Shown here piece after piece: positions 1 through 64,000 of a stretch of DNA of 64,000 bases. Under the pieces are notes generated by a model. The model did no database searches. It was not told the origin of the DNA and saw only the letters and a program-made list of their open reading frames with translations. How positions within the stretch are numbered: the first letter of the stretch is position 1; each line of letters opens with the position of its first letter. Both the position numbers and the translations under genes were made by a program. The DNA comes from Rhizobium skierniewicense. Lineage in GTDB: Bacteria; Pseudomonadota; Alphaproteobacteria; Rhizobiales; Rhizobiaceae. The stretch covers positions 1 to 64,000 of the forward strand of contig NZ_JACIDV010000010.1 in assembly GCF_014196515.1 (NCBI RefSeq), in the 5' to 3' direction.

Positions 1-81
1 ATTGGAGGCAGTTACTGGAGCGGCGCAACCCAATCTGCCAGCAGCTTGTACCGTCGCTTCGCTCAGGTTGAGCGAGGCTAG
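1..81 (+). CDS. virB6: VirB6 C-terminus (partial, cut by window start)
   Basis: An open frame running in from the window edge encodes 26 residues ending YRRFAQVERG and stops at 79-81. It lies directly before virB7, where virB6 sits in every Ti virB operon, so it is read as the tail of the polytopic inner-membrane channel protein VirB6. Only the last residues are visible, so the call rests mainly on gene order. Confidence 0.75.
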   Translation: MGGSYWSGATQSASSLYRRFAQVERG

Positions 82-114
82 GTCGCGCAAAAATTCGCCT
101 CAATGGAGAATTCT

Positions 115-282
115 ATGAAGTATTGCCTGCTGTGCCTAGTTGTCGCTTTGAGCGGCTGCCAGACAAACGACACATTAGCGAGCTGCAAAGGCCCGATCTT
201 CCCGCTGAATGTGGGGCGATGGCAGCCTACTCCGTCAGATCTTCAGCTCGGCAATTCGGGTGGACGCTATGACGGGGCCTGA
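115..282 (+). CDS. virB7: VirB7 lipoprotein of the T-DNA type IV secretion system
   Basis: A 55-residue protein with a lipoprotein signal peptide: a short charged N-terminus, a hydrophobic stretch (LLCLVVAL) and the lipobox LSGC, giving a lipidated cysteine at residue 15. A second cysteine at about residue 24 is the one known in the family to form a disulphide with VirB9. VirB7 anchors the outer-membrane core complex with VirB9 and VirB10. A purine-rich site (tggagaa) precedes the ATG, and the end overlaps the start of virB8 by 14 bases, which suggests translational coupling. Confidence 0.93.
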   Translation: MKYCLLCLVVALSGCQTNDTLASCKGPIFPLNVGRWQPTPSDLQLGNSGGRYDGA

Positions 283-982
283 ATATGCCATGCTAGTGGC
301 GCGCGAAAGCCTTGCCGAGCACTATAAGGAAGTAGAAGCCTTTCAAACCGCGCGAGCGAAATCGGCGCGACGTCTCTCCAAACTCATTGCAGCTGTCGCA
401 GCTATCGCGATTTTGGGAAATGTTGCTCAAGCGTTCGCTATAGCCACAATGGTGCCGTTGAGCAGGCTTGTGCCCGTATATCTATGGATACGGCCGGACG
501 GCACCGTTGACAGCGAGGTGTCTGTCTCGCGATTGCCTGCAACTCAAGAGGAGGCCGTCGTTAACGCCTCATTGTGGGAGTATGTTCGCCTGCGCGAGAG
601 TTATGATGCCGATACCGCTCAGTACGCCTACGACCTGGTATCGAACTTCAGTGCCCCAACAGTGCGCCAGGATTACCAGCAATTCTTCAACTATCCCAAT
701 CCCAGTTCGCCTCAAGTCATTCTTGGCAAACGCGGCAGGGTGGAGGTCGAGCACATCGCTTCAAATGATGTAACTCCAAGCACGCAGCAAATTCGCTATA
801 AAAGGACCCTCGTCGTTGACGGCAAAATGCCGGTGGTGAGTACGTGGACCGCGACAGTTCGCTACGAAAAGGTGACCAGCTTGCCCGGCAGATTGAGACT
901 GACCAACCCGGCAGGTCTGGTTGTCACCTCCTATCAGACATCGGAAGATACCGTTTCAAACGTAGGCCACAGCGAACCATGA
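269..982 (+). CDS. virB8: VirB8 inner-membrane assembly factor of the T4SS
   Basis: A 237-residue bitopic protein. A charged cytoplasmic N-terminus is followed by one transmembrane segment at about residues 40-60 (LIAAVAAIAILGNVAQAFAI) and a periplasmic NTF2-like domain with the family's conserved YLWI and YQQFFN regions. VirB8 dimers nucleate assembly of the VirB channel and contact VirB9 and VirB10. The ATG at 269 gives the usual family length; an upstream in-frame extension runs inside virB7 and was not used. The stop overlaps the virB9 ATG (ATGA). Confidence 0.95.
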   Translation: MTGPEYAMLVARESLAEHYKEVEAFQTARAKSARRLSKLIAAVAAIAILGNVAQAFAIATMVPLSRLVPVYLWIRPDGTVDSEVSVSRLPATQEEAVVNASLWEYVRLRESYDADTAQYAYDLVSNFSAPTVRQDYQQFFNYPNPSSPQVILGKRGRVEVEHIASNDVTPSTQQIRYKRTLVVDGKMPVVSTWTATVRYEKVTSLPGRLRLTNPAGLVVTSYQTSEDTVSNVGHSEP

Positions 983-1860
983 TCAGAAAAGCACTTTTCA
1001 TTTTAGCATGTTTATTTGCCGCTGCGACTGGTGCGGAGGCTGAAGACACTCCAATGGCGGGCAAGCTAGATCCGCGCATGCGTTATTTGGCTTACAATCC
1101 CGATCAAGTGGTGCGCCTCTCGACGGCGGTTGGAGCTACTTTGGTCGTCACATTCGCCACGAACGAAACGGTGACAGCGGTTGCCGTTTCAAATAGCAAA
1201 GATCTAGCAGCCCTACCGCGGGGAAATTATCTATTTTTCAAGGCAAGCCAGGTCCTCACGCCTCAGCCAGTAATCGTGCTAACCGCAAGCGACTCCGGGA
1301 TGCGCCGTTATGTTTTCAGTATAAGTTCCAAGACTCTGTCCCACCTCGATAAAGAGCAGCCCGATCTCTATTACAGCGTCCAATTCGCCTACCCCGCCGA
1401 CGATGCGGCGGCTCGGCGAAGGGAGGCACAACAGAAGGCTGTTGTGGACAGACTACACGCGGAAGCACAATATCAACGGAAAGCTGAGAATTTATTGGAT
1501 CAGCCTGTCACAGCCCTTGGTGCGGCGGACAGTAATTGGCACTACGTCGCCCAAGGCGATCGTTCGCTGTTGCCACTCGAAGTCTTCGACAATGGATTTA
1601 CGACGGTATTCCACTTTCCGGGCAATGTACGCATACCCTCCATCTACACCATCAATCCTGATGGCAAGGAAGCTGTTGCCAACTATTCAGTTAAAGGGAG
1701 CGATGTCGAGATTTCTTCGGTCTCCCGAGGTTGGCGTCTGAGGGATGGCCACACAGTCCTATGTATCTGGAATACCGCTTACGATCCCGTTGGCCAAAGG
1801 CCGCAAACGGGCACGGTGAGGCCCGATGTGAAACGCGTCCTGAAGGGGGCGAAGGGATGA
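979..1860 (+). CDS. virB9: VirB9 outer-membrane core component of the T4SS
   Basis: A 293-residue secreted protein beginning with a signal peptide ([22 protein letters not shown]). The N-terminal domain carries the family's region around [12 protein letters not shown], and the C-terminal beta-sandwich includes YFKAS- and [10 protein letters not shown]-like segments. It forms the outer ring of the core complex with VirB7 and VirB10. The ATG overlaps the virB8 stop and the virB9 stop overlaps the virB10 ATG, so the operon is tightly coupled. Confidence 0.95.
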
Positions 1861-2990
1861 ATAACGATAGTCAGCAAGCGGCACATGAGGTTGATGCATC
1901 TGGATCCCTGGTCTCCGACAAACATGGCCGGCGTCTTTCGGGGTCTCAGAAATTGATCGTCGGAGGTGTCGTTCTCGCGTTATCATTAAGCCTCATTTGG
2001 CTAGGTGGGCGCCAAAAGAAGGTGAATGAGAACGCATCGCCGTCAACTTTGATCGCAACAAACACCAAGCCATTTCATCCAGCTCCGATTGAGGTGCCGC
2101 CGGATCCTCCAGCGGTTCAAGAGGCTGTTCAGCCTGCTGCTCCTCTACCGCCGAGGGGCGAACCGGAGCGGCATGAGCCACGGCCGGAAGAAACACCGAT
2201 TTTTGCATATAGCAGCGGCGATCAAGGGGTCAGCAAACGCGCCATTCAGGGCGACACGGGCCGAAGACAAGAAGGCAAGCGTGACGACAGCTCGTTGCCG
2301 AATGGCGAAGTGTCCGGCGAGAACGATTTGTCGATACGTATGAAACCCACCGAGCTGCTGCCCAGCAGGGCCACGCTGTTGCCGCACCCCGATTTTATGG
2401 TAACGCAAGGGACAATAATTCCGTGCATCTTGCAAACCGCAATCGACACAAATTTGGCAGGCTATGTAAAGTGTGTCTTGCCTCAGGATATTCGTGGAAC
2501 AACGAACAATATCGTGCTTCTTGATCGTGGCACCACCGTTGTTGGCGAAATACAGCGTGGCTTGCAACAGGGAGACGGGCGCGTTTTTGTGTTGTGGGAT
2601 CGCGCCGAGACACCTGACCATGCGATGATCTCGTTAACATCGCCAAGCGCGGACGAACTCGGTCGCTCAGGATTGCCGGGCTCGGTCGACAGCCACTTCT
2701 GGCAGCGTTTTAGCGGAGCTATGCTCTTGAGTGTTGTTCAAGGCGCCTTCCAGGCAGCTAGCACCTACGCCGGCAGCTCGGGTGGCGGGATGAGCTTCAA
2801 CAGCTTTCAAAATAACGGTGAGCAGACAACTGATACGGCCCTTAAGGCAACCATCAACATACCGCCAACCCTGAAGAAGAATCAGGGTGACACCGTTTCC
2901 ATTTTCGTAGCACGGGACCTCGATTTCTTTGGTGTTTACCAGCTCCGCCTGACTGGCGGCGCCACGCGGGGGAGGAACCGCCGCTCTTAA
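1857..2990 (+). CDS. virB10: VirB10 energy-sensing scaffold of the T4SS
   Basis: A 377-residue protein with a cytoplasmic N-terminus, a single transmembrane segment at about residues 35-55 ([19 protein letters not shown]), a proline-rich periplasmic linker (about residues 70-105) and a C-terminal TrbI/VirB10 beta-barrel domain (about residues 175-370). VirB10 spans both membranes and transmits ATP-driven conformational change from VirD4 and VirB11 to the outer-membrane complex. The start at 1857 overlaps the virB9 stop; an in-frame extension back to 1731 lies inside virB9 and is rejected. Confidence 0.95.
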
Positions 2991-3029
2991 TGAATTCAAA
3001 TTTCCGCTTAGAGATAGGATACATTGTAA

Positions 3030-4061
3030 ATGGAAGTGGATCCGCAACTACGCTTTCTTCTGAAGCCGATTTTGGAATGGCTCGATGACCCGAAGACTGA
3101 AGAAATTGCGATCAATCGACCTGGAGAGGCATTTGTGCGCCAAGCCGGCATTTTTACCAAGATGCCTTTGCCCGTCTCTTATGATGATCTTGAAGATATC
3201 GCAATTTTAGCGGGCGCGCTGAGAAAGCAGGATGTCGGACCACGTAACCCCCTCTGCGCCACTGAACTTCCTGGTGGTGAACGACTACAAATCTGTCTGC
3301 CGCCGACCGTTCCCTCGGGCACCGTCAGCTTGACCATTCGACGGCCAAGCTCGCGTGTTTCTGGTCTTAAAGAAGTCTCCTCCCGTTATGATGCTTCGAG
3401 GTGGAACCAGTGGCAGACACGAAGGAAACGCCAAAATCAGGATGATGAAGCTATCCTTCAGCATTTTGACAACGGGGATTTGGAAGCGTTTCTGCACGCA
3501 TGCGTCGTCAGCCGACTGACGATGTTGCTATGTGGCCCTACCGGAAGCGGCAAGACAACAATGAGCAAGACCTTGATCAGCGCCATCCCCCCCCAGGAAA
3601 GGCTAATCACCATAGAAGATACGCTCGAACTCGTCATTCCACACGATAATCATGTTAGACTACTCTACTCCAAGAACGGTGTTGGGCTGGGTGCTGTGAG
3701 CGCCGAGCACTTGCTCCAAGCAAGTCTGCGTATGCGGCCGGACCGGATATTGCTTGGCGAGATGCGCGACGATGCAGCATGGGCTTATCTGAGTGAAGTC
3801 GTCTCGGGACATCCGGGATCGATTTCAACAATACACGGCGCGAATCCAATCCAAGGATTCAAGAAACTGTTTTCCCTTGTCAAAAGTAGCGCCCAAGGTG
3901 CTAGCTTGGAAGATCGCACACTGATTGACATGCTCTCTACGGCGATCGATGTCATCATTCCATTCCGTGCCTATGAGGACGTTTATGAAGTAGGCGAGAT
4001 CTGGCTCGCGGCGGACGCACGACGCCGGGGCGAGACCATAGGCGATCTCCTTAATCAATAG
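3030..4061 (+). CDS. virB11: VirB11 secretion ATPase
   Basis: A 343-residue member of the PulE/VirB11 AAA-like ATPase family, the usual length. The Walker A motif GPTGSGKTT is at residues 169-177, followed by the Asp/His box around LVIPHDNHVR and the Walker B-like region RPDRILLGEMR. It works as a hexamer at the cytoplasmic face of the VirB channel, powering pilus assembly and substrate transfer. It is the last gene of the virB operon and lies 39 bases after virB10. Confidence 0.95.
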   Translation: MEVDPQLRFLLKPILEWLDDPKTEEIAINRPGEAFVRQAGIFTKMPLPVSYDDLEDIAILAGALRKQDVGPRNPLCATELPGGERLQICLPPTVPSGTVSLTIRRPSSRVSGLKEVSSRYDASRWNQWQTRRKRQNQDDEAILQHFDNGDLEAFLHACVVSRLTMLLCGPTGSGKTTMSKTLISAIPPQERLITIEDTLELVIPHDNHVRLLYSKNGVGLGAVSAEHLLQASLRMRPDRILLGEMRDDAAWAYLSEVVSGHPGSISTIHGANPIQGFKKLFSLVKSSAQGASLEDRTLIDMLSTAIDVIIPFRAYEDVYEVGEIWLAADARRRGETIGDLLNQ

Positions 4062-4080
4062 TAGCTGTAACCTCGAAGCG

Positions 4081-4126
4081 TTTCACTTGTAACAACGATT
4101 GAGAATTTTTGTCATAAAATTGAAAT
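4081..4126 (+). promoter_or_regulatory. vir boxes upstream of virG
   Basis: Two matches to the VirG-binding vir box (core TNCAATTGAAAY) lie in the virB11-virG gap: tttcacttgtaac at 4081-4093 and ataaaattgaaat at 4114-4126. They fit autoregulation of virG by phosphorylated VirG, known from octopine plasmids. Confidence 0.6.
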
Positions 4127-4270
4127 ACTTGGTTCGCATTTTCGTCATCCGCGGTCAGCCGCAATTCTGACGAACTGCCCATTTAGCTGGAGATGATTGT
4201 ACATCCTTCACGAGAAAATTTCTCAAGCGCTGTGAACAAGGGTTCAGATTTTAGATTGAAAGGTGAGCCG

Positions 4271-4996
4271 TTGAAACACGTTCTTCTTATCGATGACGAT
4301 GTCGCTATGCGGCATCTTATTATCGAATACCTTACGATCCACGCCTTCAAAGTGACCGCGGTAGCCGACAGCACCCAGTTCACTAGAGTACTCTCTTCCG
4401 CGACGGTCGATGTCGTGGTTGTTGATCTAAATTTAGGTCGTGAAGATGGGCTTGAGATCGTTCGAAATCTGGCGGCAAAGTCTGATATTCCAATCATAAT
4501 TATCAGTGGCGACCGCCTTGAGGAGACGGATAAAGTTGTTGCACTCGAGCTAGGAGCAAGTGATTTTATCGCTAAGCCGTTTAGTACGAGAGAGTTTCTT
4601 GCACGCATTCGGGTTGCCTTGCGCGTGCGCCCCAACGTTGTCCGCTCCAAAGACCGACGGTCTTTTTGTTTTACTGACTGGACACTTAATCTCAGGCAAC
4701 GTCGCTTGATGTCCGAAGCTGGCGGTGAGGTGAAACTTACGGCAGGTGAGTTCAATCTTCTCCTCGCGTTTTTAGAGAAACCCCGCGACGTTCTATCGCG
4801 CGAGCAACTTCTCATTGCCAGTCGAGTACGCGACGAGGAGGTTTACGACAGGAGTATAGATGTTCTCATTTTGCGGCTGCGCCGCAAACTTGAGGCGGAT
4901 CCGTCAAGCCCTCAACTGATAAAAACAGCAAGAGGTGCCGGTTATTTCTTTGACGCGGACGTGCAGGTTTCGCACGGGGGGACGATGGCAGCCTGA
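4271..4996 (+). CDS. virG: VirG response regulator of the vir regulon
   Basis: An OmpR-class two-component regulator. It has a receiver domain with the acidic cluster DDD at residues 8-10, the phospho-accepting Asp52 (VVVDLN) and the conserved Lys in AKPF, followed by a C-terminal winged-helix DNA-binding domain (SIDVLILRLRRKLE). Phosphorylated by VirA in response to phenolics, it activates vir-box promoters. The TTG at 4271 was chosen because it yields the 241-residue family form, octopine VirG is recalled to start at UUG, and a Shine-Dalgarno-like aaaggtgag precedes it. An in-frame ATG at 4193 would add 26 residues that family members lack. Confidence 0.93.
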   Translation: MKHVLLIDDDVAMRHLIIEYLTIHAFKVTAVADSTQFTRVLSSATVDVVVVDLNLGREDGLEIVRNLAAKSDIPIIIISGDRLEETDKVVALELGASDFIAKPFSTREFLARIRVALRVRPNVVRSKDRRSFCFTDWTLNLRQRRLMSEAGGEVKLTAGEFNLLLAFLEKPRDVLSREQLLIASRVRDEEVYDRSIDVLILRLRRKLEADPSSPQLIKTARGAGYFFDADVQVSHGGTMAA

Positions 4997-5014
4997 GCCA
5001 ATTGCATTTGGCTC
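4995..5014 (+). terminator. Hairpin at the end of virG
   Basis: A perfect 7-bp stem (gagccaa / ttggctc) with a 6-base loop overlaps the virG stop codon and is followed by ttaatt. It is a weak intrinsic-terminator candidate between the convergent virG and virC2 genes. Confidence 0.45.
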
Positions 5015-5106
5015 TTAATTATCTGGCTCAAAGGGTGACTGAGGACGCGGCCAGCGGCCTCAAATCTACACTCAATATTTGGTGAGGGGTTCCGATAGGT
5101 CCCTCT

Positions 5107-5715
5107 TCACCAATTGCTCGATGGCTTCTCTCCAGCAAAGAAGGACGCGAGCGCGGCGGTAGCCAGCTTGTGGCCGAAAGCTCGAGCGGTCTCCAACCCC
5201 AACGGATCAAAATGACTTCGAGCGACCTCGAGCAACGCAACCGGGAACATGCGTGAGGTCTGAACGAGAACGGATTTTTCTGTAGTTGAAGGGATCGGAT
5301 AGCTTTTCGGGGCCACGCGAAATGATCCATCTGCCAGCATGCTTTCGAAATCGTCCAACGCGCGCCTTAAAATCATTTGTAGCGACTTCGAGGGACTGTA
5401 TTGCCGAACGAGGTTGTCATATGTTTTCGACACTTGAGGCGCGGGCGGTCGCGCTGAAAGAAAAACCTGGAGCTTTTTCGGGGACGGAGGTGGACTAAGG
5501 GCATCCACAGTTAGCTTAAGTTGTCGATCGGGACTGTAAATGTGATCGGCGACGAGAGGCTCACGTTGCTGGTCTTTCTCGTCGGCTTTTTCAGGCAAGT
5601 GCTGGAGGTCCAGCTTCTGGGGAACAAGTGTCGGGTTGGGATGGTGGATCTCGGGTCGATCACCAGCAAGCCGCCGTGCTTCGCCGACCGACAACGCGGG
5701 CTTGTGAATTGCCAT
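5107..5715 (-). CDS. virC2: VirC2 T-DNA transfer accessory protein
   Basis: A 202-residue VirC2 family protein. The N-terminal half is low-complexity and proline/charge-rich. The C-terminal half (about residues 90-202) corresponds to the ribbon-helix-helix fold known for VirC2, beginning near KTYDNLVRQYSPSKSLQMIL. It works with VirC1 at the overdrive sequence next to right borders to raise T-strand production. The ATG giving 202 residues (MAIHKP) was preferred over one two codons upstream. It directly follows virC1, with start and stop codons almost overlapping. Confidence 0.92.
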   Translation of the reverse strand: MAIHKPALSVGEARRLAGDRPEIHHPNPTLVPQKLDLQHLPEKADEKDQQREPLVADHIYSPDRQLKLTVDALSPPPSPKKLQVFLSARPPAPQVSKTYDNLVRQYSPSKSLQMILRRALDDFESMLADGSFRVAPKSYPIPSTTEKSVLVQTSRMFPVALLEVARSHFDPLGLETARAFGHKLATAALASFFAGEKPSSNW

Positions 5716-5717
5716 CT

Positions 5718-6413
5718 TCAAGCCTCCAAGATTTTGCTGATCAGTTTCGAAATGACCACGACTTCCTCCATCGCAATCCGAAGATTCCTCTCTATGAGGC
5801 GCATCGTCGGATCAGTTCCCGTGTTTAGTAATGTAAGATGCAACATGCCGCGTTCTTTCATCGCGGCAAATGCATCTCTTTCATGCATGGGAGACGGTAC
5901 AACTGGAAGGCTCTCTAGCGTCTCTGACATCCTGCGTTGGGATGTTGTCAATCGGCCGACCGGGACGCGTTGGCGCAAAACAGCTGTAGGAATTGCCAAA
6001 TTTTCACTCAACAGCAGCTCGATGACGTAGCGGTAGGTAGATAGTGCCTCGTCGATGTCGAGCGGCGTTAGCATGGTTGGGATCAGAAGCAGGTTTGAGC
6101 TAGCGATGATTGTGTTGTTGAGCTCGCTCGAGCCGCCACGCGTATCGGCCAACGCATAATCAAATCCTTCGAGCTCGGCATTTTCATAGGCTGCTTCAAG
6201 AAGGGGCATTTCGTCGGCGGAATAGACTTCACAGCGAGGATCCCAGGTACTGCTTTGTAAGGCGTTTTCTCTCCATCGCGTCAGAGGCCGGTTTTCGTCG
6301 GCATCGAAGAGGGCCACTCGTTTACCGTCATTTGCCAAAGCAGCGCAAAGGCCCATGAGTGCGGTGGTTTTGCCAGCACCCCCTTTGAAAGAACAAAACG
6401 TCAAAAGTTGCAT
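5718..6413 (-). CDS. virC1: VirC1 ParA-like ATPase, relaxosome assembly
   Basis: A 231-residue ParA/MinD-family ATPase. The N-terminus carries the deviant Walker A motif KGGAGKTT (residues 10-17), followed by the Walker A'-like DADENRP segment and the DTRGG switch region. VirC1 binds overdrive, recruits the VirD1/VirD2 relaxosome to the cell pole and promotes multiple T-strand copies. It is the first gene of the two-gene virC operon and is transcribed divergently from virD. Confidence 0.94.
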
Positions 6414-6556
6414 ATTCTGATCCCGCCTATCCTGTGAAACCGGAGTGCATTTGTATTTTTGTTCGTATAAATGTTTTTGTGGTTATCGATGAGTAAAAGC
6501 GTTGTTACACTATTTTTATTTCACATTCGTTATAAGAAAATTGCAAATGTAGCAAG

Positions 6557-6602
6557 TATATTCAGTATTTACTGTAAATGTACTGTTGATTTCATATTGA
6601 GC
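6557..6602. promoter_or_regulatory. virC-virD divergent promoter: Ros-box-like palindrome and vir box
   Basis: The 268-base gap between virC1 and virD1 is AT-rich. At 6563-6574 lies a perfect palindrome, cagta-tt-tactg, flanked by tatatt and taaatgta. This resembles the Ros repressor site known between virC and virD. A vir-box-like tttcatattgagc follows at 6590-6602. Divergent virC/virD control by Ros and VirG is established in A. tumefaciens; the exact limits here are by eye. Confidence 0.55.
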
Positions 6603-6681
6603 AGGGCTAGACTTCCATCCGTCTACCCGGGCACATTTCGTGCTGGAGTATCCAGACCTTCCGCTTTCTTTGGAGGAAGCT

Positions 6682-7125
6682 ATGTCAAAACACACCAGAG
6701 CCACGTCGAGTGAGACTACCATCAACCAGCATCGATCCCTGAAAGTTGAAGGGTTCAGGGTCGTGAGTGCCCGTCTGCGATCGGCCGAGTATGAAACCTT
6801 TTCCTATCAAGCGCGTCTGCTGGGACTTTCGGATAGTATGGCAATTCGCGTTGCGGTGCGCCGCATCGGGGGCTTTCTCGAAATAGATGCAGACACACGA
6901 GAAAAGATGGAAGCCATACTTCAGTCCATCGGAATACTCTCAAGCAATGTATCCATGCTTCTATCTGCCTACGCCGAAGACCCTCGATCGGATCTGGAGG
7001 CTGTGCGAGATGAACGTATTGCTTTTGGCGAGGCTTTCGCCGCCCTCGATGGACTACTGCGCTCCATTTTGTCCGTATCCCGGCGACGGATCGACGGTCG
7101 CTCGTTACTGAAAGGTGCCTTGTAG
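6682..7125 (+). CDS. virD1: VirD1 relaxosome accessory protein
   Basis: A 147-residue protein matching octopine VirD1 in length and with the family's core ([19 protein letters not shown] at about residues 19-37). It ends with the conserved [21 protein letters not shown] tail. VirD1 binds border DNA and is needed by VirD2 for cleavage of supercoiled T-DNA borders. The start at 6682 has ggagg seven bases upstream and gives the standard length. Confidence 0.94.
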
Positions 7126-7158
7126 CACTTGACCACGCACCTGACGGGAGAAAATTGG

Positions 7159-8433
7159 ATGCCCGATCGCGCTCAAGTAATCATTCGCATTGTGCCAGGA
7201 GGTGGAACCAAGACCCTTCAGCAGATAATCAATCAGCTGGAGTACCTGTCCCGTAAGGGAAAGCTGGAACTGCAGCGTTCAGCCCGGCATCTCGATATTC
7301 CTGTTCCGCCGGATCAAATCCGTGAGCTTGCCCAAAGTTGGGTTACGGAGGCCGGGATTTATGACGAAAGTCAGTCAGACGATGACAGGCAACAAGACTT
7401 AACAACACACATTATTGTAAGCTTCCCCGCAGGTACCGACCAAACCGCAGCTCATGAAGCAAGCCGGGAATGGGCAGCCGAGATGTTTGGGTCAGGATAC
7501 GGGGGTGGCCGCTATAACTATCTGACAGCCTACCACGTCGATCGCGATCATCCACATTTACATATCGTGGTCAATCGTCGGGAACTTCTGGGGAAGGGGT
7601 GGCTGAAAATATCCAGGCGCCATCCCCAGCTGAATTATGACGGCTTACGGAAAAAGATGGCAGAGATTTCACTTCGTCACGGCATAGTCCTGGATGCGAC
7701 TTCGCGAGCAGAAAGGGGAATAGCAGAGCGACCAATCACATATGCTGAATATCGACGCCTTGAGCGGATGCAGGCTCAAAAGATTCAATTCGAAGATACA
7801 GATTTTGATGAGACCTCGCCTGAGGAAGATCGTCGGGACCTCAGTCAATCGTTCGATCCATTTCGATCGGACGCATCTGCCGGCGAACCGGACCGTGCAA
7901 CCCGACATGACAAACAACCGCTTGAACCGCACGCCCGTTTCCAGGAGCCCGCCGGCTCCAGCATCAAAGCCGACGCACGGATCCGCGTACCATTGGAGAG
8001 CGAGCGGGGTGCCCAACCATCCGCGTCCAAAATCCCTGTAACTGGGCATTTCGGGATTGAGACTTCGTATGTCGCTGAAGCCAGCGTGCCCAAACAAAGC
8101 GGCAATTCCGATACTTCTCGCCCGGTGACTGACGTTGCCATGCACACAGTCGAGCGCCAGCAGCGATCAAAACGACGTCATGACGAGGAGGCAGGTCCGA
8201 GCGGAGCAAACCGTAAAAGATTGAAGGCCGCGCAAGTTGATTCCGAGGCAAATGTCGGTGAGCCCGACGGTCGCGATGACAGCAACAAGGCGGCTGATCC
8301 GGTGTCTGCTTCCATCCGTACCGAGCAACCGGAAGCTTCTCCAACGCGTCCGCGTGACCGTCACGATGGAGAATTGGGAGAACGCAAACGTGCAAGAGGT
8401 AATCGTCGCGACGATGGGCGCGGGGGGACCTAG
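7159..8433 (+). CDS. virD2: VirD2 T-DNA border relaxase and pilot protein
   Basis: A 424-residue MobA/VirD2-family relaxase. The N-terminal domain has catalytic Tyr29 (QLEYLS), which becomes covalently linked to the T-strand 5' end, and the metal-binding histidine motif DRDHPHLHIV. The C-terminal third is variable and hydrophilic. It ends with a bipartite nuclear localisation signal (RPRDRHDGELGERKRAR) and the omega-like tail DDGRGGT. In the plant the NLS directs the T-complex to the nucleus. The start at 7159 gives the octopine-type length; a TTG at 7129 is rejected. Confidence 0.96.
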   Translation: MPDRAQVIIRIVPGGGTKTLQQIINQLEYLSRKGKLELQRSARHLDIPVPPDQIRELAQSWVTEAGIYDESQSDDDRQQDLTTHIIVSFPAGTDQTAAHEASREWAAEMFGSGYGGGRYNYLTAYHVDRDHPHLHIVVNRRELLGKGWLKISRRHPQLNYDGLRKKMAEISLRHGIVLDATSRAERGIAERPITYAEYRRLERMQAQKIQFEDTDFDETSPEEDRRDLSQSFDPFRSDASAGEPDRATRHDKQPLEPHARFQEPAGSSIKADARIRVPLESERGAQPSASKIPVTGHFGIETSYVAEASVPKQSGNSDTSRPVTDVAMHTVERQQRSKRRHDEEAGPSGANRKRLKAAQVDSEANVGEPDGRDDSNKAADPVSASIRTEQPEASPTRPRDRHDGELGERKRARGNRRDDGRGGT

Positions 8434-8452
8434 AGACAGGAAGGACCGAATA

Positions 8453-9091
8453 ATGGCAAATGGTCAGTTCACGATACGCTCTGCTCGCCCGGCCTCCGTC
8501 GGACTGACAGGCGAACGGCGTGGAGCCGCATCCGCCTCTAGCTCTGCACTGTCCAATGTTCAAAGAGATGTTAGGGATAGGCTGATTCCAACTAGCTCAC
8601 CAAGATTACCAAATGCAGCCATATTGCGTGATTCCTCGGGAAGAGCGTCGACTGGTCTGCGGTACATGGCGGCTACTCTTCATTGGTCTGCGATCGCGCC
8701 ATTATCGCTAATAAACAGCAACGACCTGGCTCCGGCCGCTTATGACTTTGAGACGCGAAATAACGCAAGAAATGTGACTGCCAAAGTCGGCAGGGCAGTC
8801 CCTGTTCCCAAGCAAGGCGGGCTCGGCAAAACGCTCGCATCCGTACCCCTTAGTACACGTATATCAAGGGTCAATTCCGACCGAAGACTGCCCGCTGACG
8901 CAGAAGACCGCCCTGAAACGCGCGACCCCCAGAAAGGACGTGGCAGTCATGGTGCGACGCCAACCTTACATGAAAAGATTGGAACCGCGTTTGCTCGAAG
9001 ATTGCGAAAGCATACGTACTATATTGTTTGCAGTTGCTGCCAGACCCGGAGCGCGTTGACGATGGGTGCAAAGATTTCGGTGAAGTCATGA
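8453..9091 (+). CDS. virD3: VirD3, unknown function
   Basis: A 212-residue protein between virD2 and virD4, the position of virD3 in Ti plasmids. It is Ser/Arg-rich and shows no recognisable catalytic motif. There is a CSCC cluster near the C-terminus. VirD3 is poorly conserved and dispensable for tumours in known plasmids. Its stop overlaps the virD4 ATG (ATGA), so it is probably translated as part of the virD operon. Confidence 0.8.
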   Translation: MANGQFTIRSARPASVGLTGERRGAASASSSALSNVQRDVRDRLIPTSSPRLPNAAILRDSSGRASTGLRYMAATLHWSAIAPLSLINSNDLAPAAYDFETRNNARNVTAKVGRAVPVPKQGGLGKTLASVPLSTRISRVNSDRRLPADAEDRPETRDPQKGRGSHGATPTLHEKIGTAFARRLRKHTYYIVCSCCQTRSALTMGAKISVKS

Positions 9092-11046
9092 ACTCCAGCA
9101 AGACTTCGCCCCAGCGTATGACCCTGAGCATCGTATGTTCGCTGGCAGCCGGTTTTTGTGCGGCCAGCTGCTATGTAACGTTCCGCCGGGGCTTCAACGG
9201 CGAAGCGATGATGACGTTCGACGTTTTCGCTTTTTGGTATGAGACCCCGCTTTACTTGGGTTATGCCAGCACCGTCTTCTGGCGTGGTTTATCTGTTGTC
9301 ATCTTTACCTCGCTGATCGTTCTTTCAAGTCAGCTCATCATATCGCTGCGCAATCAGAAGCATCATGGGACAGCTCGTTGGGCAGAAATTGGCGAAATGC
9401 GGCATGCTGGTTATCTGCAGCGTTACAGTCGCATCAAGGGGCCGATCTTTGGAAAGACATGTGGTCCCCTTTGGTTCGGCAGTTATTTGACCAATGGCGA
9501 ACAGCCACACAGTCTTGTCGTCGCGCCAACGCGTGCTGGCAAAGGCGTCGGCATCGTCATTCCAACGCTGTTGACCTTCAAGGGCTCGGTAATCGCCCTT
9601 GACGTCAAGGGAGAATTGTTTGAACTGACGTCCAGAGCACGCAAAGCGAGCGGCGACGCAGTTTTCAAGTTCTCCCCCCTAGATCCTGAGCGGAAGACTC
9701 ATTGTTACAATCCGGTCCTGGATATTGCCGCACTTCCGCCCGAACGCCAGTTCACTGAAACACGCCGTCTAGCTGCGAACCTTATTACGGCTAAGGGAAA
9801 GGGAGCAGAAGGCTTTATTGACGGCGCACGTGACCTGTTCGTCGCGGGAATCCTTACCTGCATTGAGCGTGGCACACCAACGATTGGCGCGGTATATGAC
9901 CTATTTGCGCAGCCTGGCGAAAAGTATAAGCTTTTTGCGCAACTCGCGGAGGAAAGCCTAAACAAAGAGGCTCAGCGTATCTTCGATAATATGGCGGGCA
10001 ACGACACGAAAATTCTGACATCGTACACCTCTGTGCTGGGCGACGGTGGACTGAACCTGTGGGCTGATCCGCTTATCAAAGCAGCGACAAGCCGGTCAGA
10101 CTTTTCCGTTTACGATCTCCGGAGGAAGAAGACCTGCATTTATCTTTGTGTCAGTCCCAACGATCTGGAGGTCTTGGCACCACTTATGCGCCTGATGTTT
10201 CAGCAGCTCGTGTCAATCTTGCAGAGATCGCTGCCAGGTGAAGACGAGTGCCATGAAGTTTTATTTCTCCTCGACGAATTCAAACACCTGGGCAAGCTTG
10301 AGGCCATAGAGACCGCGATCACAACCATCGCCGGTTACAGAGGCCGCTTTATGTTTATTATTCAAAGTCTTTCGGCCTTGTCGGGCACATACGATGACGC
10401 AGGAAAACAAAACTTTCTGAGCAATACTGGCGTACAAGTATTTATGGCCACGGCTGATGACGAAACTCCAACCTACATCTCAAAAGCTATCGGCGAATAT
10501 ACGTTTAAAGCGCGTTCGACCTCTTACAGTCAAGCCAGAATGTTCGACCACAACATCCAGATTTCTGATCAAGGTGCAGCCCTTTTGCGCCCCGAACAAG
10601 TGCGCCTGCTAGACGATCAGAGTGAAATCGTTCTCATCAAAGGGCGACCTCCACTCAAATTACGAAAGGTGCAGTATTATTCCGATCGTACGCTGAAAGG
10701 CCTTTTCGAACGCCAGATGGGCTCTCTGCCTGAGCCCGCACCCTTGATGCTTTCCGACTATAGCAACGATCAAGTTCAATACCACTTGGCTCCGATAGCA
10801 AATTTTAATGAGGATGCTGCACCGCAAAACAGAACTGTGGCCGAGGACCATGGAAGTGTTAAAGTCGGTGCTGATATCCCTGAACGCGTGATGGGAATAA
10901 ATGGTGACGAGGAACAAGCCGATGCGGGCGAGATACCGCCGGAATCGGTTGTGCCTCCAGAATTGACGCTCGCTCTGACCGCTCAACAGCAATTGTTGGA
11001 CCAGATTATTGCACTTCAGCAAAGATCGAGGTCCGCACCGGCATAG
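9088..11046 (+). CDS. virD4: VirD4 type IV coupling protein
   Basis: A 652-residue TraG/VirD4-family ATPase. Two N-terminal transmembrane segments (about residues 12-32 and 64-87) anchor a cytoplasmic hexameric ATPase with Walker A at about residues 146-153 (APTRAGKG) and a Walker B region LFLLDEFKHLG. It recruits VirD2-T-DNA, VirE2, VirE3, VirD5 and VirF to the VirB channel. The start at 9088 overlaps the virD3 stop; earlier in-frame codons lie within virD3. Confidence 0.96.
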   Translation: MNSSKTSPQRMTLSIVCSLAAGFCAASCYVTFRRGFNGEAMMTFDVFAFWYETPLYLGYASTVFWRGLSVVIFTSLIVLSSQLIISLRNQKHHGTARWAEIGEMRHAGYLQRYSRIKGPIFGKTCGPLWFGSYLTNGEQPHSLVVAPTRAGKGVGIVIPTLLTFKGSVIALDVKGELFELTSRARKASGDAVFKFSPLDPERKTHCYNPVLDIAALPPERQFTETRRLAANLITAKGKGAEGFIDGARDLFVAGILTCIERGTPTIGAVYDLFAQPGEKYKLFAQLAEESLNKEAQRIFDNMAGNDTKILTSYTSVLGDGGLNLWADPLIKAATSRSDFSVYDLRRKKTCIYLCVSPNDLEVLAPLMRLMFQQLVSILQRSLPGEDECHEVLFLLDEFKHLGKLEAIETAITTIAGYRGRFMFIIQSLSALSGTYDDAGKQNFLSNTGVQVFMATADDETPTYISKAIGEYTFKARSTSYSQARMFDHNIQISDQGAALLRPEQVRLLDDQSEIVLIKGRPPLKLRKVQYYSDRTLKGLFERQMGSLPEPAPLMLSDYSNDQVQYHLAPIANFNEDAAPQNRTVAEDHGSVKVGADIPERVMGINGDEEQADAGEIPPESVVPPELTLALTAQQQLLDQIIALQQRSRSAPA

Positions 11047-11146
11047 CCTGCGAAATGATCTTAATGGTGCAATTCGTTTCAGGCGGCATGTTGCGGTTCA
11101 ACAAAGTGTACGCCAGATCCCAATTGGCCCTTTACGAGGTGTCGGT

Positions 11147-13657
11147 ATGACAGGAAAGTCGAAAGTTCACATAAGAGGTTCGGCTGACGCGCTTCCTGAC
11201 GTTCCTGGCGGAAGTACTACCGCCCCTTTTTTAACCGAACCTTCTCGGGATCAGGTTGATGCCTCGTTTGAGGTCCAAACCGACTACAGCCAGTCTACTT
11301 CCGTGTCGTTTACCTATGATGGTGTTGGACTTGGTCCTGCCGAGCGTGCGGCTTACGAGAACTGGTGCGAACCGGGCCGGCCCACTTGGAAAGATCTTAT
11401 AATCAAGGCACGTGTCGATCCGATTGACGATGTGACCTGGCTCCGAGATTTAGAAGAGGACACCCCCTCAACCTTCAGATACGAAGGGATGCCTCTGGGC
11501 ATCGGGGAACGACAGGCCTACGAAAATTGGCAAGAGGACGCTCAGCCGACATGGGAAGACCTTGTTGTCAGCGCACGCTTGACGGAACTTGGCCGTCCAC
11601 ACGGGATTACCGGCGAGTATACATCCCTCGCAGGATCGAAGAATACAAGTTCAATTTCATTGAAGCGAAAGCGGAGCAACTTAATTGATGATGAGAATTC
11701 ATCCGGATCGTTTTCATATGACGGGATGAAGCTCGGGGAAGCCGAGCGTTCTGCATATGGTGACTGGGCCGAGGCGGAGCCACCCACGTGGAAAGATTTG
11801 GTATTGAGGGCACGCGTTTCCTCGATCAATGACTCTGCTTGGCTTTTTGATTCACAAACATCTTCATCATCATTTGAATACAACGGTGTTCCCTTGGGCG
11901 AGCCGGAACGGCAGGCTCTCAGACAATGGCAAGGAGACGCTCAGCCTACCTGGGAAGATCTCGTTGTTAACGCGCGTATGGCAGAACTTTGCCATGCTGG
12001 TTGGATTGAAGGTCAAAAAGGTTGCTTTGAAGAGCGCGGGGAGGCTCTGCCCGCGTCGGAACGCGGTTCGCAACGCCCCATTGGTCAACGGACAGATTCC
12101 TCCGATTCTTTTGTGTATGATGGCACAAGGCTCGGAGCACCTGAGCGAACTGCTTATGAACGCTGGAGTAAGAGGGAACGCCCGACTTGGGAAGATCTCA
12201 TCTTAGATGCACACCAGGCCAGGACTGAAAGTGACGCTGTTACGACCCAAGCGATTGGTCAGTCGTCCTCACCGGTTTTCTTATATGAAGGAAAGTCGCT
12301 CGGAGACAGGGAACGAAAGGCTTACGAAAAATGGCGGCAGCCAGCCCAACCGCGATGGCAAAATCTTGTAGTGAACGCTCGTCTGGCAGAAATCGATCCC
12401 TCAGCCTGGATTGCCGATGAGCGCGATCCGCTTGATGATAGCGACGCGCTTGGTCGCCCGTCGTACACAAGCTTGACGGATAGATCAGACGTCCCTTTAG
12501 ACGATCAATCAATCTATCGTCGTTCCGACCTAGTAAGGGAGCAGGTGCCAGAATCGTCTCAAAGGCAATTCGCAGCATGTTCAGAATCTGAAACGAGGCC
12601 TGTGCAATGGTTTACTGCTTCTGGGTCAGATGCAAACAATACGGAAAATATCACCGCCAGCGATCCCGTCGATCGCACGGGTGGAGTTAAGCGGCTAGGC
12701 TCCAAAAGCGACAGAACCGTTACAGCTTCTATCCATGACGTGAATTCCAGCACAAGGCGACCGTTGCTTAACGAATTTGGATCGGAGGCTCCGCGCCCTT
12801 CGCCAGAAAAGACTGTTCGCTTAAGAAGCGACAATATTGGCACCTATGGGAGCCGGAAAAATGAACGAGCGCGGCTCGCGACCGAAACCGGTGCGTATGA
12901 GTCGGAGCATATTTTCGGGTTCAAGGCTGTCCACGATACTGCGAGAGCGACGAAAGAGGGCCGGCGTCTCGAAAGGCCCATGCCCGCCTACCTTGAGGAT
13001 AAGGGGCTTCATCGCCAACATATTGGCACCGGGAGAGGACGGACCAAACTTGTCGGGCGCGGATGGCCGGATGACACAAGCTATCGCTCGGATCAAAGGG
13101 CAACTCTGTCGGACCCCGTTGCGCGCTCGGAAGGCGCGACGGCCTCAAATGGGTATCAATTGAACCAATTGGGTTACGCGCACCAACTCGCTAGCGATGG
13201 CCTGCAAAGTGAATCGCCCGATGGTGTTGCCTTGCCAATTCAAGTGGCAACAACGAGCTACAACTATACAGTGAGCCGCGATCCTGTCCTTGTTCCGCCG
13301 GATAAAAACGAAGCCCCTCAATTGCTGCATCTTGGTCCCCGTGGTCAAACCGAAGCTGTTCTTGCCCGCGAAACAGCATTGACTGGAAAATGGCCGACTC
13401 TCGAGCGTGAGCAGCAAGTGTATCGCGAGTTTTTGGCCTTATATGACGTAAAAAAAGATCTTGAGGCCAAATCAGTCGGCGTAAGACGGAAAAAAAAAGA
13501 AGTTATTTCTGCGTTAGACCGAACTGCGCGCTTGATAAGCACGTCGCCTTCGAAAGCTCGATCCAAAGCAGAGACTGAAAAAGCCATTGACGAGCTCGAT
13601 GATCGACGAGTTTATGATCCGCGTGATCGAGCTCAAGACAAAGCGTTTAAACGCTGA
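11147..13657 (+). CDS. virD5: VirD5 exported effector
   Basis: An 836-residue effector, the usual VirD5 size. Residues 54-422 hold six imperfect repeats of about 46 residues, followed by a hydrophilic, charged C-terminal half. A basic KRKR at residues 173-176 may serve as a nuclear signal. The C-terminus is rich in Arg/Lys/Asp (DRAQDKAFKR), fitting the positively charged VirB/D4 export signal. In the plant, VirD5 is reported to act in the nucleus, protecting VirF and affecting VIP1 and kinetochores. The start at 11147 (RBS-like gaggtgtcgg) was preferred to an upstream in-frame codon inside virD4. Confidence 0.93.
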   Translation: MTGKSKVHIRGSADALPDVPGGSTTAPFLTEPSRDQVDASFEVQTDYSQSTSVSFTYDGVGLGPAERAAYENWCEPGRPTWKDLIIKARVDPIDDVTWLRDLEEDTPSTFRYEGMPLGIGERQAYENWQEDAQPTWEDLVVSARLTELGRPHGITGEYTSLAGSKNTSSISLKRKRSNLIDDENSSGSFSYDGMKLGEAERSAYGDWAEAEPPTWKDLVLRARVSSINDSAWLFDSQTSSSSFEYNGVPLGEPERQALRQWQGDAQPTWEDLVVNARMAELCHAGWIEGQKGCFEERGEALPASERGSQRPIGQRTDSSDSFVYDGTRLGAPERTAYERWSKRERPTWEDLILDAHQARTESDAVTTQAIGQSSSPVFLYEGKSLGDRERKAYEKWRQPAQPRWQNLVVNARLAEIDPSAWIADERDPLDDSDALGRPSYTSLTDRSDVPLDDQSIYRRSDLVREQVPESSQRQFAACSESETRPVQWFTASGSDANNTENITASDPVDRTGGVKRLGSKSDRTVTASIHDVNSSTRRPLLNEFGSEAPRPSPEKTVRLRSDNIGTYGSRKNERARLATETGAYESEHIFGFKAVHDTARATKEGRRLERPMPAYLEDKGLHRQHIGTGRGRTKLVGRGWPDDTSYRSDQRATLSDPVARSEGATASNGYQLNQLGYAHQLASDGLQSESPDGVALPIQVATTSYNYTVSRDPVLVPPDKNEAPQLLHLGPRGQTEAVLARETALTGKWPTLEREQQVYREFLALYDVKKDLEAKSVGVRRKKKEVISALDRTARLISTSPSKARSKAETEKAIDELDDRRVYDPRDRAQDKAFKR
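11306..12412 (+). repeat. Six tandem ~46-residue repeats inside virD5
   Basis: The repeats are at residues 54-99, 109-152, 188-233, 242-287, 321-363 and 377-422 of VirD5. The shared pattern is S-F-x-Y-(D/E/N)-G-x-x-L-G-x-x-E-R-x-A-(Y/L)-x-x-W, then P-T-W-x-(D/N)-L-(V/I)-x-x-A-(R/H). Repeats 1 and 3 end DxxWL, while 2, 4 and 6 share DAQ/PAQP and RxAEL/RLAEI. This alternating similarity suggests duplication of a two-repeat unit. Confidence 0.85.
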
Positions 13658-14106
13658 TAAGTCGCCAATATAGTGATCATTTGCAGTATTCGCATCGATC
13701 GCTGGTTGATATTCTGCCGCTGGTCGACCGGCTGCTCGTCGCCAAAAATGCTCACAGGGATACGATGGCCTCGGTCAGGCCGCGTGCGTCCTGTCTTTCC
13801 AGTTCCTCCCTTTCAGCTCGATTGTGGCATCATTTATTGCCTGCTCATTGCAGTTGAAACGCGATATCCGTTTCAAGACCCGGGTATGGATGGTACTTTG
13901 GAGATATGAGCACTTGCCAGACTTCCCGGTCGGAGACTTAAAAATTCCGATAAGAGGTTACGGACGACGGACCTTATAAGTGGATCGTCTAGTGGTGGCG
14001 CCGATCAAAACAGTTCCGCCCCCGGCTTTGCTCAAAGTAGCAAAGCAGCTTTAACTCGGGTTGCGGAGGATTTTCTAGAAAACCGCAATTTTGCAGGAGA
14101 GAACAT
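13658..14106 (+). promoter_or_regulatory. virE promoter region with vir box
   Basis: A 449-base gap without a convincing gene. At 13849-13862 lies tgcagttgaaacg, a strong vir box, about 250 bases before virE1. A half-match, tttcaag, follows at about 13873. The sequence aggagagaa just before 14107 serves as the virE1 ribosome-binding site. Confidence 0.65.
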
Positions 14107-14304
14107 ATGGCCATCATCAAGCCGCATGTGAACAAAAATAGGACAACCTCGCCGATAGAGAGACCGGAGTCTCTCATAGAGGAAATGAGCGGCAGTCATC
14201 CGCCGAGTGGTTTTACCAACCTGGATCTCGCTATGATCGAGCTGGAGGACTTTGTCCATCGGTGCCCGCTCCCAGAAGACAATCTTGCTGGTCAGAAGGA
14301 GTGA
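14107..14304 (+). CDS. virE1: VirE1 secretion chaperone of VirE2
   Basis: A 65-residue acidic protein of exactly the family length. It binds VirE2 in the bacterium, preventing its aggregation and premature ssDNA binding, and is stripped off before export. The C-terminal half (NLDLAMIELEDFVHRC) forms the helix that contacts VirE2 in the known structure. It lies four bases upstream of virE2 in the same operon. Confidence 0.94.
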   Translation: MAIIKPHVNKNRTTSPIERPESLIEEMSGSHPPSGFTNLDLAMIELEDFVHRCPLPEDNLAGQKE

Positions 14305-14308
14305 GACG

Positions 14309-15958
14309 ATGGATCCGTCTAGCAATGAGAATGTCTATGTGGGTCGCGGTCACAACATCGAAAATGATGATGACACTGACCCCAGGCGTTGGAAGAAGGC
14401 GAATATCAGTTCCAACACCATCTCCGATATTCAGATGACGAATGGCGAAGACGTACAATCAGGGAGCCCTACCCGAACGGAAGTTGTAAGCCCACGTCTG
14501 GATTATGGATCGGTCGACTCCTCCTCCAGCCTTTATTCTGGCAGCGAGCACGGAAATCAAGCTGAGATTCAAAAAGAGCTGTCCGTCTTGTTCTCGAACA
14601 TGTCTTTGCCAGGCAACGATCGGCGCCCGGACGAATACATTCTCGTGCATCAAACGGGACAAGATGCTTTTACTGGTATTGCCAAAGGCAACCTCGACCA
14701 AATGCCCACCAAGGCGGAATTTAACGCGTGCTGCCGTCTCTACAGGGACGGAGCCGGTAATTACTACCCGCCACCTCTCGCATTCGACAAGATTAGCGTT
14801 CCAGAGCAACTGGAGGAAAAATGGGGGATGATGGAGGCGAAGGAACGTAACAAACTGCGGTTTCAGTACAAGTTGGACGTATGGAATCATGCGCACGCTG
14901 ATATGGGGATCACGGGCACAGAGATCTTTTATCAAACAGATAAGAACATAAAGCTCGACCGGAATTATAAACTAAGACCTGAAGACCGATACGTACAAAC
15001 AGAAAAATACGGGCGCCGGGAAATTCAAAAGCGATATCAACACGAACTCCAGGCTGGTTCGCTGCTGCCCGATATTATGATCAAAACTCCCCAAAATGAC
15101 ATCCACTTCGTGTACAGGTTTGCCGGCGACAATTACGCCAACAAACAGTTCAGCGAGTTTGAACACACCGTCAAGCGCAGGTATGGCGACGAGACTGAGA
15201 TCAAATTGAAGTCAAAGTCAGGCATTATGCATGACTCGAAATATCTGGAATCCTGGGAACGGGGCAGTGCGGATATTCGCTTCGCGGAATTCGTTGGGGA
15301 AAATAGAGCTCACAATCGGCAGTTTCCAACTGCGACAGTAAATATGGGACAGCAGCCAGACGGGCAGGGCGGTTTGACCCGCGACCGTCATGTGAGCGTT
15401 GACTTCCTAATGCAAAGCGCACCCAATTCGCCTTGGGCGCAAGCTTTGAAAAAGGGAGAACTGTGGGATCGCGTTCAGTTGCTTGCTCGCGACGGCAACC
15501 GCTATCTGTCGCCGCCCAGATTGGAATATTCTGACCCTGCACATTTCACCGAGTTGATGAACCGGGTTGGTTTACCCGCATCGATGGGTCGGCAAAGCCA
15601 TGCGGCTAGTATCAAATTCGAAAAGTTTGACGCGCAGGCAGCGGTTATTGTCTTAAATGGCCCAGAGTTACGTGACATTCATGACTTGTCTCCTGAAAAA
15701 CTGCAAAATTTGTCCACCAAAGATGTCATCGTCGCCGATCGCAATGAGAATGGTCAGAGAACTGGCACGTACACCAGCGTCGCGGAATATGAGCGCTTGC
15801 AGTTAAGGCTGCCACCCGATGCAGCGGGGGTGCTTGGTGAAGCAACTGACAAATATTCACGTGATTTCGTTCGGCCAGAGCCGGCGTCGCGTCCAATCAG
15901 TGACAGCCGCAGGATATACGAAAGTCGACCGCGTAGCCAAAGCGTCAACAGCTTTTGA
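14309..15958 (+). CDS. virE2: VirE2 single-stranded DNA-binding effector
   Basis: A 549-residue protein, the length recalled for nopaline-type VirE2. After a variable acidic N-terminus (about residues 1-110) come the two conserved domains that wrap VirE1 and coat T-strand ssDNA cooperatively in the plant. The C-terminal export signal carries the R-x-R pattern (SRPRSQSVNSF). The ATG at 14309 has aaggagtgag upstream. VirE2 is exported through VirD4/VirB independently of T-DNA. Confidence 0.96.
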   Translation: MDPSSNENVYVGRGHNIENDDDTDPRRWKKANISSNTISDIQMTNGEDVQSGSPTRTEVVSPRLDYGSVDSSSSLYSGSEHGNQAEIQKELSVLFSNMSLPGNDRRPDEYILVHQTGQDAFTGIAKGNLDQMPTKAEFNACCRLYRDGAGNYYPPPLAFDKISVPEQLEEKWGMMEAKERNKLRFQYKLDVWNHAHADMGITGTEIFYQTDKNIKLDRNYKLRPEDRYVQTEKYGRREIQKRYQHELQAGSLLPDIMIKTPQNDIHFVYRFAGDNYANKQFSEFEHTVKRRYGDETEIKLKSKSGIMHDSKYLESWERGSADIRFAEFVGENRAHNRQFPTATVNMGQQPDGQGGLTRDRHVSVDFLMQSAPNSPWAQALKKGELWDRVQLLARDGNRYLSPPRLEYSDPAHFTELMNRVGLPASMGRQSHAASIKFEKFDAQAAVIVLNGPELRDIHDLSPEKLQNLSTKDVIVADRNENGQRTGTYTSVAEYERLQLRLPPDAAGVLGEATDKYSRDFVRPEPASRPISDSRRIYESRPRSQSVNSF

Positions 15959-16024
15959 CGTTCCTGCTGCCGCGTCAACGAGGAAGCTCGTTTGACCCGG
16001 GTTTGCCAATGAAAGGGCTCAATC

Positions 16025-18043
16025 ATGGTGAACACTACAAAGAAAAGTTTTGCGAAGTCGCTTACGGCAGATATGCGCCGTTCTGCTCAGCGCGTTGTCG
16101 AGCAAATGCGAAAAGCATTGATTACCGAAGAAGAGGCGCTCAAGCGGCAAGCCAGACTGGAGAGTCCCGATAGGAAGCGAAAGTATGCTGCTGATATGGC
16201 GATAGTCGACAAACTCGACGTAGGGTTTCGAGGCGAAATAGGCTATAAAATTCTTGGAAATAACCGGCTTCGAGTAGACAACCATAAAGAATTAACGCGT
16301 GAGCACGGTAGACTTCGCAAAACCAAAACGGTTCTGAAGCGTAACCCGGTGACGCAGGAAGTCTATTTGGGTTTATATGAAAGGAAGTCCTGGTTAAGTG
16401 TCAGCAGCCATTTGTATGCTGCGGACGGCACACTCCGCATGAAGCACGTGAAATACAAAGACGGACGTTTTGAGGAAAAATGGGAGCGCGACGAAAATGG
16501 CGACCTGATCCGCACAAGGTACGCCAACCGTGGCAGGCTCTTTCAACCTGTATCCGAGAAAATGGGCGCGCCGTATCGGAGCGGCCCTGACGACCGGCTC
16601 TATCGCGATCTAACCCGTCGAAACGGTTTCAGACGGGAGACATTCGAACGGGACGATCACGGAAACCTCGAGCGTATCGGCAGCAACCATGTCGGCTTTT
16701 CCAAGATTTCAGTGAAGGCACCCAATCGTCAAACCTCCCAGACGAAGATTCAAAAACTTGGTGGCGCTTTCAACAAATCTTTTAGGTCCCTTCTGGACAA
16801 GGAGGGCAATGAAATGGGCCGCGATATTTTGAGCCATCGACGGCTCTATAACAAGCGGTCTGCTGTCTACGATGAAGCTACCGGACAATTGAAGAGTGCC
16901 AAGCATACCTTCGGCAAGATCTACAGGAGCGAAACCGAATATCTCAGCGCGGGCCTCAAGAAGGTTTCAAAAAAGATACTCGGGGTGACGGTCTACCGGA
17001 AATTTGCGGCGCTCAGCGAGCGAGAATCCGAGGCTGAGAGACTGCGTAGTTTTGAATCCGGTGCGCATCGCCAGATCTGGCAGGAGCGGGCAGCGATTCC
17101 CGGTTCGCCCCTCCCGGAGACTGATGACATTCATTTCGCACAGCAGTCGCACCTAGCCAAAGCCAACCCTGATCACGTCGAAGCTGACGTCACGCGTGTG
17201 ACAGATCAACATGTTGATGTTGCTGGACAAACATCATCGTCTCCCCAACGGAACTTGGAAGGATGGTTAGATTCTCAATCACGATACAAGCCAGCAAACA
17301 TGCTGTTGTCAAATCCAGACCTTCAAGCGAACGGACCTCGCCCATACGAAGGGTTAGCTCATCTCACCCTCCGGCGCGATAATGAATCTGACGGGCACAA
17401 GGAGAATGATCAGCGGCTGCGACATTTCTCCCAGCCAGAGCCGTTGGTGTTACCGCATCCCGGGTCGCCGGAAATAACTAAGGTGTTTGGCTCGCGGGGA
17501 GAGCCGGCACACCCGAGTGGAAATCTGCACACGGCGGTTGGAGAAACGGCTTGCGAAGGACCGGTGATGTCTTCATCCTCGGACAATCATCAGCCAGCTC
17601 CAGGACAGCAAGAACTTTTAAGTTTCCTTCATAATGCGCCAGCCCCAGTTTCTGTAGCAATACATGATGATCAAGAGCGACTTGCGGGGGAGGCGCCCGG
17701 CGGCTCTTTCAGAGGTAGCTCAGGGCGAACGAGTTCAATGTCGGAGAGTATCTTCGACGAAGATGTACAAGGGCATTTGGTACGGGATTATTCGATCAAT
17801 ACTACTAACGGGTTTATTGACCCGCAATCGTTGTTCGGTGAACCGGACTTATCGAGAGGTCCAAAATCGGGGCCAGAAATTCCATCGGAAGATTACCATT
17901 TGTCAGCTTCGGAACAGGAAAATTTGCTGAATCAATTGCTTAGTGTGCCACTGCCGGTTCCTTCACCGAAGCCCGAATGCGCGAGGTCTATGATTTTCGA
18001 AGGTTCACGTTCAAGAGAGCGTTCCACCTCCAGAGGGTTCTAA
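16025..18043 (+). CDS. virE3: VirE3 exported effector
   Basis: A 672-residue effector immediately after virE2. It is strongly basic in its first 400 residues, with several clusters suited to nuclear import (for example DRKRKY near residue 50). The C-terminus, GSRSRERSTSRGF, is an Arg-rich VirB/D4 export signal. VirE3 enters the plant nucleus, helps VirE2 import and acts as a transcriptional activator. An internal segment (about 130-330) repeats short YxxDGxLxR-like motifs. The gene is full length and intact. Confidence 0.93.
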   Translation: MVNTTKKSFAKSLTADMRRSAQRVVEQMRKALITEEEALKRQARLESPDRKRKYAADMAIVDKLDVGFRGEIGYKILGNNRLRVDNHKELTREHGRLRKTKTVLKRNPVTQEVYLGLYERKSWLSVSSHLYAADGTLRMKHVKYKDGRFEEKWERDENGDLIRTRYANRGRLFQPVSEKMGAPYRSGPDDRLYRDLTRRNGFRRETFERDDHGNLERIGSNHVGFSKISVKAPNRQTSQTKIQKLGGAFNKSFRSLLDKEGNEMGRDILSHRRLYNKRSAVYDEATGQLKSAKHTFGKIYRSETEYLSAGLKKVSKKILGVTVYRKFAALSERESEAERLRSFESGAHRQIWQERAAIPGSPLPETDDIHFAQQSHLAKANPDHVEADVTRVTDQHVDVAGQTSSSPQRNLEGWLDSQSRYKPANMLLSNPDLQANGPRPYEGLAHLTLRRDNESDGHKENDQRLRHFSQPEPLVLPHPGSPEITKVFGSRGEPAHPSGNLHTAVGETACEGPVMSSSSDNHQPAPGQQELLSFLHNAPAPVSVAIHDDQERLAGEAPGGSFRGSSGRTSSMSESIFDEDVQGHLVRDYSINTTNGFIDPQSLFGEPDLSRGPKSGPEIPSEDYHLSASEQENLLNQLLSVPLPVPSPKPECARSMIFEGSRSRERSTSRGF

Positions 18044-18048
18044 GGTGG

Positions 18049-18312
18049 AACGCGTCTAGGCTTGCCTATCATCACCACCTCATGATGGTCGCGGAGACCT
18101 TCGAAGAGATATCCGACATCATTGGAGAAGCTGGGCCGGAAACTGGGCTTCTTCTTGACACCGGACACGCCGCGGCAGCCGGATTCGACTACGCGAAGCT
18201 CATCGAGCGGTTCGGCGACCGCATCGTTCATATTCATCTGAAGGACGTTCGCAAGGCAAGCCGCGCCGAGGTCCAGTCAAAGGATCTCCCATCGGTTGAC
18301 GAAAAGACATGA
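18049..18312 (+). pseudogene. MocC/IolE-like sugar-phosphate isomerase fragment
   Basis: About 85 residues starting six bases after the virE3 stop read LAYHHHLMMVAETFEEI, then GLLLDTGHAAAAGFDYAKLIERFGDRIVHIHLKDVR. This is the metal-binding core of the xylose-isomerase-like TIM barrel family, as in inosose dehydratase IolE and rhizopine catabolism protein MocC. There is no start codon or N-terminal half, and the frame ends DEKT*. It is a remnant, probably of a moc rhizopine/inositol gene. Confidence 0.8.
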
Positions 18313-18629
18313 TTTTCGTTAAGCGCGTCGCAGGGCAAGGCCGCAATCGCCCGCAGCAAAGGGCCGGCAATTGAGGTTGGCCCCGCTACCCCCTATCAGA
18401 TTGTCGCCGACATCATCAGACGAGATTGGCAAAAGCTGCAGCTGGTATGCTGCTATGCGGCAAATCAAGACGGTGGTCGATCGTCTCGAGCGGTTGAGTG
18501 CGGCGGCCAGAGCGAGCCAGACCAACTTTTTGTCGAACTGTTCGCAGAAGATGGGCCGCCCGCAGGGAACTGCATCGCACCAGAACCGACGCGACCATCA
18601 AGTCTGCTCGCGGACCGCTGAGGTGCAGG

Positions 18630-18898
18630 TCAGCGGGCCGACGCAGATATCGGCTTTGAACGTTGGCTCCCGCAGACGGGGCTCGCCGCGGCGGGCCAAT
18701 CGTTCGCTGACTCCTCGACGTCTTCAGCCGGATCGGGTCACGGTCGTAAGCCAAGCGATGTTTTGCAATGACGTCTTGGAGCGTTTCGATCACCGTGACC
18801 GTTCGATGGCCCTCATTCGCAAACCGGTCGATAATCTCGGCGACAAGATCATCCAGACGCTTGAACAGTAGTTCGGCATTGTCGGGTCCATTTGTCAC
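18630..18898 (-). pseudogene. Conserved plasmid protein, frameshifted
   Basis: The minus-strand frame from 18898 reads coherently for about 54 residues (MTNGPDNAELLFKRLDDLVA, continuing to KHRLAYDRDP). After a presumed one-base deletion near 18735, the coherent continuation lies in another frame (DPAEDVEESANDWPAA) and stops at 18630. I recognise no function. Uninterrupted, it would encode about 90 residues. It follows the 81-residue gene at 18911 on the same strand. Confidence 0.5.
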
Positions 18899-18910
18899 GA
18901 TCTTCGCTCC

Positions 18911-19156
18911 TCAGATATCGATCCGCCGCTGCTGCCAGTCCTTATATGGCACCAATAGCTGTCCGGGAAATCGCTCTTCGATCGTGATCTCAACCATGGC
19001 GATCCTGACAAAGACCTCGCTGCTGTCACGGTCTTTGGAGGGGGTATTTTCGCTTTCGTCTTCGAGCTTTTGCATCAGCGCAAACAGTTCTTCGTCGGTC
19101 ATCGCGGAAAGTTGGTCTGCAAACTCCGCATCATCAAACTCTTGTCCCTCTGCCAT
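18911..19156 (-). CDS. Small acidic hypothetical protein
   Basis: An 81-residue acidic protein (MAEGQEFDDAEFADQLSAMT) with a helical, Glu-rich N-terminal half and a C-terminal strand-rich segment ending in KDWQQRRIDI. No known domain is recognised. It is the only intact reading frame in a stretch of decayed genes, 12 bases upstream of the frameshifted gene at 18630-18898, and both were probably once one operon. Confidence 0.5.
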   Translation of the reverse strand: MAEGQEFDDAEFADQLSAMTDEELFALMQKLEDESENTPSKDRDSSEVFVRIAMVEITIEERFPGQLLVPYKDWQQRRIDI

Positions 19157-19200
19157 TGTCTGTCTGCTCCTCTGTCATCGATGGGTTTGGCGACAACGGA

Positions 19201-19960
19201 CTAATCATCATCCAGTTCAATCCAGACCGGGGCATGGTCGCTGGTGTGCTCCCAGGCACGCACATGTTTGTCGACACCGCAGGTCTGCAGTCGCTCCCGT
19301 AGTGACGGACTGAGAAGAAAATGGTCGATGCGCAGACCGGCATCACGCGCGAAGGCTTTCCGGAAATACTTCCAGAACGTATAGATCCGTTGTTCGGGAT
19401 GCAGCAGCCTGACGGCGTCCGTCCAGCCTATGGCAATAAACTCGGCATAGGCGGCCCGTACTTACGGCCGAAACAGGGCATCGTCTCGCCAGCGCTCGGG
19501 TTTGTAGACGTCGAGATCGGTCGGCATCACATTAAAAGCGCCGACAAGGGCGACGGGCACATCAAGCTCCAACAGCCCCGCGGCATAGGAATGTAGCCGC
19601 TCGAACCAGCGGAGTTTGTAGTCAAACTTTGGCCCTGGTGCTGGATTGCCGTTCGGAAGATAAAGGCAGCCGACGATCAGGCCATTGATGGCAGCCTCGA
19701 TTTAACGGCTGTGACTGTCGTCGGGGTCGCCCGGGAGGCCGCGGCTTGTCTCGCGCGGCTCCTATCCCGGACAAGGACCGCAACGCCCTTCCAGCTCTTC
19801 TGACCATGCCAGATGGCGCCGTAGCCGGCACGCTCGATTTCCCGGCGGGGAAACTTCTCGTCCGGCGCCTTGAGTTCCTGCAGACAGACGACATCAGGCT
19901 GCGCTTCGGCCAGCCACCGCAGCTGCGCTCGCATTCCGGAAGCGGACATTTCCGCCCGAG
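19201..19960 (-). pseudogene. Exodeoxyribonuclease III (xth-type) pseudogene
   Basis: Reading the minus strand across frames gives nearly a whole ExoIII/AP-endonuclease: LRWLAEAQPDVVCLQELKAP (catalytic Glu region), HGQKSWKGVAVL, then in another frame YLPNGNPAPGPKFDYK, LVGAFNVMPTDLDVY (usually GDFN) and the C-terminal TSDHAPVWIELDD. At least one frameshift (near 19770) and two in-frame stops (at the Arg-Tyr of SRYIEAA and in RPEVRAAY) break it, and the first strand of the fold is lost. It cannot make an active enzyme. Confidence 0.85.
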
Positions 19961-20121
19961 TTGGTGACGATGGAGCGGACAAGCGAGCTATGGGCGAAAA
20001 AGAAAGCTGCGCCCGAGGCGCCGCTGCTGCTTTGATGGCGGCTTCTTCCTGTCGATACCGGAATTCATGCGATGCCAATCACCGAGGCGCGTACGAGACC
20101 TTTCGATTAATCACCGAGTAA

Positions 20122-21003
20122 CAGGATAACCAGCACGACGAGGTCGAGATCTACCCCTATGCCACGCAAGGCTCACTCGACGCCACCATGTGGCAGAACA
20201 ACGAACGCAAGGCGAGGTTCATTGCCGCGGCCCTTTCGGGTGATACCTCGATCCGCCGGCTGGAGGACCTGAACGAGGGGCGGGCCAACCAGTTCGCCAT
20301 GGCCAAGGCGATTGCAAGTGGTGACGAGCGCCTGATGCAAAAGGCGGGGCTGGAGGCCGACATTGCGCGGCTGGAACGGCTGCGTGCCGCCCATGACGAC
20401 GATCTCTTTGCCGTGCAACGGCAGGTCCGCGACGCCGAGCGCGAGATCGAAACCGCCGGCCGTCGCCTTGGCGATATCGCAGTTGATATCGAGCGGCTTG
20501 TGCCGACCTCAGGTGATGCTTTTGCGATCAACGTCAAGGGCGAGACCTATAGAGAGCGTAAGGAGGCGGGGAGGGCGCTGATGAAGGAAATCCTCACCCT
20601 CGTCCAGTTGCGGCATGAAGGGGAGATTCACATTGCTTCCATCGGTGGCTTCGATCTCGTCTACGATGCCGAAACGTTCGGGCGTGGTGACAATTACCAC
20701 TATCAGACCCTGCTTCAACGCACCGGCGCGGATTATGAAATTGAGTTGCCGGTGACCGTCGCGCCGCTTGGAGCTATCTCTCGTCTCGAACATGCGCTCG
20801 ACGGGTTCGGGGAGGAGCGGGAGCGCTATCGCCAGCGGCTGGAGGAATACAAACGCCGGCTGATCTCCTACCAGTCACGGCAGGGTGGCGCCTTTGCATT
20901 CGCGGATGAACTGGCGGAAAAGCGCCATGCGTTGCGAAAGGTTGAGGAGGCGCTGGGAAAATCGGCGCGCGGTGATGTGGAGACGAACGAACTCGCCGCA
21001 TGA
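20122..21003 (+). pseudogene. C-terminal remnant of a giant helicase/methyltransferase
   Basis: About 293 residues starting just after an in-frame stop read DEVEIYPYATQGSLDATMWQ, then NNERKARFIAAALSGDTSIR. This resembles the end of the very long (about 1,600-residue) SNF2-helicase/N6-methylase proteins of rhizobial plasmids, just after helicase motif VI. Coiled-coil segments (about residues 55-110 and 210-290) follow. An internal ATG at 20188 could still express 271 residues, but all catalytic domains are gone. Confidence 0.65.
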
Positions 21004-21134
21004 GATCACCTCCATGAGGCGCGGTCCGCTGCGGCGAACACCACGGTAACGAGGCCTAGCCGAACCGCGCACGGTTTGTCGTTGAGAAGGCCTACAGGCT
21101 TCCCAAATGCCTCGTTTTCGCTAAAAAGTCTGTC

Positions 21135-21437
21135 ATGATTAAATCCGAGCTTGTTGATCTCCTTGCCGCGAGAAATCCATACCTCCATCGTCGCGATGCG
21201 GAGAATGCCGTCGAGTCCGTTCTCGATGAAATCACCGGCGCCCTCGAACGGGGAGAGCGCGTCGAAATCCGGGGTTTTGGCACCTTTGTCGTAAGGCATC
21301 GTCCCGCACGCTCGGGGCGCAATCCCCTCAACGGCAACGCGGTGCTCGTCGAGGAAAAATGGGTGCCGTTCTTCCGCGCCGGCAAGGAGATCAAAGATCG
21401 TCTGAATATGGCGGAAGAACCGCGTGGCAAGGAGTAA
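21135..21437 (+). CDS. IHF-beta/HU-family DNA-bending protein
   Basis: A 100-residue protein of the bacterial histone-like family. The N-terminal helices begin [20 protein letters not shown], and the beta-arm segment [21 protein letters not shown] contains the conserved GFG and R-x-x-R-x-G-R-N-P signature. It resembles IHF beta more than HU, having Arg in place of Lys. It would bend DNA at recombination or transfer sites. A second, HU-type, protein lies at 29222-29500. Confidence 0.88.
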
Positions 21438-21440
21438 TCG

Positions 21441-21870
21441 TTGATCGAATATTCGAGACATGGGTTCTGCGAGGCCCTTCCCGAGGACATTCGTGAGACG
21501 GTCGAGATGATGGCGCTGGAATTTCTGCCCGAAACCTGGCCCGTCCGGTTTGTCGCGCTTCTCTCGATGCTGGAGGACATCACAAGCAAGGTCGAAGAGG
21601 TCCACCGGCCGTATGTGGTCAACAACTGGGTGGTCATCGTCAGCGGCTTGCTCGAACATTTGCCACGTGATCTGGCCTCGCCGGAGTGCCTGGCCCTGAT
21701 GCGTCACAGTGTACTTGACCGTTTTCGGCAAAGCCATTCAACAATCGCCGGACGTGGAGCAGCAGAACGAGATCTTGCGGCGTGAATATCCGCAATAGTC
21801 GATCGCCGAAGATCTGCTCCGCGATTATGAAATGTGGTCCGCCAAACAATCGCAGATAAAGCCCAGCTAG
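21441..21870 (+). pseudogene. Conserved plasmid protein, frameshifted with an internal stop
   Basis: A TTG at 21441, three bases after the IHF-like gene, opens a frame of 114 residues (EALPEDIRETVEMMALEFLP). Its last 20 residues look out of frame. The coherent continuation is in another frame (YLTVFGKAIQQSPDVEQQNE), broken by one TAG after YPQ, then SIAEDLLRDYEMWSAKQSQI to the stop at 21868. I infer a frameshift near 21710 plus a nonsense change. Function unknown. Confidence 0.5.
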
Positions 21871-21883
21871 CAGGGAGAAGAAT

Positions 21884-21985
21884 ATGCCGACAGGCAAGGT
21901 CAAGTGGTTCGATGCCACCAAGCGGTTTGGCTTCATTACGCCGGACGATGGTGGTCCGGATGTTTTTCTGCACCTGAGCAGCATA
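21884..21985 (+). pseudogene. Cold-shock protein, N-terminal half only
   Basis: The frame begins [20 protein letters not shown] then [14 protein letters not shown], covering RNP1 (KRFGFI) and RNP2 (VFLHL) of the cold-shock domain. The usual 68-70-residue protein ends abruptly after about 34 residues, where the sequence joins the interior of an unrelated gene. A ribosome-binding site (agggagaag) is intact, so a truncated chimeric product could still be translated. Confidence 0.75.
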
Positions 21986-21999
21986 GCCGCGAGCTGCTT

Positions 22000-22599
22000 C
22001 TCCTTGCACGCAGACCCGCGCGGATACACTGCAACACGCCCTGGGGTCCGTCGCAAGGCGCGACGATCTATGCCGAGGGTGTGGTTTTCCACACCACGGT
22101 GGGACATGGCGGCTTCAAACTCTCGGCTGAGCGCAACGCCCGGGTCCATCCGATGTTGGGTCGCGACAGCGGATTTTATGAAGAGGATGCCGAGTGGGCC
22201 ATCGTCGCGCTGACGTTTCCGGATCTCTTCACCGTGTTCGAGCGAAAATGCGCAGACAAAATGATCCGCGATTGCTGGCCGGACGCATGTGAGGCAGTCT
22301 TCGGCCGGGTTCTCGTTCCCGGTGAATCCATGGAAAAAGATCGGCGGGCCTTCGAGCTGCGACATGCCAACGACTGGGTCGTGATCTCCGCGCTTCGCTC
22401 GGACCATCATCCCGGCATGACGGAGGTCATCGCCACGCGTGGTGGCAGGCGCGATCACGGTGTGGAGGAACGCCGCTTTCTGGTGCCGTCCGTAGACTAT
22501 CAGGCCGGCGGTTTCGGCTTCGTCATAGACGAGACCCGGTATGCGGCATTTGACGGCCCATCGAGCTTCGCATCATGGAACGGGAGGGATGCGGCATGA
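22000..22599 (+). pseudogene. DUF7007-like conserved protein, 5'-truncated
   Basis: About 190 residues are open, beginning [20 protein letters not shown] and [20 protein letters not shown], followed by a [16 protein letters not shown] block. This pattern is known from DUF7007-type proteins of rhizobial and phage-like plasmids; function unknown. The N-terminus is replaced by out-of-frame cold-shock sequence, so no native start is present. The C-terminus is intact and its stop overlaps the next ATG at 22596. Confidence 0.55.
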
Positions 22600-22961
22600 T
22601 CTCCTCCATCGACCACCACGTGGAATTGCGGCGCATGGAGGACGCCTGCCGGCAGACGCGGCACCAGATCGGCATGATCGAGCGTCAGATCATCCGCAAG
22701 ATGACCGCCCTGATACCATCGCTTGGCGCGCGCAAACCCAGGAATCGACGTGGCAGACCGCATGAGCCGGACGCGTTCCTCAACCGCTATCGCACCAATC
22801 TCGCCGCCATCACCGCCGAGCGGCAGCCGGAAATCGATGCGCTCTCGAGGAAGCTCGCGCGGCAGGAAGCGGCAATTGCATCCTTGCGTGCCCGTACAGC
22901 TCTCCCCGGCAACGCTGGTCAAACTGCGCCGCAAGCCAGCGGTGACGTCCGGCGCCTGTGA
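22596..22961 (+). CDS. Hypothetical helical protein
   Basis: A 121-residue Arg-rich protein whose ATG overlaps the preceding stop (ATGA). It looks almost entirely helical, with heptad-like regions at about residues 8-35 and 65-100 (ITAERQPEIDALSRKLARQE). No domain is recognised. Close coupling to the DUF7007-like gene suggests a shared operon in the intact ancestor. Confidence 0.55.
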   Translation: MISSIDHHVELRRMEDACRQTRHQIGMIERQIIRKMTALIPSLGARKPRNRRGRPHEPDAFLNRYRTNLAAITAERQPEIDALSRKLARQEAAIASLRARTALPGNAGQTAPQASGDVRRL

Positions 22962-23066
22962 TGGCTGGCAAGCAAGGCAGGGAGGTAGGAAGGGTGGATT
23001 GGCCTGGCCTGGCCTGGCGCAGGTCTTGCATGGTTTCCTCTCCACTTCGGTATCCGAGGTTTGCCT

Positions 23067-23309
23067 CTGGCCGTTCCGTCCTTCGGTTTCGTGGCGGTCT
23101 GAACCGGCGCCCGTTCGGTTCAAGGCCGCTGTCGCGCCGCGGGGCGGCCGGTCATGCCGCTCTCGACAAAGCAGGCACGCGGGCTTCGCAAGGGCTTGGG
23201 CAGCCCCGCTTGACCGCATGCCTTCTTCGCTCGATCTGGCCTGCCCGGACCCTGAACCGCCCGGTTTGCGCCGGTTCCTTGTCGCCGCACCGAAGGACGG
23301 AACGGCCAG
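23067..23309. repeat. Large inverted repeat (243 bp) upstream of the 23348 gene
   Basis: A perfect 21-bp inverted repeat lies at 23067-23087 (ctggccgttccgtccttcgg plus t) and 23289-23309. Inside it, gaaccggcgc (about 23100) pairs with gcgccggttc (about 23269), and cggttca (about 23115) with tgaaccg (about 23256). The arms thus form a long, interrupted stem enclosing about 130 bases. No gene fits in it. It could fold as RNA in the leader of the gene at 23348, act as single-stranded DNA structure, or be a MITE. Confidence 0.7.
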
Positions 23310-23347
23310 GGGGCCGACGCTTCGGTGAAGCAAGAAGGAAACCAATC

Positions 23348-23947
23348 ATGGCAAAGTCCACCACCCAGTCCCGCCAATCAGCTCGCCCCTCCGCGCGCGT
23401 CGTGCCGCTGCGCAAAGGCGCCACCCTCGAAATGGTCCGCCTTGCATGCCCCGACGAAACCCAGGCGCTCCGGATCGCCGAAAGTTTTGGCACCGCCGTT
23501 CTCGATAGCGACGGCATCCGCGACATGCACGAGCGCCTGATCGTCGAGACCGCAACTGCTCTTTCCGATGGCCTTGGCGAACGGGCGATGCAGATCCATC
23601 TGCAGCGCATCGTCGGCGCCTATGTCGGATCGGCCCATGGCGCCGGCCAGTTCTACTCCCGCGCCGTCACTGAGGCGCGGGACGCCACCGCCAAGAGTGC
23701 TGCGGATGCCCGCGACGAGGATCTCGACGGTCCGGTCGGTTACGACAGCGCCGCCCAGCGCAAGCGCGAATTCGCAGCTGACATGGGTATCCAGGCGCAT
23801 GCGCTCAGAATGGCAGCCGTCGGCGCTGTTGCTGCCTATGAGCAAGTGGTCGGCGAAACCTGGAAGCCGTTCGACCGCCCGGTCGAGAACCCCGGCCAGA
23901 CGCTCGACCGCAAGGCAGCCGCAGCGCAGCTATCCGCCTTCGAGTAA
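23348..23947 (+). CDS. Conserved hypothetical plasmid protein
   Basis: A 199-residue protein with a basic N-terminus ([20 protein letters not shown]) followed by an Ala-rich helical body. The ATG at 23348 has aagaagga upstream; longer in-frame extensions run into the inverted repeat and were not used. Codon use is GC-rich and regular. I do not recognise the family or function; it lies in the oriT-proximal block together with antirestriction and DNA-binding genes. Confidence 0.65.
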   Translation: MAKSTTQSRQSARPSARVVPLRKGATLEMVRLACPDETQALRIAESFGTAVLDSDGIRDMHERLIVETATALSDGLGERAMQIHLQRIVGAYVGSAHGAGQFYSRAVTEARDATAKSAADARDEDLDGPVGYDSAAQRKREFAADMGIQAHALRMAAVGAVAAYEQVVGETWKPFDRPVENPGQTLDRKAAAAQLSAFE

Positions 23948-23957
23948 CACCCATCGC

Positions 23958-23977
23958 GGCGGGGCTCCAGCCCCGCC
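23958..23977 (+). terminator. GC-rich hairpin after the 23348 gene
   Basis: A perfect 9-bp stem, ggcggggct-cc-agccccgcc, starts ten bases after the stop codon. It lacks a T-tract, so it may stabilise the mRNA 3' end or terminate only partially. Confidence 0.5.
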
Positions 23978-24058
23978 AGACCTTCACATAGACGGTTGTC
24001 CTGTTTTCGTCAGAACTGCATGCTTATATGCGAGGAGATCGATTTCGAAAGGATATCC

Positions 24059-24508
24059 ATGGAAACCGTTTCAGCCCCCAGGACCAAACCTTGGCCGAAG
24101 TCACAGGGACCCGTGTTGGCCAACGCCTCCGATTTGCGAAAGGCCGCGGCCATCAACGCGCTTCTTTCGACCCCGGCGCCGGTTCTTCCCGTAAAAGACG
24201 GTGATCCGATCCTACCGTTTGTGATCGGCATATTCGATACGTTCCGCTCCTCGTTGCAACCCGATGTGCCGGCAGTGCGCCTGCGCAGGGCGATTGCCGC
24301 CTATGCGCGCTCGAAGAACTATCTGCTGGCGAGCGCGCAGCCGGACGCCATGCGTCATGATGCAACCGGTACACCTGTCACTCCGGTCGATGAGGCGGAT
24401 CGCCTGTCAGCGCAGTTGCGCGTCGAGGAAATCCGGCGAGAGAGACAGACGTCGGCAGAGGCTGGGCGGACCGAAGAGGTTGCAACCGGGCCAAGCCCGG
24501 ACAAGTAG
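24059..24508 (+). CDS. ProQ/FinO-family RNA chaperone-like protein
   Basis: A 149-residue protein. Residues about 30-115 match the ProQ/FinO fold: KAAAINALLSTPAPVLPVKD, PFVIGIFDTF, then the signature RLRRAIAAYARSKNYLLASA followed by DAMRHDATGTPVTPV. This family binds structured RNAs; FinO controls plasmid transfer through antisense RNA. The start at 24059 has gaaagga upstream. A decayed second copy lies at 39825-40258, beside traM. Confidence 0.8.
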   Translation: METVSAPRTKPWPKSQGPVLANASDLRKAAAINALLSTPAPVLPVKDGDPILPFVIGIFDTFRSSLQPDVPAVRLRRAIAAYARSKNYLLASAQPDAMRHDATGTPVTPVDEADRLSAQLRVEEIRRERQTSAEAGRTEEVATGPSPDK

Positions 24509-24622
24509 TTTCAAAGCCGGGGAAATCCTCCCTTCGATCATGCGCGTATGAGAATGCGGCCTTGCAACGGATACAATTGTTGCTTCATTCTGCAGCCATC
24601 ACATGCGGAAGGAGCCGGATAA

Positions 24623-25042
24623 TTGAGTGATACAAGGAAAGCCCCGCACGCGATCGACGTCGAAGTCGGCGCCCGTATTAAGCTGAAGCGGAAGCTTTTA
24701 AGGATGTCCCAGCAGTCATTGGCGGGCAAGCTTGGCGTGACCTTCCAGCAGGTCCAGAAATACGAGAAGGGCGCCAACCGCGTGGGCGCCAGCCGCCTCA
24801 GCCAGATCGCGACGGCGCTGGATGTTCCGATGTCCTATTTCTTCGACGGAAACCAGGGTGGGCGGCAAGACGACGATAATCCCCATATCACACGCGAGAC
24901 CGACGAGGTTGCGCTGTTCCTGTCTTCGAGGGAAGGCTTCAATCTCAACCGCGCCTTTATGCAGATCCCTTCGGCTGCCGTGCGGCAGAAAGTTGTCCTG
25001 CTGGTGAAGTCGCTCGCTCGCGCCGAGGAAGAGGCGCAATAA
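24623..25042 (+). CDS. XRE-family transcriptional regulator
   Basis: A 139-residue protein with an HTH_3 domain at about residues 17-72 (IKLKRKLLRMSQQSLAGKLG, recognition region VTFQQVQKYEKGANR) and a helical C-terminal tail. This layout is common in rhizobia. It starts at TTG 24623 preceded by aaggag at good spacing; there is no better ATG. It probably regulates itself and nearby oriT-proximal genes; the target is not evident. Confidence 0.85.
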   Translation: MSDTRKAPHAIDVEVGARIKLKRKLLRMSQQSLAGKLGVTFQQVQKYEKGANRVGASRLSQIATALDVPMSYFFDGNQGGRQDDDNPHITRETDEVALFLSSREGFNLNRAFMQIPSAAVRQKVVLLVKSLARAEEEAQ

Positions 25043-25184
25043 TCGGTCTCATCGCGACCCGTCCCGCCTCCGGTCCTGCCGGGGCTAGGGTTTCGCGCAA
25101 GGGCTTCGCCCTCCTTCACGTTGTTACGGCGCGTTCCGCGTGCGCTCATCCCTGATCTGCCCGGCTTTTGGACCACCGCGACGG

Positions 25185-25217
25185 GGTCGCGATGGTCGCG
25201 ACCTCCGAAAACGGAGG
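25185..25217 (+). promoter_or_regulatory. Double hairpin in the ardC leader
   Basis: Two perfect stems sit immediately before the ribosome-binding site: ggtcgcga-tgg-tcgcgacc (25185-25203) and cctccg-aaaa-cggagg (25202-25217). They could shape translation initiation, terminate transcription or act on ssDNA. The core cgcgatggtcgcg recurs at 28238-28250, before the DUF736 gene. Confidence 0.6.
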
Positions 25218-25226
25218 TTCAAGGAT

Positions 25227-26159
25227 ATGAAAAGAAAAGGGCAGGGCGAGCGCGCCGATCTCTATGCGGGGATCACCGACAGGATCGTTGCGGATCTGGA
25301 AAAAGGCGTCCGTCCGTGGATGAAACCCTGGTCGGCCGCAAACACGACCGGACGGATCACCCGGCCGCTACGCCACAACGGCGAAGCCTATAGCGGTCTC
25401 AACGTGCTGCTGTTGTGGTCGGAGAGCACAGCGAGGGGCTATGTCTCGCCGACATGGATGACGTTCAAACAGGCCTTGCAGCTGGATGGAGCTGTTCGCA
25501 AGGGCGAGACCGGAACGACGGTCATCTATGCAAGCCGCTTCACCAAGTCGGAGACCGACAGCAATGGCGGCGAGGTGGAGCGCGATATTCCGTTCCTTAA
25601 ATCGTACACGGTGTTCAACGTGGCGCAGATCGACGGCCTGCCTGACCACTATCATGGCGTACCCGAACCGCTCCTGAGCCCGATCGAGCGCATCGGTCAC
25701 GCCGACGAGTTCTTCCGCAATACCGGCGCAGTCATTCGGCACGGCGGCAAACAGGCATACTATTCTCCGGCCATGGACTATATCCAGATGCCACCGTTCG
25801 AAGCCTTCCGCGATGCCGCCGGGTATGCGGCAGTCCTCAGCCATGAGGCGACCCACTGGACGGCGGCAGAACATCGCGTGGGACGCGACCTGTCGCGCTA
25901 TGCCAAGGACCGGACGGAGCGAGCGCGGGAAGAACTCATTGCCGAACTTGGCAGTTGCTTCCTCTGCGCTGACCTCGGTATCGCGCCGGAACTTGAGCCG
26001 CGGCCGGATCACGCGTCCTATCTGCAGTCATGGCTCTCGGTGCTGGCCAACGACAAACGGGCAATTTTCCAGGCGGCAGCCCATGCGCAGCGGGCGGTCA
26101 ATTATCTCCACGGTCTTCAGCCAAGGGCGGATGCCTGCGCGACGAGGGAGGTAGCGTAA
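25227..26159 (+). CDS. ardC: ArdC-like antirestriction protein
   Basis: A 310-residue protein with the ArdC N-terminal ssDNA-binding domain (about residues 5-130: ADLYAGITDRIVADLEKGVR, PWMKPW, GLNVLLLW) and a C-terminal zincin-like metallopeptidase domain with the HExxH-type motif HEATH at about residue 207 (SHEATHWTAAEHR). ArdC proteins protect incoming single-stranded plasmid DNA from host restriction. The start at 25227 follows an aagg site and the double hairpin. Its position beside oriT suits early expression after conjugative entry. Confidence 0.88.
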   Translation: MKRKGQGERADLYAGITDRIVADLEKGVRPWMKPWSAANTTGRITRPLRHNGEAYSGLNVLLLWSESTARGYVSPTWMTFKQALQLDGAVRKGETGTTVIYASRFTKSETDSNGGEVERDIPFLKSYTVFNVAQIDGLPDHYHGVPEPLLSPIERIGHADEFFRNTGAVIRHGGKQAYYSPAMDYIQMPPFEAFRDAAGYAAVLSHEATHWTAAEHRVGRDLSRYAKDRTERAREELIAELGSCFLCADLGIAPELEPRPDHASYLQSWLSVLANDKRAIFQAAAHAQRAVNYLHGLQPRADACATREVA

Positions 26160-26306
26160 TCGCGCTCGTCTCTTTTTGGGCGTCCTTTGGTTCGAGCAAA
26201 ACAATAGCTTTCTGTGGACCTATCCGCCCCATGGGAATGTGACCTACAATCTAGACATTCCGGACAATCTGTACTATCTATCGTGGTAGATGATAGGAGC
26301 AGGAAC

Positions 26307-27023
26307 ATGGTCACATCCGTCAGAAAATCGTCAGCAACCTCCTTGTCTGGGTTGAACCCGGCGGCCATTGCCGACGTCGTCGAGGTCCTCGCCCGTCATA
26401 ATCCACGTCTTTCCAAGACGGCGCTTGCCGCGACGGGGCGTGTCGTCGCCGCAGTCACCGCAGCAACCGCACGTCTTGCCGCCGACCAGCAACGCCGGCT
26501 CGTTGCCGACGAGCGCGAGCTGGCGCAAGCCGTCGCGGTCGCGGTCGCTGGCCTCATCGCGGAGGCGGACGTCCGCCTCGCGCCGCTTGCGGTTGGCAAG
26601 TCCGTCGAGGTCAGTCAGGGCGCCGGTCTTCCCGCGCCCGTCGATCTCGATGAAGGAAGGCGCAGACTTGCAGCTTTTGCAGAGCCGACGCGTCTCGAGG
26701 ACTGGGCCGGTCCTGTCGCGGGACCGGCCGAGATCGAAAAGACATTTGGCACGAAACGGTCGACGCTGCACGACTGGCAGAGGCGTGGCGCGGTGATTGG
26801 CCTGCTGAGGGGCGAACGCAAGCATGTCTTTCCATTGGCGCAGTTCGTCGATGGACGCCCGGTAGAGGGCATGGCTCAGGTGACGCGGATCATCGCCAAC
26901 CCTCGTGTCGCCTGGCAGTGGTTGATCCGGACAAAGCCCGATATCGGCGGCTCACCGTTGGATCTCATGAAAAATGGTCGTCTGGACGAGGTCCTTGCTG
27001 CGGCCGAGCGTGATTTCGGCTGA
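26307..27023 (+). CDS. Xre/MbcA/ParS-type antitoxin
   Basis: A 238-residue protein. The C-terminal 60 residues match the Xre/MbcA/ParS toxin-binding domain (NPRVAWQWLIRTKPDIGGSP, LDLMKNGRLDEVL), preceded by a helix-turn-helix-like segment (EIEKTFGTKRSTLHDWQRRG). The N-terminal 120 residues are Ala-rich. It overlaps the RES-domain toxin gene downstream. An imperfect inverted repeat (ctatctatc/gatgatag) at 26275-26297, just before the start, is a candidate autoregulatory operator. Confidence 0.8.
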   Translation: MVTSVRKSSATSLSGLNPAAIADVVEVLARHNPRLSKTALAATGRVVAAVTAATARLAADQQRRLVADERELAQAVAVAVAGLIAEADVRLAPLAVGKSVEVSQGAGLPAPVDLDEGRRRLAAFAEPTRLEDWAGPVAGPAEIEKTFGTKRSTLHDWQRRGAVIGLLRGERKHVFPLAQFVDGRPVEGMAQVTRIIANPRVAWQWLIRTKPDIGGSPLDLMKNGRLDEVLAAAERDFG

Positions 27024-27618
27024 CACTGTGAAGCTCGATCCCAAAACAGTTGCCGATCTCGCACTGGCGTTTCGGCCGAATGCCTGGTTGCGCGTTTTGC
27101 CGCGTGCTCACATGGCGACGCCACTCGGCATGGGCTTTGGCAATAGCCGCTTTTCCAGCCCACACAGGCGATTTCGCCTGGCCTACATCGCGCAGGATCT
27201 GCCGACGGCGATTGCCGAAACGATCGTGCGTGACCGCTTCGAGGGCAGCGCCGACCGGGTGCTTGATGAAACAGAGTTCGAAGACTGGGCGATTGCCGAG
27301 GTTTCCGCTGTCGATCCCTTGACCGTCCTCGATCTGAGAACCACCGGTCTGCTCAAGCTAGGAGTTAGTACCGATGCTGCCCGTGCGAAAACACACAACG
27401 ATGGGCAGGCGCTGAGCGAGGCCGTCTACGGGTCCTTCGATGCCGACGGATTGTTGTACGCATCGCGGTTGACAGGCGCCCATTGTCTGGCGGTCTACGA
27501 CCGTGCGGTGACGCGCAAGCTCGCGGCGACGCCGGCAATCGAGCTTCTTCGACACCCGGGCCTAGTTCCTGCACTGAAGGAAATCGGTGTCTCGGTCCGG
27601 AGCGCTCGCTCTCCTTGA
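27010..27618 (+). CDS. RES-domain toxin
   Basis: About 202 residues from the GTG at 27010 (another GTG at 27028 is possible), overlapping the antitoxin by 14 bases. The RES domain is visible: WLRVLPRAHMATPLGMGFGN, SRFSSPHRRFRLAYIAQDLP, TAIAETIVRDRF. The conserved Arg and Glu residues of these NAD+-degrading or NAD-transferring toxins appear present. With the upstream partner it forms a Xre-RES toxin-antitoxin pair, a plasmid stability module. Confidence 0.82.
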   Translation: MISADTVKLDPKTVADLALAFRPNAWLRVLPRAHMATPLGMGFGNSRFSSPHRRFRLAYIAQDLPTAIAETIVRDRFEGSADRVLDETEFEDWAIAEVSAVDPLTVLDLRTTGLLKLGVSTDAARAKTHNDGQALSEAVYGSFDADGLLYASRLTGAHCLAVYDRAVTRKLAATPAIELLRHPGLVPALKEIGVSVRSARSP

Positions 27619-28278
27619 GAGGTATCCTCACTTTCGTTCATGGCCGCGACATGGATCCGTGGACACACCCACCGTCGACCGAGGGGGCGGCATCAATCAG
27701 CTGCGATTGAGTGCAGGACAGAATATGCTGATCGCAAATTCTGGAACGGACAGCGCGGCTTGTCCGGTCCGGTGTCAGCGGACACGATCTTACCTCGTGC
27801 GGGCACGAAACGATGTTGTTGTGACTGGCCCCTGCGTCTTGCCAACAACGGATAATTTTTGGCGAACAAGAGCATGCATGGACGACATGTAACCGATCTG
27901 AAACCGGAGCCGCCATCGAGACGGAAAGTTCGGCGACGCTCTGCGGACTCGTCGCATTGGCCCGGCAAATTCCCAAACGATCGATGTGGCCATTGCTGCC
28001 ATCCATTCGGGCATAGGAAGTGGGCGCGGCCAACGCGGCCTCGATTTGACATGTCTGATCGAAGAGCGGCTGCGCCTCGATCGTTCGCCCGCAACGGCAT
28101 CGCCACCTTTCTTCCCCTGCGACCTGCGTTCGCATTCCTCGCGGTCCAAGAAAGCCGTCTCCCGCCGCCCTCCATTGCATTCCGGTCCCTGGGGATGCGG
28201 TCCGATCGTCCCCGATCAAATCGACAGTCATCGAGGACGCGATGGTCGCGGCCCGATCAAACCGAAAGGATCACGACA
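27619..28278. other. 660-base gap, no convincing gene
   Basis: Several overlapping frames are open on both strands, but none shows a ribosome-binding site with a family-like sequence. A partly palindromic tgtccggtccggtgtcagcggaca occurs near 27761. The last 40 bases hold the leader motif of the DUF736 gene. Confidence 0.5.
28238..28250 (+). promoter_or_regulatory. Leader motif shared with ardC
   Basis: The 13-base palindrome cgcga-tgg-tcgcg, 28 bases before the DUF736 start, is identical to the one at 25188-25200 in the ardC leader. Confidence 0.55.
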
Positions 28279-28590
28279 ATGGCAATCATCGGCGAATTCA
28301 CCACCAACGGCAACACCATCCTCGGCCACGTACGCACTCTGACGGTCTCCATGAAGGCCCGCCTGAACCCGATCGAACGCACATCCCGCGACGCTCCCGA
28401 CTTCCGGATCATGTCCGGAGCGGCCGAAGTCGGCGCCGCCTGGAGCCAGGTTTCCGGCGACGGAGAGCCCTACATCTCGGTCAAGCTCGACGATCCGAGC
28501 TTTCCGGCCCCGATCAATGCGGCACTTTGGCCGACCGAGAGGGAAGGCGACTATACGTTGGTCTGGAACCGCCCGAAGCGCGACGCCTGA
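28279..28590 (+). CDS. DUF736 family protein
   Basis: A 103-residue protein of the widespread alphaproteobacterial plasmid family DUF736: MAIIGEFTTNGNTILGHVRT, then SKxxLxP-like MKARLNPIERTSRDAPDFRI and a VGAAWSQVSGDGEPYISVKL block. Function is unknown, but members are abundant near conjugation regions. Aaaggatcacgaca precedes the ATG. A strong terminator follows. Confidence 0.88.
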   Translation: MAIIGEFTTNGNTILGHVRTLTVSMKARLNPIERTSRDAPDFRIMSGAAEVGAAWSQVSGDGEPYISVKLDDPSFPAPINAALWPTEREGDYTLVWNRPKRDA

Positions 28591-28600
28591 TCAAAGACGG

Positions 28601-28628
28601 AAGCCCTGCCGGAAACGGCGGGGCTTTT
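28601..28628 (+). terminator. Intrinsic terminator of the DUF736 gene
   Basis: An 11-bp stem with one mismatch (aagccc-t-gccg / cggc-g-gggctt) and a gaaa tetraloop, followed by tttccctt, starts ten bases after the stop. Confidence 0.8.
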
Positions 28629-28910
28629 CCCTTGTTCAAACCAAGAAGGAACCGGGCATCTAGCCCGCTTCTTCTTCCGGTCGCGATACGGAGAGGCGGG
28701 GTCTGCTCAGAGTGACCAATCGTGCCGCGAGCAAATGCCGGCCTCAAGGACTTCGCGTGGCCCCCCGATTTTGCTTCCGCTCCGGTTCCCTGCGCTTCAA
28801 CAAAACCGGCACCCCACTCGCCGCCTCTGGCGGTCGCCGACGCGATCCCTGACCCCGTCATTTCCTCACGCCCCGCGGCGTCATCTTTCTCAAACGTCAA
28901 GGAGATGACG

Positions 28911-29072
28911 ATGCTACTGGAACAACATATCGAAGAACTGCGCGCCGAGATGAACCATTGCCACCCGGACGAGCGTCGCCAGATTGCCGCGGAGCTGGAA
29001 CTGGCTCTGGCCGAACTGGCCGTTATCATGGCCGAGCAGGACGGTTCCGTTGACGCCGTGCCGTCCTTCTGA
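28911..29072 (+). CDS. Small hypothetical helical protein
   Basis: A 53-residue acidic protein (MLLEQHIEELRAEMNHCHPD) predicted helical throughout. An ideal aaggag lies seven bases before the ATG at 28911; an ATG at 28905 is too close to that site. No function recognised. It is convergent with the HU gene. Confidence 0.55.
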   Translation: MLLEQHIEELRAEMNHCHPDERRQIAAELELALAELAVIMAEQDGSVDAVPSF

Positions 29073-29221
29073 GGGCGGCATACACCCGCAATGCTGCCAC
29101 CACCGTCCGATTGCCATCGAGATCGAGATCAGCTTTAAGCGTCAAGGCAAGCAGCGCCGATGACGCTACGCCGTCTGCCTTTGGCGGCTCCCCCTGATGA
29201 CCCCGCTTGCCGCGGTTCGGC

Positions 29222-29500
29222 TCACTTGTTCAGCACATCTTTCAGTGCTTTGGCAGGCTGGAACGTAAGCTTCTTCGCAGCGGCAACCTTGATGGTGGCG
29301 CCGGTTGCCGGATTGCGAGCCTCACGCTCCGGGGTATCCTTGATCTTGAACTTGCCGAATCCCGGGATAGATGTTTCCGCTCCGGACGTGGCTGCCGTCG
29401 TGATCGACGCGAAGACGGTTTCGACGATCGATTTCGCCTGGGCTTTGGTCAGGTTCTGTTCGGATGCGATCTTTTCGGCGATTTCATTGGTTGTGGTCAT
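29222..29500 (-). CDS. HU-family DNA-binding protein
   Basis: A 92-residue HU: N-terminal helices (EIAEKIASEQNLTKAQAKSI), the GFGKFKIKDTPEREARNPAT beta-arm signature (usual GFGxFxVxxRxARxGRNPxTG) and a C-terminal VAAAKKLTFQPAKALKDVLN helix. It compacts or bends DNA and may aid relaxosome or replication complexes. A gaggaaacc site precedes it on the minus strand. Confidence 0.92.
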   Translation of the reverse strand: MTTTNEIAEKIASEQNLTKAQAKSIVETVFASITTAATSGAETSIPGFGKFKIKDTPEREARNPATGATIKVAAAKKLTFQPAKALKDVLNK

Positions 29501-29533
29501 GACGGTTTCCTCGTTAAAGACGGGAAAACCCTT

Positions 29534-29845
29534 TCAGGCGATCGTTACGTTGTCATGCGGCGTTGTCCATAGAGTGGCGCTCCTGCCGGGGTTTCCACAG
29601 TTTCTTGCCGGTTGATAGCCCCTTTTGCGCTTCTGCAATACCAGTTCGAGGAAGCGCGATATCGCATCATTCTCATTGCCGAACACCTCGGTCATCTCCC
29701 CGCCCGCCTTGCCGATCCGTCCCCATGTCCGTACCAACGCGGTTTCTCCGAACAGGGTTGGCCGGATCGCAAGCGCGTAATATCGGGCCATGTTCCTGTT
29801 GGCGTCGATCCTCTGGCAATAAAGCTGGTAGTGATGAATACCCAT
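29534..29845 (-). CDS. WGR-domain protein
   Basis: About 103 residues consisting mostly of one WGR domain: YQLYCQRIDANRNMARYYAL, LVRTWGRIGKAGGEMTEVFG, SRFLELVLQKRKRGYQ. WGR domains bind nucleic acids and occur in PARPs and in small rhizobial plasmid proteins. The start at 29845 fits other single-WGR proteins; an ATG at 29917 would add 24 residues. Confidence 0.8.
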   Translation of the reverse strand: MGIHHYQLYCQRIDANRNMARYYALAIRPTLFGETALVRTWGRIGKAGGEMTEVFGNENDAISRFLELVLQKRKRGYQPARNCGNPGRSATLWTTPHDNVTIA

Positions 29846-30074
29846 CCCCGCATGATCGTCGATCTTCACGCTACGGTCCAACGACACTTCTGAATCGAAT
29901 GGCCACTTTCGATTCATTTTCGTGATGAATATCGGTAATCGGCTCCGGTTGGGTGAGACGGCTTCGCCGCACGGTTCTACTCGCTCCGCTCACCGAACCC
30001 GCAACGCGGTTTCGGCCGATTCCGGTGACGATCCTCTCGCGGAAACACTACGGCGGATGCAGGCAGGCGACCTT

Positions 30075-30593
30075 TCAGTGCATATCGCCGCCACACCAAT
30101 CGATCCGGGGGCTGCCCCAGCGTCGGCCAAGCTTCTCCCGCACCAGCTGCTCGCCGAGCGACTTGCCTGCGCGTGAAACGATACGCAGCTTTCGGCCATA
30201 AGGATCTTCGTCCCGTACACCAGCCACCAGCGAAAATTCGGCCGCCGCATTGAGCAGCTGGAGCAATCGCAACTTTGCTGCTTCGCCGGCCAGGCGTTCC
30301 TCTTCACAGGCCGGCTGCGAGATTTCCGGCGCGTCGATATCGGCAATGCGGATCTTGACGCCCTCCAGCCAGAAGGTGTCCCCGTCCACAACGCAGGTCG
30401 TCCGTCTTCCCGTATCGCACAGCGTGAACGACGCTCGGAGCTGATCGCCCGTTTGTGCCGTCCCGATCATTGCGCAAAACAGCACGAGCAACCACACTGA
30501 CTTCCGTGACGAACGCCGGATTTTGTGAGCTGGTTGACAGGTTTCGTTCCTTGCCATCGAGGCCATGGACCTCACTTCACCGTTCATCATCAA
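30075..30593 (-). CDS. Secreted thermonuclease-family nuclease
   Basis: 172 residues: a hydrophobic signal or anchor segment (SVWLLVLFCAMIGTA), then a staphylococcal nuclease-like domain with the active-site pattern CVVDGDTFWLEGVKIRIADI-DAPE and the later EDPYGRKLRIV block containing the conserved R. Such Ca-dependent nucleases occur near conjugation genes of rhizobial plasmids. The real start may be one of three in-frame ATGs in the first 13 codons. The first overlaps the stop of the upstream gene. Confidence 0.85.
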   Translation of the reverse strand: MMMNGEVRSMASMARNETCQPAHKIRRSSRKSVWLLVLFCAMIGTAQTGDQLRASFTLCDTGRRTTCVVDGDTFWLEGVKIRIADIDAPEISQPACEEERLAGEAAKLRLLQLLNAAAEFSLVAGVRDEDPYGRKLRIVSRAGKSLGEQLVREKLGRRWGSPRIDWCGGDMH

Positions 30594-30787
30594 TATCCCA
30601 GATATCCAAGAATATCGGCGCCAGAATATTCTCCCGCCTCATCGACATAAGCGATGACATCACCGGTCTGCAGATCGATGATGGCGCTGTCGAGCTGGCG
30701 GGCAACGGCGTCGATCTCGTGGATGCGGCATTCTTCGATTGCCTCTTCAGCTGTGACCTGTGCTTCACAGGCTTCCCAATATCTCAT
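30590..30787 (-). CDS. Small acidic hypothetical protein
   Basis: A 65-residue acidic protein (MRYWEACEAQVTAEEAIEEC) ending EYSGADILGYLGY. Its stop overlaps the nuclease start, so the two are translationally coupled. Ribosome-binding site gggagcaacc upstream. Function unknown; it lies between traG and the nuclease. Confidence 0.6.
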   Translation of the reverse strand: MRYWEACEAQVTAEEAIEECRIHEIDAVARQLDSAIIDLQTGDVIAYVDEAGEYSGADILGYLGY

Positions 30788-30802
30788 GGTTGCTCCCTCG
30801 AT

Positions 30803-32746
30803 CTAATTCAAAGCCGGATTGTCCGTGCCGAAAGAGTTTTTCTGAAACCGGTTCTCTGCGACACAGGCCTTCATGTCCTCGCGCCGGAACCACATGGCGC
30901 GCCCGCATCGAAGGGGTGCATTGCCCGAGGTGAAGACGATCTGCTCGTCGGCGCGCATGCGCAGAACCTCATGCGAAAGGATCAGGGGCCGGCGGTTGAG
31001 TTGCTTCGACCGCGATCTCGACGATCCCTTCATTCCGGAGGAACGATTGGTTTGATCGACCTCGACCGTGGTGTCGCCACATCGCTTCGAAATGTAGTGA
31101 GCGGTGTCAGGATCGTTGATTGCAGAAAACGAAATCCAGGATGCGGATTCGAACCATTTGCTCGTCGCATCACGCCCTCCATAAGCCTCGCGCATCTGGC
31201 CGAGCGACTGGAAGATCAGCGTTAGCGTGATACCATATTTGCGACCGGCATCGCGGGCCGTTTCAAGGATGCGCAGGAATCCGAGACGGGCCACTTCATC
31301 GAACAGAAATAGCGTGCGCCCCTTCACATCACCATTGCGATTGTAAATGGCGTTGAGCAGCGAGCCGATGACGACACGCGCCAGGCCGGGATGCGCTTCC
31401 AGCACCTTCAGATCAAGTGCGATGAAGATGTCCGTTCCGCCCTCGGCGAGATCGTCAGTTGAGAGACTGTCACCAGAAACGAGGGCGGCATAGTTCGTGT
31501 ACGACAGCCAGTGTGTTTCCTTGACCGCATTGGCGTAGACACCGGAAAACGTCTCCGGCGTCATGTTGACGAAAACCGCGACGTTCTCCTTCACGAAGTC
31601 GGATTCCGACTGTTCATAAATCTTCGTCAAACGTGCCCGAAGCTTGGGCTCCGGTTCGGAAAGATTAGCCCGGACACGGCGCAGCGTCTGCTCTTTCTCA
31701 TCGGTATGGCCGGACAGACAAACGTCGGCGATGAGTGCGGTTAGAAGCTGCATGGCCGAGGCGCGAAAGAAGTCGTCGCGGGCGGACGCTGTGCGTGCAT
31801 TGTCGGTCATGATCCAGGTGGCGACGGCGACGATGTCTTCTTCCTTCGTATTGCCATGACGGCCAATCCAGTCCAGCGCATTGAAGCCGACACCAGACGC
31901 TGTGGGATCGAGCACGATCACCTTCCGGCCGGCCTGGCGCCGGTGCTCGCTGACCATCGGAGCAACCTCGCTTGACGGATCCAGCACAACGAGACCGCCG
32001 CCCCATTTGAGCGCGGTCGGTATTGTTACTGAGGTCGTTTTGAATCCACCGGAACCGGCAAAGACGATGCCATGCGACGAGCCGAAGGAACCATCGAAGC
32101 AGAGCAGTGGCGCCTTGCCGCCGCCGCCCCAGCTTTGCTTGTCATCGGCCCGGAACGGCATGGCGGCAACACTATCGCGATCAACGCGATACCGCTCGCC
32201 GATGACGATGCCGCCGTGCTCAGGAAACAGCGTTCCGGCCTCCTGCATCTTCATCCAGTCGGCCTCGCCATGGACTGCACGCCTGCCACCGATCCGCTTT
32301 GGTGCAGCCATTGCGAAGGCTGCATTCCCCTTGATCGCAACCCGCAAGGCAAAGACGCTTCCGATGAAGGCGACGCCAACGCCAATCATCGTTGCCGGAT
32401 CGGCATATGCGAGAACCGTTTGGCCAGCTGGCACATTGCCGGCAACACCAGCCAGGCGGATCGTTTCGCGTGTCATGGCGATGATGATGACCACAGCACT
32501 TCCTGCCAGAACGCTCAAACCGGCCACCTTGATATGCGTCGAACCATTGGCGGCAAAGAGCGCGACGACGCCGATCGCGGCAGCCACCACATGAGGCAGG
32601 GCGAGACCAGCCCTTCCCAGCATCAGCTTCGCTTGCGCTGATGTTCCGAGCGCCGACAACCGATATTCCATGCCTGACGTCAGGATCATCGCCGCGAGCA
32701 TGATCGCCGCGGGCAGGATTGCCAGTAGCAGCCTATTCGCCCTCAT
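30803..32746 (-). CDS. traG: TraG conjugal transfer coupling protein
   Basis: About 647 residues of the TraG/VirD4 family. N-terminal membrane helices ([20 protein letters not shown] and others up to about residue 165) precede the ATPase, with Walker [10 protein letters not shown] and Walker [13 protein letters not shown]. It connects the TraA relaxosome to the conjugative T4SS (trb genes, not in this window). The ATG at 32746 overlaps the end of traD; a TTG two codons earlier is possible. Confidence 0.95.
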
Positions 32747-32948
32747 TGCCAAAGGCCTCCGCGCCGATTGCCGCGAGTCGGGCCTTCTCCGTCTCGTCGC
32801 CCCTGATCCGTCTGTTGGCGTCGATCAGCAGGCCGAGCAGCAGAGAACGCTTCTCGTAGCGCAGTCCGGCTTTGACGATCAGGCCGCCGAGTTCGATTTT
32901 TTCGCGCGTGCCCTTCTTGCGCGCATCTGATGTTATCGTCTTTGCCAT
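32733..32948 (-). CDS. traD: TraD conjugal transfer protein
   Basis: The 71-residue form ([40 protein letters not shown]) has the length and core of Ti TraD. The family is basic and functions in DNA processing with TraC and TraG. The start at 32948 lies four bases after the traC stop; longer in-frame starts run into traC. Confidence 0.9.
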
Positions 32949-32952
32949 CCGC

Positions 32953-33249
32953 TCAAGCCTCACCAATGCCGCCCGCATCCGCGCCAGACGACTGCGCCGT
33001 GGAGGCCCCGCTTGCGTTTCGGCCATCTCCGGAATCCTTCTTTCCGGTTGCAATACCTTTGCCTCCGCGAAACCGTTTGGCGATCTCCTCCAAGGCCGCC
33101 TGAAGGTCCGCCTCGTCGATCTCGATCTCCCCGAGGCCGGCTTTCAGTGCGATGCGACCAATGCGTTCAGCCTCACGGGTCTCGGCCTGCTTGAGCTGAT
33201 CCTGGAGTCTTGCGATTTCCTCCCTGATCTTCGATGACGGCTTCTTCAT
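32953..33249 (-). CDS. traC: TraC oriT-binding accessory protein
   Basis: A 98-residue protein, the length of Ti Tra[21 protein letters not shown] coiled coil, then [20 protein letters not shown]. It assists relaxosome formation at the adjacent oriT and begins the traCDG operon, divergent from traA and under the tra box at 33322. Confidence 0.93.
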
Positions 33250-33321
33250 TCCGGTTGCTCCTTTGAACTCTGGGCGTTGCTCTTGCGACGCCCAGAGTCT
33301 CCCGGATGCGCTGGAAAAGAC

Positions 33322-33339
33322 ATGTGCAGATCTGCACAT
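33322..33339. promoter_or_regulatory. tra box (TraR operator) in oriT
   Basis: The perfect 18-bp palindrome atgtgcagatctgcacat matches the TraR-binding tra box. It lies between traC and traA and should drive both divergent operons in response to TraR with 3-oxo-C8-homoserine lactone. Confidence 0.92.
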
Positions 33340-33390
33340 CGGCAGATCGCTCGCTTTGGTGGATGATCCCGACTGTTCCGAAGGAATGGC

Positions 33391-33425
33391 TCCAAGGGTC
33401 CAAGGGCGCAATTATACGTCGTGGC
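33391..33425 (-). other. oriT: oriT nick region
   Basis: The sequence ccaagggcgcaattatacg (33400-33418) matches the core of Ti oriT. On the minus strand it reads gcgccct-tgg, the RSF1010-type nic sequence (GCGCCCT then nick). By analogy the nick falls between 33403 and 33402 on the minus strand. A palindrome-like cgtcgtggcgcgacg follows at 33417-33431. Confidence 0.85.
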
Positions 33426-33502
33426 GCGACGTCTTGCTCAGAGGCCCGGAATCGCCTGGCCGCTCCCGACGAACAAGGTTCGAACCGGGAGCTTTTATCG
33501 CC

Positions 33503-36500
33503 GTGGCCATCGCACACTTCTCAGCCAGCATCATCAGCCGCGGCGACGGCCGCAGCGTGGTGCTGTCCGCGGCCTACCGGCACTGCGCGAAGATGGAATA
33601 CGAGCGTGAAGCCCGCACCATCGACTACACGCGCAAGCAGGGCTTGCTGCATGAGGAATTCATGCTTCCTGCCGATGCCCCGAAATGGGCGAAAGCGCTC
33701 ATTGCGGATCGTGCGGTTTCGGGCGCGGTCGAAGCCTTCTGGAACAAGGTCGAGGCTTTCGAAAAACGCTCCGACGCGCAGCTGGCCCGCGACCTGACGA
33801 TTGCACTGCCGCTGGAGCTCACACCCGAGCAGAACATCGCCCTGGTCCGTGATTTCGTCGAGAAACACATCCGGGCGAAAGGCATGGTGGCGGACTGGGT
33901 CTATCACGACAATCCCGGCAATCCGCACGTCCATTTGATGAGCACGTTACGGCCTCTCTCCGAGGACGGCTTCGGGTCGAAGAAAGTCGCGGTCATCGGC
34001 GAGGACGGCCAGCCGGTGCGGACGAAGTCCGGCAAGATTCTCTACGAACTTTGGGGCGGATCGACCGATGCCTTCAACGTGCTGCGGGATGGGTGGTTCG
34101 AGCGACAGAACCATCATTTGGCGCTTGCCGAGATCGATCTTCGCATCGATGGACGCTCCTACGAGAAGCAGGGTATCGAACTTGAGCCCACCATCCATCT
34201 CGGCGTCGGTGCCAAGGCGATCGAGCGCAAAGCGGCGAGCCGGGGTGTCAGGCCGGAGCTGGAGCGGATCGAGCTGAACGAGGAGCGACGCTCGGAAAAT
34301 GCCCGCCGGATCCTACGCAATCCCGCCATCGTGCTCGACCTGATCACGCGGGAAAAGAGCGTCTTCGACGAACGCGATATAGCCAAGGTATTGCATCGCT
34401 ATATCGACGATCCCGCAGTCTTCCAACAACTCATGGTCAGGATCATCCTGAACCCGGAAGTGCTGCGGCTGCAGCGCGAAACGATCGATTTTGCGACCGC
34501 AAAGAAAGTGCCGGCGCGTTATTCGACGCGAGCGATGATTCGGCTGGAAGCGACGATGGCGTGGCAGGCAACATGGCTGTCGAACCGGGAGGGAAGGGGC
34601 GTTTCCCACTCCGCTCTCGAAGCCACGTTCAAGCGGCATGAGCGGCTGTCCGACGAGCAGAAAGCAGCGATCGAGCGCATTGCAGGACCTGCCCGTATCG
34701 CCGCCGTCGTCGGACGCGCGGGTGCTGGCAAGACCACGATGATGAAGGCGGCGCGGGAGGCGTGGGAGCTGGCCGGATATCGTGTCGTTGGTGGCGCGCT
34801 CGCCGGCAAAGCGGCGGAGGGCCTTTCGAGCGAAGCCGGCATCGAGAGCCGCACGCTCTCATCCTGGGAGCTGCGCTGGAACCGCGGTCGTGACGTGCTC
34901 GACAATAAGACCGTCTTCGTCATGGACGAGGCCGGCATGGTAGCCTCGAAACAGATGGCGGGCTTTGTCGATGCCGTCGTCAGGGCAGGGGCAAAGATCG
35001 TGCTGGTCGGCGACCCCGAACAGCTGCAGCCCATTGAGGCGGGCGCTGCCTTCCGCGCCATTGTCGATCGGATTGGTTACGCTGAACTCGAAACGATCTA
35101 TCGCCAGCGCGAGGACTGGATGCGCAAGGCGTCGCTCGATCTGGCGCGCGGCAATGTCGAGAAGGCGTTGGCGCTCTACAATGCCAATGCGGGAATTGTT
35201 GGCGAACGTCTGAAGGCGGAAGCGGTTGAGCGCCTGATCGCCCACTGGAACCATGATTACGACCAGACGAAGACGACATTGATCCTCGCCCATCTGCGCC
35301 GCGACGTGCGCATGCTCAACGTCATGGCGCGCGAGAAGCTGGTCGAGCGCGGCATCGTCGGCGAGGGCCACGTCTTTAGAACGGCTGACGGCGAACGCCG
35401 TTTCGACGCAGGCGATCAGATCGTCTTCCTGAAGAATGAGACCTCACTTGGGGTAAAGAACGGCATGATCGGCCATGTCGTTGAGGCTGCGCCGAACCGC
35501 ATCGTTGCGGTGGTCGGGGATCGGGATCATCGGCGGCATGTTGTGGTCGAACAACGCTTCTACAGAAATCTCGATCACGGCTATGCGACGACCATCCACA
35601 AGTCTCAGGGCGCCACTGTCGACAGGGTCAAGGTGCTGGCCTCTCTGTCGCTCGATCGGCATCTGACCTATGTCGCGATGACCCGCCATCGCGAGGATCT
35701 TCAGCTCTATTACGGGCGCCGTTCCTTCGCCTTCAACGGTGGCCTGGCAAAGGTTCTTTCTCGAAAGAACGCCAAGGAGACGACGCTCGATTACGAGCGC
35801 GGCAAACTCTACCGCGAGGCCCTCCGCTTTGCCGAAAACCGTGGCCTGCACATCATGCAGGTGGCTCGAACAATGCTGCGCGACCGGCTCGACTGGACGC
35901 TGCGCCAAAAAACAAAGGTTTCCGATCTCGTTCATAGGCTTCGTGCGCTCGGTGAGCGCCTCGGCTCCGACCAATCCCCAAAAACCCAAACGATGAAGGA
36001 GGCCGCGCCCATGGTCGCAGGCATCAAGACATTCTCCGGCTCTGTTGCCGACACGATCGGTGACAAGCTCGGCGCCGATCCCACGCTGAAGCAGCAATGG
36101 GAGGAGGTCTCGGCGCGCTTCCGCTACGTCTTCGCCGATCCCGTAACCGCCTTCCGCGCCATCAACTTCGATACGGTTCTGGCAGATAAGGAGATGGCGA
36201 AGCAGGTCCTCCAAAAGCTTGAGGCGGAGCCGGAGACTATCGGTCCATTGAAGGGCAAGACCGGCATTCTGGCAGGCAAGGCAGAGCGCGAGGCACGTCG
36301 CATCGCCGAGGTGAATGTGCCTTCTCTCAAGCGCGATCTTGAGCAATATCTTCAGATGCGCGAGACTGCCACGATGCGGCACCAGGCGGACGAGCAGACG
36401 CTGCGCCAGCGGGTCTCGATCGACATTCCGGCACTGTCGCCGGCAGCGCGTGTTGTGCTGGAGCGGGTGCGTGACGCCATCGACCGCAACGATCTTCCGG

Positions 36501-36805
36501 CGGCGATGGCCTACGCGCTCAGCAATCGTGAAACCAAGCTCGAAATCGACGGGTTCAGTCAGTCGGTTACGGAGCGGTTCGGGGAACGAACGCTGCTGAA
36601 CAACGCCGCGCGCGAGCCTTCCGGAACGCTGTACGAAAAACTCTCTGAGGGCATGACGCCGGAGCAGAAGCAGCAGCTCAAACAAGCCTGGCCGGTGATG
36701 CGGACAGCGCAACAGCTCGCGGCCCACGAGCGCACCGCTCAATCGCTAAGGCAAGCCGAGGAACAGCGTCTAACCCAGCGCCAGGCACCGGTGCTGAAGC
36801 AATGA
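33503..36805 (+). CDS. traA: TraA relaxase-helicase
   Basis: A 1,100-residue protein, the standard Ti TraA length. The N-terminal MobA/MobL relaxase domain has the histidine cluster [13 protein letters not shown] central TraI-like SF1 helicase carries Walker [12 protein letters not shown] (about residues 403-413) and motif [12 protein letters not shown]. The C-terminal region is helical. It nicks oriT and unwinds plasmid DNA. The GTG at 33503 starts the family's [15 protein letters not shown]; the 80-codon in-frame extension upstream crosses oriT and is rejected. Confidence 0.95.
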
Positions 36806-37332
36806 GACGGAAGAGGATTCTTCAGTTTCTCGCGGGCGCCGCCGTCGTCATGTCCGTAGTGACGGCGACGGCGTTCACGGGTGGCTATCGCCTGAACCTG
36901 ACCCCAAGCGAGCCGCTCGGCCTCTGGCGTATCGAAGAGCTTCAGCGTCCGGTCGCGATCGGCGATCTGGTGTTTTTATGCCCACCCATGACAGCTGTCT
37001 TCGCAGACGCATGGCGGCGCGGATATCTGCGCCGAGGGCTTTGCGCCGGCGGCTTTGCGCCGCTGATCAAGACGGTCGCAGCACTTCCCGGACAGCGTGT
37101 CGACATCACCGATCGCGTGTTCATCGACGGTCGTCTGGTTCCCGCATCGTCTGTGTGGCGCACGGACGGCGAGGGCAGGATGCTCTTGCCTGATCCCGGC
37201 GGCGTTGTGCCGCCGTATCATCTCTTCCTTCACTCATCCTTCGCGAGCTCCTATGATAGTCGATACTTTGGCCCGGTTCCGGATTCCGGTCTGGTCGGCC
37301 TGGCGCGGCCGGTCCTCACCTTCGATCCGTGA
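36802..37332 (+). CDS. traF: TraF conjugative signal peptidase-like protease
   Basis: A 176-residue S26-family protein. An N-terminal membrane segment ([20 protein letters not shown]) precedes the catalytic Ser in PSEPLGLWR and Lys in [10 protein letters not shown], with the C-terminal [11 protein letters not shown] box. TraF homologues mature and cyclise the conjugative pilin. The ATG overlaps the traA stop. Confidence 0.94.
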
Positions 37333-38548
37333 TCGCGGTGACGACCAGAGGAACGAGCGCTGGAAACCCATCCTTCTGATCATCGCCTCGATTGCCTGTG
37401 GGAGGATCGGCTGGAGCGGCGAGGTGCTTCTTCTCCCGCTCGCCATGTTCTTTCCGTTGCTCTGGGCAATGGCGCCGTCACGTATGATCGCCGCACTTGT
37501 TGCGGCGGGCTATTTCCTGGCGGCCTCGCGCGGATTGCCGCAGGGCGTGGCGAACTTCTATGCCGCCGATCTTTGGCCCGGTCTGGCGCTTTGGGTGATG
37601 GCTTCCGCATCCTTCGTCATCGTCCATGCAGTGTGCTGGACGAAACCTCGTGGCGGAGACTCTTCGGGGAAGAGGGGGACGGACGCGGCGAGAGCGCTCC
37701 GCTATCTGCTCGCCATGGCGCTGACAGGACTGCCGCCATTTGGCATCACGGGCTGGGCGCATCCGCTGACAGCCGCCGGCGTCTTGTTTCCCGGGCGGGG
37801 TTGGTCAGGCCTTGGCGCGACCGCGATCCTGTTGGTCCTCATGACCGGTCGAAGATGGCAAATCGCGGTCGCAGTCCTCGGAGGACTTTACGTCTGGTCC
37901 GCCACGAACTGGACGCCCCCGAAACTAACACCCGGATGGATGGCCGTCGATCTGAAACGAGGGGGAGACCTTGGGCGCGATGGCTCGCTTAACTATCACC
38001 GTGACCTGATCGCGACAGTGCGTCGGACGATTGCTGAGCAGCCGGACGTACATGTTGCGGTGCTGCCCGAAAGTGCGCTCGGCTTCTGGACGCCGACCGT
38101 TGCGCGGCTCTGGCGTGAAGGTCTCCGCGGCTCGGACCGCATCGTCATCGCTGGTGCTGCCGTCGTCGATCCCAAAGGCTACGACAATGTGATGGTGGCG
38201 ATATCGGCCGATAAATCGAACATCCTCTATCGCGAGCGCATGCCGGTTCCCGGATCGATGTGGCAACCATGGTTGCCATGGACCGGGCAAGGAGGTGGCG
38301 CGCGGGCCGACTTCTTCGGCAATCCGGTGGTTGAGGTTGACGGAGCAAGGGTCGCGCCGCTGATTTGCTACGAGCAGCTCATTCTCTGGCCGATCCTTCA
38401 ATCGATGCTGCACTCGCCCGAGGTGATCGTTGCCGTCGGCAATGGCTGGTGGACGGAAAACACATCGATCGTCGCAATCCAAAAAGCGAGCGTCTCAGCC
38501 TGGGCAAGGCTCTTTGACCTGCCCGTCGTTATGACCTTCAACACATAG
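37253..38548 (+). CDS. traB: TraB nitrilase-like membrane protein
   Basis: About 431 residues. The N-terminal half has five or six hydrophobic helices ([34 protein letters not shown]). The C-terminal half is a carbon-nitrogen hydrolase-like domain ([14 protein letters not shown] with the catalytic-type Glu; [12 protein letters not shown] with Cys). TraB raises conjugation frequency but is not essential in known plasmids. No ATG, GTG or TTG lies between the traF stop and the first helix. The ATG at 37253, inside traF, is the best candidate, with a TTG at 37265 as the alternative. Confidence 0.88.
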
Positions 38549-38560
38549 GGAGTACCCGGG

Positions 38561-39190
38561 ATGCTCGATGCCGTCCTTGTCCAGCAATGCGCCGACCCCT
38601 CCCTGAAGCCAGCAATCGTCGAGAAATTCATCGCGAAGGCAGGATCGCAGGATCCGCTGGCTGTCACCGTGCGCTCAGGCAACAGCATGGTTCTGGTGCC
38701 AAAGCCGACAACGCCGGAAGAGGCTTTGGCTCTCATCCGCGACAATCTCGGACGCAACACCGTTCGCGTTGGCATCACCCAGTATCCGGCAGGGGTCGGA
38801 ATCGTCGAGGCCGGTCAATTGAAGCCGGAAATGGTCGAGCCTTGTGAGAATATCCGCATGGGGACAGCACTGTTTGCCAAGGTCTTTCGCATCGTCATTA
38901 AATGGTACGGCAATCCCACAGCAAAAGACGTCCTGCCACAGGTTATGGATGATGCGGTCATCGCTTGGCAGACGGGATATTTTGAGGGGCTGGCGGTGTT
39001 TCGGGCCGAAGATCCTGGTCAGGGAAAACTTGCTCAACCCGCTTCAACCCAAAGTGACGAAGCCGAAACAAAAAACGACTCTCGCGAAAATCCAAGAGAT
39101 GAAGATGCTTCATCCGAAGCTGTCTCGTCTGATCCAAACAAGGCCGGCATCAGGATCGACCTGTCGGGGATCGGCGCTCAAGAGCGTTAA
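38561..39190 (+). CDS. traH: TraH conjugal transfer protein
   Basis: A 209-residue protein of the Ti TraH family, last in traAFBH: MLDAVLVQQCADPSLKPAIV, a TVRSGNSMVLVPKP segment and ITQYPAGVG, which resembles a lytic transglycosylase-type domain. The C-terminal 55 residues are hydrophilic and acidic. It begins 12 bases after traB. Confidence 0.88.
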   Translation: MLDAVLVQQCADPSLKPAIVEKFIAKAGSQDPLAVTVRSGNSMVLVPKPTTPEEALALIRDNLGRNTVRVGITQYPAGVGIVEAGQLKPEMVEPCENIRMGTALFAKVFRIVIKWYGNPTAKDVLPQVMDDAVIAWQTGYFEGLAVFRAEDPGQGKLAQPASTQSDEAETKNDSRENPRDEDASSEAVSSDPNKAGIRIDLSGIGAQER

Positions 39191-39340
39191 GCCTGCCGCC
39201 AGAGTGCGATGAAATTGGAATCGCGCCACCCGGACTCCCTGCAGGCTTGCCGCTGCCTGCAGCATATTCAGCTCGGACGGATCATTGAAGACGCTCCAGA
39301 TCAACACAATATCTTTCGCACGGTGTATGCGGAGGCGATC

Positions 39341-39799
39341 ATGTGGTTAGAGATGCCAATAGGTAAGTATAAGGGTAAAACGCTACCGCAGTTGTTGCTG
39401 ACGGACCCGGACTATTTTTTCTGGGCGATGGAGCAGGATGACTTTTTCAGGGGCGGTCTTGCAAAGCAGGCAGCCGACATCCTCCGTAAAGCCCGCCGCA
39501 TCAAGATCCCCAAACCGGATCCCGCTAACTGGCGCGTCGAGTATTTTCTGACACCCGACGGTAAGTTCGCGCATTTCGACATTGTCGAGGCTGATCGCGC
39601 ACCGCATGTCGGCTCAAGCAGGACTTCCCGCTCGCCGACGCTCGATTTCGCATATGTCCGCCAGACGCGGGACTACGACAAACTTGGATACAAGCACTTC
39701 ATCAAGAGCTTCAAATACTTCTATTTTGGGAGCTTTGATGTGCGGCTTAACAAGGCGAAATGCGAAGCGTTCTTCGACAATCCAGCGAATTTCAGTTAG
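39341..39799 (+). CDS. DUF3820-like hypothetical protein
   Basis: 152 residues from the ATG at 39341, with ggaggcg just upstream. The N-terminus, MWLEMPIGKYKGKTLPQLLL followed by DPDYFFWAMEQ, matches the DUF3820 motif (M-P-x-G-K-Y-K-G) seen next to exonuclease domains. The C-terminal half has no recognised domain. It is more AT-rich than the tra genes and seems a later insertion after traH. Confidence 0.65.
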   Translation: MWLEMPIGKYKGKTLPQLLLTDPDYFFWAMEQDDFFRGGLAKQAADILRKARRIKIPKPDPANWRVEYFLTPDGKFAHFDIVEADRAPHVGSSRTSRSPTLDFAYVRQTRDYDKLGYKHFIKSFKYFYFGSFDVRLNKAKCEAFFDNPANFS

Positions 39800-39824
39800 T
39801 TCTAACGCGTCTAAGGCAGGATGA

Positions 39825-40258
39825 ATTAAGGGCAGCAACTCGAAGCCTATCAGCCCATGGAAAGCCTCCCGCGGTCCGATCAAGGTCGATCGGTACTCGT
39901 TTGGAGCGGCCAAGGCGGTAAACGCCTTGTTAACTGGGCCAATTGCAGTTCTTCCTTCGGCTGAAGGGGAGATAGTCCTGCCGTTCAGGATCGGGATCAA
40001 TGATGACATCGAGAGATTGTTGAGACCGGGTGCGGCACTGTCGGATCTGCACAAAGCGCTGCGCCGGTACACGCACAGTGCGGCGTATCTTTATGCGACC
40101 GCGCGGCCGGATGCCTTGCGCCATGATATGTTGGTGAACCCTTCGGCGCCGTCAGAGATGAGGATCGGCTGAACGCCCGTCAGACTTTCCTGATCGTTCA
40201 GGAACGACGCAAGCAGCGCCGCGAGCAACGTGAAAGCGAAAAATTAGCTCAAAACTAA
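39825..40258 (+). pseudogene. ProQ/FinO-family gene, decayed second copy
   Basis: Without a usable start codon, the frame reads AVNALLTGPIAVLPSAEGEI, VLPFRIGIND, LHKALRRYTHSAAYLYATAR, DALRHDM. This parallels the intact ProQ-like protein at 24059. After a frameshift near 40150 the equivalent of DEADRLSAQ continues as DEDRLNARQTFLIVQERRKQ in another frame, ending at 40258. It was probably a paralogue that lost its N-terminus and frame. Confidence 0.8.
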
Positions 40259-40595
40259 TCCGACAGGCGCGTGAAATCATCTCTGACGGCGGTTTCGTGA
40301 AAAATTGCACCTACGCGATCCTCATCACGACTGGCTTCTCCATGGAATGACTCTTATAAGGGTGGTTGACGCAGTACGCGCTGCGTTGCGGCTTAGAATC
40401 CGCAGATGAACGGTTGGCGCTGACCGGAATGGCGCCAGGAACCCTCTGACTTTGTGTCCGGGGGCCTGCGGCGTATGTCCAGGCTCCGGCTAAAGGTCGC
40501 AGGGCCGATTCATCTCGGATTCTAACCCCCGGCAAGGGTTCACAGGGTTCAACGTCAGCGGGGGCGTACCGCGGCCAACCAGGGTTAGGTGAGGA
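40259..40595 (+). promoter_or_regulatory. traM leader region
   Basis: 337 bases without a gene. Several short GC-rich palindromes are present. No sequence as good as the tra box at 33322 is visible, although traM is TraR-activated in known Ti plasmids. The region ends with ggttaggtgagga as the traM ribosome-binding site. Confidence 0.4.
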
Positions 40596-40904
40596 ATGGA
40601 ACTGGAAGATGCAATCGTAACGAATAAGGTCGAGCTCCGCCCATTGATCGGGCTGACGCGAGGATTACCTCCGGCGGATCTGGAAACCATCACGGTTGAC
40701 GCTATCAGGACGCACCGGCGATTGGTGGCAAAAGCCGATGAACTCTTCCAGGCTCTCCCGGAGACCTACAAAACCGGAAAAGAAGCCGGCGGCCCACAGC
40801 ATGTTCGATACATTGAAGCGATCATCGAAATGCATGCGCAGATGAGCGCCGTGAAAACCTTGATCAGTATTCTTGGCTTCATTCCCAAGGTCGTCGTCAA
40901 CTGA
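40596..40904 (+). CDS. traM: TraM antiactivator of quorum sensing
   Basis: A 102-residue protein matching Ti TraM over its full length: MELEDAIVTNKVELRPLIGL, TRGLPPADLETITVDAIRTH, ending LISILGFIPKVVVN. TraM binds TraR and blocks its DNA binding, so conjugation waits for a quorum. Here it lies apart from traR, which is at 47527. Confidence 0.95.
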   Translation: MELEDAIVTNKVELRPLIGLTRGLPPADLETITVDAIRTHRRLVAKADELFQALPETYKTGKEAGGPQHVRYIEAIIEMHAQMSAVKTLISILGFIPKVVVN

Positions 40905-41350
40905 CAGCTGGCAAAGTCAAGTGCGGACAATCATCGTGTGAGGGCGGATATGGCTGTATCGCTTGGTTTACGTGCTTAAGCTGCGCGTCTAGTGGTGGCG
41001 TCGCCCATCGTGTTCCTCAGCGGGTGCCGGCTTGATCTGTGTCGTCAATCGTTTCGATTATTTCGTAGGTTTTGATGAGCCTCTAGATGCCTTCATTCAG
41101 TGACACACGCGCCACATCCGGCGAAACTGCGCGGATCTGAATTTTCACGAGATAAGCCGATTTCCAAATTCAGGATACTCGGCCGCCTCGCGCTTGAACT
41201 GGTGAACTGCCTCACCGGCGGCATCCGAACTCTCGTAAAAGTAAAGGACCATGACCCCGGCTCGGACAAAACAGAATTGACTAAGTCACAATCACAGGCC
41301 CGATTGACAGTGACCCTTCCTGCGCCCATCGTCGTCTCCGACTCCGCATA

Positions 41351-41821
41351 ATTATTGGCGGCGCTAAATTGCGCATCTCGGTTACGCCGCAGGCAAGAGT
41401 GACCCGGTAATTTGCACCCTTCACTATCATGCCCCTTCAACGAGCGGATCAGCGCCTTCAGCACGTCAGGTGCGGTATCAGCCTCGACCTTCAAAACACA
41501 AACGCCCTTGCAACCGATCTCAATGCGCGATGGTTTTACCGAGCGCTTCGCAGTCGTAGGTTTGGCCGTCGCATTCGGCCGCTCCGCTTCACTGATCGGC
41601 TCCGACGCAATCAGCGCAACAGCAGGAACGAAACCACTGGGTTGGTCGCCGCGAACTTCCCTGCGCCGGGTGTAAATCTGCTGGGGACGGATATCGTGCC
41701 GATGGGCGACATCCACGATCCTTGCGCCTGAAGCGGCAGCCTCTTCCAATATCTGTAGCTTATCGTCATCAGACCAGTCACGCCGACGCTCGACCCCTGT
41801 CAAAATCTTCATAAGGTCCAT
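41351..41821 (-). mobile_element. IS66-family remnant (tnpA, start of tnpB)
   Basis: The minus strand encodes an IS66 OrfA/TnpA-like protein (RRRDWSDDDKLQILEEAAAS, VDVAHRHDIRPQQIYTRRRE, then SRIEIGCKGVCVLKVEADTA) up to about 41430. An overlapping tnpB start follows (MIVKGANYRVTLACGVTEMR; compare GVTDMRKG in active elements), which breaks off at about 41351. tnpB is truncated and no tnpC follows. Confidence 0.75.
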
Positions 41822-42044
41822 AGTTTATCCGCGATGACGTCGCTGACGACAAAGTTATGGACGTAACTTCCGATGTTCGATGAAAATTTCTACTACAGGC
41901 TCACCGGACGCTTACGATCCACCGCTATATTCGATAGGTTTGATGGCTTGGACTCCAGCGTCGAGGCCCCCTTCGATTTTCCAGTTCAACAGCCTAATCC
42001 GCTCGAAAATCACTCAGACAGCGCGGCATGACGGCAAACAGAAA

Positions 42045-42057
42045 TTTCAGTTGAAAC
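42045..42057 (+). promoter_or_regulatory. vir box upstream of virF
   Basis: tttcagttgaaac is a near-perfect VirG site, 73 bases before the virF start. Confidence 0.85.
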
Positions 42058-42129
42058 GTTATTCTTATAACCGGCGCGGTCTTATTTGATATTGTGGTCG
42101 GATCGCAAGATTTCCGCGGAGTGAGATAT

Positions 42130-43071
42130 ATGCAGAATATTGTATCCAATTCACAGACACAGCGGCAACCCATAGAAAAAGAGGTGTCACCCTTCCATCG
42201 CGTAATGAGCGACGATCTGATCTCCCGGATCGTGGATGGCATGGTCACTAACGATCCTGTTGAGACTGCAAGGAATATCTCAAACCTTAAGCTCTCTAAT
42301 AAATCTGTAAAGGAAAGTGTTGAGCGTAGTGCTGGAGGAAGATTTCACGGACAAATCAATAGACTTGGCGCAGCAAGCAAGGCCTTATATGACCACGCGG
42401 TTCCCACAGAAGGATTCTCTGAGCATCCTGAGTTTCGTCCAGCCTTGCCAAGGGACTACGCCCTGGCCGGGGAGAGAATTGATGCAATCGGGGGAACTTT
42501 AAAGCTGCAAACACCGCAACGAAAATCAGCGCTCGTAGATCATATATTGAATATCGCAGAACCGTACGATCAAGGTCACGCGCTTGAGTATGTTGCGCCC
42601 CATGTCGGTGAATTTAGCTCGGAAGATCGTCGACGTCTTGTCGAGAAAATGCTTGAGCACTTTTCCACCCCCTTTACCGATGAGTTGCCAAGCGATGAAA
42701 ACTTCAGTGGAACTTACGCCTTGTTCAAGGCATTGCCCCACATGGAAGATAGCCTGAAGGCGAGGATGCTTGATACCGTGGTCAATAATCCTGATATGGC
42801 AGCACTCATTCAATCGCAGAAGGAACGCTATGATTGGTTGAGGGCGCAAGATGAGTACGAGAAGGCCACTTGGCGCTCCACGCAAAAGCCAACTGTCGAT
42901 GAGCGGCTGGCAGACATAGAAAGTTCAGTTAGAAGCAATCTCAGCCTCGGTCAAGGCAGTGACCTTGAGAAGATGCGCTCTGCAAGGCCCCTGCAACAGA
43001 CTATAAGTGACACCCTCAATCTCGCGCGTGAAGAACTCAAAAGCCGCGCCCCCGACGTCCGAGGGAGGTAA
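42130..43071 (+). CDS. virF: VirF-like F-box effector (long form)
   Basis: A 313-residue protein. Residues about 22-60 align with the F-box of octopine VirF: MSDDLISRIVDGMVTNDPVE, TARNISNLKLSNKSV (octopine: LPDHVLTEVAKRLATNNPVE). It would recruit plant Skp1-type SCF ubiquitin ligase to strip VirE2 and VIP1 from T-DNA. The C-terminus (LKSRAPDVRGR) has the Arg-rich export signature. It is longer than the 202-residue octopine VirF and resembles the form recalled for nopaline plasmids. The leading Leu-Pro of the F-box is replaced by VM. The ATG at 42130 follows cggagtgag. Confidence 0.85.
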   Translation: MQNIVSNSQTQRQPIEKEVSPFHRVMSDDLISRIVDGMVTNDPVETARNISNLKLSNKSVKESVERSAGGRFHGQINRLGAASKALYDHAVPTEGFSEHPEFRPALPRDYALAGERIDAIGGTLKLQTPQRKSALVDHILNIAEPYDQGHALEYVAPHVGEFSSEDRRRLVEKMLEHFSTPFTDELPSDENFSGTYALFKALPHMEDSLKARMLDTVVNNPDMAALIQSQKERYDWLRAQDEYEKATWRSTQKPTVDERLADIESSVRSNLSLGQGSDLEKMRSARPLQQTISDTLNLAREELKSRAPDVRGR

Positions 43072-43782
43072 CCTCAATTATTTCGTAGAATTGTTGCGAA
43101 CTACGAGACGACGACGAGAACCATGTGTCGCGCGATCCGGCGTTATCGACAGTGTTGGCGAAAAGATCAAGGCGCTCTCGTGGGGTACGTGAGACGTTTT
43201 GGCTCACCGAGCCGCAATATCATTTGTCCACTCAGGTTTGCTTTGTTTCACAGAAATTCGCCTCGATCAACCGAAGGTCCCCCAAGAAGGAAACTTCTCC
43301 TAGCACATCAAATCCAGCGTCTGCCAAGGTCAGGATACCGTCGATTTCAACGCCTCCGGCGATCTAAACTTCGGGAATTTGTGTCGGTGCACATGTTGCT
43401 CGCACTTACGGTAGGCCGCGCCAGACGCTTTGCACATCCCATCCCGCTTGGGCGGAGCCTCGAACATTCGAGCATATTCGCGGCTAAATTGCTGGACACT
43501 TTCGTCGCCAACCCTTGCAGCGGCGCTGTCGGCATTCAGGTGTTTTGTCACCATCAGATTTCCTTGCGGCGCAGACTCGAAGGGTCTTCTGGTATTGAAC
43601 ATGACTGGTTCCAGTTGGGTGGCGAAAGTTGTGATGGAACGTGGATGGCGGACTTGATGATGGGCATACTTGCCTTCCGCCGCGGTCGGCCATAGTACCC
43701 AGCGCAAGAATTGAGACGGCTAAGACTTCGCTCTATATGTTGATCGATCTCCTTAAGGAACGCGATCTGTCGGTGCACCTAA
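43072..43782. other. Intergenic region after virF
   Basis: About 700 bases with short overlapping frames on both strands. The best candidate is the minus-strand frame at 43330-43602, listed separately. There is no vir box or recognisable transposase. Confidence 0.4.
43330..43602 (-). CDS. Possible small protein, unrecognised
   Basis: A 90-residue frame from an internal ATG: MFNTRRPFESAPQGNLMVTK, then FSREYARMFEAPPKRDGMCK and a basic C-terminus (HRHKFPKFRSPEALKSTVS). Composition looks protein-like and basic. Competing frames exist on the other strand and no clear ribosome-binding site is visible. It could be a fragment of a larger effector gene. Confidence 0.3.
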   Translation of the reverse strand: MFNTRRPFESAPQGNLMVTKHLNADSAAARVGDESVQQFSREYARMFEAPPKRDGMCKASGAAYRKCEQHVHRHKFPKFRSPEALKSTVS

Positions 43783-44136
43783 TCAAACGTCTTGGACGTC
43801 AAATCCGTTGTCATAAAAGTCACGAACAATAACGAGAAGGTCAGCAAATTCGACCTCAATGCAAAGCTCGCGATACCCGCGGACAAAAACAGAATGTCTA
43901 TCAAAACGATGGTGGCTAAATTTTTCGACTATCAAATAGTCGACTTTTCGATCAATGCATAATTGCACGCAATCTCTTACCTGCAACTCTGCCTCACAGA
44001 TATACACAATCGTGCACGAAGAAGAGTTTGATGACCTTTCCCGTTTGACGGACACCCGCCATGGTCTCATCAACAGGCTTTTTGCTGCTTCAAGAAATTT
44101 GCACATCAATGCTTGGCCCTCTTTCTGGGTCGGCAT
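43783..44136 (-). CDS. Putative vir-regulated protein, unrecognised
   Basis: 117 residues from the ATG at 44136 (or 44106). The C-terminal 75 residues look like an alpha/beta domain: CTIVYICEAELQVRDCVQLC, IDRKVDYLIVEKFSHHRFDR, VEFADLLVIVRDFYDNGFDV. The alternating hydrophobic strands recall small ACT- or resolvase-type folds, but no family can be named. The start lies about 50 bases downstream of a perfect vir box at 44183, so it is probably VirG-induced. Accessory genes such as virK, virL and virM of other Ti plasmids are possible relatives. Confidence 0.55.
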   Translation of the reverse strand: MPTQKEGQALMCKFLEAAKSLLMRPWRVSVKRERSSNSSSCTIVYICEAELQVRDCVQLCIDRKVDYLIVEKFSHHRFDRHSVFVRGYRELCIEVEFADLLVIVRDFYDNGFDVQDV

Positions 44137-44182
44137 ATTGGTGCATTGAGCAGTCCTAGCAATGCATGTTGGAAAAAACCGC

Positions 44183-44196
44183 GTTTCAACTGAAAC
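44183..44196. promoter_or_regulatory. Palindromic vir box
   Basis: gtttcaactgaaac reads gtttcagttgaaac on the minus strand and matches the VirG site on both strands. It sits upstream of the minus-strand gene ending at 43783 and could also serve rightward transcription. Confidence 0.8.
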
Positions 44197-44505
44197 ACTG
44201 AATTTATTTTGGCAGGTTCCGAGCAGAAACAAAAAGCAAGGCTACATACTTCGCCGGCGTTCCAAACGTTCGTTAAGTTGGTCGGTCTCCTTTGTTCCAC
44301 CGAGTTCGCATGAGGGGTCGAAAGATGGCGTGCTCGATTTGATGGTCGAACTGCTGCAAATTCCGTCTTTGGCCTAGCGCGCCGTCACAAAGGTGGTGCG
44401 CGTTGACTCACCAGATACTTCTTAGCCGTGTGATTTAATTCGTTAGCGTTGAGTAACGAGGGATGTCGCTCCCAGCATACCCCGGCAGCAAACCGATCGC
44501 GAATG

Positions 44506-44518
44506 TTACCGTTGAAAC
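44506..44518 (+). promoter_or_regulatory. vir-box-like site upstream of the HAD gene
   Basis: ttaccgttgaaac lies 133 bases before the HAD phosphatase start and matches the vir-box half GTTGAAAC well. Confidence 0.5.
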
Positions 44519-44650
44519 ACAGTTTCTGTTTAACCAGCATTCAGGGAGTGATAGACCTGAAGCGAGATCGCCGCCAACAGGAACAACCCTAGTATTCCTG
44601 ATATATTTTTGATGGAAATATGGCGTGCATACGAAATATGGAAAGTATGA

Positions 44651-45283
44651 ATGGCTAAAAATGATGCTTATAAGCTAATTATATTTGATTTTGATGGTAC
44701 ATTGGCCGACAGCGGCGCCTGGATGATACGCGCTCTGAGGGAAATGTCCGAACGTCACCGATTCGTATCGCCCAGCGACACTCAGATTGAATATCTGCGG
44801 GGCCTTTCAGTTTGCCAGGTTCTGAAGTGGATGAGAGTACCGGTGTGGCGCATTCCTCTGATCGTGAGAGACTTGCGTAAACTGGCTCGCGAAGCCACGT
44901 TCGATATGTTCCCTAGGACAGAAAAGGTCTTGTTTCTCCTCCAAGATCAAGGGGTCGAGCTTGCAATCTTAAGTTCGAACAGCGTTGAAAATATTCAGCG
45001 CGTGCTCGGGCCATTGGAGAGATACTTTGCTTATATAGAGGGCAGCTCGCCAATATTTGGGAAGGGCAAAAGGATCAATAAGATACTTCGTCGGTTTGAA
45101 AGGTCCCGGAATGAAGTGCTTCTTGTCGGAGATGAGGTACGTGATATTGAGGCAGCGATGAGTCAAAACGTTGCCTCCGCGGGAGTTACGTGGGGTTATG
45201 CTAAGAGAGAGGCTTTGGCGTGCAGCAATCCCACGCACATTCTAGAAGATATTGAGGATCTAATAGACTTGAAACCTCTCTAA
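44651..45283 (+). CDS. HAD-superfamily phosphatase, probably vir-regulated
   Basis: A 210-residue phosphoglycolate-phosphatase-like hydrolase. It has motif I FDFDGTLADS (nucleophile Asp in DFDGT), a helical cap (about residues 20-85), motif II LAILSSNS, the Lys region GKGKRINKIL and motif IV VGDEVRDIEA. It should dephosphorylate a small metabolite; the substrate is unknown. Its place among vir-box genes suggests it is one of the accessory vir phosphatases. Codon use is AT-richer than the tra genes. Confidence 0.8.
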   Translation: MAKNDAYKLIIFDFDGTLADSGAWMIRALREMSERHRFVSPSDTQIEYLRGLSVCQVLKWMRVPVWRIPLIVRDLRKLAREATFDMFPRTEKVLFLLQDQGVELAILSSNSVENIQRVLGPLERYFAYIEGSSPIFGKGKRINKILRRFERSRNEVLLVGDEVRDIEAAMSQNVASAGVTWGYAKREALACSNPTHILEDIEDLIDLKPL

Positions 45284-45289
45284 AGAAGG

Positions 45290-45309
45290 AGAGCTACGCT
45301 CGTAGCTCT
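45290..45309 (+). terminator. Hairpin after the HAD gene
   Basis: A perfect 9-bp stem, agagctacg-ct-cgtagctct, starts seven bases after the stop. There is no T-run. Confidence 0.55.
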
Positions 45310-45745
45310 ACTACATCATATTCACATTGAAATTGCCGCACATATGTCGGGAAGGGCTGAAAGCGGATGCCATCAGTCGTTCAACGTGCCCTAGCCTTGC
45401 TTCAGAAGCATAACATGCACGATCAAGAGCCTGGACTGCGGCATTCAACGGATGCCTACGTCGAAGCGGGCACTTAAGCATTTCGACGCCATGTGTAGCG
45501 CGCGATTAAATGTCGACTGAATTAGGCGGCGTCTTCAACATAGACTGGGCCAGATGCATGTCCACGAGAACCAATTGATGAGCAGTCTGATGATTGTTCT
45601 CTTGTCCGGCGCCGCGATACTGATCCACTGGGAAACGGCCTACGTAGCACGTTAACACTGCTGTGTTTAATCCAAGTTTATTAACGAAACGAATCTCTTG
45701 CTATCGATAATTACCTATCGCGTCTTGCAGCCGAATGAGGCAAAC
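45310..45745. other. Intergenic region, no gene seen
   Basis: 436 bases with only short open frames. No vir box, repeat or transposase fragment could be recognised. Confidence 0.4.
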
Positions 45746-45958
45746 ATGAAAACGTCGACCAAAAAAATGCTTGTCTACGCCGCGATAATTTTCACTCCAG
45801 GATTTATATATTTTCCACTATATAAAATTTTGCTCACTCTTTATAGTGAAGATTCAGGAGATACATATTTTTGTCAGTTCTATACGGAGTTCTCATTTTT
45901 TTGGATAATGGGATTACTGGTTTTTGCCTTGTCAACGATGCTTAAAAAGAAGCCTTAG
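45746..45958 (+). CDS. Small two-helix membrane protein
   Basis: A 70-residue protein from the ATG at 45746 with ggcaaac upstream: KKMLVYAAIIFTPGFIYFPLYKILLTL (first helix), a short acidic loop with one Cys, then FSFFWIMGLLVFALSTML (second helix) and a Lys tail. The base composition is AT-rich. No function recognised. Confidence 0.5.
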   Translation: MKTSTKKMLVYAAIIFTPGFIYFPLYKILLTLYSEDSGDTYFCQFYTEFSFFWIMGLLVFALSTMLKKKP

Positions 45959-46208
45959 TTTTCCTTACGCCGCGCGGAAATTCTAACAAGCTTCAACGGG
46001 CGTGGGGTCAACCTGGTGGTCTCCAGCGTTAAATGACGACACCTTGTCGGCGTTACCGCGCATATTCTAAGCCAACGAAGTGATCAGCTTTGAACGGCTG
46101 TCACGGCACCCTTTCGTTTGCGCGAGACGGGATTATCTGGGGTCATCGTTGCCGAGCGGTGCGGGTTGAGTACCGCAATGCCGCACAGCCTGCCTCGGCA
46201 GAAGCATG

Positions 46209-46221
46209 TTACAACTGAAAT
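46209..46221 (+). promoter_or_regulatory. vir box upstream of virR
   Basis: ttacaactgaaat matches the VirG consensus (TNCAAYTGAAAY) and lies 100 bases before virR. Confidence 0.7.
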
Positions 46222-46320
46222 CAAATGCGGCGAACCTGAAATAACCCGTTAACTCACCTCTTACAAGATTCTGCGAGCGAAGCGATATCTGTTGGCTCAC
46301 TAGACTTGGCAGGAGCTGTC

Positions 46321-46812
46321 ATGCACTCAACCAGATTGCGAACAAACGAAGTCGCGGTCACGCTACCCGAAGAAGGCGACGCATCGCTTTTCTTTGTTGG
46401 AAAGATCCGGACCCCTTGGAAAAGTCGAGCTGACACTCCTCGGCAGGGCAGTGAATCCGGGCCACTATGCACACTTGAAATTTCAGAACCGTGGGCCGTG
46501 GCGCTAAAGGGGGTCGAGGCGTATTCGCAACTTGAGGTTCTATATTGGTTGCACCAGTCACCACGCGATATCGTCCTACTAAGTCCCGCTGACGATGGAG
46601 AGATTCACGGTGCTTTCTCCCTACGAGCACCTGTGAGGCCCAATCCGATCGGAACATCGATTGTGAAAGTGGAGAGGGTATCTGGGAACTCGATTGTTGT
46701 ACGTGGTCTTGATTGCCTGGATGGAACACCGCTGTTGGATATAAAACCGGACCGCTCGCTATCAAAGCCGCTAGCCCCGGTGAGGAAAAGGTTCTCGATT
46801 CCTGCCGTCTGA
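46321..46812 (+). CDS. virR: VirR, TsaA/TrmO-family SAM-binding protein
   Basis: A 163-residue protein of the UPF0066/TsaA family: FFVGKIRTPWKSRADTPRQG, LLYWLHQSPRDIVLL-type core, then the signature FSLRAPVRPNPIGTSIVKVE and LDCLDGTPLLDIKP. Family members such as TrmO use S-adenosylmethionine to N-methylate t6A in tRNA. VirR is an annotated Ti plasmid member of unknown role. The ATG at 46321 was chosen over a TTG five codons upstream. An adjacent vir box implies VirG control. Confidence 0.85.
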   Translation: MHSTRLRTNEVAVTLPEEGDASLFFVGKIRTPWKSRADTPRQGSESGPLCTLEISEPWAVALKGVEAYSQLEVLYWLHQSPRDIVLLSPADDGEIHGAFSLRAPVRPNPIGTSIVKVERVSGNSIVVRGLDCLDGTPLLDIKPDRSLSKPLAPVRKRFSIPAV

Positions 46813-46924
46813 CTGGCACGATGTACCACTCTTCCTTCCACAGAAAAATCAGCCGGTCGCGAAAGGCATTTCCGATGGTTTAGGCTCTGATGACAAAGTG
46901 GTCACCAGAAGCGGGATTCATGAC

Positions 46925-47290
46925 TGCCTTTGAGGAGGCAGTTTCGGCTCGCGGGGACCTCACGGATATGGAATGATGGATCATCGAGGCGCTACTGCCC
47001 AACGAACGCGGTAGAAAGTCTCGACCGTCGCACGATAATCGGCAGTATCTGAACGGCATGCTGCATGTTCTCCGGCCCGGTTGTCCCTGACGCGACATGC
47101 ATGAGCGCCACGGAAAATGGTATTCCGTTTATGTACGCTTCTGCCATTGGGCCGAACGGGGTATTTGGGACGCTCTCCTTGAGACCTTGTTCGAACTTGG
47201 GCTGACGGATGACTGGCACACATAATCGATAGCACGACAGTTCGTGGCCGTCCTCGTCGTCACTCCACGCGCCCGCTGCGGCTCCGCCCA
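46925..47290 (+). mobile_element. IS5-family transposase remnant
   Basis: Read through stops, the plus strand encodes DLTDME(stop)WIIEALLPNERGRK, SRPSHDNRQYLNGMLHVLRP, GCP(stop)RDMHERHGKWYSV, WAERGIWDALLETLFELGLT. This is the N-terminal part of an IS5/IS427-group transposase (normally EWWIIEALLP and GCPWRDMHERYG). Both stops are TGA where TGG is expected. A frameshift near 47222 separates it from IDSTTVRG. No terminal inverted repeats were identified. Confidence 0.8.
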
Positions 47291-47323
47291 ACTGTCAAAG
47301 CGTATTGAGGACATAACCGAGAG

Positions 47324-47500
47324 TTGGAAGTGATCCTGCGTCAGTGGGCAGGCATCCAGACGGTATGGGAGAAGTTGACCTGCCACAAGTGCCAAAGGAT
47401 TACGCGGCCACAGCCCTCCTTCCGTGTGACGCAACCCGGCTCATCGCCGACTCTTTTTCGAGACATAACTGGACAACCTAAGCGTATTGCGATCACCGTG
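47324..47500 (+). mobile_element. IS66 TnpC fragment
   Basis: About 55 residues (WEKLTCHKCQRITRPQPSFR, VTQPGSSPTLF) resemble the zinc-finger region of IS66 TnpC (LTCRDCEKISQPPAPFHVIARG). It has neither a start nor the catalytic domain, and it abuts the 3' end of traR. Confidence 0.6.
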
Positions 47501-47526
47501 TCACGTCGCGATTGTTGCGTTGACTT

Positions 47527-48231
47527 TCAAATGAGTTTTCGTCGGATTGCCAGCGCTATCAGATGCGCCTTGGAGTGGACGTCGAAGCGTTTCATGGCTT
47601 CGCGAAGTTTGACACGGACGCTGTTGTACTTGACCCCTTCGACGTCAGCGATCTCCTCCATCGTCATGCCAACGGCGATCCATCGGAGATAAGACGCCTC
47701 CTTCGGATCGAGCCATGCGGCATCTTCTGCCGTAGGCGTGGTGCGAAGGTATGAGATGCGGGCATGGATCTGCCCGATGGTTGATGCCGCTGCAACTGCA
47801 TCGATTTCCCGATCCAGATCAATCACCGGCTTATCCGATGCCAGCGTGAACATCGACATCGAGCCGTTGGCAGTCCTGATGGGTATGGTGATGCCGGAGC
47901 GGATGCCGAAATCGGCTGCGCGAGCATAGAAAGAACGCTCGTCTCTCGACAGCGACGGTCGTTCCTGCTCGCCCGACCAGGTAAAGATGTGCTTCCTGGA
48001 CCTTGCGCGTTTGACGACCGGATCGAGAGCCACTAACTTCTTGTCGAAATAGGTTGATTGCCACTCGCGATGATAGTTGGTCACGGCAGTGATATGCCTG
48101 TGCTGGATATGGAGATAGGCATAACCTGTGAAGCCGAAATGCTCTGCGATATCCGCCAGCCCCGTCTTCAGGATGCATTCATCGCCTTCGATCGCGGCAA
48201 GATCCGTCAGCTTGTCCAGCCAGTGTTGCAT
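47527..48231 (-). CDS. traR: TraR quorum-sensing activator of conjugation
   Basis: A 234-residue LuxR-family regulator matching Ti TraR over its full length. The N-terminal autoinducer domain contains the ligand-pocket residues (Trp57 and Tyr61 region [14 protein letters not shown]; Asp70 region LDPVV). The C-terminal HTH reads [30 protein letters not shown]. It binds 3-oxo-C8-HSL and activates tra boxes. It is the last gene of a minus-strand arc-like operon whose promoter region faces accR, which ties conjugation to agrocinopines. Confidence 0.96.
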
Positions 48232-48244
48232 TCTTCATCTCCGT

Positions 48245-48553
48245 CTAATCGTTGCCATTATCCTTGTCGTCATTGTTTGTCCGACAGCTGCCGATCGGGA
48301 GCGATGTGGAGTGTTCCAAATCAGGTCGGCCAAAGCGTCGCACGTCCCGCCATCTTCCCAGTCGGGGATCGACCGTCGTATGATCTATGGGATGAAAACC
48401 GGCGTTGGAAAAATCTATCGTGGCAAAAGCGGGGAGGGCATAAAGACCACCAAACAAGCCAGCAAACTTGCTCTCTATCAAGGTCTTGAGGTTCGGAAAG
48501 CCTCCACCACTTAACCGGTCGACATAGGCGAATAGCTGTACTTTGTTCTTCAT
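48245..48553 (-). pseudogene. Sucrose phosphorylase (splA-like) remnant
   Basis: The first 70 residues (MKNKVQLFAYVDRLSGGGFP, SKFAGLFGGLYALPAFATID, GFHPIDHTTVDPRLGRWRDV) match the N-terminus of GH13 sucrose phosphorylase, which normally has about 490 residues. The frame then degenerates and stops at 48245. All catalytic residues are missing. In pTiC58 a sucrose phosphorylase gene precedes traR in the arc operon (recalled), so this is a deleted version, 14 bases before traR. Confidence 0.8.
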
Positions 48554-48605
48554 TTTGAACTTCCGATGGTTTGCGTGGGTACGAGGCGTATTGATCCAGT
48601 GTAGG

Positions 48606-50257
48606 TCAGGTTATCGAGTCGCGAGCAATGATACGGCTTTCACCGAGCAGTCCTTGTTCGTCCATGATCGGATGGGCGACGGATACGAGGTGGGCGTTGA
48701 TCCGTTTGAGATCGCGCAGGATGTCGAGATGAAGCGAACTGGTTTGCAGGCTGTCGGCGCGTCCGTGACGCAACCGCTCAAGGTGACGCTCGGAAGATCG
48801 TTTCTCCATCTGGCGCACCTCGATCTTGCGTTCCATGAGTTGGCGGGCAAGGTTGACATGCGGGTGACGAAGATCGTCTGTGCGATCCTGAGATTGTCTA
48901 TGGTCAGCTGGAAAAACTGCTGAAGCTCGACAAAGCCGTCATCGGAGAACTTGAGGCCGTGCCCGATCTTCTTGGTTACCGCCTGCAAGAGACCTTTCTC
49001 TATGATGTCGCCGATGTGTTCGAGGTTTGTGGCGTAGTCGATGATGACGATCGAACGGCGCCCTTCGTCTTCTGACAATCCGGACCGACCAAGTTTGGAA
49101 AGGTAGACCTTGACCTCCTGTTGCAACCGGTCGACCTGATGTTCGATCTGAGAAATATCCTTTAGCCTCGATGCGTTATTCTGCTCAAAAGCATCAGAGA
49201 CTTTCAAAAGCATTCTTTCGATCAGATCTCCGACACCAAGCACCTCGCGTGTAGCACTGGTGAGGGCCACGATCGGTGTCGACAGTTCGTCGGCGTCGAG
49301 AAATTTTGGACCGTTTTCCGTCTGGGCCTTATCAGGGATTAGAATGGTCATCCACCGTGCGATGAGCCGCGAAAAGGGCCATCTGAGCAACGCGAGGGCG
49401 ATGTTGAAGGCCAGGTACGCATCGACGGGAAGCTCGGAGTAGGGCAGGGGTAACATGGACAGCCAGTCGGCGAGAATTCCCGCTCCGGGAAGGGTAACGA
49501 CGCAGCCAATGGCCCGTACGAGCAAGTTACCGAGCGTCACACGCCGGGCGGCTACCGATCCCGACAATGCGGCAATCACCGGCGGAACAGCGCCACCCAA
49601 ACTGGCCCCTAGAACCAATGCAACGACAAGGCCGCCGGATAGAATGCCGGTAGACGCCATCGACAGGATAAGAACGACCGCAGCGAGGCTTGAGGACGAT
49701 GCAAGGGCAATCGCCGCCGAGAGGATAATGGCGACCGGCCATGCGTTGTCGAGGAGCCCGATGAAGGCCGCAAGCGCTGCTGAATGGCGCAGCGGCTCGG
49801 TCGCTGGACTGAGAAGATGAAGAGAAAGCAACATCAGCGCAATACCGATAAGGGCGGTTCCAGCGCCCTGACGCGACGTTGTTCCGCCTCGATAAAGAAT
49901 GATTCCCACAGCAAGCAAGACAGGCGAAACCCATTCGATTCCGGTAGCAACGATCCATGCTGTTACTGCGGTGCCGACATTGGCTGCCAGCAGCACGACC
50001 TGCGCCATGCGCGGCTTGATCAGTTCTCGCTCAACAAATGAAGAGACCATCAGCGCTGTGGCCGTAGAACTCTGCAGTGCTACGGTCGCGACAAAGCCTG
50101 CAAGAAATGATCGTGTGCTGCTCCTTGTTCCGGTTGCGAGACCGGTGCGAAGCTTGGAACCAAGCGTCCGGGACGCTCCTTCCTTGACCTGCGAAAGGCC
50201 GAACAGCAGCAGAGCAACTGCCCCGAACAGGTTGATCATGACGATTGTCGACTCCAA
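48606..50257 (-). pseudogene. Na+/phosphate cotransporter (NptA/PhoU-type) with C-terminal frameshift
   Basis: The first 465 or so codons encode a Na/Pi cotransporter II protein: repeated membrane cores with the QSS motif (VALQSSTATALMVSSF) and a C-terminal PhoU-like helical domain (EVLGVGDLIERMLLKVSDAF). At about 48858 the frame changes. The native tail (NLARQLMERKIEVRQMEKRS to ESRIIARDSIT) continues in another frame to 48606, while the main frame runs on as unrelated sequence to 48611. One missing base in CGC-AAT-GTC would explain it. Transport helices are intact, so partial function is possible. Confidence 0.8.
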
Positions 50258-50718
50258 CGCCGCCGTCCTCAGTCTAAGCCGGTTTGGTAGGGACTATTGT
50301 CGAAGAGAACCCGGGGCGTGGAGACATTGAACCGGTGGGCGAGCTGGGAGGAAAGCTGCCCACCGGCCTCCCGCCTGCGCCGCCTCGCATACAGGAAGAA
50401 TTTGCTGGAGGTCCAGAAGTTCGAGGCCGTTCAGCTTCAATCAATCGTGCACGTGGCATAGGCACTCTCCCAAAGTTCATCTCAGGCAAAACAGGCGCAG
50501 GGGCCCATTTGGCCTAAGTAACGAATGAGCGGTTTCGCTCACTCGACCAATCGCTTACAGGGCGGACGCGGCTGTGTTAAAGCTCGGCGGGGAAATCTTA
50601 TACGCTGTAGTACTCTGTTGCAACGCAACAAAACCGTCATCAAACTTTCATTTGACGAAGAACGATAACGCTCATAATGTGAGCGATATAGATCATTCTT
50701 GGGTGAAAGGGAAGTGTT
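50258..50718. promoter_or_regulatory. accR-arc divergent promoter region
   Basis: A 461-base gap. A perfect inverted repeat cgctca-taatg-tgagcg at 50669-50685 lies 33 bases before the accR GTG and is a candidate AccR operator. An AT-richer stretch with gttgcaacgcaac (about 50619-50631) lies further left. Short open frames here are not convincing genes. Confidence 0.55.
50669..50685. promoter_or_regulatory. Candidate AccR operator
   Basis: A 6-bp perfect inverted repeat with a 5-base spacer (cgctca-taatg-tgagcg) just upstream of accR. Repression of both acc and arc by AccR is established for pTiC58; the site assignment here is by position and symmetry. Confidence 0.5.
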
Positions 50719-51492
50719 GTGTTCAACTCGACGCAGGACCGCCAGGCTAAAATCGTCGAGCTGTTGCGAGGCGAACAGTTTCTGTCCATCGGCAAGCTAA
50801 CCGACCACTTCGAGATATCAGTGGCGACCGCCCGGAGGGATCTGAGTGAACTCCATGAGGCCGGTCTTTTGCGCCGGACACACGGCGGAGCAGTCAGCGT
50901 TTCCCAAGTCGCTCAAGACAAGCCGAACGCGGCTCGCGCCGTTTCGCATCAGGCCGAAAAAGCGGTGATCGCTGCGGCGGCCGCGGCGATGATAAAGGAC
51001 GGCGACGCTGTTCTGCTTGATGCCGGTACCACTGCCTTGGAGGTCGCAAAGCATATTTCCGGGCGCGCTGGCCTGACGCTGATCTCGAACGGCACAGACA
51101 TCGTTGCCGAACTGATCCGAGGCGAAACGAAAAACGTCTATTCAGTCGGCGGGGAATATACCGAAACCAACCGGTCCTTCAGAGGTCCGCTCGCCGAGCA
51201 GTTCATCCGACAATTCAATGTCGACAAGCTGATCCTCAATGCCAGCTCGATCGATCTGGATCGGGGATTGATCTGTACGGCGTCGCCACTGAACGCGAGC
51301 GTCCAGAAGGCGATGATTGAGGTCGCAAGCCGCGTCATTGTCGTTGCGGATCATTCAAAGTTCACGAAATCAAGCCTCTCGGTGACCGCCAGGATAGAGG
51401 ACGTCGGGGTCATCGTCACCGATGCCGGCGCCAGAAGCATCATTGAGACAGTACCGGAAAAGCTGCGGAAGAAGCTCGTCATCGCGAACTAG
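50719..51492 (+). CDS. accR: AccR repressor of agrocinopine catabolism
   Basis: A 257-residue DeoR/GlpR-family repressor. It has an N-terminal winged HTH (KLTDHFEISVATARRDLSEL, HEAGLLRRTHGGAV) and a C-terminal sugar-phosphate-type sensor domain (DGDAVLLDAGTTALEVAKHI; VVADHSKF). It resembles pTiC58 AccR throughout. It starts with GTG at 50719 preceded by aaaggga. It represses acc and, divergently, arc with traR, until an agrocinopine-derived sugar phosphate is present. Confidence 0.95.
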   Translation: MFNSTQDRQAKIVELLRGEQFLSIGKLTDHFEISVATARRDLSELHEAGLLRRTHGGAVSVSQVAQDKPNAARAVSHQAEKAVIAAAAAAMIKDGDAVLLDAGTTALEVAKHISGRAGLTLISNGTDIVAELIRGETKNVYSVGGEYTETNRSFRGPLAEQFIRQFNVDKLILNASSIDLDRGLICTASPLNASVQKAMIEVASRVIVVADHSKFTKSSLSVTARIEDVGVIVTDAGARSIIETVPEKLRKKLVIAN

Positions 51493-51552
51493 GTTCGAAG
51501 TCCGCGCAATCGCACAAACACTCTTTAGAAAGAGCAGGGAGAGGACAACCAG

Positions 51553-53118
51553 ATGCGTAAGACCAGTCGCAGAAGTTTTATGATGGGCGCCGGGGCGATA
51601 GCTCTCGCGTCAACCGCAGGCGGAAATTTTGCATCTGCCGCGGATCGTCGCGCGTTGCGCATCGGTGTAAATGGGCTACCTCCGTCGCTGGAGCCGATCA
51701 ACGGCATTAGCAACACCGGCCCGCGTATCATCAACCAGATTTTTGATGCCTTGATCCGGCGCGACTATTTTGCGGATGGTGCCAAAGGCAACAATATCAA
51801 GCTTGTGCCGGCACTCGCTGAAAGCTTCGAACGGATTGACGACAAGTCCATCCGGTTCAAGCTTCGGCAAGGCGTCAAATTTCACAACGGCGCCGAGATG
51901 ACGGCGGAAGATGTTGCGTTCACCTTCTCTTCTGAGCGGCTGTGGGGTGACGAAGCGATCAAGACGGTTCCGAATGGCCGAAATTTTTCTCCCAACTGGG
52001 ACGAGCCGGTCGTGGAAGACAAGTACACCGTCGTTTTGCGTACCAAGACGCCGTCCTATCTCATCGAGAAATATCTCGGCTCCTGGCTCGGCCCGATCGT
52101 CCCGAAGGAGTATTACAAGAGCCTCGGTGCAGTTGCCTTCGGTAACAAGCCGATCGGCACAGGGCCATACAAGTTCAGGGAGCTTGTCGCTAACGATCAT
52201 GTGACGTTGGAAGCGAATGACGGTTACTGGGGCGATAAGCCTACGGCCTCGACAATCACTTACCAGGTCGTAGCGGAGCCAGCCACGCGCGTGGCCGGTC
52301 TGATCAGTGGTGAGTATGACATCATCACGACGTTGACGCCGGACGACATGGCGTTGGTTGACGGCTACTCTGACCTCGAAACGCGTGGCACGCTGATCGA
52401 GAACCTCCATATGTTCACGTTCAACATGAACCAGCCAATCTTCCAGAACAAGACTTTGCGTCGTGCTCTGGCGCTTGCTGTCAATCGGCCGCTTATCGTC
52501 GAGGCTTTGTGGAAGAATAAGGCTTCCATACCGAACGGCTTTAATTTCCCGCATTACGGCGCGACTTACGACCCGAAGCGGAAGCCTATGGAATTCAACC
52601 TCAAAGAGGCCAAGCGTCTTGTCAAGGAAAGCGGTTACGACGGCACCCCGATCACCTATCATACGATGGGCAACTATTACGCCAACGCTGTCCCCGCGTT
52701 GATGATGATGATTGAGATGTGGAAAGCCGCCGGCATCACCGTCGTGCCGAAGATCTTTGCGCCGGGGACGACACCCAAGGACTCCGACATTCTAATCCGC
52801 AACTGGTCGAACGGCCAGTGGCTGACGGACGGCCTCACAACGATGGTATCGGAATTTGGTCCTGGCCGCGGTGTCCAGAAGCGCTGGGGTTGGAAGGCAC
52901 CTGCAGAGTTCAACAACCTCTGCGACCAGGTGGCCCAGCTGAAGGATGGCGAAGAGCGTTCCGCAGCCTTCAACCGCCTTCGTGATATCTTCGAGGACGA
53001 AGCTCCTGCTGTCCTGATGTATCAGCCTTACGATGTCTACGCTGCACGCAAAGACGTCCAGTGGAGTCCTGTTTCATTCGAGACCATGGAATTCCGCGGA
53101 AACCTCAATTTCAAATAA
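51553..53118 (+). CDS. accA: AccA agrocinopine-binding periplasmic protein
   Basis: A 521-residue family 5 solute-binding protein. The N-terminus has a twin-arginine signal (TSRRSFMMGAGA) with cleavage near AAD at about residues 29-31. The mature protein shows the SBP_bac_5 signature LAESFERIDDKSIRFKLRQG and VKFHNGAEMTAEDVAFTF. It captures agrocinopine (and in C58 also agrocin 84) for the AccBCDE transporter. Aggaggacaa-type ribosome-binding sequence precedes it. Confidence 0.95.
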   Translation: MRKTSRRSFMMGAGAIALASTAGGNFASAADRRALRIGVNGLPPSLEPINGISNTGPRIINQIFDALIRRDYFADGAKGNNIKLVPALAESFERIDDKSIRFKLRQGVKFHNGAEMTAEDVAFTFSSERLWGDEAIKTVPNGRNFSPNWDEPVVEDKYTVVLRTKTPSYLIEKYLGSWLGPIVPKEYYKSLGAVAFGNKPIGTGPYKFRELVANDHVTLEANDGYWGDKPTASTITYQVVAEPATRVAGLISGEYDIITTLTPDDMALVDGYSDLETRGTLIENLHMFTFNMNQPIFQNKTLRRALALAVNRPLIVEALWKNKASIPNGFNFPHYGATYDPKRKPMEFNLKEAKRLVKESGYDGTPITYHTMGNYYANAVPALMMMIEMWKAAGITVVPKIFAPGTTPKDSDILIRNWSNGQWLTDGLTTMVSEFGPGRGVQKRWGWKAPAEFNNLCDQVAQLKDGEERSAAFNRLRDIFEDEAPAVLMYQPYDVYAARKDVQWSPVSFETMEFRGNLNFK

Positions 53119-53174
53119 CAACAATCCAACGAGATGGCGGTGCGCATCCGTGCGCACCGCTCAGGGAGGATGAA

Positions 53175-54122
53175 ATGTCTACTTTGTTGAATGTTCGTGA
53201 TCTCGTGGTCGAGGTGCCGGCCCGCAATATCCGGATTATCGACGGTGTCAGTTTCTCTTTGGAAGCCGGCCAGACGCTGGGGCTCGTTGGCGAGTCTGGT
53301 TGTGGAAAAAGCATGACGTGCTACGCGGTGGGCAACATGCTTCCGCGGGGAATTGCGAAAACCGGCGGATCAATCGAATTCGGAGCGAACCGGACGGCGT
53401 CCGCCAAATCCGGCAAGCCGACGATCGCGATGATCTTTCAGGACCCGACAAGCAGCCTGAACCCGGTCCACACGATCGGCTACTACCTGGAGTCCGCCCT
53501 TTACCGCCACCAGGGTCTGAAAGGCATTGATGCTCGGCTGGAAGCGATGCGGCTTCTTGAGCGTGTCGGTATCGATCGGGCCAAAAGCCGGCTGCGATCC
53601 TACCCGCATCAATTCTCCGGCGGCATGAACCAGCGCGTTATGATCGCCCATGCTCTGGCAGCAAAGCCCCAACTTTTGATCGCCGACGAGCCGACGACGG
53701 CGCTCGATGTGACGATGCAGGCACAGATCCTTCATCTGCTCGAAGAACTGAAAGCCGAGACCGGCATGGCGCTGATTATTGTATCCCACGATCTAGGTGT
53801 TATCGCGCGTCTCGCCGATAGGGCGGCAGTGATGTACTGCGGAAAAATCGTCGAGACGGCGCCCGTTGCGGAATTGTTTGAAAGACCGGCCCATCCGTAT
53901 GCTCGCGCTCTGATCGAATGCATGCCGAGTATCGAGGCGGACGATCTCGAACCGCCGGTCCCGATCCCCGGATCTGTACCGCTACTCGATAACCTTCCCC
54001 AGGGCTGTTATTTCCATCCGCGCTGTTTGCGAGCGACGGCAGAATGTTCGACGCGGTTTCCGGCGCCTGCGAATGTCGGCTTCGCGCATGAAGCGGCCTG
54101 TTATCATCCGGTGGCTGCATGA
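53175..54122 (+). CDS. accB: AccB ABC transporter ATPase
   Basis: A 315-residue DppD/OppD-type ATPase: Walker A GESGCGKS at about residues 37-44, Q-loop [11 protein letters not shown], signature FSGGMNQRV, Walker [13 protein letters not shown], and the C-terminal oligopeptide-transporter Cys cluster region (GCYFHPRC). It starts at 53175 after gggaggatga. It pairs with AccC to energise agrocinopine uptake. Confidence 0.94.
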
Positions 54123-55135
54123 GCGCGCCCCTCCTCAAGACACGCGACTTGTCGAAGGCCTTCGGTCAGAAGACCGGCTTTTTCTCGAAGTCGACCAGCC
54201 TGTTTGCTTCCAGGAAGATCAATCTGGAACTGGCGCCCCGCGAGAGGCTCGGAATTGTCGGGGAATCCGGAAGTGGCAAATCGACACTCGGCAGACTTCT
54301 CCTCGGCCTGACACCGCCAACGAGCGGTGACATCTGGTTCGAAGGCGTGAACCACAAGGAACGGACTGCTCAGGACTGGAAGAACTTCCGCATACACACA
54401 TCGCTCGTTCAACAGAACCCCTTGTCGGCTTTGAATCCGCAGATGACCATCGGCGAGCAGATTGCCGAGGGCCTTATTGTCCATCACGTGACGGACCGAG
54501 CGGTTGCCTATGAGCGGGCTGCGGCCATGCTTGAGCGGGTCGGCCTGTCGAGCGTAATGATGGACCGCTATCCGCACCAGATGTCTGGCGGCCAAAGACA
54601 GCGCGTCGTTATCGCTCGGGCTCTCATCCTTGATCCGAAGCTGGTCGTCTTCGATGAAGCCGTATCCGCTCTAGATGTCTCCGTTCAGGCGCAGGTTGTG
54701 GCGCTGCTGCGGGAACTCTGGCGTGACTTAGATCTTGCCTACGTCTTTATTACCCACGACCTACGCATTGTTCGTCATCTCGTTGACCGGATTGCGGTGA
54801 TGTATCTGGGGTGCGTCGTCGAGACGGGTGATATCAGGTCGGTCTACCAATGGCCGCGTCATCCTTACACACGTGCGCTACTTGCATCTGTCCCTACCAT
54901 GGACCCGACTGTGCGCAACGTCGAACCGCCGATCAAGGGTGAGTTGGACATAACGAAAGCCGGTCAGGGCTGTGCTTTCCGTTCGCGCTGTCCGTTTGCT
55001 ATCGACAGATGCACGAATGAGACGCCAGCACTTCGATCGGTCGGGGACCAGCAGGTGGCATGCCATAGGGCTGAAGAGTTCCCTCGATCAATCGCTTCCT
55101 TGCCGGCAGACTCGCAGCAGAAGGAGATTGCCTAA
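54119..55135 (+). CDS. accC: AccC ABC transporter ATPase
   Basis: A 338-residue DppF/OppF-type ATPase: Walker A GESGSGKST, signature MSGGQRQRVVIARAL, Walker B LVVFDEAVSALDVS and a C-terminal GCAFRSRCPFAIDRC cluster. The ATG overlaps the accB stop. The usual DEP(T/V) of Walker B is DEA here, which keeps the catalytic Glu. Confidence 0.94.
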   Translation: MSAPLLKTRDLSKAFGQKTGFFSKSTSLFASRKINLELAPRERLGIVGESGSGKSTLGRLLLGLTPPTSGDIWFEGVNHKERTAQDWKNFRIHTSLVQQNPLSALNPQMTIGEQIAEGLIVHHVTDRAVAYERAAAMLERVGLSSVMMDRYPHQMSGGQRQRVVIARALILDPKLVVFDEAVSALDVSVQAQVVALLRELWRDLDLAYVFITHDLRIVRHLVDRIAVMYLGCVVETGDIRSVYQWPRHPYTRALLASVPTMDPTVRNVEPPIKGELDITKAGQGCAFRSRCPFAIDRCTNETPALRSVGDQQVACHRAEEFPRSIASLPADSQQKEIA

Positions 55136-56052
55136 TGGTGGCATTCATTTTTGCCCGCCTGGTCCGGGCTGTCATTGTGCTTGTATTCACCGTAACGCTT
55201 GTTTTTGTTGTTCTGCGCTTAAGCGGAGATGCCGCGCAACAGATGTTGCCTGACACTGCGAGCCCCGAGGCGTTGGCCGCCTTCCGGACCAAGTGGGGGC
55301 TCGATCGGTCTATTGTCGAGCAATACCTGATTTACGTCGTTAACGCATTGAGAGGCGATTTCGGGACTTCATACGCCGATGGCCGAGACGTCTTCGATGT
55401 CGTCAGTGAGCGAATCCCGAAAACGCTGCTTCTTACGGTCTCGGCCTTTGTTCTTAGCATGTTGATCGGAATTCCAGCCGGCATCCTTGCTGCGGTTCGG
55501 CGGGAGTCCGCTGTTGACAAGGGCGTCATGGCAGGCGCTGTACTCGGCTACAGCATTCCCAACTTTCTGCTGGGTCTTGTGTTTGTCTTTGTATTCGCTG
55601 TCTGGCTGCGGGTGCTCCCGAGCTCGGGAAGTTCGTCATGGAACCACGTGATCCTGCCGGTCGCGACATTTGCTTTGTTCAATGCCGCCGCCATTGCGCG
55701 GTTCATGCGCTCGACCCTGATCGATGTTCTTGGCCAACCTTACATCGCTGCGGCTCGCGCTGACGGCATCCCAAACTGGGAAATCATACTCCGCCATGCT
55801 TTGCCAAACGCGGCGATACCTATGGTGACCACGCTCGGCTTCACCGCTGGTGGACTGCTGGGCGGCGCCGTTCTGATCGAACCAGTGTTTGCGTGGCCGG
55901 GGCTCGGCAGCGGTTTCGTCGCGGCAACCAGCAGCGGCGACCTGTCGGTCGTTCAGGCAATGATCCTGCTCTTCACGGCATTTATGGTGACGATCAACCT
56001 GACCGTCGATGTCCTCTACGCGGTTCTCAACCCCAAAATCAGGAAGCACTGA
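55135..56052 (+). CDS. accD: AccD ABC transporter permease
   Basis: A 305-residue DppB-type permease with six predicted membrane helices (LVRAVIVLVFTVTLVFVVLR at the N-terminus) and the EAA-loop region QPYIAAARADGIPNWEIILR followed by HALPNAAIPMVT. It forms the channel with AccE. Its ATG touches the last base of the accC stop. Confidence 0.94.
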   Translation: MVAFIFARLVRAVIVLVFTVTLVFVVLRLSGDAAQQMLPDTASPEALAAFRTKWGLDRSIVEQYLIYVVNALRGDFGTSYADGRDVFDVVSERIPKTLLLTVSAFVLSMLIGIPAGILAAVRRESAVDKGVMAGAVLGYSIPNFLLGLVFVFVFAVWLRVLPSSGSSSWNHVILPVATFALFNAAAIARFMRSTLIDVLGQPYIAAARADGIPNWEIILRHALPNAAIPMVTTLGFTAGGLLGGAVLIEPVFAWPGLGSGFVAATSSGDLSVVQAMILLFTAFMVTINLTVDVLYAVLNPKIRKH

Positions 56053-56053
56053 C

Positions 56054-56920
56054 ATGACGACAGCGACAGCTTCACGCTCGTTGAAGAGCACCGTGTGGGC
56101 TCCCTTTCATCGTATGCCGGTCATCATTGGACTGTGCTGTGCCTGGATTGCCATCGTCGTAATCATCGGCATCACGGCGCGGTGGGCAGCACCCTATGAT
56201 TACCTCCATCAGGACCCGCTGGCCCGGTTTGCCAAGCCGTTTGTGTCGGTAGCTCATATGCTCGGGACCGACTACCTTGGCCGAGACGTTGTCAGCAATC
56301 TCTTGGTTGCAACCCAGACGACCCTGATGATCGCGGTCGTCGGATCGCTTATTTGCGCCCTGATCGGCACATGCCTGGGGCTGATCGCCGCCCATTTCGG
56401 CGGGTGGATCGATAATGCGATCATGGGTTTTTCCGACGCCATGGCATCTGTTCCATTCATCATCGTCGCATTAGGTATTCTCGCAATCTTCGGGTCGAGC
56501 CCACTGTTGTTTGTTTTTCTGGTCGGGTTCGCGAACTGGGAACGCTATGCGCGCTTGACCCGGGGGCTCGTGCTGAGCGCGAAAGAGGAAGGGTATGCGG
56601 AGGCGGCACGGATCGTTGGCGTGCCGCCGATGCGAATCTACTTGCGTCACATGCTGCCGAACATTGCGGGGCCGCTCATCGTACAATTCACTGTCAATTT
56701 CCCGGAAATCATTCTTCTCGAAAGCGGTTTGAGCTTTCTCGGTCTCGGCATCCAGCCCCCGGCCACGAGTCTCGGATTGATGGTCGCTGACGGCCGTAAC
56801 TATCTCGCTATCGCCTGGTGGCTGGCTGCGTTTCCGGGCGCGGTAATCGTGTTGACAACCCTGTCGATCAGCCTGCTCGGCGACTATCTGCGTGACCGCT
56901 TCGATGCGCGGCTCCGTTAA
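56054..56920 (+). CDS. accE: AccE ABC transporter permease
   Basis: A 288-residue DppC-type permease: N-terminal helix (VIIGLCCAWIAIVVIIGITA), the LGTDYLGRDVVSNLL motif, EAA loop EEGYAEAARIVGVPPMRIYL followed by RHMLPNIAGPLIV. It starts two bases after the accD stop. Confidence 0.94.
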   Translation: MTTATASRSLKSTVWAPFHRMPVIIGLCCAWIAIVVIIGITARWAAPYDYLHQDPLARFAKPFVSVAHMLGTDYLGRDVVSNLLVATQTTLMIAVVGSLICALIGTCLGLIAAHFGGWIDNAIMGFSDAMASVPFIIVALGILAIFGSSPLLFVFLVGFANWERYARLTRGLVLSAKEEGYAEAARIVGVPPMRIYLRHMLPNIAGPLIVQFTVNFPEIILLESGLSFLGLGIQPPATSLGLMVADGRNYLAIAWWLAAFPGAVIVLTTLSISLLGDYLRDRFDARLR

Positions 56921-56935
56921 ACGAAAGGAAACAAA

Positions 56936-57739
56936 ATGAACCCGCTGAGAATGACGCCAAAGACAATGCGCGTCGCTGGCCATCGCGGCCATAGCGAAGG
57001 CGCGCCGGAAAATACGTATGCTGCGTTTCGCGCGGCCCGCGAGTTTGCCGGACCCGGCGTGACCTGCGAAACTGACCTGCGCATTACCAGTGACGGTGAA
57101 CTGGTCCTGATACACGATGAAACCGTCGATCGGACCACCGACGGCAATGGCCTGATCTGCAACATGGCCTATTCCGAGATTGCCGCCTTGAGTGCCGGCC
57201 GATGGTTCGGCGAGGAGTTTAGAGACGAGCGAATTCCACGCCTCAGGGACGCGCTGCACTTCGCCCGCGAGCACAACATCATCTATCAGCTTGAGCTGAA
57301 GACCTATGGTCATGACGACGTGTTCTTCCCGAAGCTCCGGGCGATCATCGATGAACTCGATTGTGCTGACCTGCTGCAGTTCTCGTCCTTCGACTTTGTC
57401 CAGCTCCGGGCTCTGAAGAAATCTATTCCAGAGGTGCCGACTGTCGGCTTGTCGCATTCGCGCCTTCTCGATCCGGCCGCCATCGCACGCGAAGCCAACG
57501 TTGATGCCATCAACCTTGAGATCCACCATTTTCCAAGCGGAGAAGCAATCCAGCTCCATGACGGCGGGATTGCGACTTTCCTCCACGTTCCACCCCCGAG
57601 CAAACTGAAGAGTCTCAAGACGTACGGCGTCGATATCGAAGCCGACGTCGTTCGCTGGATTCGCGAAGGTCAGCTTGATCAGCTCATCAGCAACGATGTG
57701 TCGCAGGCCGCGCGGCTCAAGGACGAAGCCAATGGCTGA
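56936..57739 (+). CDS. accF: AccF agrocinopine phosphodiesterase
   Basis: A 267-residue glycerophosphodiester phosphodiesterase-family enzyme. It shows the GDPD motifs GHRGHSEGAPENTYAAF and HDETVDRTTDGNG, with metal ligands Glu and Asp (CETDLRIT) and the later YQLELKTYG. In C58, AccF cleaves agrocinopine A to sucrose and arabinose-2-phosphate. Ribosome-binding site cgaaaggaaac upstream. It overlaps accG by 8 bases. Confidence 0.94.
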   Translation: MNPLRMTPKTMRVAGHRGHSEGAPENTYAAFRAAREFAGPGVTCETDLRITSDGELVLIHDETVDRTTDGNGLICNMAYSEIAALSAGRWFGEEFRDERIPRLRDALHFAREHNIIYQLELKTYGHDDVFFPKLRAIIDELDCADLLQFSSFDFVQLRALKKSIPEVPTVGLSHSRLLDPAAIAREANVDAINLEIHHFPSGEAIQLHDGGIATFLHVPPPSKLKSLKTYGVDIEADVVRWIREGQLDQLISNDVSQAARLKDEANG

Positions 57740-58538
57740 TTTGCATACGGGGCACACGGTAGAGGCCATCGTAGAAGAGATTGCGAGAAAAGCGGGCGCA
57801 CTCGCCCTTCAGTATTTCCGCAAGCTCGCTGATTTGCCTGTCGAGAAAAAGGGCCATCTTGATCTCGTGACGGAAGCTGACAGGCAGGTCGAAGAATTCC
57901 TAATCGCCAATCTCAAGAGATCTTTTCCGGAAGACGGCGTCTATGGCGAGGAAGGTGGCGAGATCAATGGAACGTCCGGACGGACCTGGGTCATCGATCC
58001 TATAGATGGGACGTTCAATTTTGTTCGTGGCGGCCAGAACTGGGCGATTTCCATCGGACTTTATGAACACCGTCGGCCGGTCTTTGGTGTGATCTACGCC
58101 CCCGTGCGAGATTTGATGCTGACTGGCGGCAGGGACGTCGAGACGCAATTGAACGACAAGCCCTTGCAACCAATTCCTCCGCTCGATCTTTCCCGGGCTT
58201 CAATGGGAGTTGGTCTTCATCCGTCGGTGGCGACCGAAGACCGGCTCGAAGTTGTTCGCTTCATCTCCGATGATCTTCGTATCAGCTTCCGCTGCTGCGG
58301 TTCGGCAACGTTGTCTCTCATCGAGGTGGCGATGGGTGAAACCGATGGCTATGTGTCGTTGGGCGATTCGACCTGGGATGTGATGGCGGCGTTGCCGATA
58401 CTCGGCAATCTTGGCGTCTCGCATACGATTGACTGGGACAGAACCGAACTACCGCAGAAGCTCCGTTTTGCTTGTGGAAGCGACACTTTTCTGGAGAAAG
58501 TAAGACCACTGCTCCAGAAAGTGGCGGTTGCTGCCTAA
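57732..58538 (+). CDS. accG: AccG arabinose-phosphate phosphatase-like protein
   Basis: A 268-residue inositol monophosphatase-family enzyme: DLVTEADRQVEEFL, GEEGGE metal-binding Glu residues, the motif WVIDPIDGTFNFVRG and the C-terminal STWDVMAALPIL. It dephosphorylates the sugar phosphate released by AccF. The start overlaps accF, and the stop overlaps the next ATG (58538). Confidence 0.93.
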   Translation: MADLHTGHTVEAIVEEIARKAGALALQYFRKLADLPVEKKGHLDLVTEADRQVEEFLIANLKRSFPEDGVYGEEGGEINGTSGRTWVIDPIDGTFNFVRGGQNWAISIGLYEHRRPVFGVIYAPVRDLMLTGGRDVETQLNDKPLQPIPPLDLSRASMGVGLHPSVATEDRLEVVRFISDDLRISFRCCGSATLSLIEVAMGETDGYVSLGDSTWDVMAALPILGNLGVSHTIDWDRTELPQKLRFACGSDTFLEKVRPLLQKVAVAA

Positions 58539-59008
58539 TGCGGCGTGATGCCACCAGAATATGTCAAACACCACTCGGCGCGAAGGTCGACCAATACGCG
58601 GCACTTTGTACGCGATCGGCCGACCTCGCCCCCGGTGACGTTGAGGTTCTCCTCATCACGAGCCGAGATACCGGCCGTTGGGTAATACCCAAAGGTTGGC
58701 CGATGAGTAAGAAGAAGCCGCATCAGGTTGCTAAACAGGAAGCGTGGGAAGAGGCAGGGGTCAGAGGGCGTGTCAGCAAGTTGCCTCTTGGCCACTACAC
58801 CTACGATAAGAAGATCTCTCTGGATGAGGTTCTTCCCTGTCTCGTTCAGGTTTATCTGCTGATGGTTTCGGAGGTCGAAGACGAGTTCCCTGAGAAGGGC
58901 CAACGCCGCAAAAGGTGGTGTTCACCAGCGGATGCCGCTCTGGCAGTAAATGAACCCGGACTCCAGCAGCTTCTCTTCAATTTGGGCGGCCAGAACGCCG
59001 ACGTTTAG
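58538..59008 (+). CDS. Nudix hydrolase appended to the acc operon
   Basis: A 156-residue Nudix protein of the diphosphoinositol-polyphosphate phosphohydrolase-like class: WVIPKGWPMSKKKPHQVAKQ followed by EAWEEAGVRG. The REUXEE part is present as QEAWEEAG; the first Glu of the Nudix box is Lys, as in many alphaproteobacterial members. Its ATG overlaps the accG stop, so it is translated with the operon. A role in clearing nucleotide-sugar or phosphosugar by-products is possible but unproven. Confidence 0.85.
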   Translation: MRRDATRICQTPLGAKVDQYAALCTRSADLAPGDVEVLLITSRDTGRWVIPKGWPMSKKKPHQVAKQEAWEEAGVRGRVSKLPLGHYTYDKKISLDEVLPCLVQVYLLMVSEVEDEFPEKGQRRKRWCSPADAALAVNEPGLQQLLFNLGGQNADV

Positions 59009-59066
59009 CGTCGCCGGCCAGTCGGAACTTCTGACAATCTCAGCGAGCGACGCGATCGAGGATACT

Positions 59067-60047
59067 ATGGATATCAATCTGTTGAGAAAGACCCCGGATT
59101 TGAGAGGGGTTGCGGACATTCGACTGGTGACGCTCGAGGATGGTCCCGCGCGAGGTCAAAGACTACTCATTGCCCGGAACGCGAAGGGGATTTCATTCGA
59201 GATTGCCGTCGACAGAGGATTTGATGTCTCCAGTCTTTCTTTCAAGGGCGTGAACATCGGCTGGAATTCGCCGGCACAAATGCGGTTTCCTCCGTCTGAT
59301 CCCGGCTCGGAGGACGGGTGGGGGTTCCTGCGCAACTTCGATGGCTTCATGGTGACCTGCGGACTTGACCACGTCAGCCGCCCGCGCGAAACGGATATTT
59401 CGCACTACGGACACCCCCATCTTAAAACGAGAAAAATGCCGCAGCACGGTAGGATCTCCACCGAGAAAGCGCGGTTGGTGGGATATGGGGTCGACCAGGG
59501 CAGCGAGGAAATCTTTTGTGAGGGCATCGTCAGGCAGGCAAGTGTATTTGGTGAGACACTCGAATTGCGGCGGCGCGTAACACTTGGGATATTTGCCTCT
59601 GAAATAGTGATCGATGATGTGGTTACCAATCGAGGCTTCGTCCCGTCCCATCACGCGATGATCTACCACCTGAATTTGGGGTATCCGTTTCTTGATGAGA
59701 ACCTGGAGTTCACAGGTCTACCTGAACTTCTCGCGGCAAAAATGCTGGTTGAGCAACCTCTGCCAAATGACAAATACGGTGAGCGCGTGGATTCTGTAGA
59801 TAGTCGCGATATTCCCTGGTCCGATCCCATCATGCTCTCAAACCCGGCGCTCGATGTATCTGTGGGCTTATCGTTCAGCCGAACGCACCTGAACAGGCTG
59901 GCGATCTGGCGAGCGTATCAATCAGGTATGTACGCCCTTGGCGTCGAGCCTCGTACCGACATCGCAGAAGACCGTCCACTCCTGCAGCCGGGGGAGAGCT
60001 GCAACTATACGATCGGATTGGTGTTTGGCTCCTATGAGGGCGCTTGA
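59067..60047 (+). CDS. DUF4432/aldose-1-epimerase-like protein
   Basis: A 326-residue protein of the galactose-mutarotase-like DUF4432 family: FEIAVDRGFDVSSLSFKGVN, PGSEDGWGFLRNFDGFMVTC, GLDHVSRPRETD, then HLNLGYPFLD. Conserved His and Glu residues of the beta-sandwich active site appear present. The ATG at 59067 is preferred to upstream codons inside the Nudix gene. It may interconvert sugar anomers from agrocinopine breakdown; this is inference from neighbours. Confidence 0.82.
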   Translation: MDINLLRKTPDLRGVADIRLVTLEDGPARGQRLLIARNAKGISFEIAVDRGFDVSSLSFKGVNIGWNSPAQMRFPPSDPGSEDGWGFLRNFDGFMVTCGLDHVSRPRETDISHYGHPHLKTRKMPQHGRISTEKARLVGYGVDQGSEEIFCEGIVRQASVFGETLELRRRVTLGIFASEIVIDDVVTNRGFVPSHHAMIYHLNLGYPFLDENLEFTGLPELLAAKMLVEQPLPNDKYGERVDSVDSRDIPWSDPIMLSNPALDVSVGLSFSRTHLNRLAIWRAYQSGMYALGVEPRTDIAEDRPLLQPGESCNYTIGLVFGSYEGA

Positions 60048-60464
60048 AGCTTGGCGACAGTGACGACCTTTTCCTCGAGCTGAAACCATCCGCGTGAAAA
60101 AGAGGAGGGGCGCCTCAAAGTCATGCCCGGTCTGATCAACCATGTCGTCTCGTGGGCATAGTCCCCGGCATCGGTTCTTCCAAAAATTTTACGGAAGTGG
60201 TCGCACAAAATTCCGGACATCGCAGCGGGTCGAAAAGATAGTCTTTATCACCGCGCTTTGCCATGCTGCATCTCAGTTGAAGGGAATTTGCTAGACACGA
60301 GGACGGAACCAGACGAACGTGAAGAATAACACAGCGAATGGCTTGGTTCCATCCTCGACGGGCAGATTGAGGTCCACGGTGACAAGCGCCTGACAAATAA
60401 ACTGGCAATCGCCAAATTGTTTCCCAGCGTTCACTGAAATCGACTTACCGCACCTCTGCAGCAG
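60048..60464. other. Region between acc genes and the T-DNA border
   Basis: About 420 bases with no convincing gene. A minus-strand frame of 67 codons (60291-60494) crosses the border repeat and is probably not native. Confidence 0.4.
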
Positions 60465-60489
60465 CGGCAGGATATATGGCAGTGTAAAC
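60465..60489 (+). repeat. T-DNA border repeat 1
   Basis: A 25-bp match to the Ti border consensus: cggcaggatatat at 60465-60477, six variable bases (ggcagt), then gtaaac at 60484-60489. VirD2 cleaves such repeats. In this orientation T-DNA lies to the right, so it acts as a left border for the acs segment. Confidence 0.93.
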
Positions 60490-61253
60490 TCCATTTTCGA
60501 ACGCGGTTCAGGGCACCTACGATTATCGAAAAAGGATAACGGCTGCAGGAATATATATGACTATGAAAAGTGCGGGCGTTGTGGCCTTACTGGGTGTGAA
60601 ATCGCCGTCAGTTTTTGAACTTACTGAACACGTGTTTATGGCATTTAGTATAGCCGTATGCGGGATTTCCGCCTTCCGTTTTGTCAGCGGGAAGCCGCGA
60701 GACAGTGGAATGACCCGTACTGCAATCTGAGCCTATGAAAGAAACACAAAATCAATCAGCGAGAGAGAAACTTTTGTTTCTCTGAATCAAAAGCGGACCG
60801 AGGCAATCATGCCATTTTATCGACTTTGAGCCTGAATTGAAGTTTATTCGCATCAACGAGTAAATACTTTAATGGTGATTGTAAGACGAAATAGGTTAGG
60901 CCCGTCATGAATACCTAACAGGTCCCACTAGAAGGCATCTTGATTTAATAAAATTGCTCATAATTCAGTTAAGAGCGCGACGATGTATTATGTACCGATA
61001 AGACCGTAAATTATTCTGGGCAATTGTCGAATGAAATTATTTCGAATTTTATCTGCTGAAATAATTTCGCAATACATTATAATATAAGATAAATGTCTGA
61101 AAACAATACATAGTCCCATGTCAAATTACAAAGCAAGTGAACGGTGCATACGGCCGAATATGTCCGATCTTATTTGATATTTGAATTTAAAGTACTCAGT
61201 ATTCAGAAATACTTCAATAACTGTGCGCATTCGTCAACAAAAAATTACGAAGC
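60490..61253. other. AT-rich T-DNA between border 1 and acs
   Basis: 764 bases, strongly AT-rich, without genes on either strand. It lies 3' of acs and should contain the plant polyadenylation signals. An aataaa reads on the minus strand at 60843-60848. Acctaacaggtccc-like or overdrive sequences were not recognised. Confidence 0.5.
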
Positions 61254-62543
61254 CTACTCCTCTTCAGAATCGTAGATGTCAAGGTGAGGTGCCTGCACGT
61301 CGACCCTACGTTTGACGCCAGCGCTCTTCCAAGCAAGTAAAGCCATGTCGTCCTCTGAGCGGTCGGAAATTACCAAATCTGGAAGATCATGCAGCAGGGG
61401 TATACCAGGCGTTCCTTGGCGACAGCGGATGTAATGGCGAAGGTCGGTGTCCCATGCTTCCTCTCTACCGGTGAAAAACTCGTTATGGAATTGCAACCTT
61501 TTTCCTTGTGTCACAGCACTAAAATCGTAACTTCGGGTACCGGTCGAGAGTTTTAGGTTTGGTCTCGCTTCCTTTATATCGCGATCAAACTTTACATAGT
61601 AAGCCAAACGCGTGCTCGCTTCGCTAGCCCTGTACGCGAGTCTTTCGTCTTCAGTTGCCGCGTCTTCTAAAGTGTCTTCAGAAACGTAGGACAGCATAGT
61701 TTGAACAGCAAAAATGCAAATGTCTTGGGCGAGGACGGAATCAATCCAATATTTTGCAGCCCCATATATTTCATCAACAGTCGGATGAGAATGCCCCAGA
61801 TCCCTTGCGATCCGAACCATTTCCATTGGAAAAAGCATAGGCATGAGGGGCACAGTCTGCCTCCATCGAGGTTCCGGATCTGCACTCTCTACCAGTTGCA
61901 CAAAGTGATCCCCATCAATGTACTTGAAGGTGTAGAATAGAAGAGCAACCTTGCCAAAATACGCCGACCTATAGCTTAACCAGGCCACGATGAGATGAGC
62001 TTCGTCATCGCGGCCGTCGAGAATGAAGGTTGCGTCCGGATTCACCTGAATCGCGCTGTCGAGGATATCTTCAAGAGTGCTTATAGTCTGGTCAGTAACC
62101 CTGTAGTTTGTCTCAGAGATCTTACCGTTCTCGATCTCGCGTATGATGACTGGTCGTCCAACGATCTGATGGGACAAAAATTTGCGAACCGGCTTATCCT
62201 CATCTAAAGCAGCAACACGAAATACATTGAATTCGTGAGCGACGATTGGAACGCCGTCCGCCGTGAGCGCAATGTCAATTTCACAAAGGTTTCTATGCCC
62301 CTCTCCAATCGCGGACAAAATAGCTGTTTTCGTACATTCTTGAATTCCCTTTCCCAAGTTAAACATGCCTCTGTGCTCAACAACCTGAACATCGAGTTTC
62401 TCGTCAAGCTTCTGGAGCAGATTTGGCGTCGAGTAACGTGCCAGCACTTCAGAGACACTTGTTCCAGCGGGGAGATCCCACTCTAGTTCCCACATCGGCC
62501 AGTTGGTATCACTCCGTCGTCTCGGCTTCCTCTGAGAAAGCAC
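61254..62543 (-). CDS. acs: Agrocinopine synthase (T-DNA gene, expressed in plants)
   Basis: A 429-residue protein related to glycerophosphodiester phosphodiesterase folds (EHRGMFNLGKGIQECTKTAI, CEIDIALTADGVPIVAHEFN), as known for Acs, which makes the sugar phosphodiester agrocinopine. Composition is AT-rich and a plant-type TATA box lies upstream, consistent with expression in the host. Starts at 62543 or at Met17 (62495, MWELEWDLPAG) are both possible. Both borders flank it. Confidence 0.88.
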   Translation of the reverse strand: MLSQRKPRRRSDTNWPMWELEWDLPAGTSVSEVLARYSTPNLLQKLDEKLDVQVVEHRGMFNLGKGIQECTKTAILSAIGEGHRNLCEIDIALTADGVPIVAHEFNVFRVAALDEDKPVRKFLSHQIVGRPVIIREIENGKISETNYRVTDQTISTLEDILDSAIQVNPDATFILDGRDDEAHLIVAWLSYRSAYFGKVALLFYTFKYIDGDHFVQLVESADPEPRWRQTVPLMPMLFPMEMVRIARDLGHSHPTVDEIYGAAKYWIDSVLAQDICIFAVQTMLSYVSEDTLEDAATEDERLAYRASEASTRLAYYVKFDRDIKEARPNLKLSTGTRSYDFSAVTQGKRLQFHNEFFTGREEAWDTDLRHYIRCRQGTPGIPLLHDLPDLVISDRSEDDMALLAWKSAGVKRRVDVQAPHLDIYDSEEE

Positions 62544-62674
62544 CTGCAGGTAAGTTAATGTTGAGGACTCACAGAAAAATAATAAAAAAAGAAAAATGCC
62601 TGCTCTACCTCCATTGTTTATGCCGCTATTTTCTTAAATTGACTAGATAATATTAATAGTCTGCATACCGAATA

Positions 62675-62682
62675 TATTTATA
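62675..62682 (-). promoter_or_regulatory. Plant-type TATA box of acs
   Basis: On the minus strand ctataaatatatt lies about 135 bases before the acs ATG, in an AT-rich stretch typical of T-DNA gene promoters. Confidence 0.6.
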
Positions 62683-62773
62683 GATAGCTTTACCTGTCTT
62701 ATTGACGTAAGCGCTTACGTTATTAACTCTGGGTTCTAACCAATCGACAGGTGGGCCAGTAGCATTACGGCGG

Positions 62774-62798
62774 CGGCAGGATATATTCAAATGTAAAT
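62774..62798 (+). repeat. T-DNA border repeat 2
   Basis: A 25-bp border: cggcaggatatat at 62774-62786, tcaaat, then gtaaat at 62793-62798. It differs by one base from the octopine TL-DNA left border as recalled. It lies in direct orientation to border 1. Confidence 0.93.
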
Positions 62799-63300
62799 GG
62801 CGTGATGTTCGGGAATTTTACATGGCACATCAATGAGCATGGTGGTTGATACAGAGCAAAAACTAACTATGCAATAGGCGTAGTAAATTGCAAATTCTTT
62901 ACAGAAATATGCATCACATGAATCGAAATATTATAACTCATTGCATTGATAAAGCGATAAAATGAAATACTTCCTCCGATGATTGTGATTTGAAATGCCT
63001 AAATTAGCATCGAGATGGGGAGTAGGTGAGAATTACGCGAACGTTAAAATTGTTTGGCCGAACATCACGCCTTTGTCGGCGATTTCAATAAGATGCGTGT
63101 CCCACTTGTAGAAAGTCTTAATAACAATCAATATTTTAATAGGGTAAAAAGACGAAATACTTCGGTGCTCATTTTAAAATTAGTTAATTTAAATCAATCC
63201 CGTGATTGATGATTTTGAGTACCAATAATACGGCCACCGAAGCCCATTTAATTATGAGATATAACTGAATTTATATTCAAAAATCAGTCACTAATTCGAG
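62799..63300. other. AT-rich T-DNA leader of the gene 5-like ORF
   Basis: About 500 bases of AT-rich sequence without bacterial-type genes. Tttatattc at about 63270 could be a TATA element for the following gene. Confidence 0.45.
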
Positions 63301-63969
63301 ATGTATGACAGTCAGCCGATATTCAACATTATCGACAGCTCGAATCTACAAGACCGGCGTGAACTTAAACTCGTTCTAATTCACACCGCGAATGCTCGCC
63401 GCAGTTTTGCACAAAAAAGTCTCATAGCTGCTCAACGCTCGTGGATAAATTTAATCACTAATACTGATGTTCCCATTGATCCACCTAAAGACAAAGTGGT
63501 CAAGCGCTTTTGCGAAGTTGCGGGCTGCCCAGGTCCAACAGATATACCCAATGTATCTTTGATGTACGTTTATTGCTCGTTTCAAGAAATGCGAGAGTAT
63601 GCACAGAAGCGATTTTATGACGGCGCTTCCGACGGAGGCGCAGTTATCTCCACCGTCCCACCCTATGCCGAAGGGATAACAAAACAAACTATGAGGTTGT
63701 GGCAGAAAAATGTTTATCAAAATACAAGCAACGAGACACATGATTTGGATGCTTACATTGCTTTTCTTCCGAGTACGTCGCTTCAAAATCCGATTTTCTC
63801 GCATATGAAGATCGGCGGCAATAGCTTCTTAGCGCCATCCCGGATTGGTCCTTTCTGTGTTGAAATAATCGCGGTCGGCAAGACTCTCTTTCAGGATAAC
63901 GGGCTGAAAAAGGAGCCCAAGATGTGGTGTGATATGGCTTTCACTTCCTTGTGGAAGCGTTTGGTCTAA
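63301..63969 (+). CDS. T-DNA gene 5-like (RolB/plast family) protein
   Basis: A 222-residue protein of the plast (RolB-like) oncogene family: IFNIIDSSNLQDRRELKLVL, RFYDGASDGGAVISTVPPYA, then FLPSTSLQNPIFSHMKIGGN and SFLAPSRIGPFCVEII. In octopine TL-DNA gene 5 (indole-lactate synthesis) is the first gene inside the left border, the same position as here. No bacterial ribosome-binding site precedes it. Other plast members cannot be excluded. Confidence 0.75.
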   Translation: MYDSQPIFNIIDSSNLQDRRELKLVLIHTANARRSFAQKSLIAAQRSWINLITNTDVPIDPPKDKVVKRFCEVAGCPGPTDIPNVSLMYVYCSFQEMREYAQKRFYDGASDGGAVISTVPPYAEGITKQTMRLWQKNVYQNTSNETHDLDAYIAFLPSTSLQNPIFSHMKIGGNSFLAPSRIGPFCVEIIAVGKTLFQDNGLKKEPKMWCDMAFTSLWKRLV

Positions 63970-64000
63970 CGTGCAGAGGTGTGTTGGCGGGGATGAAGCA

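Follow-up and report, generated by a model that had tools for sequence, protein, structure and literature searches.

The window analysed here is a stretch of 64,000 nucleotides of Rhizobium skierniewicense, positions 1 to 64,000 of contig NZ_JACIDV010000010.1 (197,362 bp). Towards its right end, opine genes, two T-DNA borders and the beginning of a TL-type T-DNA follow one another:

53061..60047, + strand: acc-type genes for the transport and catabolism of opines, to the left of B1
60465..60489, + strand: border 1 (B1), outer left border, belonging to the acc-linked T-DNA end that carries acs
61254..62495, - strand: acs, an intact gene of the agrocinopine synthase family (413 aa; GDPD family by Pfam)
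62675..62684, - strand: TATA-box-like TCTATAAATA of the putative acs plant promoter, aligned in the window, FPH-AT4 and AB2/73
62703..62722, - strand: ocs-element-like palindrome of the putative acs promoter, about 50 bp inside B2
62768..62861, + strand: stretch common with octopine-type TL left ends (B2 and its inner flank, 82-83% identity)
62774..62798, + strand: border 2 (B2), inner left border, octopine TL type
63301..63969, + strand: gene 5-like oncogene (RolB family by Pfam), first gene of the TL-type T-DNA

The two borders are direct repeats 2309 bp apart, and both combine the GGCAGGATATAT core with the GTAAA tail of a T-DNA border repeat. The pattern GGCAGGATATATN6GTAAA has exactly two perfect matches in the 64 kb, and a match was found in none of 100 dinucleotide shuffles even with up to one mismatch allowed. 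A looser pattern with up to three mismatches gives 0.76 chance matches on average, which is why weight is given to the strict one. The shuffles rule out a chance origin of B1 and B2. The sole long gene from one border to the other is acs, within which lie two overlapping open reading frames of 83-84 aa. The description in an earlier note, made from the letters of this DNA, of two 25-bp borders in the same orientation that flank acs alone is thus borne out. Further right the contig holds three more borders, at 76073, 93839 and 103440, all on the + strand, the first of which is likely the TL right border. The tail of the border at 103440 (TGGCAGGATATATGACGGTGTCGTG) is off the consensus, unlike that of the final border of the pTiBo542 stretch.

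To the left of B1, the acc-type cluster encodes two ABC ATPases, two permeases, a GDPD protein, an inositol monophosphatase, a NUDIX protein and a DUF4432 protein; the GDPD and DUF4432 proteins were assigned by Pfam and the remainder by gene order in the annotated FPH-AT4. The name "acc operon" is taken from PMC8554961.

The name agrocinopine synthase comes from the annotation of relatives and from 46-49% identity to C58-type acs; by homology (GDPD family, the same 46-49% to the C58 type and 81% to AB2/73) the acs product qualifies as a predicted agrocinopine synthase. Agrocinopines C and D are found in Bo542 tumours. The gene appears constrained, with a dN/dS of 0.15 against FPH-AT4 and 0.12 against AB2/73 (Nei-Gojobori), the comparison with CFBP4996 being saturated. 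Upstream of it, the ocs-element-like palindrome agrees at 19 of 20 positions with the ocs-element consensus, and occupies the same place in FPH-AT4 and AB2/73. Because an intact, constrained acs is joined to these promoter motifs, the interval between B1 and B2 looks like a complete plant expression unit. Its orientation, spacing and motifs are those of an independent T-DNA in the sense of direct-repeat borders around a candidate plant-expressible gene. A second copy of acs was not found in the strain's own genome at E values up to 1e-5. Residues 36-195 of the acs protein (window positions 61257-62495) also match the NCBIfam model of the AvrBs2 effector with an E value of 4.5e-20, at 71 bits against a cut-off of 1000.

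How widespread is this arrangement? Positions 60000-64000 matched 122 records of the plasmid collection, a count from which records of the window's own genome may have been left out, and 13 of these cover at least 80% of the query. Both borders are present in all 13, with B1 identical in 13 and B2 in 12; they lie 2309 bp apart in nine records, 2310 bp in two, 2262 bp in CFBP5481 and 2291 bp in FPH-AT4. These records are not independent: 2788 and CFBP2788 look like one strain, and LBA1190 and LBA1191 look like pTiBo542 derivatives. Conservation among near-identical plasmids was therefore rejected as evidence, FPH-AT4 alone giving depth to the comparison. Since a nopaline-type right border accompanies the two-border layout in pTi2788, pTi15-1187-1-2a, pTi14-818c and FPH-AT4, the layout is seen with different right ends. 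It was also found in an A. larrymoorei contig, the sole distinct locus in a scan of genome contigs, and in one further genome; at E values up to 1e-20, acs itself is present in 3 of 394 family genomes, the strain's own included. In pTi_CFBP5481 (L019, 1094-2288) acs is broken into two annotated pieces and the border spacing is 47 bp shorter; a third border was not seen within the first 30 kb of that record.

The closest counterparts are two well-known plasmids. From B1 to the end of the window (3536 bp) the DNA is 100% identical to the TL-DNA of pTiChry5 (NZ_KX388536) and 99.5% identical to that of pTiBo542 (NC_010929), both of which have the same order and spacing of borders, acs and gene 5. 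No difference in layout to either was found within 60465-64000; right of gene 5, pTiBo542 carries an IS1312 element. With the same left T-DNA end and a similar size (197,362 vs 197,268 bp), the contig is of the pTiChry5/pTiBo542 type, type being defined here by left T-DNA end and size. The two-border layout thus belongs to known reference plasmids and is not a new kind of system, and the novelty that the earlier note had held out for it falls away at the sequence level, an identical layout standing in both reference records. The literature searched (PMC6733357, PMC8554961, PMC6546132, PMC10410297, PMC11885899, PMC8855067, PMC10674353, PMC5606197 and PMC4788154) yielded no description of the internal border of pTiBo542 and pTiChry5 in the portions of these articles that were accessible.

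B2 had been described as almost the octopine TL left border, and it does agree with that of pTi15955 at 24 of 25 positions. The likeness continues inwards. Homology to octopine-type ends starts at 62768 (CFBP5877, L-11) or 62770 (pTi15955), 4-6 bp left of B2, runs to 62861, with 83% identity over 92 bp to pTi15955, and resumes from 63055 through gene 5. A near-identical repeat with a homologous inner flank (62770-62861) marks B2 as an octopine-type TL left border, and the gene 5-like oncogene expected behind it is confirmed by Pfam as a member of the RolB family. DNA homologous to the gene 5 region is present in the octopine, CFBP5877 and C58 records. In pTi15955 the left border is followed by gene 5, as in the window, but there is no acs before gene 5, and an outer border was not found in the stretch read.

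Some relatives do have an acs at this place. CFBP5877 and the vitis plasmid Tun201 carry a C58-type acs between the octopine-type left border and gene 5; it is absent from pTi15955 between two flanks that are each 89% identical to CFBP5877, and the TL part of the window is likewise without such an inner C58-type acs. The collinearity of C58 with CFBP5877 begins 192 bp past the first base of that plasmid's border, and no border was found there in C58. In the nopaline T-DNA of C58 one acs-like gene adjoins the outer left border and another acs precedes gene 5, both of a lineage other than that of the window acs, with no internal border found; this T-DNA looks like a comparable compound T-DNA that lacks such a border.

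The acs beside B1 has other relatives. Its amino acid identity is 93% to FPH-AT4, 81% to AB2/73 and 73% to CFBP4996, as against 46-49% to the C58, CFBP5877, L-11, G190, vitis, K15/93, pRiA4 and S. meliloti types and 42% to CFBP5473. In a tree of 17 hand-chosen acs rows and three accF rows (134 plasmid records match acs, 60 of them listed; matches shorter than 300 residues were dropped), the window acs groups with AB2/73 and CFBP4996, apart from the C58/vitis type. The dividing fork has a support of 89/99, and the deeper forks have bootstrap values of 88-89%. That acs is a copy of the C58-type gene is ruled out by its belonging to another lineage. PMC8554961 describes the AB2/73 acs as most like those of pTiBo542 and pTiChry5, in agreement with the tree.

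This acs type also recurs in a similar setting. The order of acc genes, left border and acs is found again in AB2/73, CFBP4996 and pRiA4: in T-DNA2 of pTiAB2/73 and the T-DNA of pTiCFBP4996 the acc operon is followed by a left border and then by the same acs type, as in the window, whereas pRiA4 has this order with another acs type. B1 and the CFBP4996 left border have TGTAAACTCCATT in common. Behind acs, AB2/73 and CFBP4996 differ from the window in that other genes and a right border follow, and a second left border was not found in the stretches read. These orders are not seamless, because AB2/73 has an IS3 transposase gene between its border and acs, and pRiA4 a porin gene between acc genes and border. 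In pTiCFBP5473 (L039, 4231-10537) two border-like sites, of which the right one has one mismatch, enclose acs together with a trehalose-6-phosphate synthase gene, a T-DNA content that is not known from elsewhere. An acs-family gene of S. meliloti M270 accessoryB (L040, 5692-6924) is 47% identical to the window acs; a border was not seen in the 16 kb that were read.

Taken together, the recurrence of the acc-border-acs order, the grouping of acs and the homology of the B2 flank suggest that an acc-linked left end with its border and acs abuts a TL-DNA that has no acs of its own. The earlier note had seen in this an acs cassette inserted outside an octopine-type TL-DNA. Its right-hand half holds: an octopine-type TL left end is recognisable in B2 and about 60 bp inside it, and the acs genes of such ends come from a different lineage than the one next to B1. 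The idea of an inserted cassette fares less well, since the occurrence of the acc-border-acs order in AB2/73, CFBP4996 and pRiA4 makes B2 the more likely place of the derived junction. We infer from the sequence comparison that acc, B1 and acs form the earlier unit, the junction at B2 being derived. This history is argued from gene order, a trace of the joining event itself not having been found. The 50 bp to the left of B2 matched 79 records, and among the 60 listed there was no new source for this DNA; they comprised the 13 known plasmids, a weak AB2/73 stretch, the border with a few adjoining bases and a few that are likely due to chance. Between the window and FPH-AT4, dS is 0.05 for gene 5 (63301-63966 vs L014, 7869-8549) and about 0.22 for the acs, accF-like and DUF4432 genes; there is perhaps a recombination edge near gene 5.

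Can the sequence around B2 tell which kind of border it is? The overdrive core (TGTTTGTT) is matched at 7 or more of its 8 positions within 60 bp to the right of 10 out of 13 right borders and of none out of 14 left borders (Fisher p 3e-5), a contrast to be read with threshold and distance set after a first look, with left and right labels assigned from gene order and with borders that are partly related and hence not independent. The right borders below this level are those of C58, FPH-AT4 and AB2/73, and an overdrive-like sequence close on the right is thus not an absolute mark. The best match at B2 reaches 6/8 in the window and 6/8 in FPH-AT4. Over 200 bp the contrast weakens, since B1 of Bo542 and both B1 and B2 of FPH-AT4 also attain 7/8. 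With the 24-mer overdrive sequence, the TL right border of this plasmid scores 15/24 (p 0.035), the C58 left border 16/24 (p 0.015) and B2 13/24, which is at shuffle level (p 0.6). The tail of B2, GTAAAT, is of the left type. Judged by these motifs, B2 looks like a left border.

According to PMC8855067, transfer of backbone is common in vectors with a single left border, further left borders lower read-through, and initiation at left borders is reported as well. Binary vectors with multiple left borders resemble the window in their tandem left borders, the extra ones lowering read-through (PMC8855067); however, they were engineered against backbone transfer, while in the window a gene sits between the borders.

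We favour, with a probability of roughly 0.55, a compound left end, that is two T-DNA left ends joined in tandem, in which the internal left border has been retained and acs is delivered by read-through. An older end of acc operon, B1 and acs would have been joined to an octopine-type TL-DNA, made up of B2, gene 5, iaaH, iaaM, ipt and onwards, which was without the inner acs of its relatives, and B2 would still have the look of a working left border. T-strands would start at the TL right border (contig 76073) and run leftwards. VirD2 may also cut at B2, the strands dividing into some share of stop, read-through and initiation. Those that stop at B2 would measure 13.3 kb and carry oncogenes only, and those that read through to B1 would measure 15.6 kb and carry the oncogenes together with acs. 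If acs is kept for a role in plants, the DNA left of B2 must regularly enter them, by read-through or by initiation. Read-through of B2 would be the most likely route, favoured because B2 is left-type and without an overdrive core and because of the behaviour of left borders in vectors (PMC8855067). Occasional or weak initiation at B2 may add a 2.3-kb strand with acs only.

Could B2 instead be an uncut fossil? The functional TL-DNA would then extend undivided over the 15.6 kb between B1 and the right border at 76073, acs being the gene furthest left. The pTiBo542 and pTiChry5 records are numbered from the first base of B1, which suggests that their depositors took B1 as the left end; the constraint on acs is as expected if the gene is always delivered, and C58 offers what looks like the same compound without an internal border. 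We nevertheless consider a dead B2 unlikely. Its core and GTAAA tail are intact in all 13 records, including FPH-AT4, in which the adjacent non-coding DNA is 80-81% identical, and its sequence is close to that of borders known to work.

The comparison with FPH-AT4 can be put in numbers. B1 is identical at 25 of 25 positions and B2 at 23, the changes in B2 falling on position 1 and on the variable spacer position 15. In non-coding DNA the two plasmids are 72% identical from B1 up to acs, 81% identical from acs to B2 and 80% identical from B2 to gene 5; for the 98 bp that adjoin B1 on its outer side the figure is 90%. Of 1472 non-coding 25-bp windows, 2.4% are free of differences and 17.7% show two or fewer. 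By these flank identities and window frequencies, B1 stands out on its inner side only, and B2 does not stand out on its own: with 2 of 25 positions different, conservation beyond chance was not found for B2 in FPH-AT4 taken alone.

A true opine-only mini-T-DNA, with B2 as right border and regular export of a separate 2.3-kb acs strand, appears rather improbable to us. The borders are correctly arranged for it, direct repeats at a distance of 2309 bp with the constrained gene and its promoter motifs between them, left-border initiation has been reported (PMC8855067), and acs must somehow pass B2 if it is selected in plants. Against it stand the features of B2 itself: the 24/25 match to an octopine left border, the left-type GTAAAT tail, no overdrive core within 60 bp and a best 24-mer match of 13/24. 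Nor is it a right-type border, as in the short units of pRL7 and S. meliloti M270, or close to TTTGTTTG, as are three of the four right-type borders of those units whose flanks were read. The export of a small opine-only T-DNA, as first proposed for this locus, is therefore possible and not indicated. That this plasmid family launches acs alone from B2, so that an opine-only T-DNA enters cells without oncogenes, we regard as distinctly improbable; were it so, opine production would be separated from tumour growth in dose and in cell.

The short units just mentioned deserve a description of their own. pRL7 of Rhizobium johnstonii 3841 (L043, 4854-14587) has three units of 1.2-1.6 kb, each with a left-type and a right-type border, and S. 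meliloti M270 (L044, 8617-9833) has three border-flanked units of 1.1-1.3 kb and a lone border. One of the units holds a RolB-family gene, and pRLa12 of R. leguminosarum has a near copy of another, at a distance of about 8 kb from virD1 and virC. On plasmids of pea and Medicago symbionts, these units look like single-gene mini-T-DNAs in nodule bacteria.

For the compound left end with its retained border, the consequences begin with the plasmids in use. The disarmed plasmids carried by EHA101 and EHA105 descend from pTiBo542, and Chry5 too is available in partially disarmed strains (PMC11885899). It is therefore of practical value to know the end points of the T-DNA in these plasmids. In the stretches read of EHA105 (L018, 5733) and EHA101 (L034, 3922), B1 and a truncated acs are retained and B2 was not found. 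In principle, strands running into the plasmid backbone could set out from the lone B1 of these plasmids.

For the biology of the family, an internal left border that has been retained offers a natural setting in which to see how reliably T-strands end at left borders. Octopine plasmids and C58, when set beside the window, further suggest that T-DNAs grow by joining, and that the same kind of joint may keep its internal border, as in the window, or have none, as in C58.
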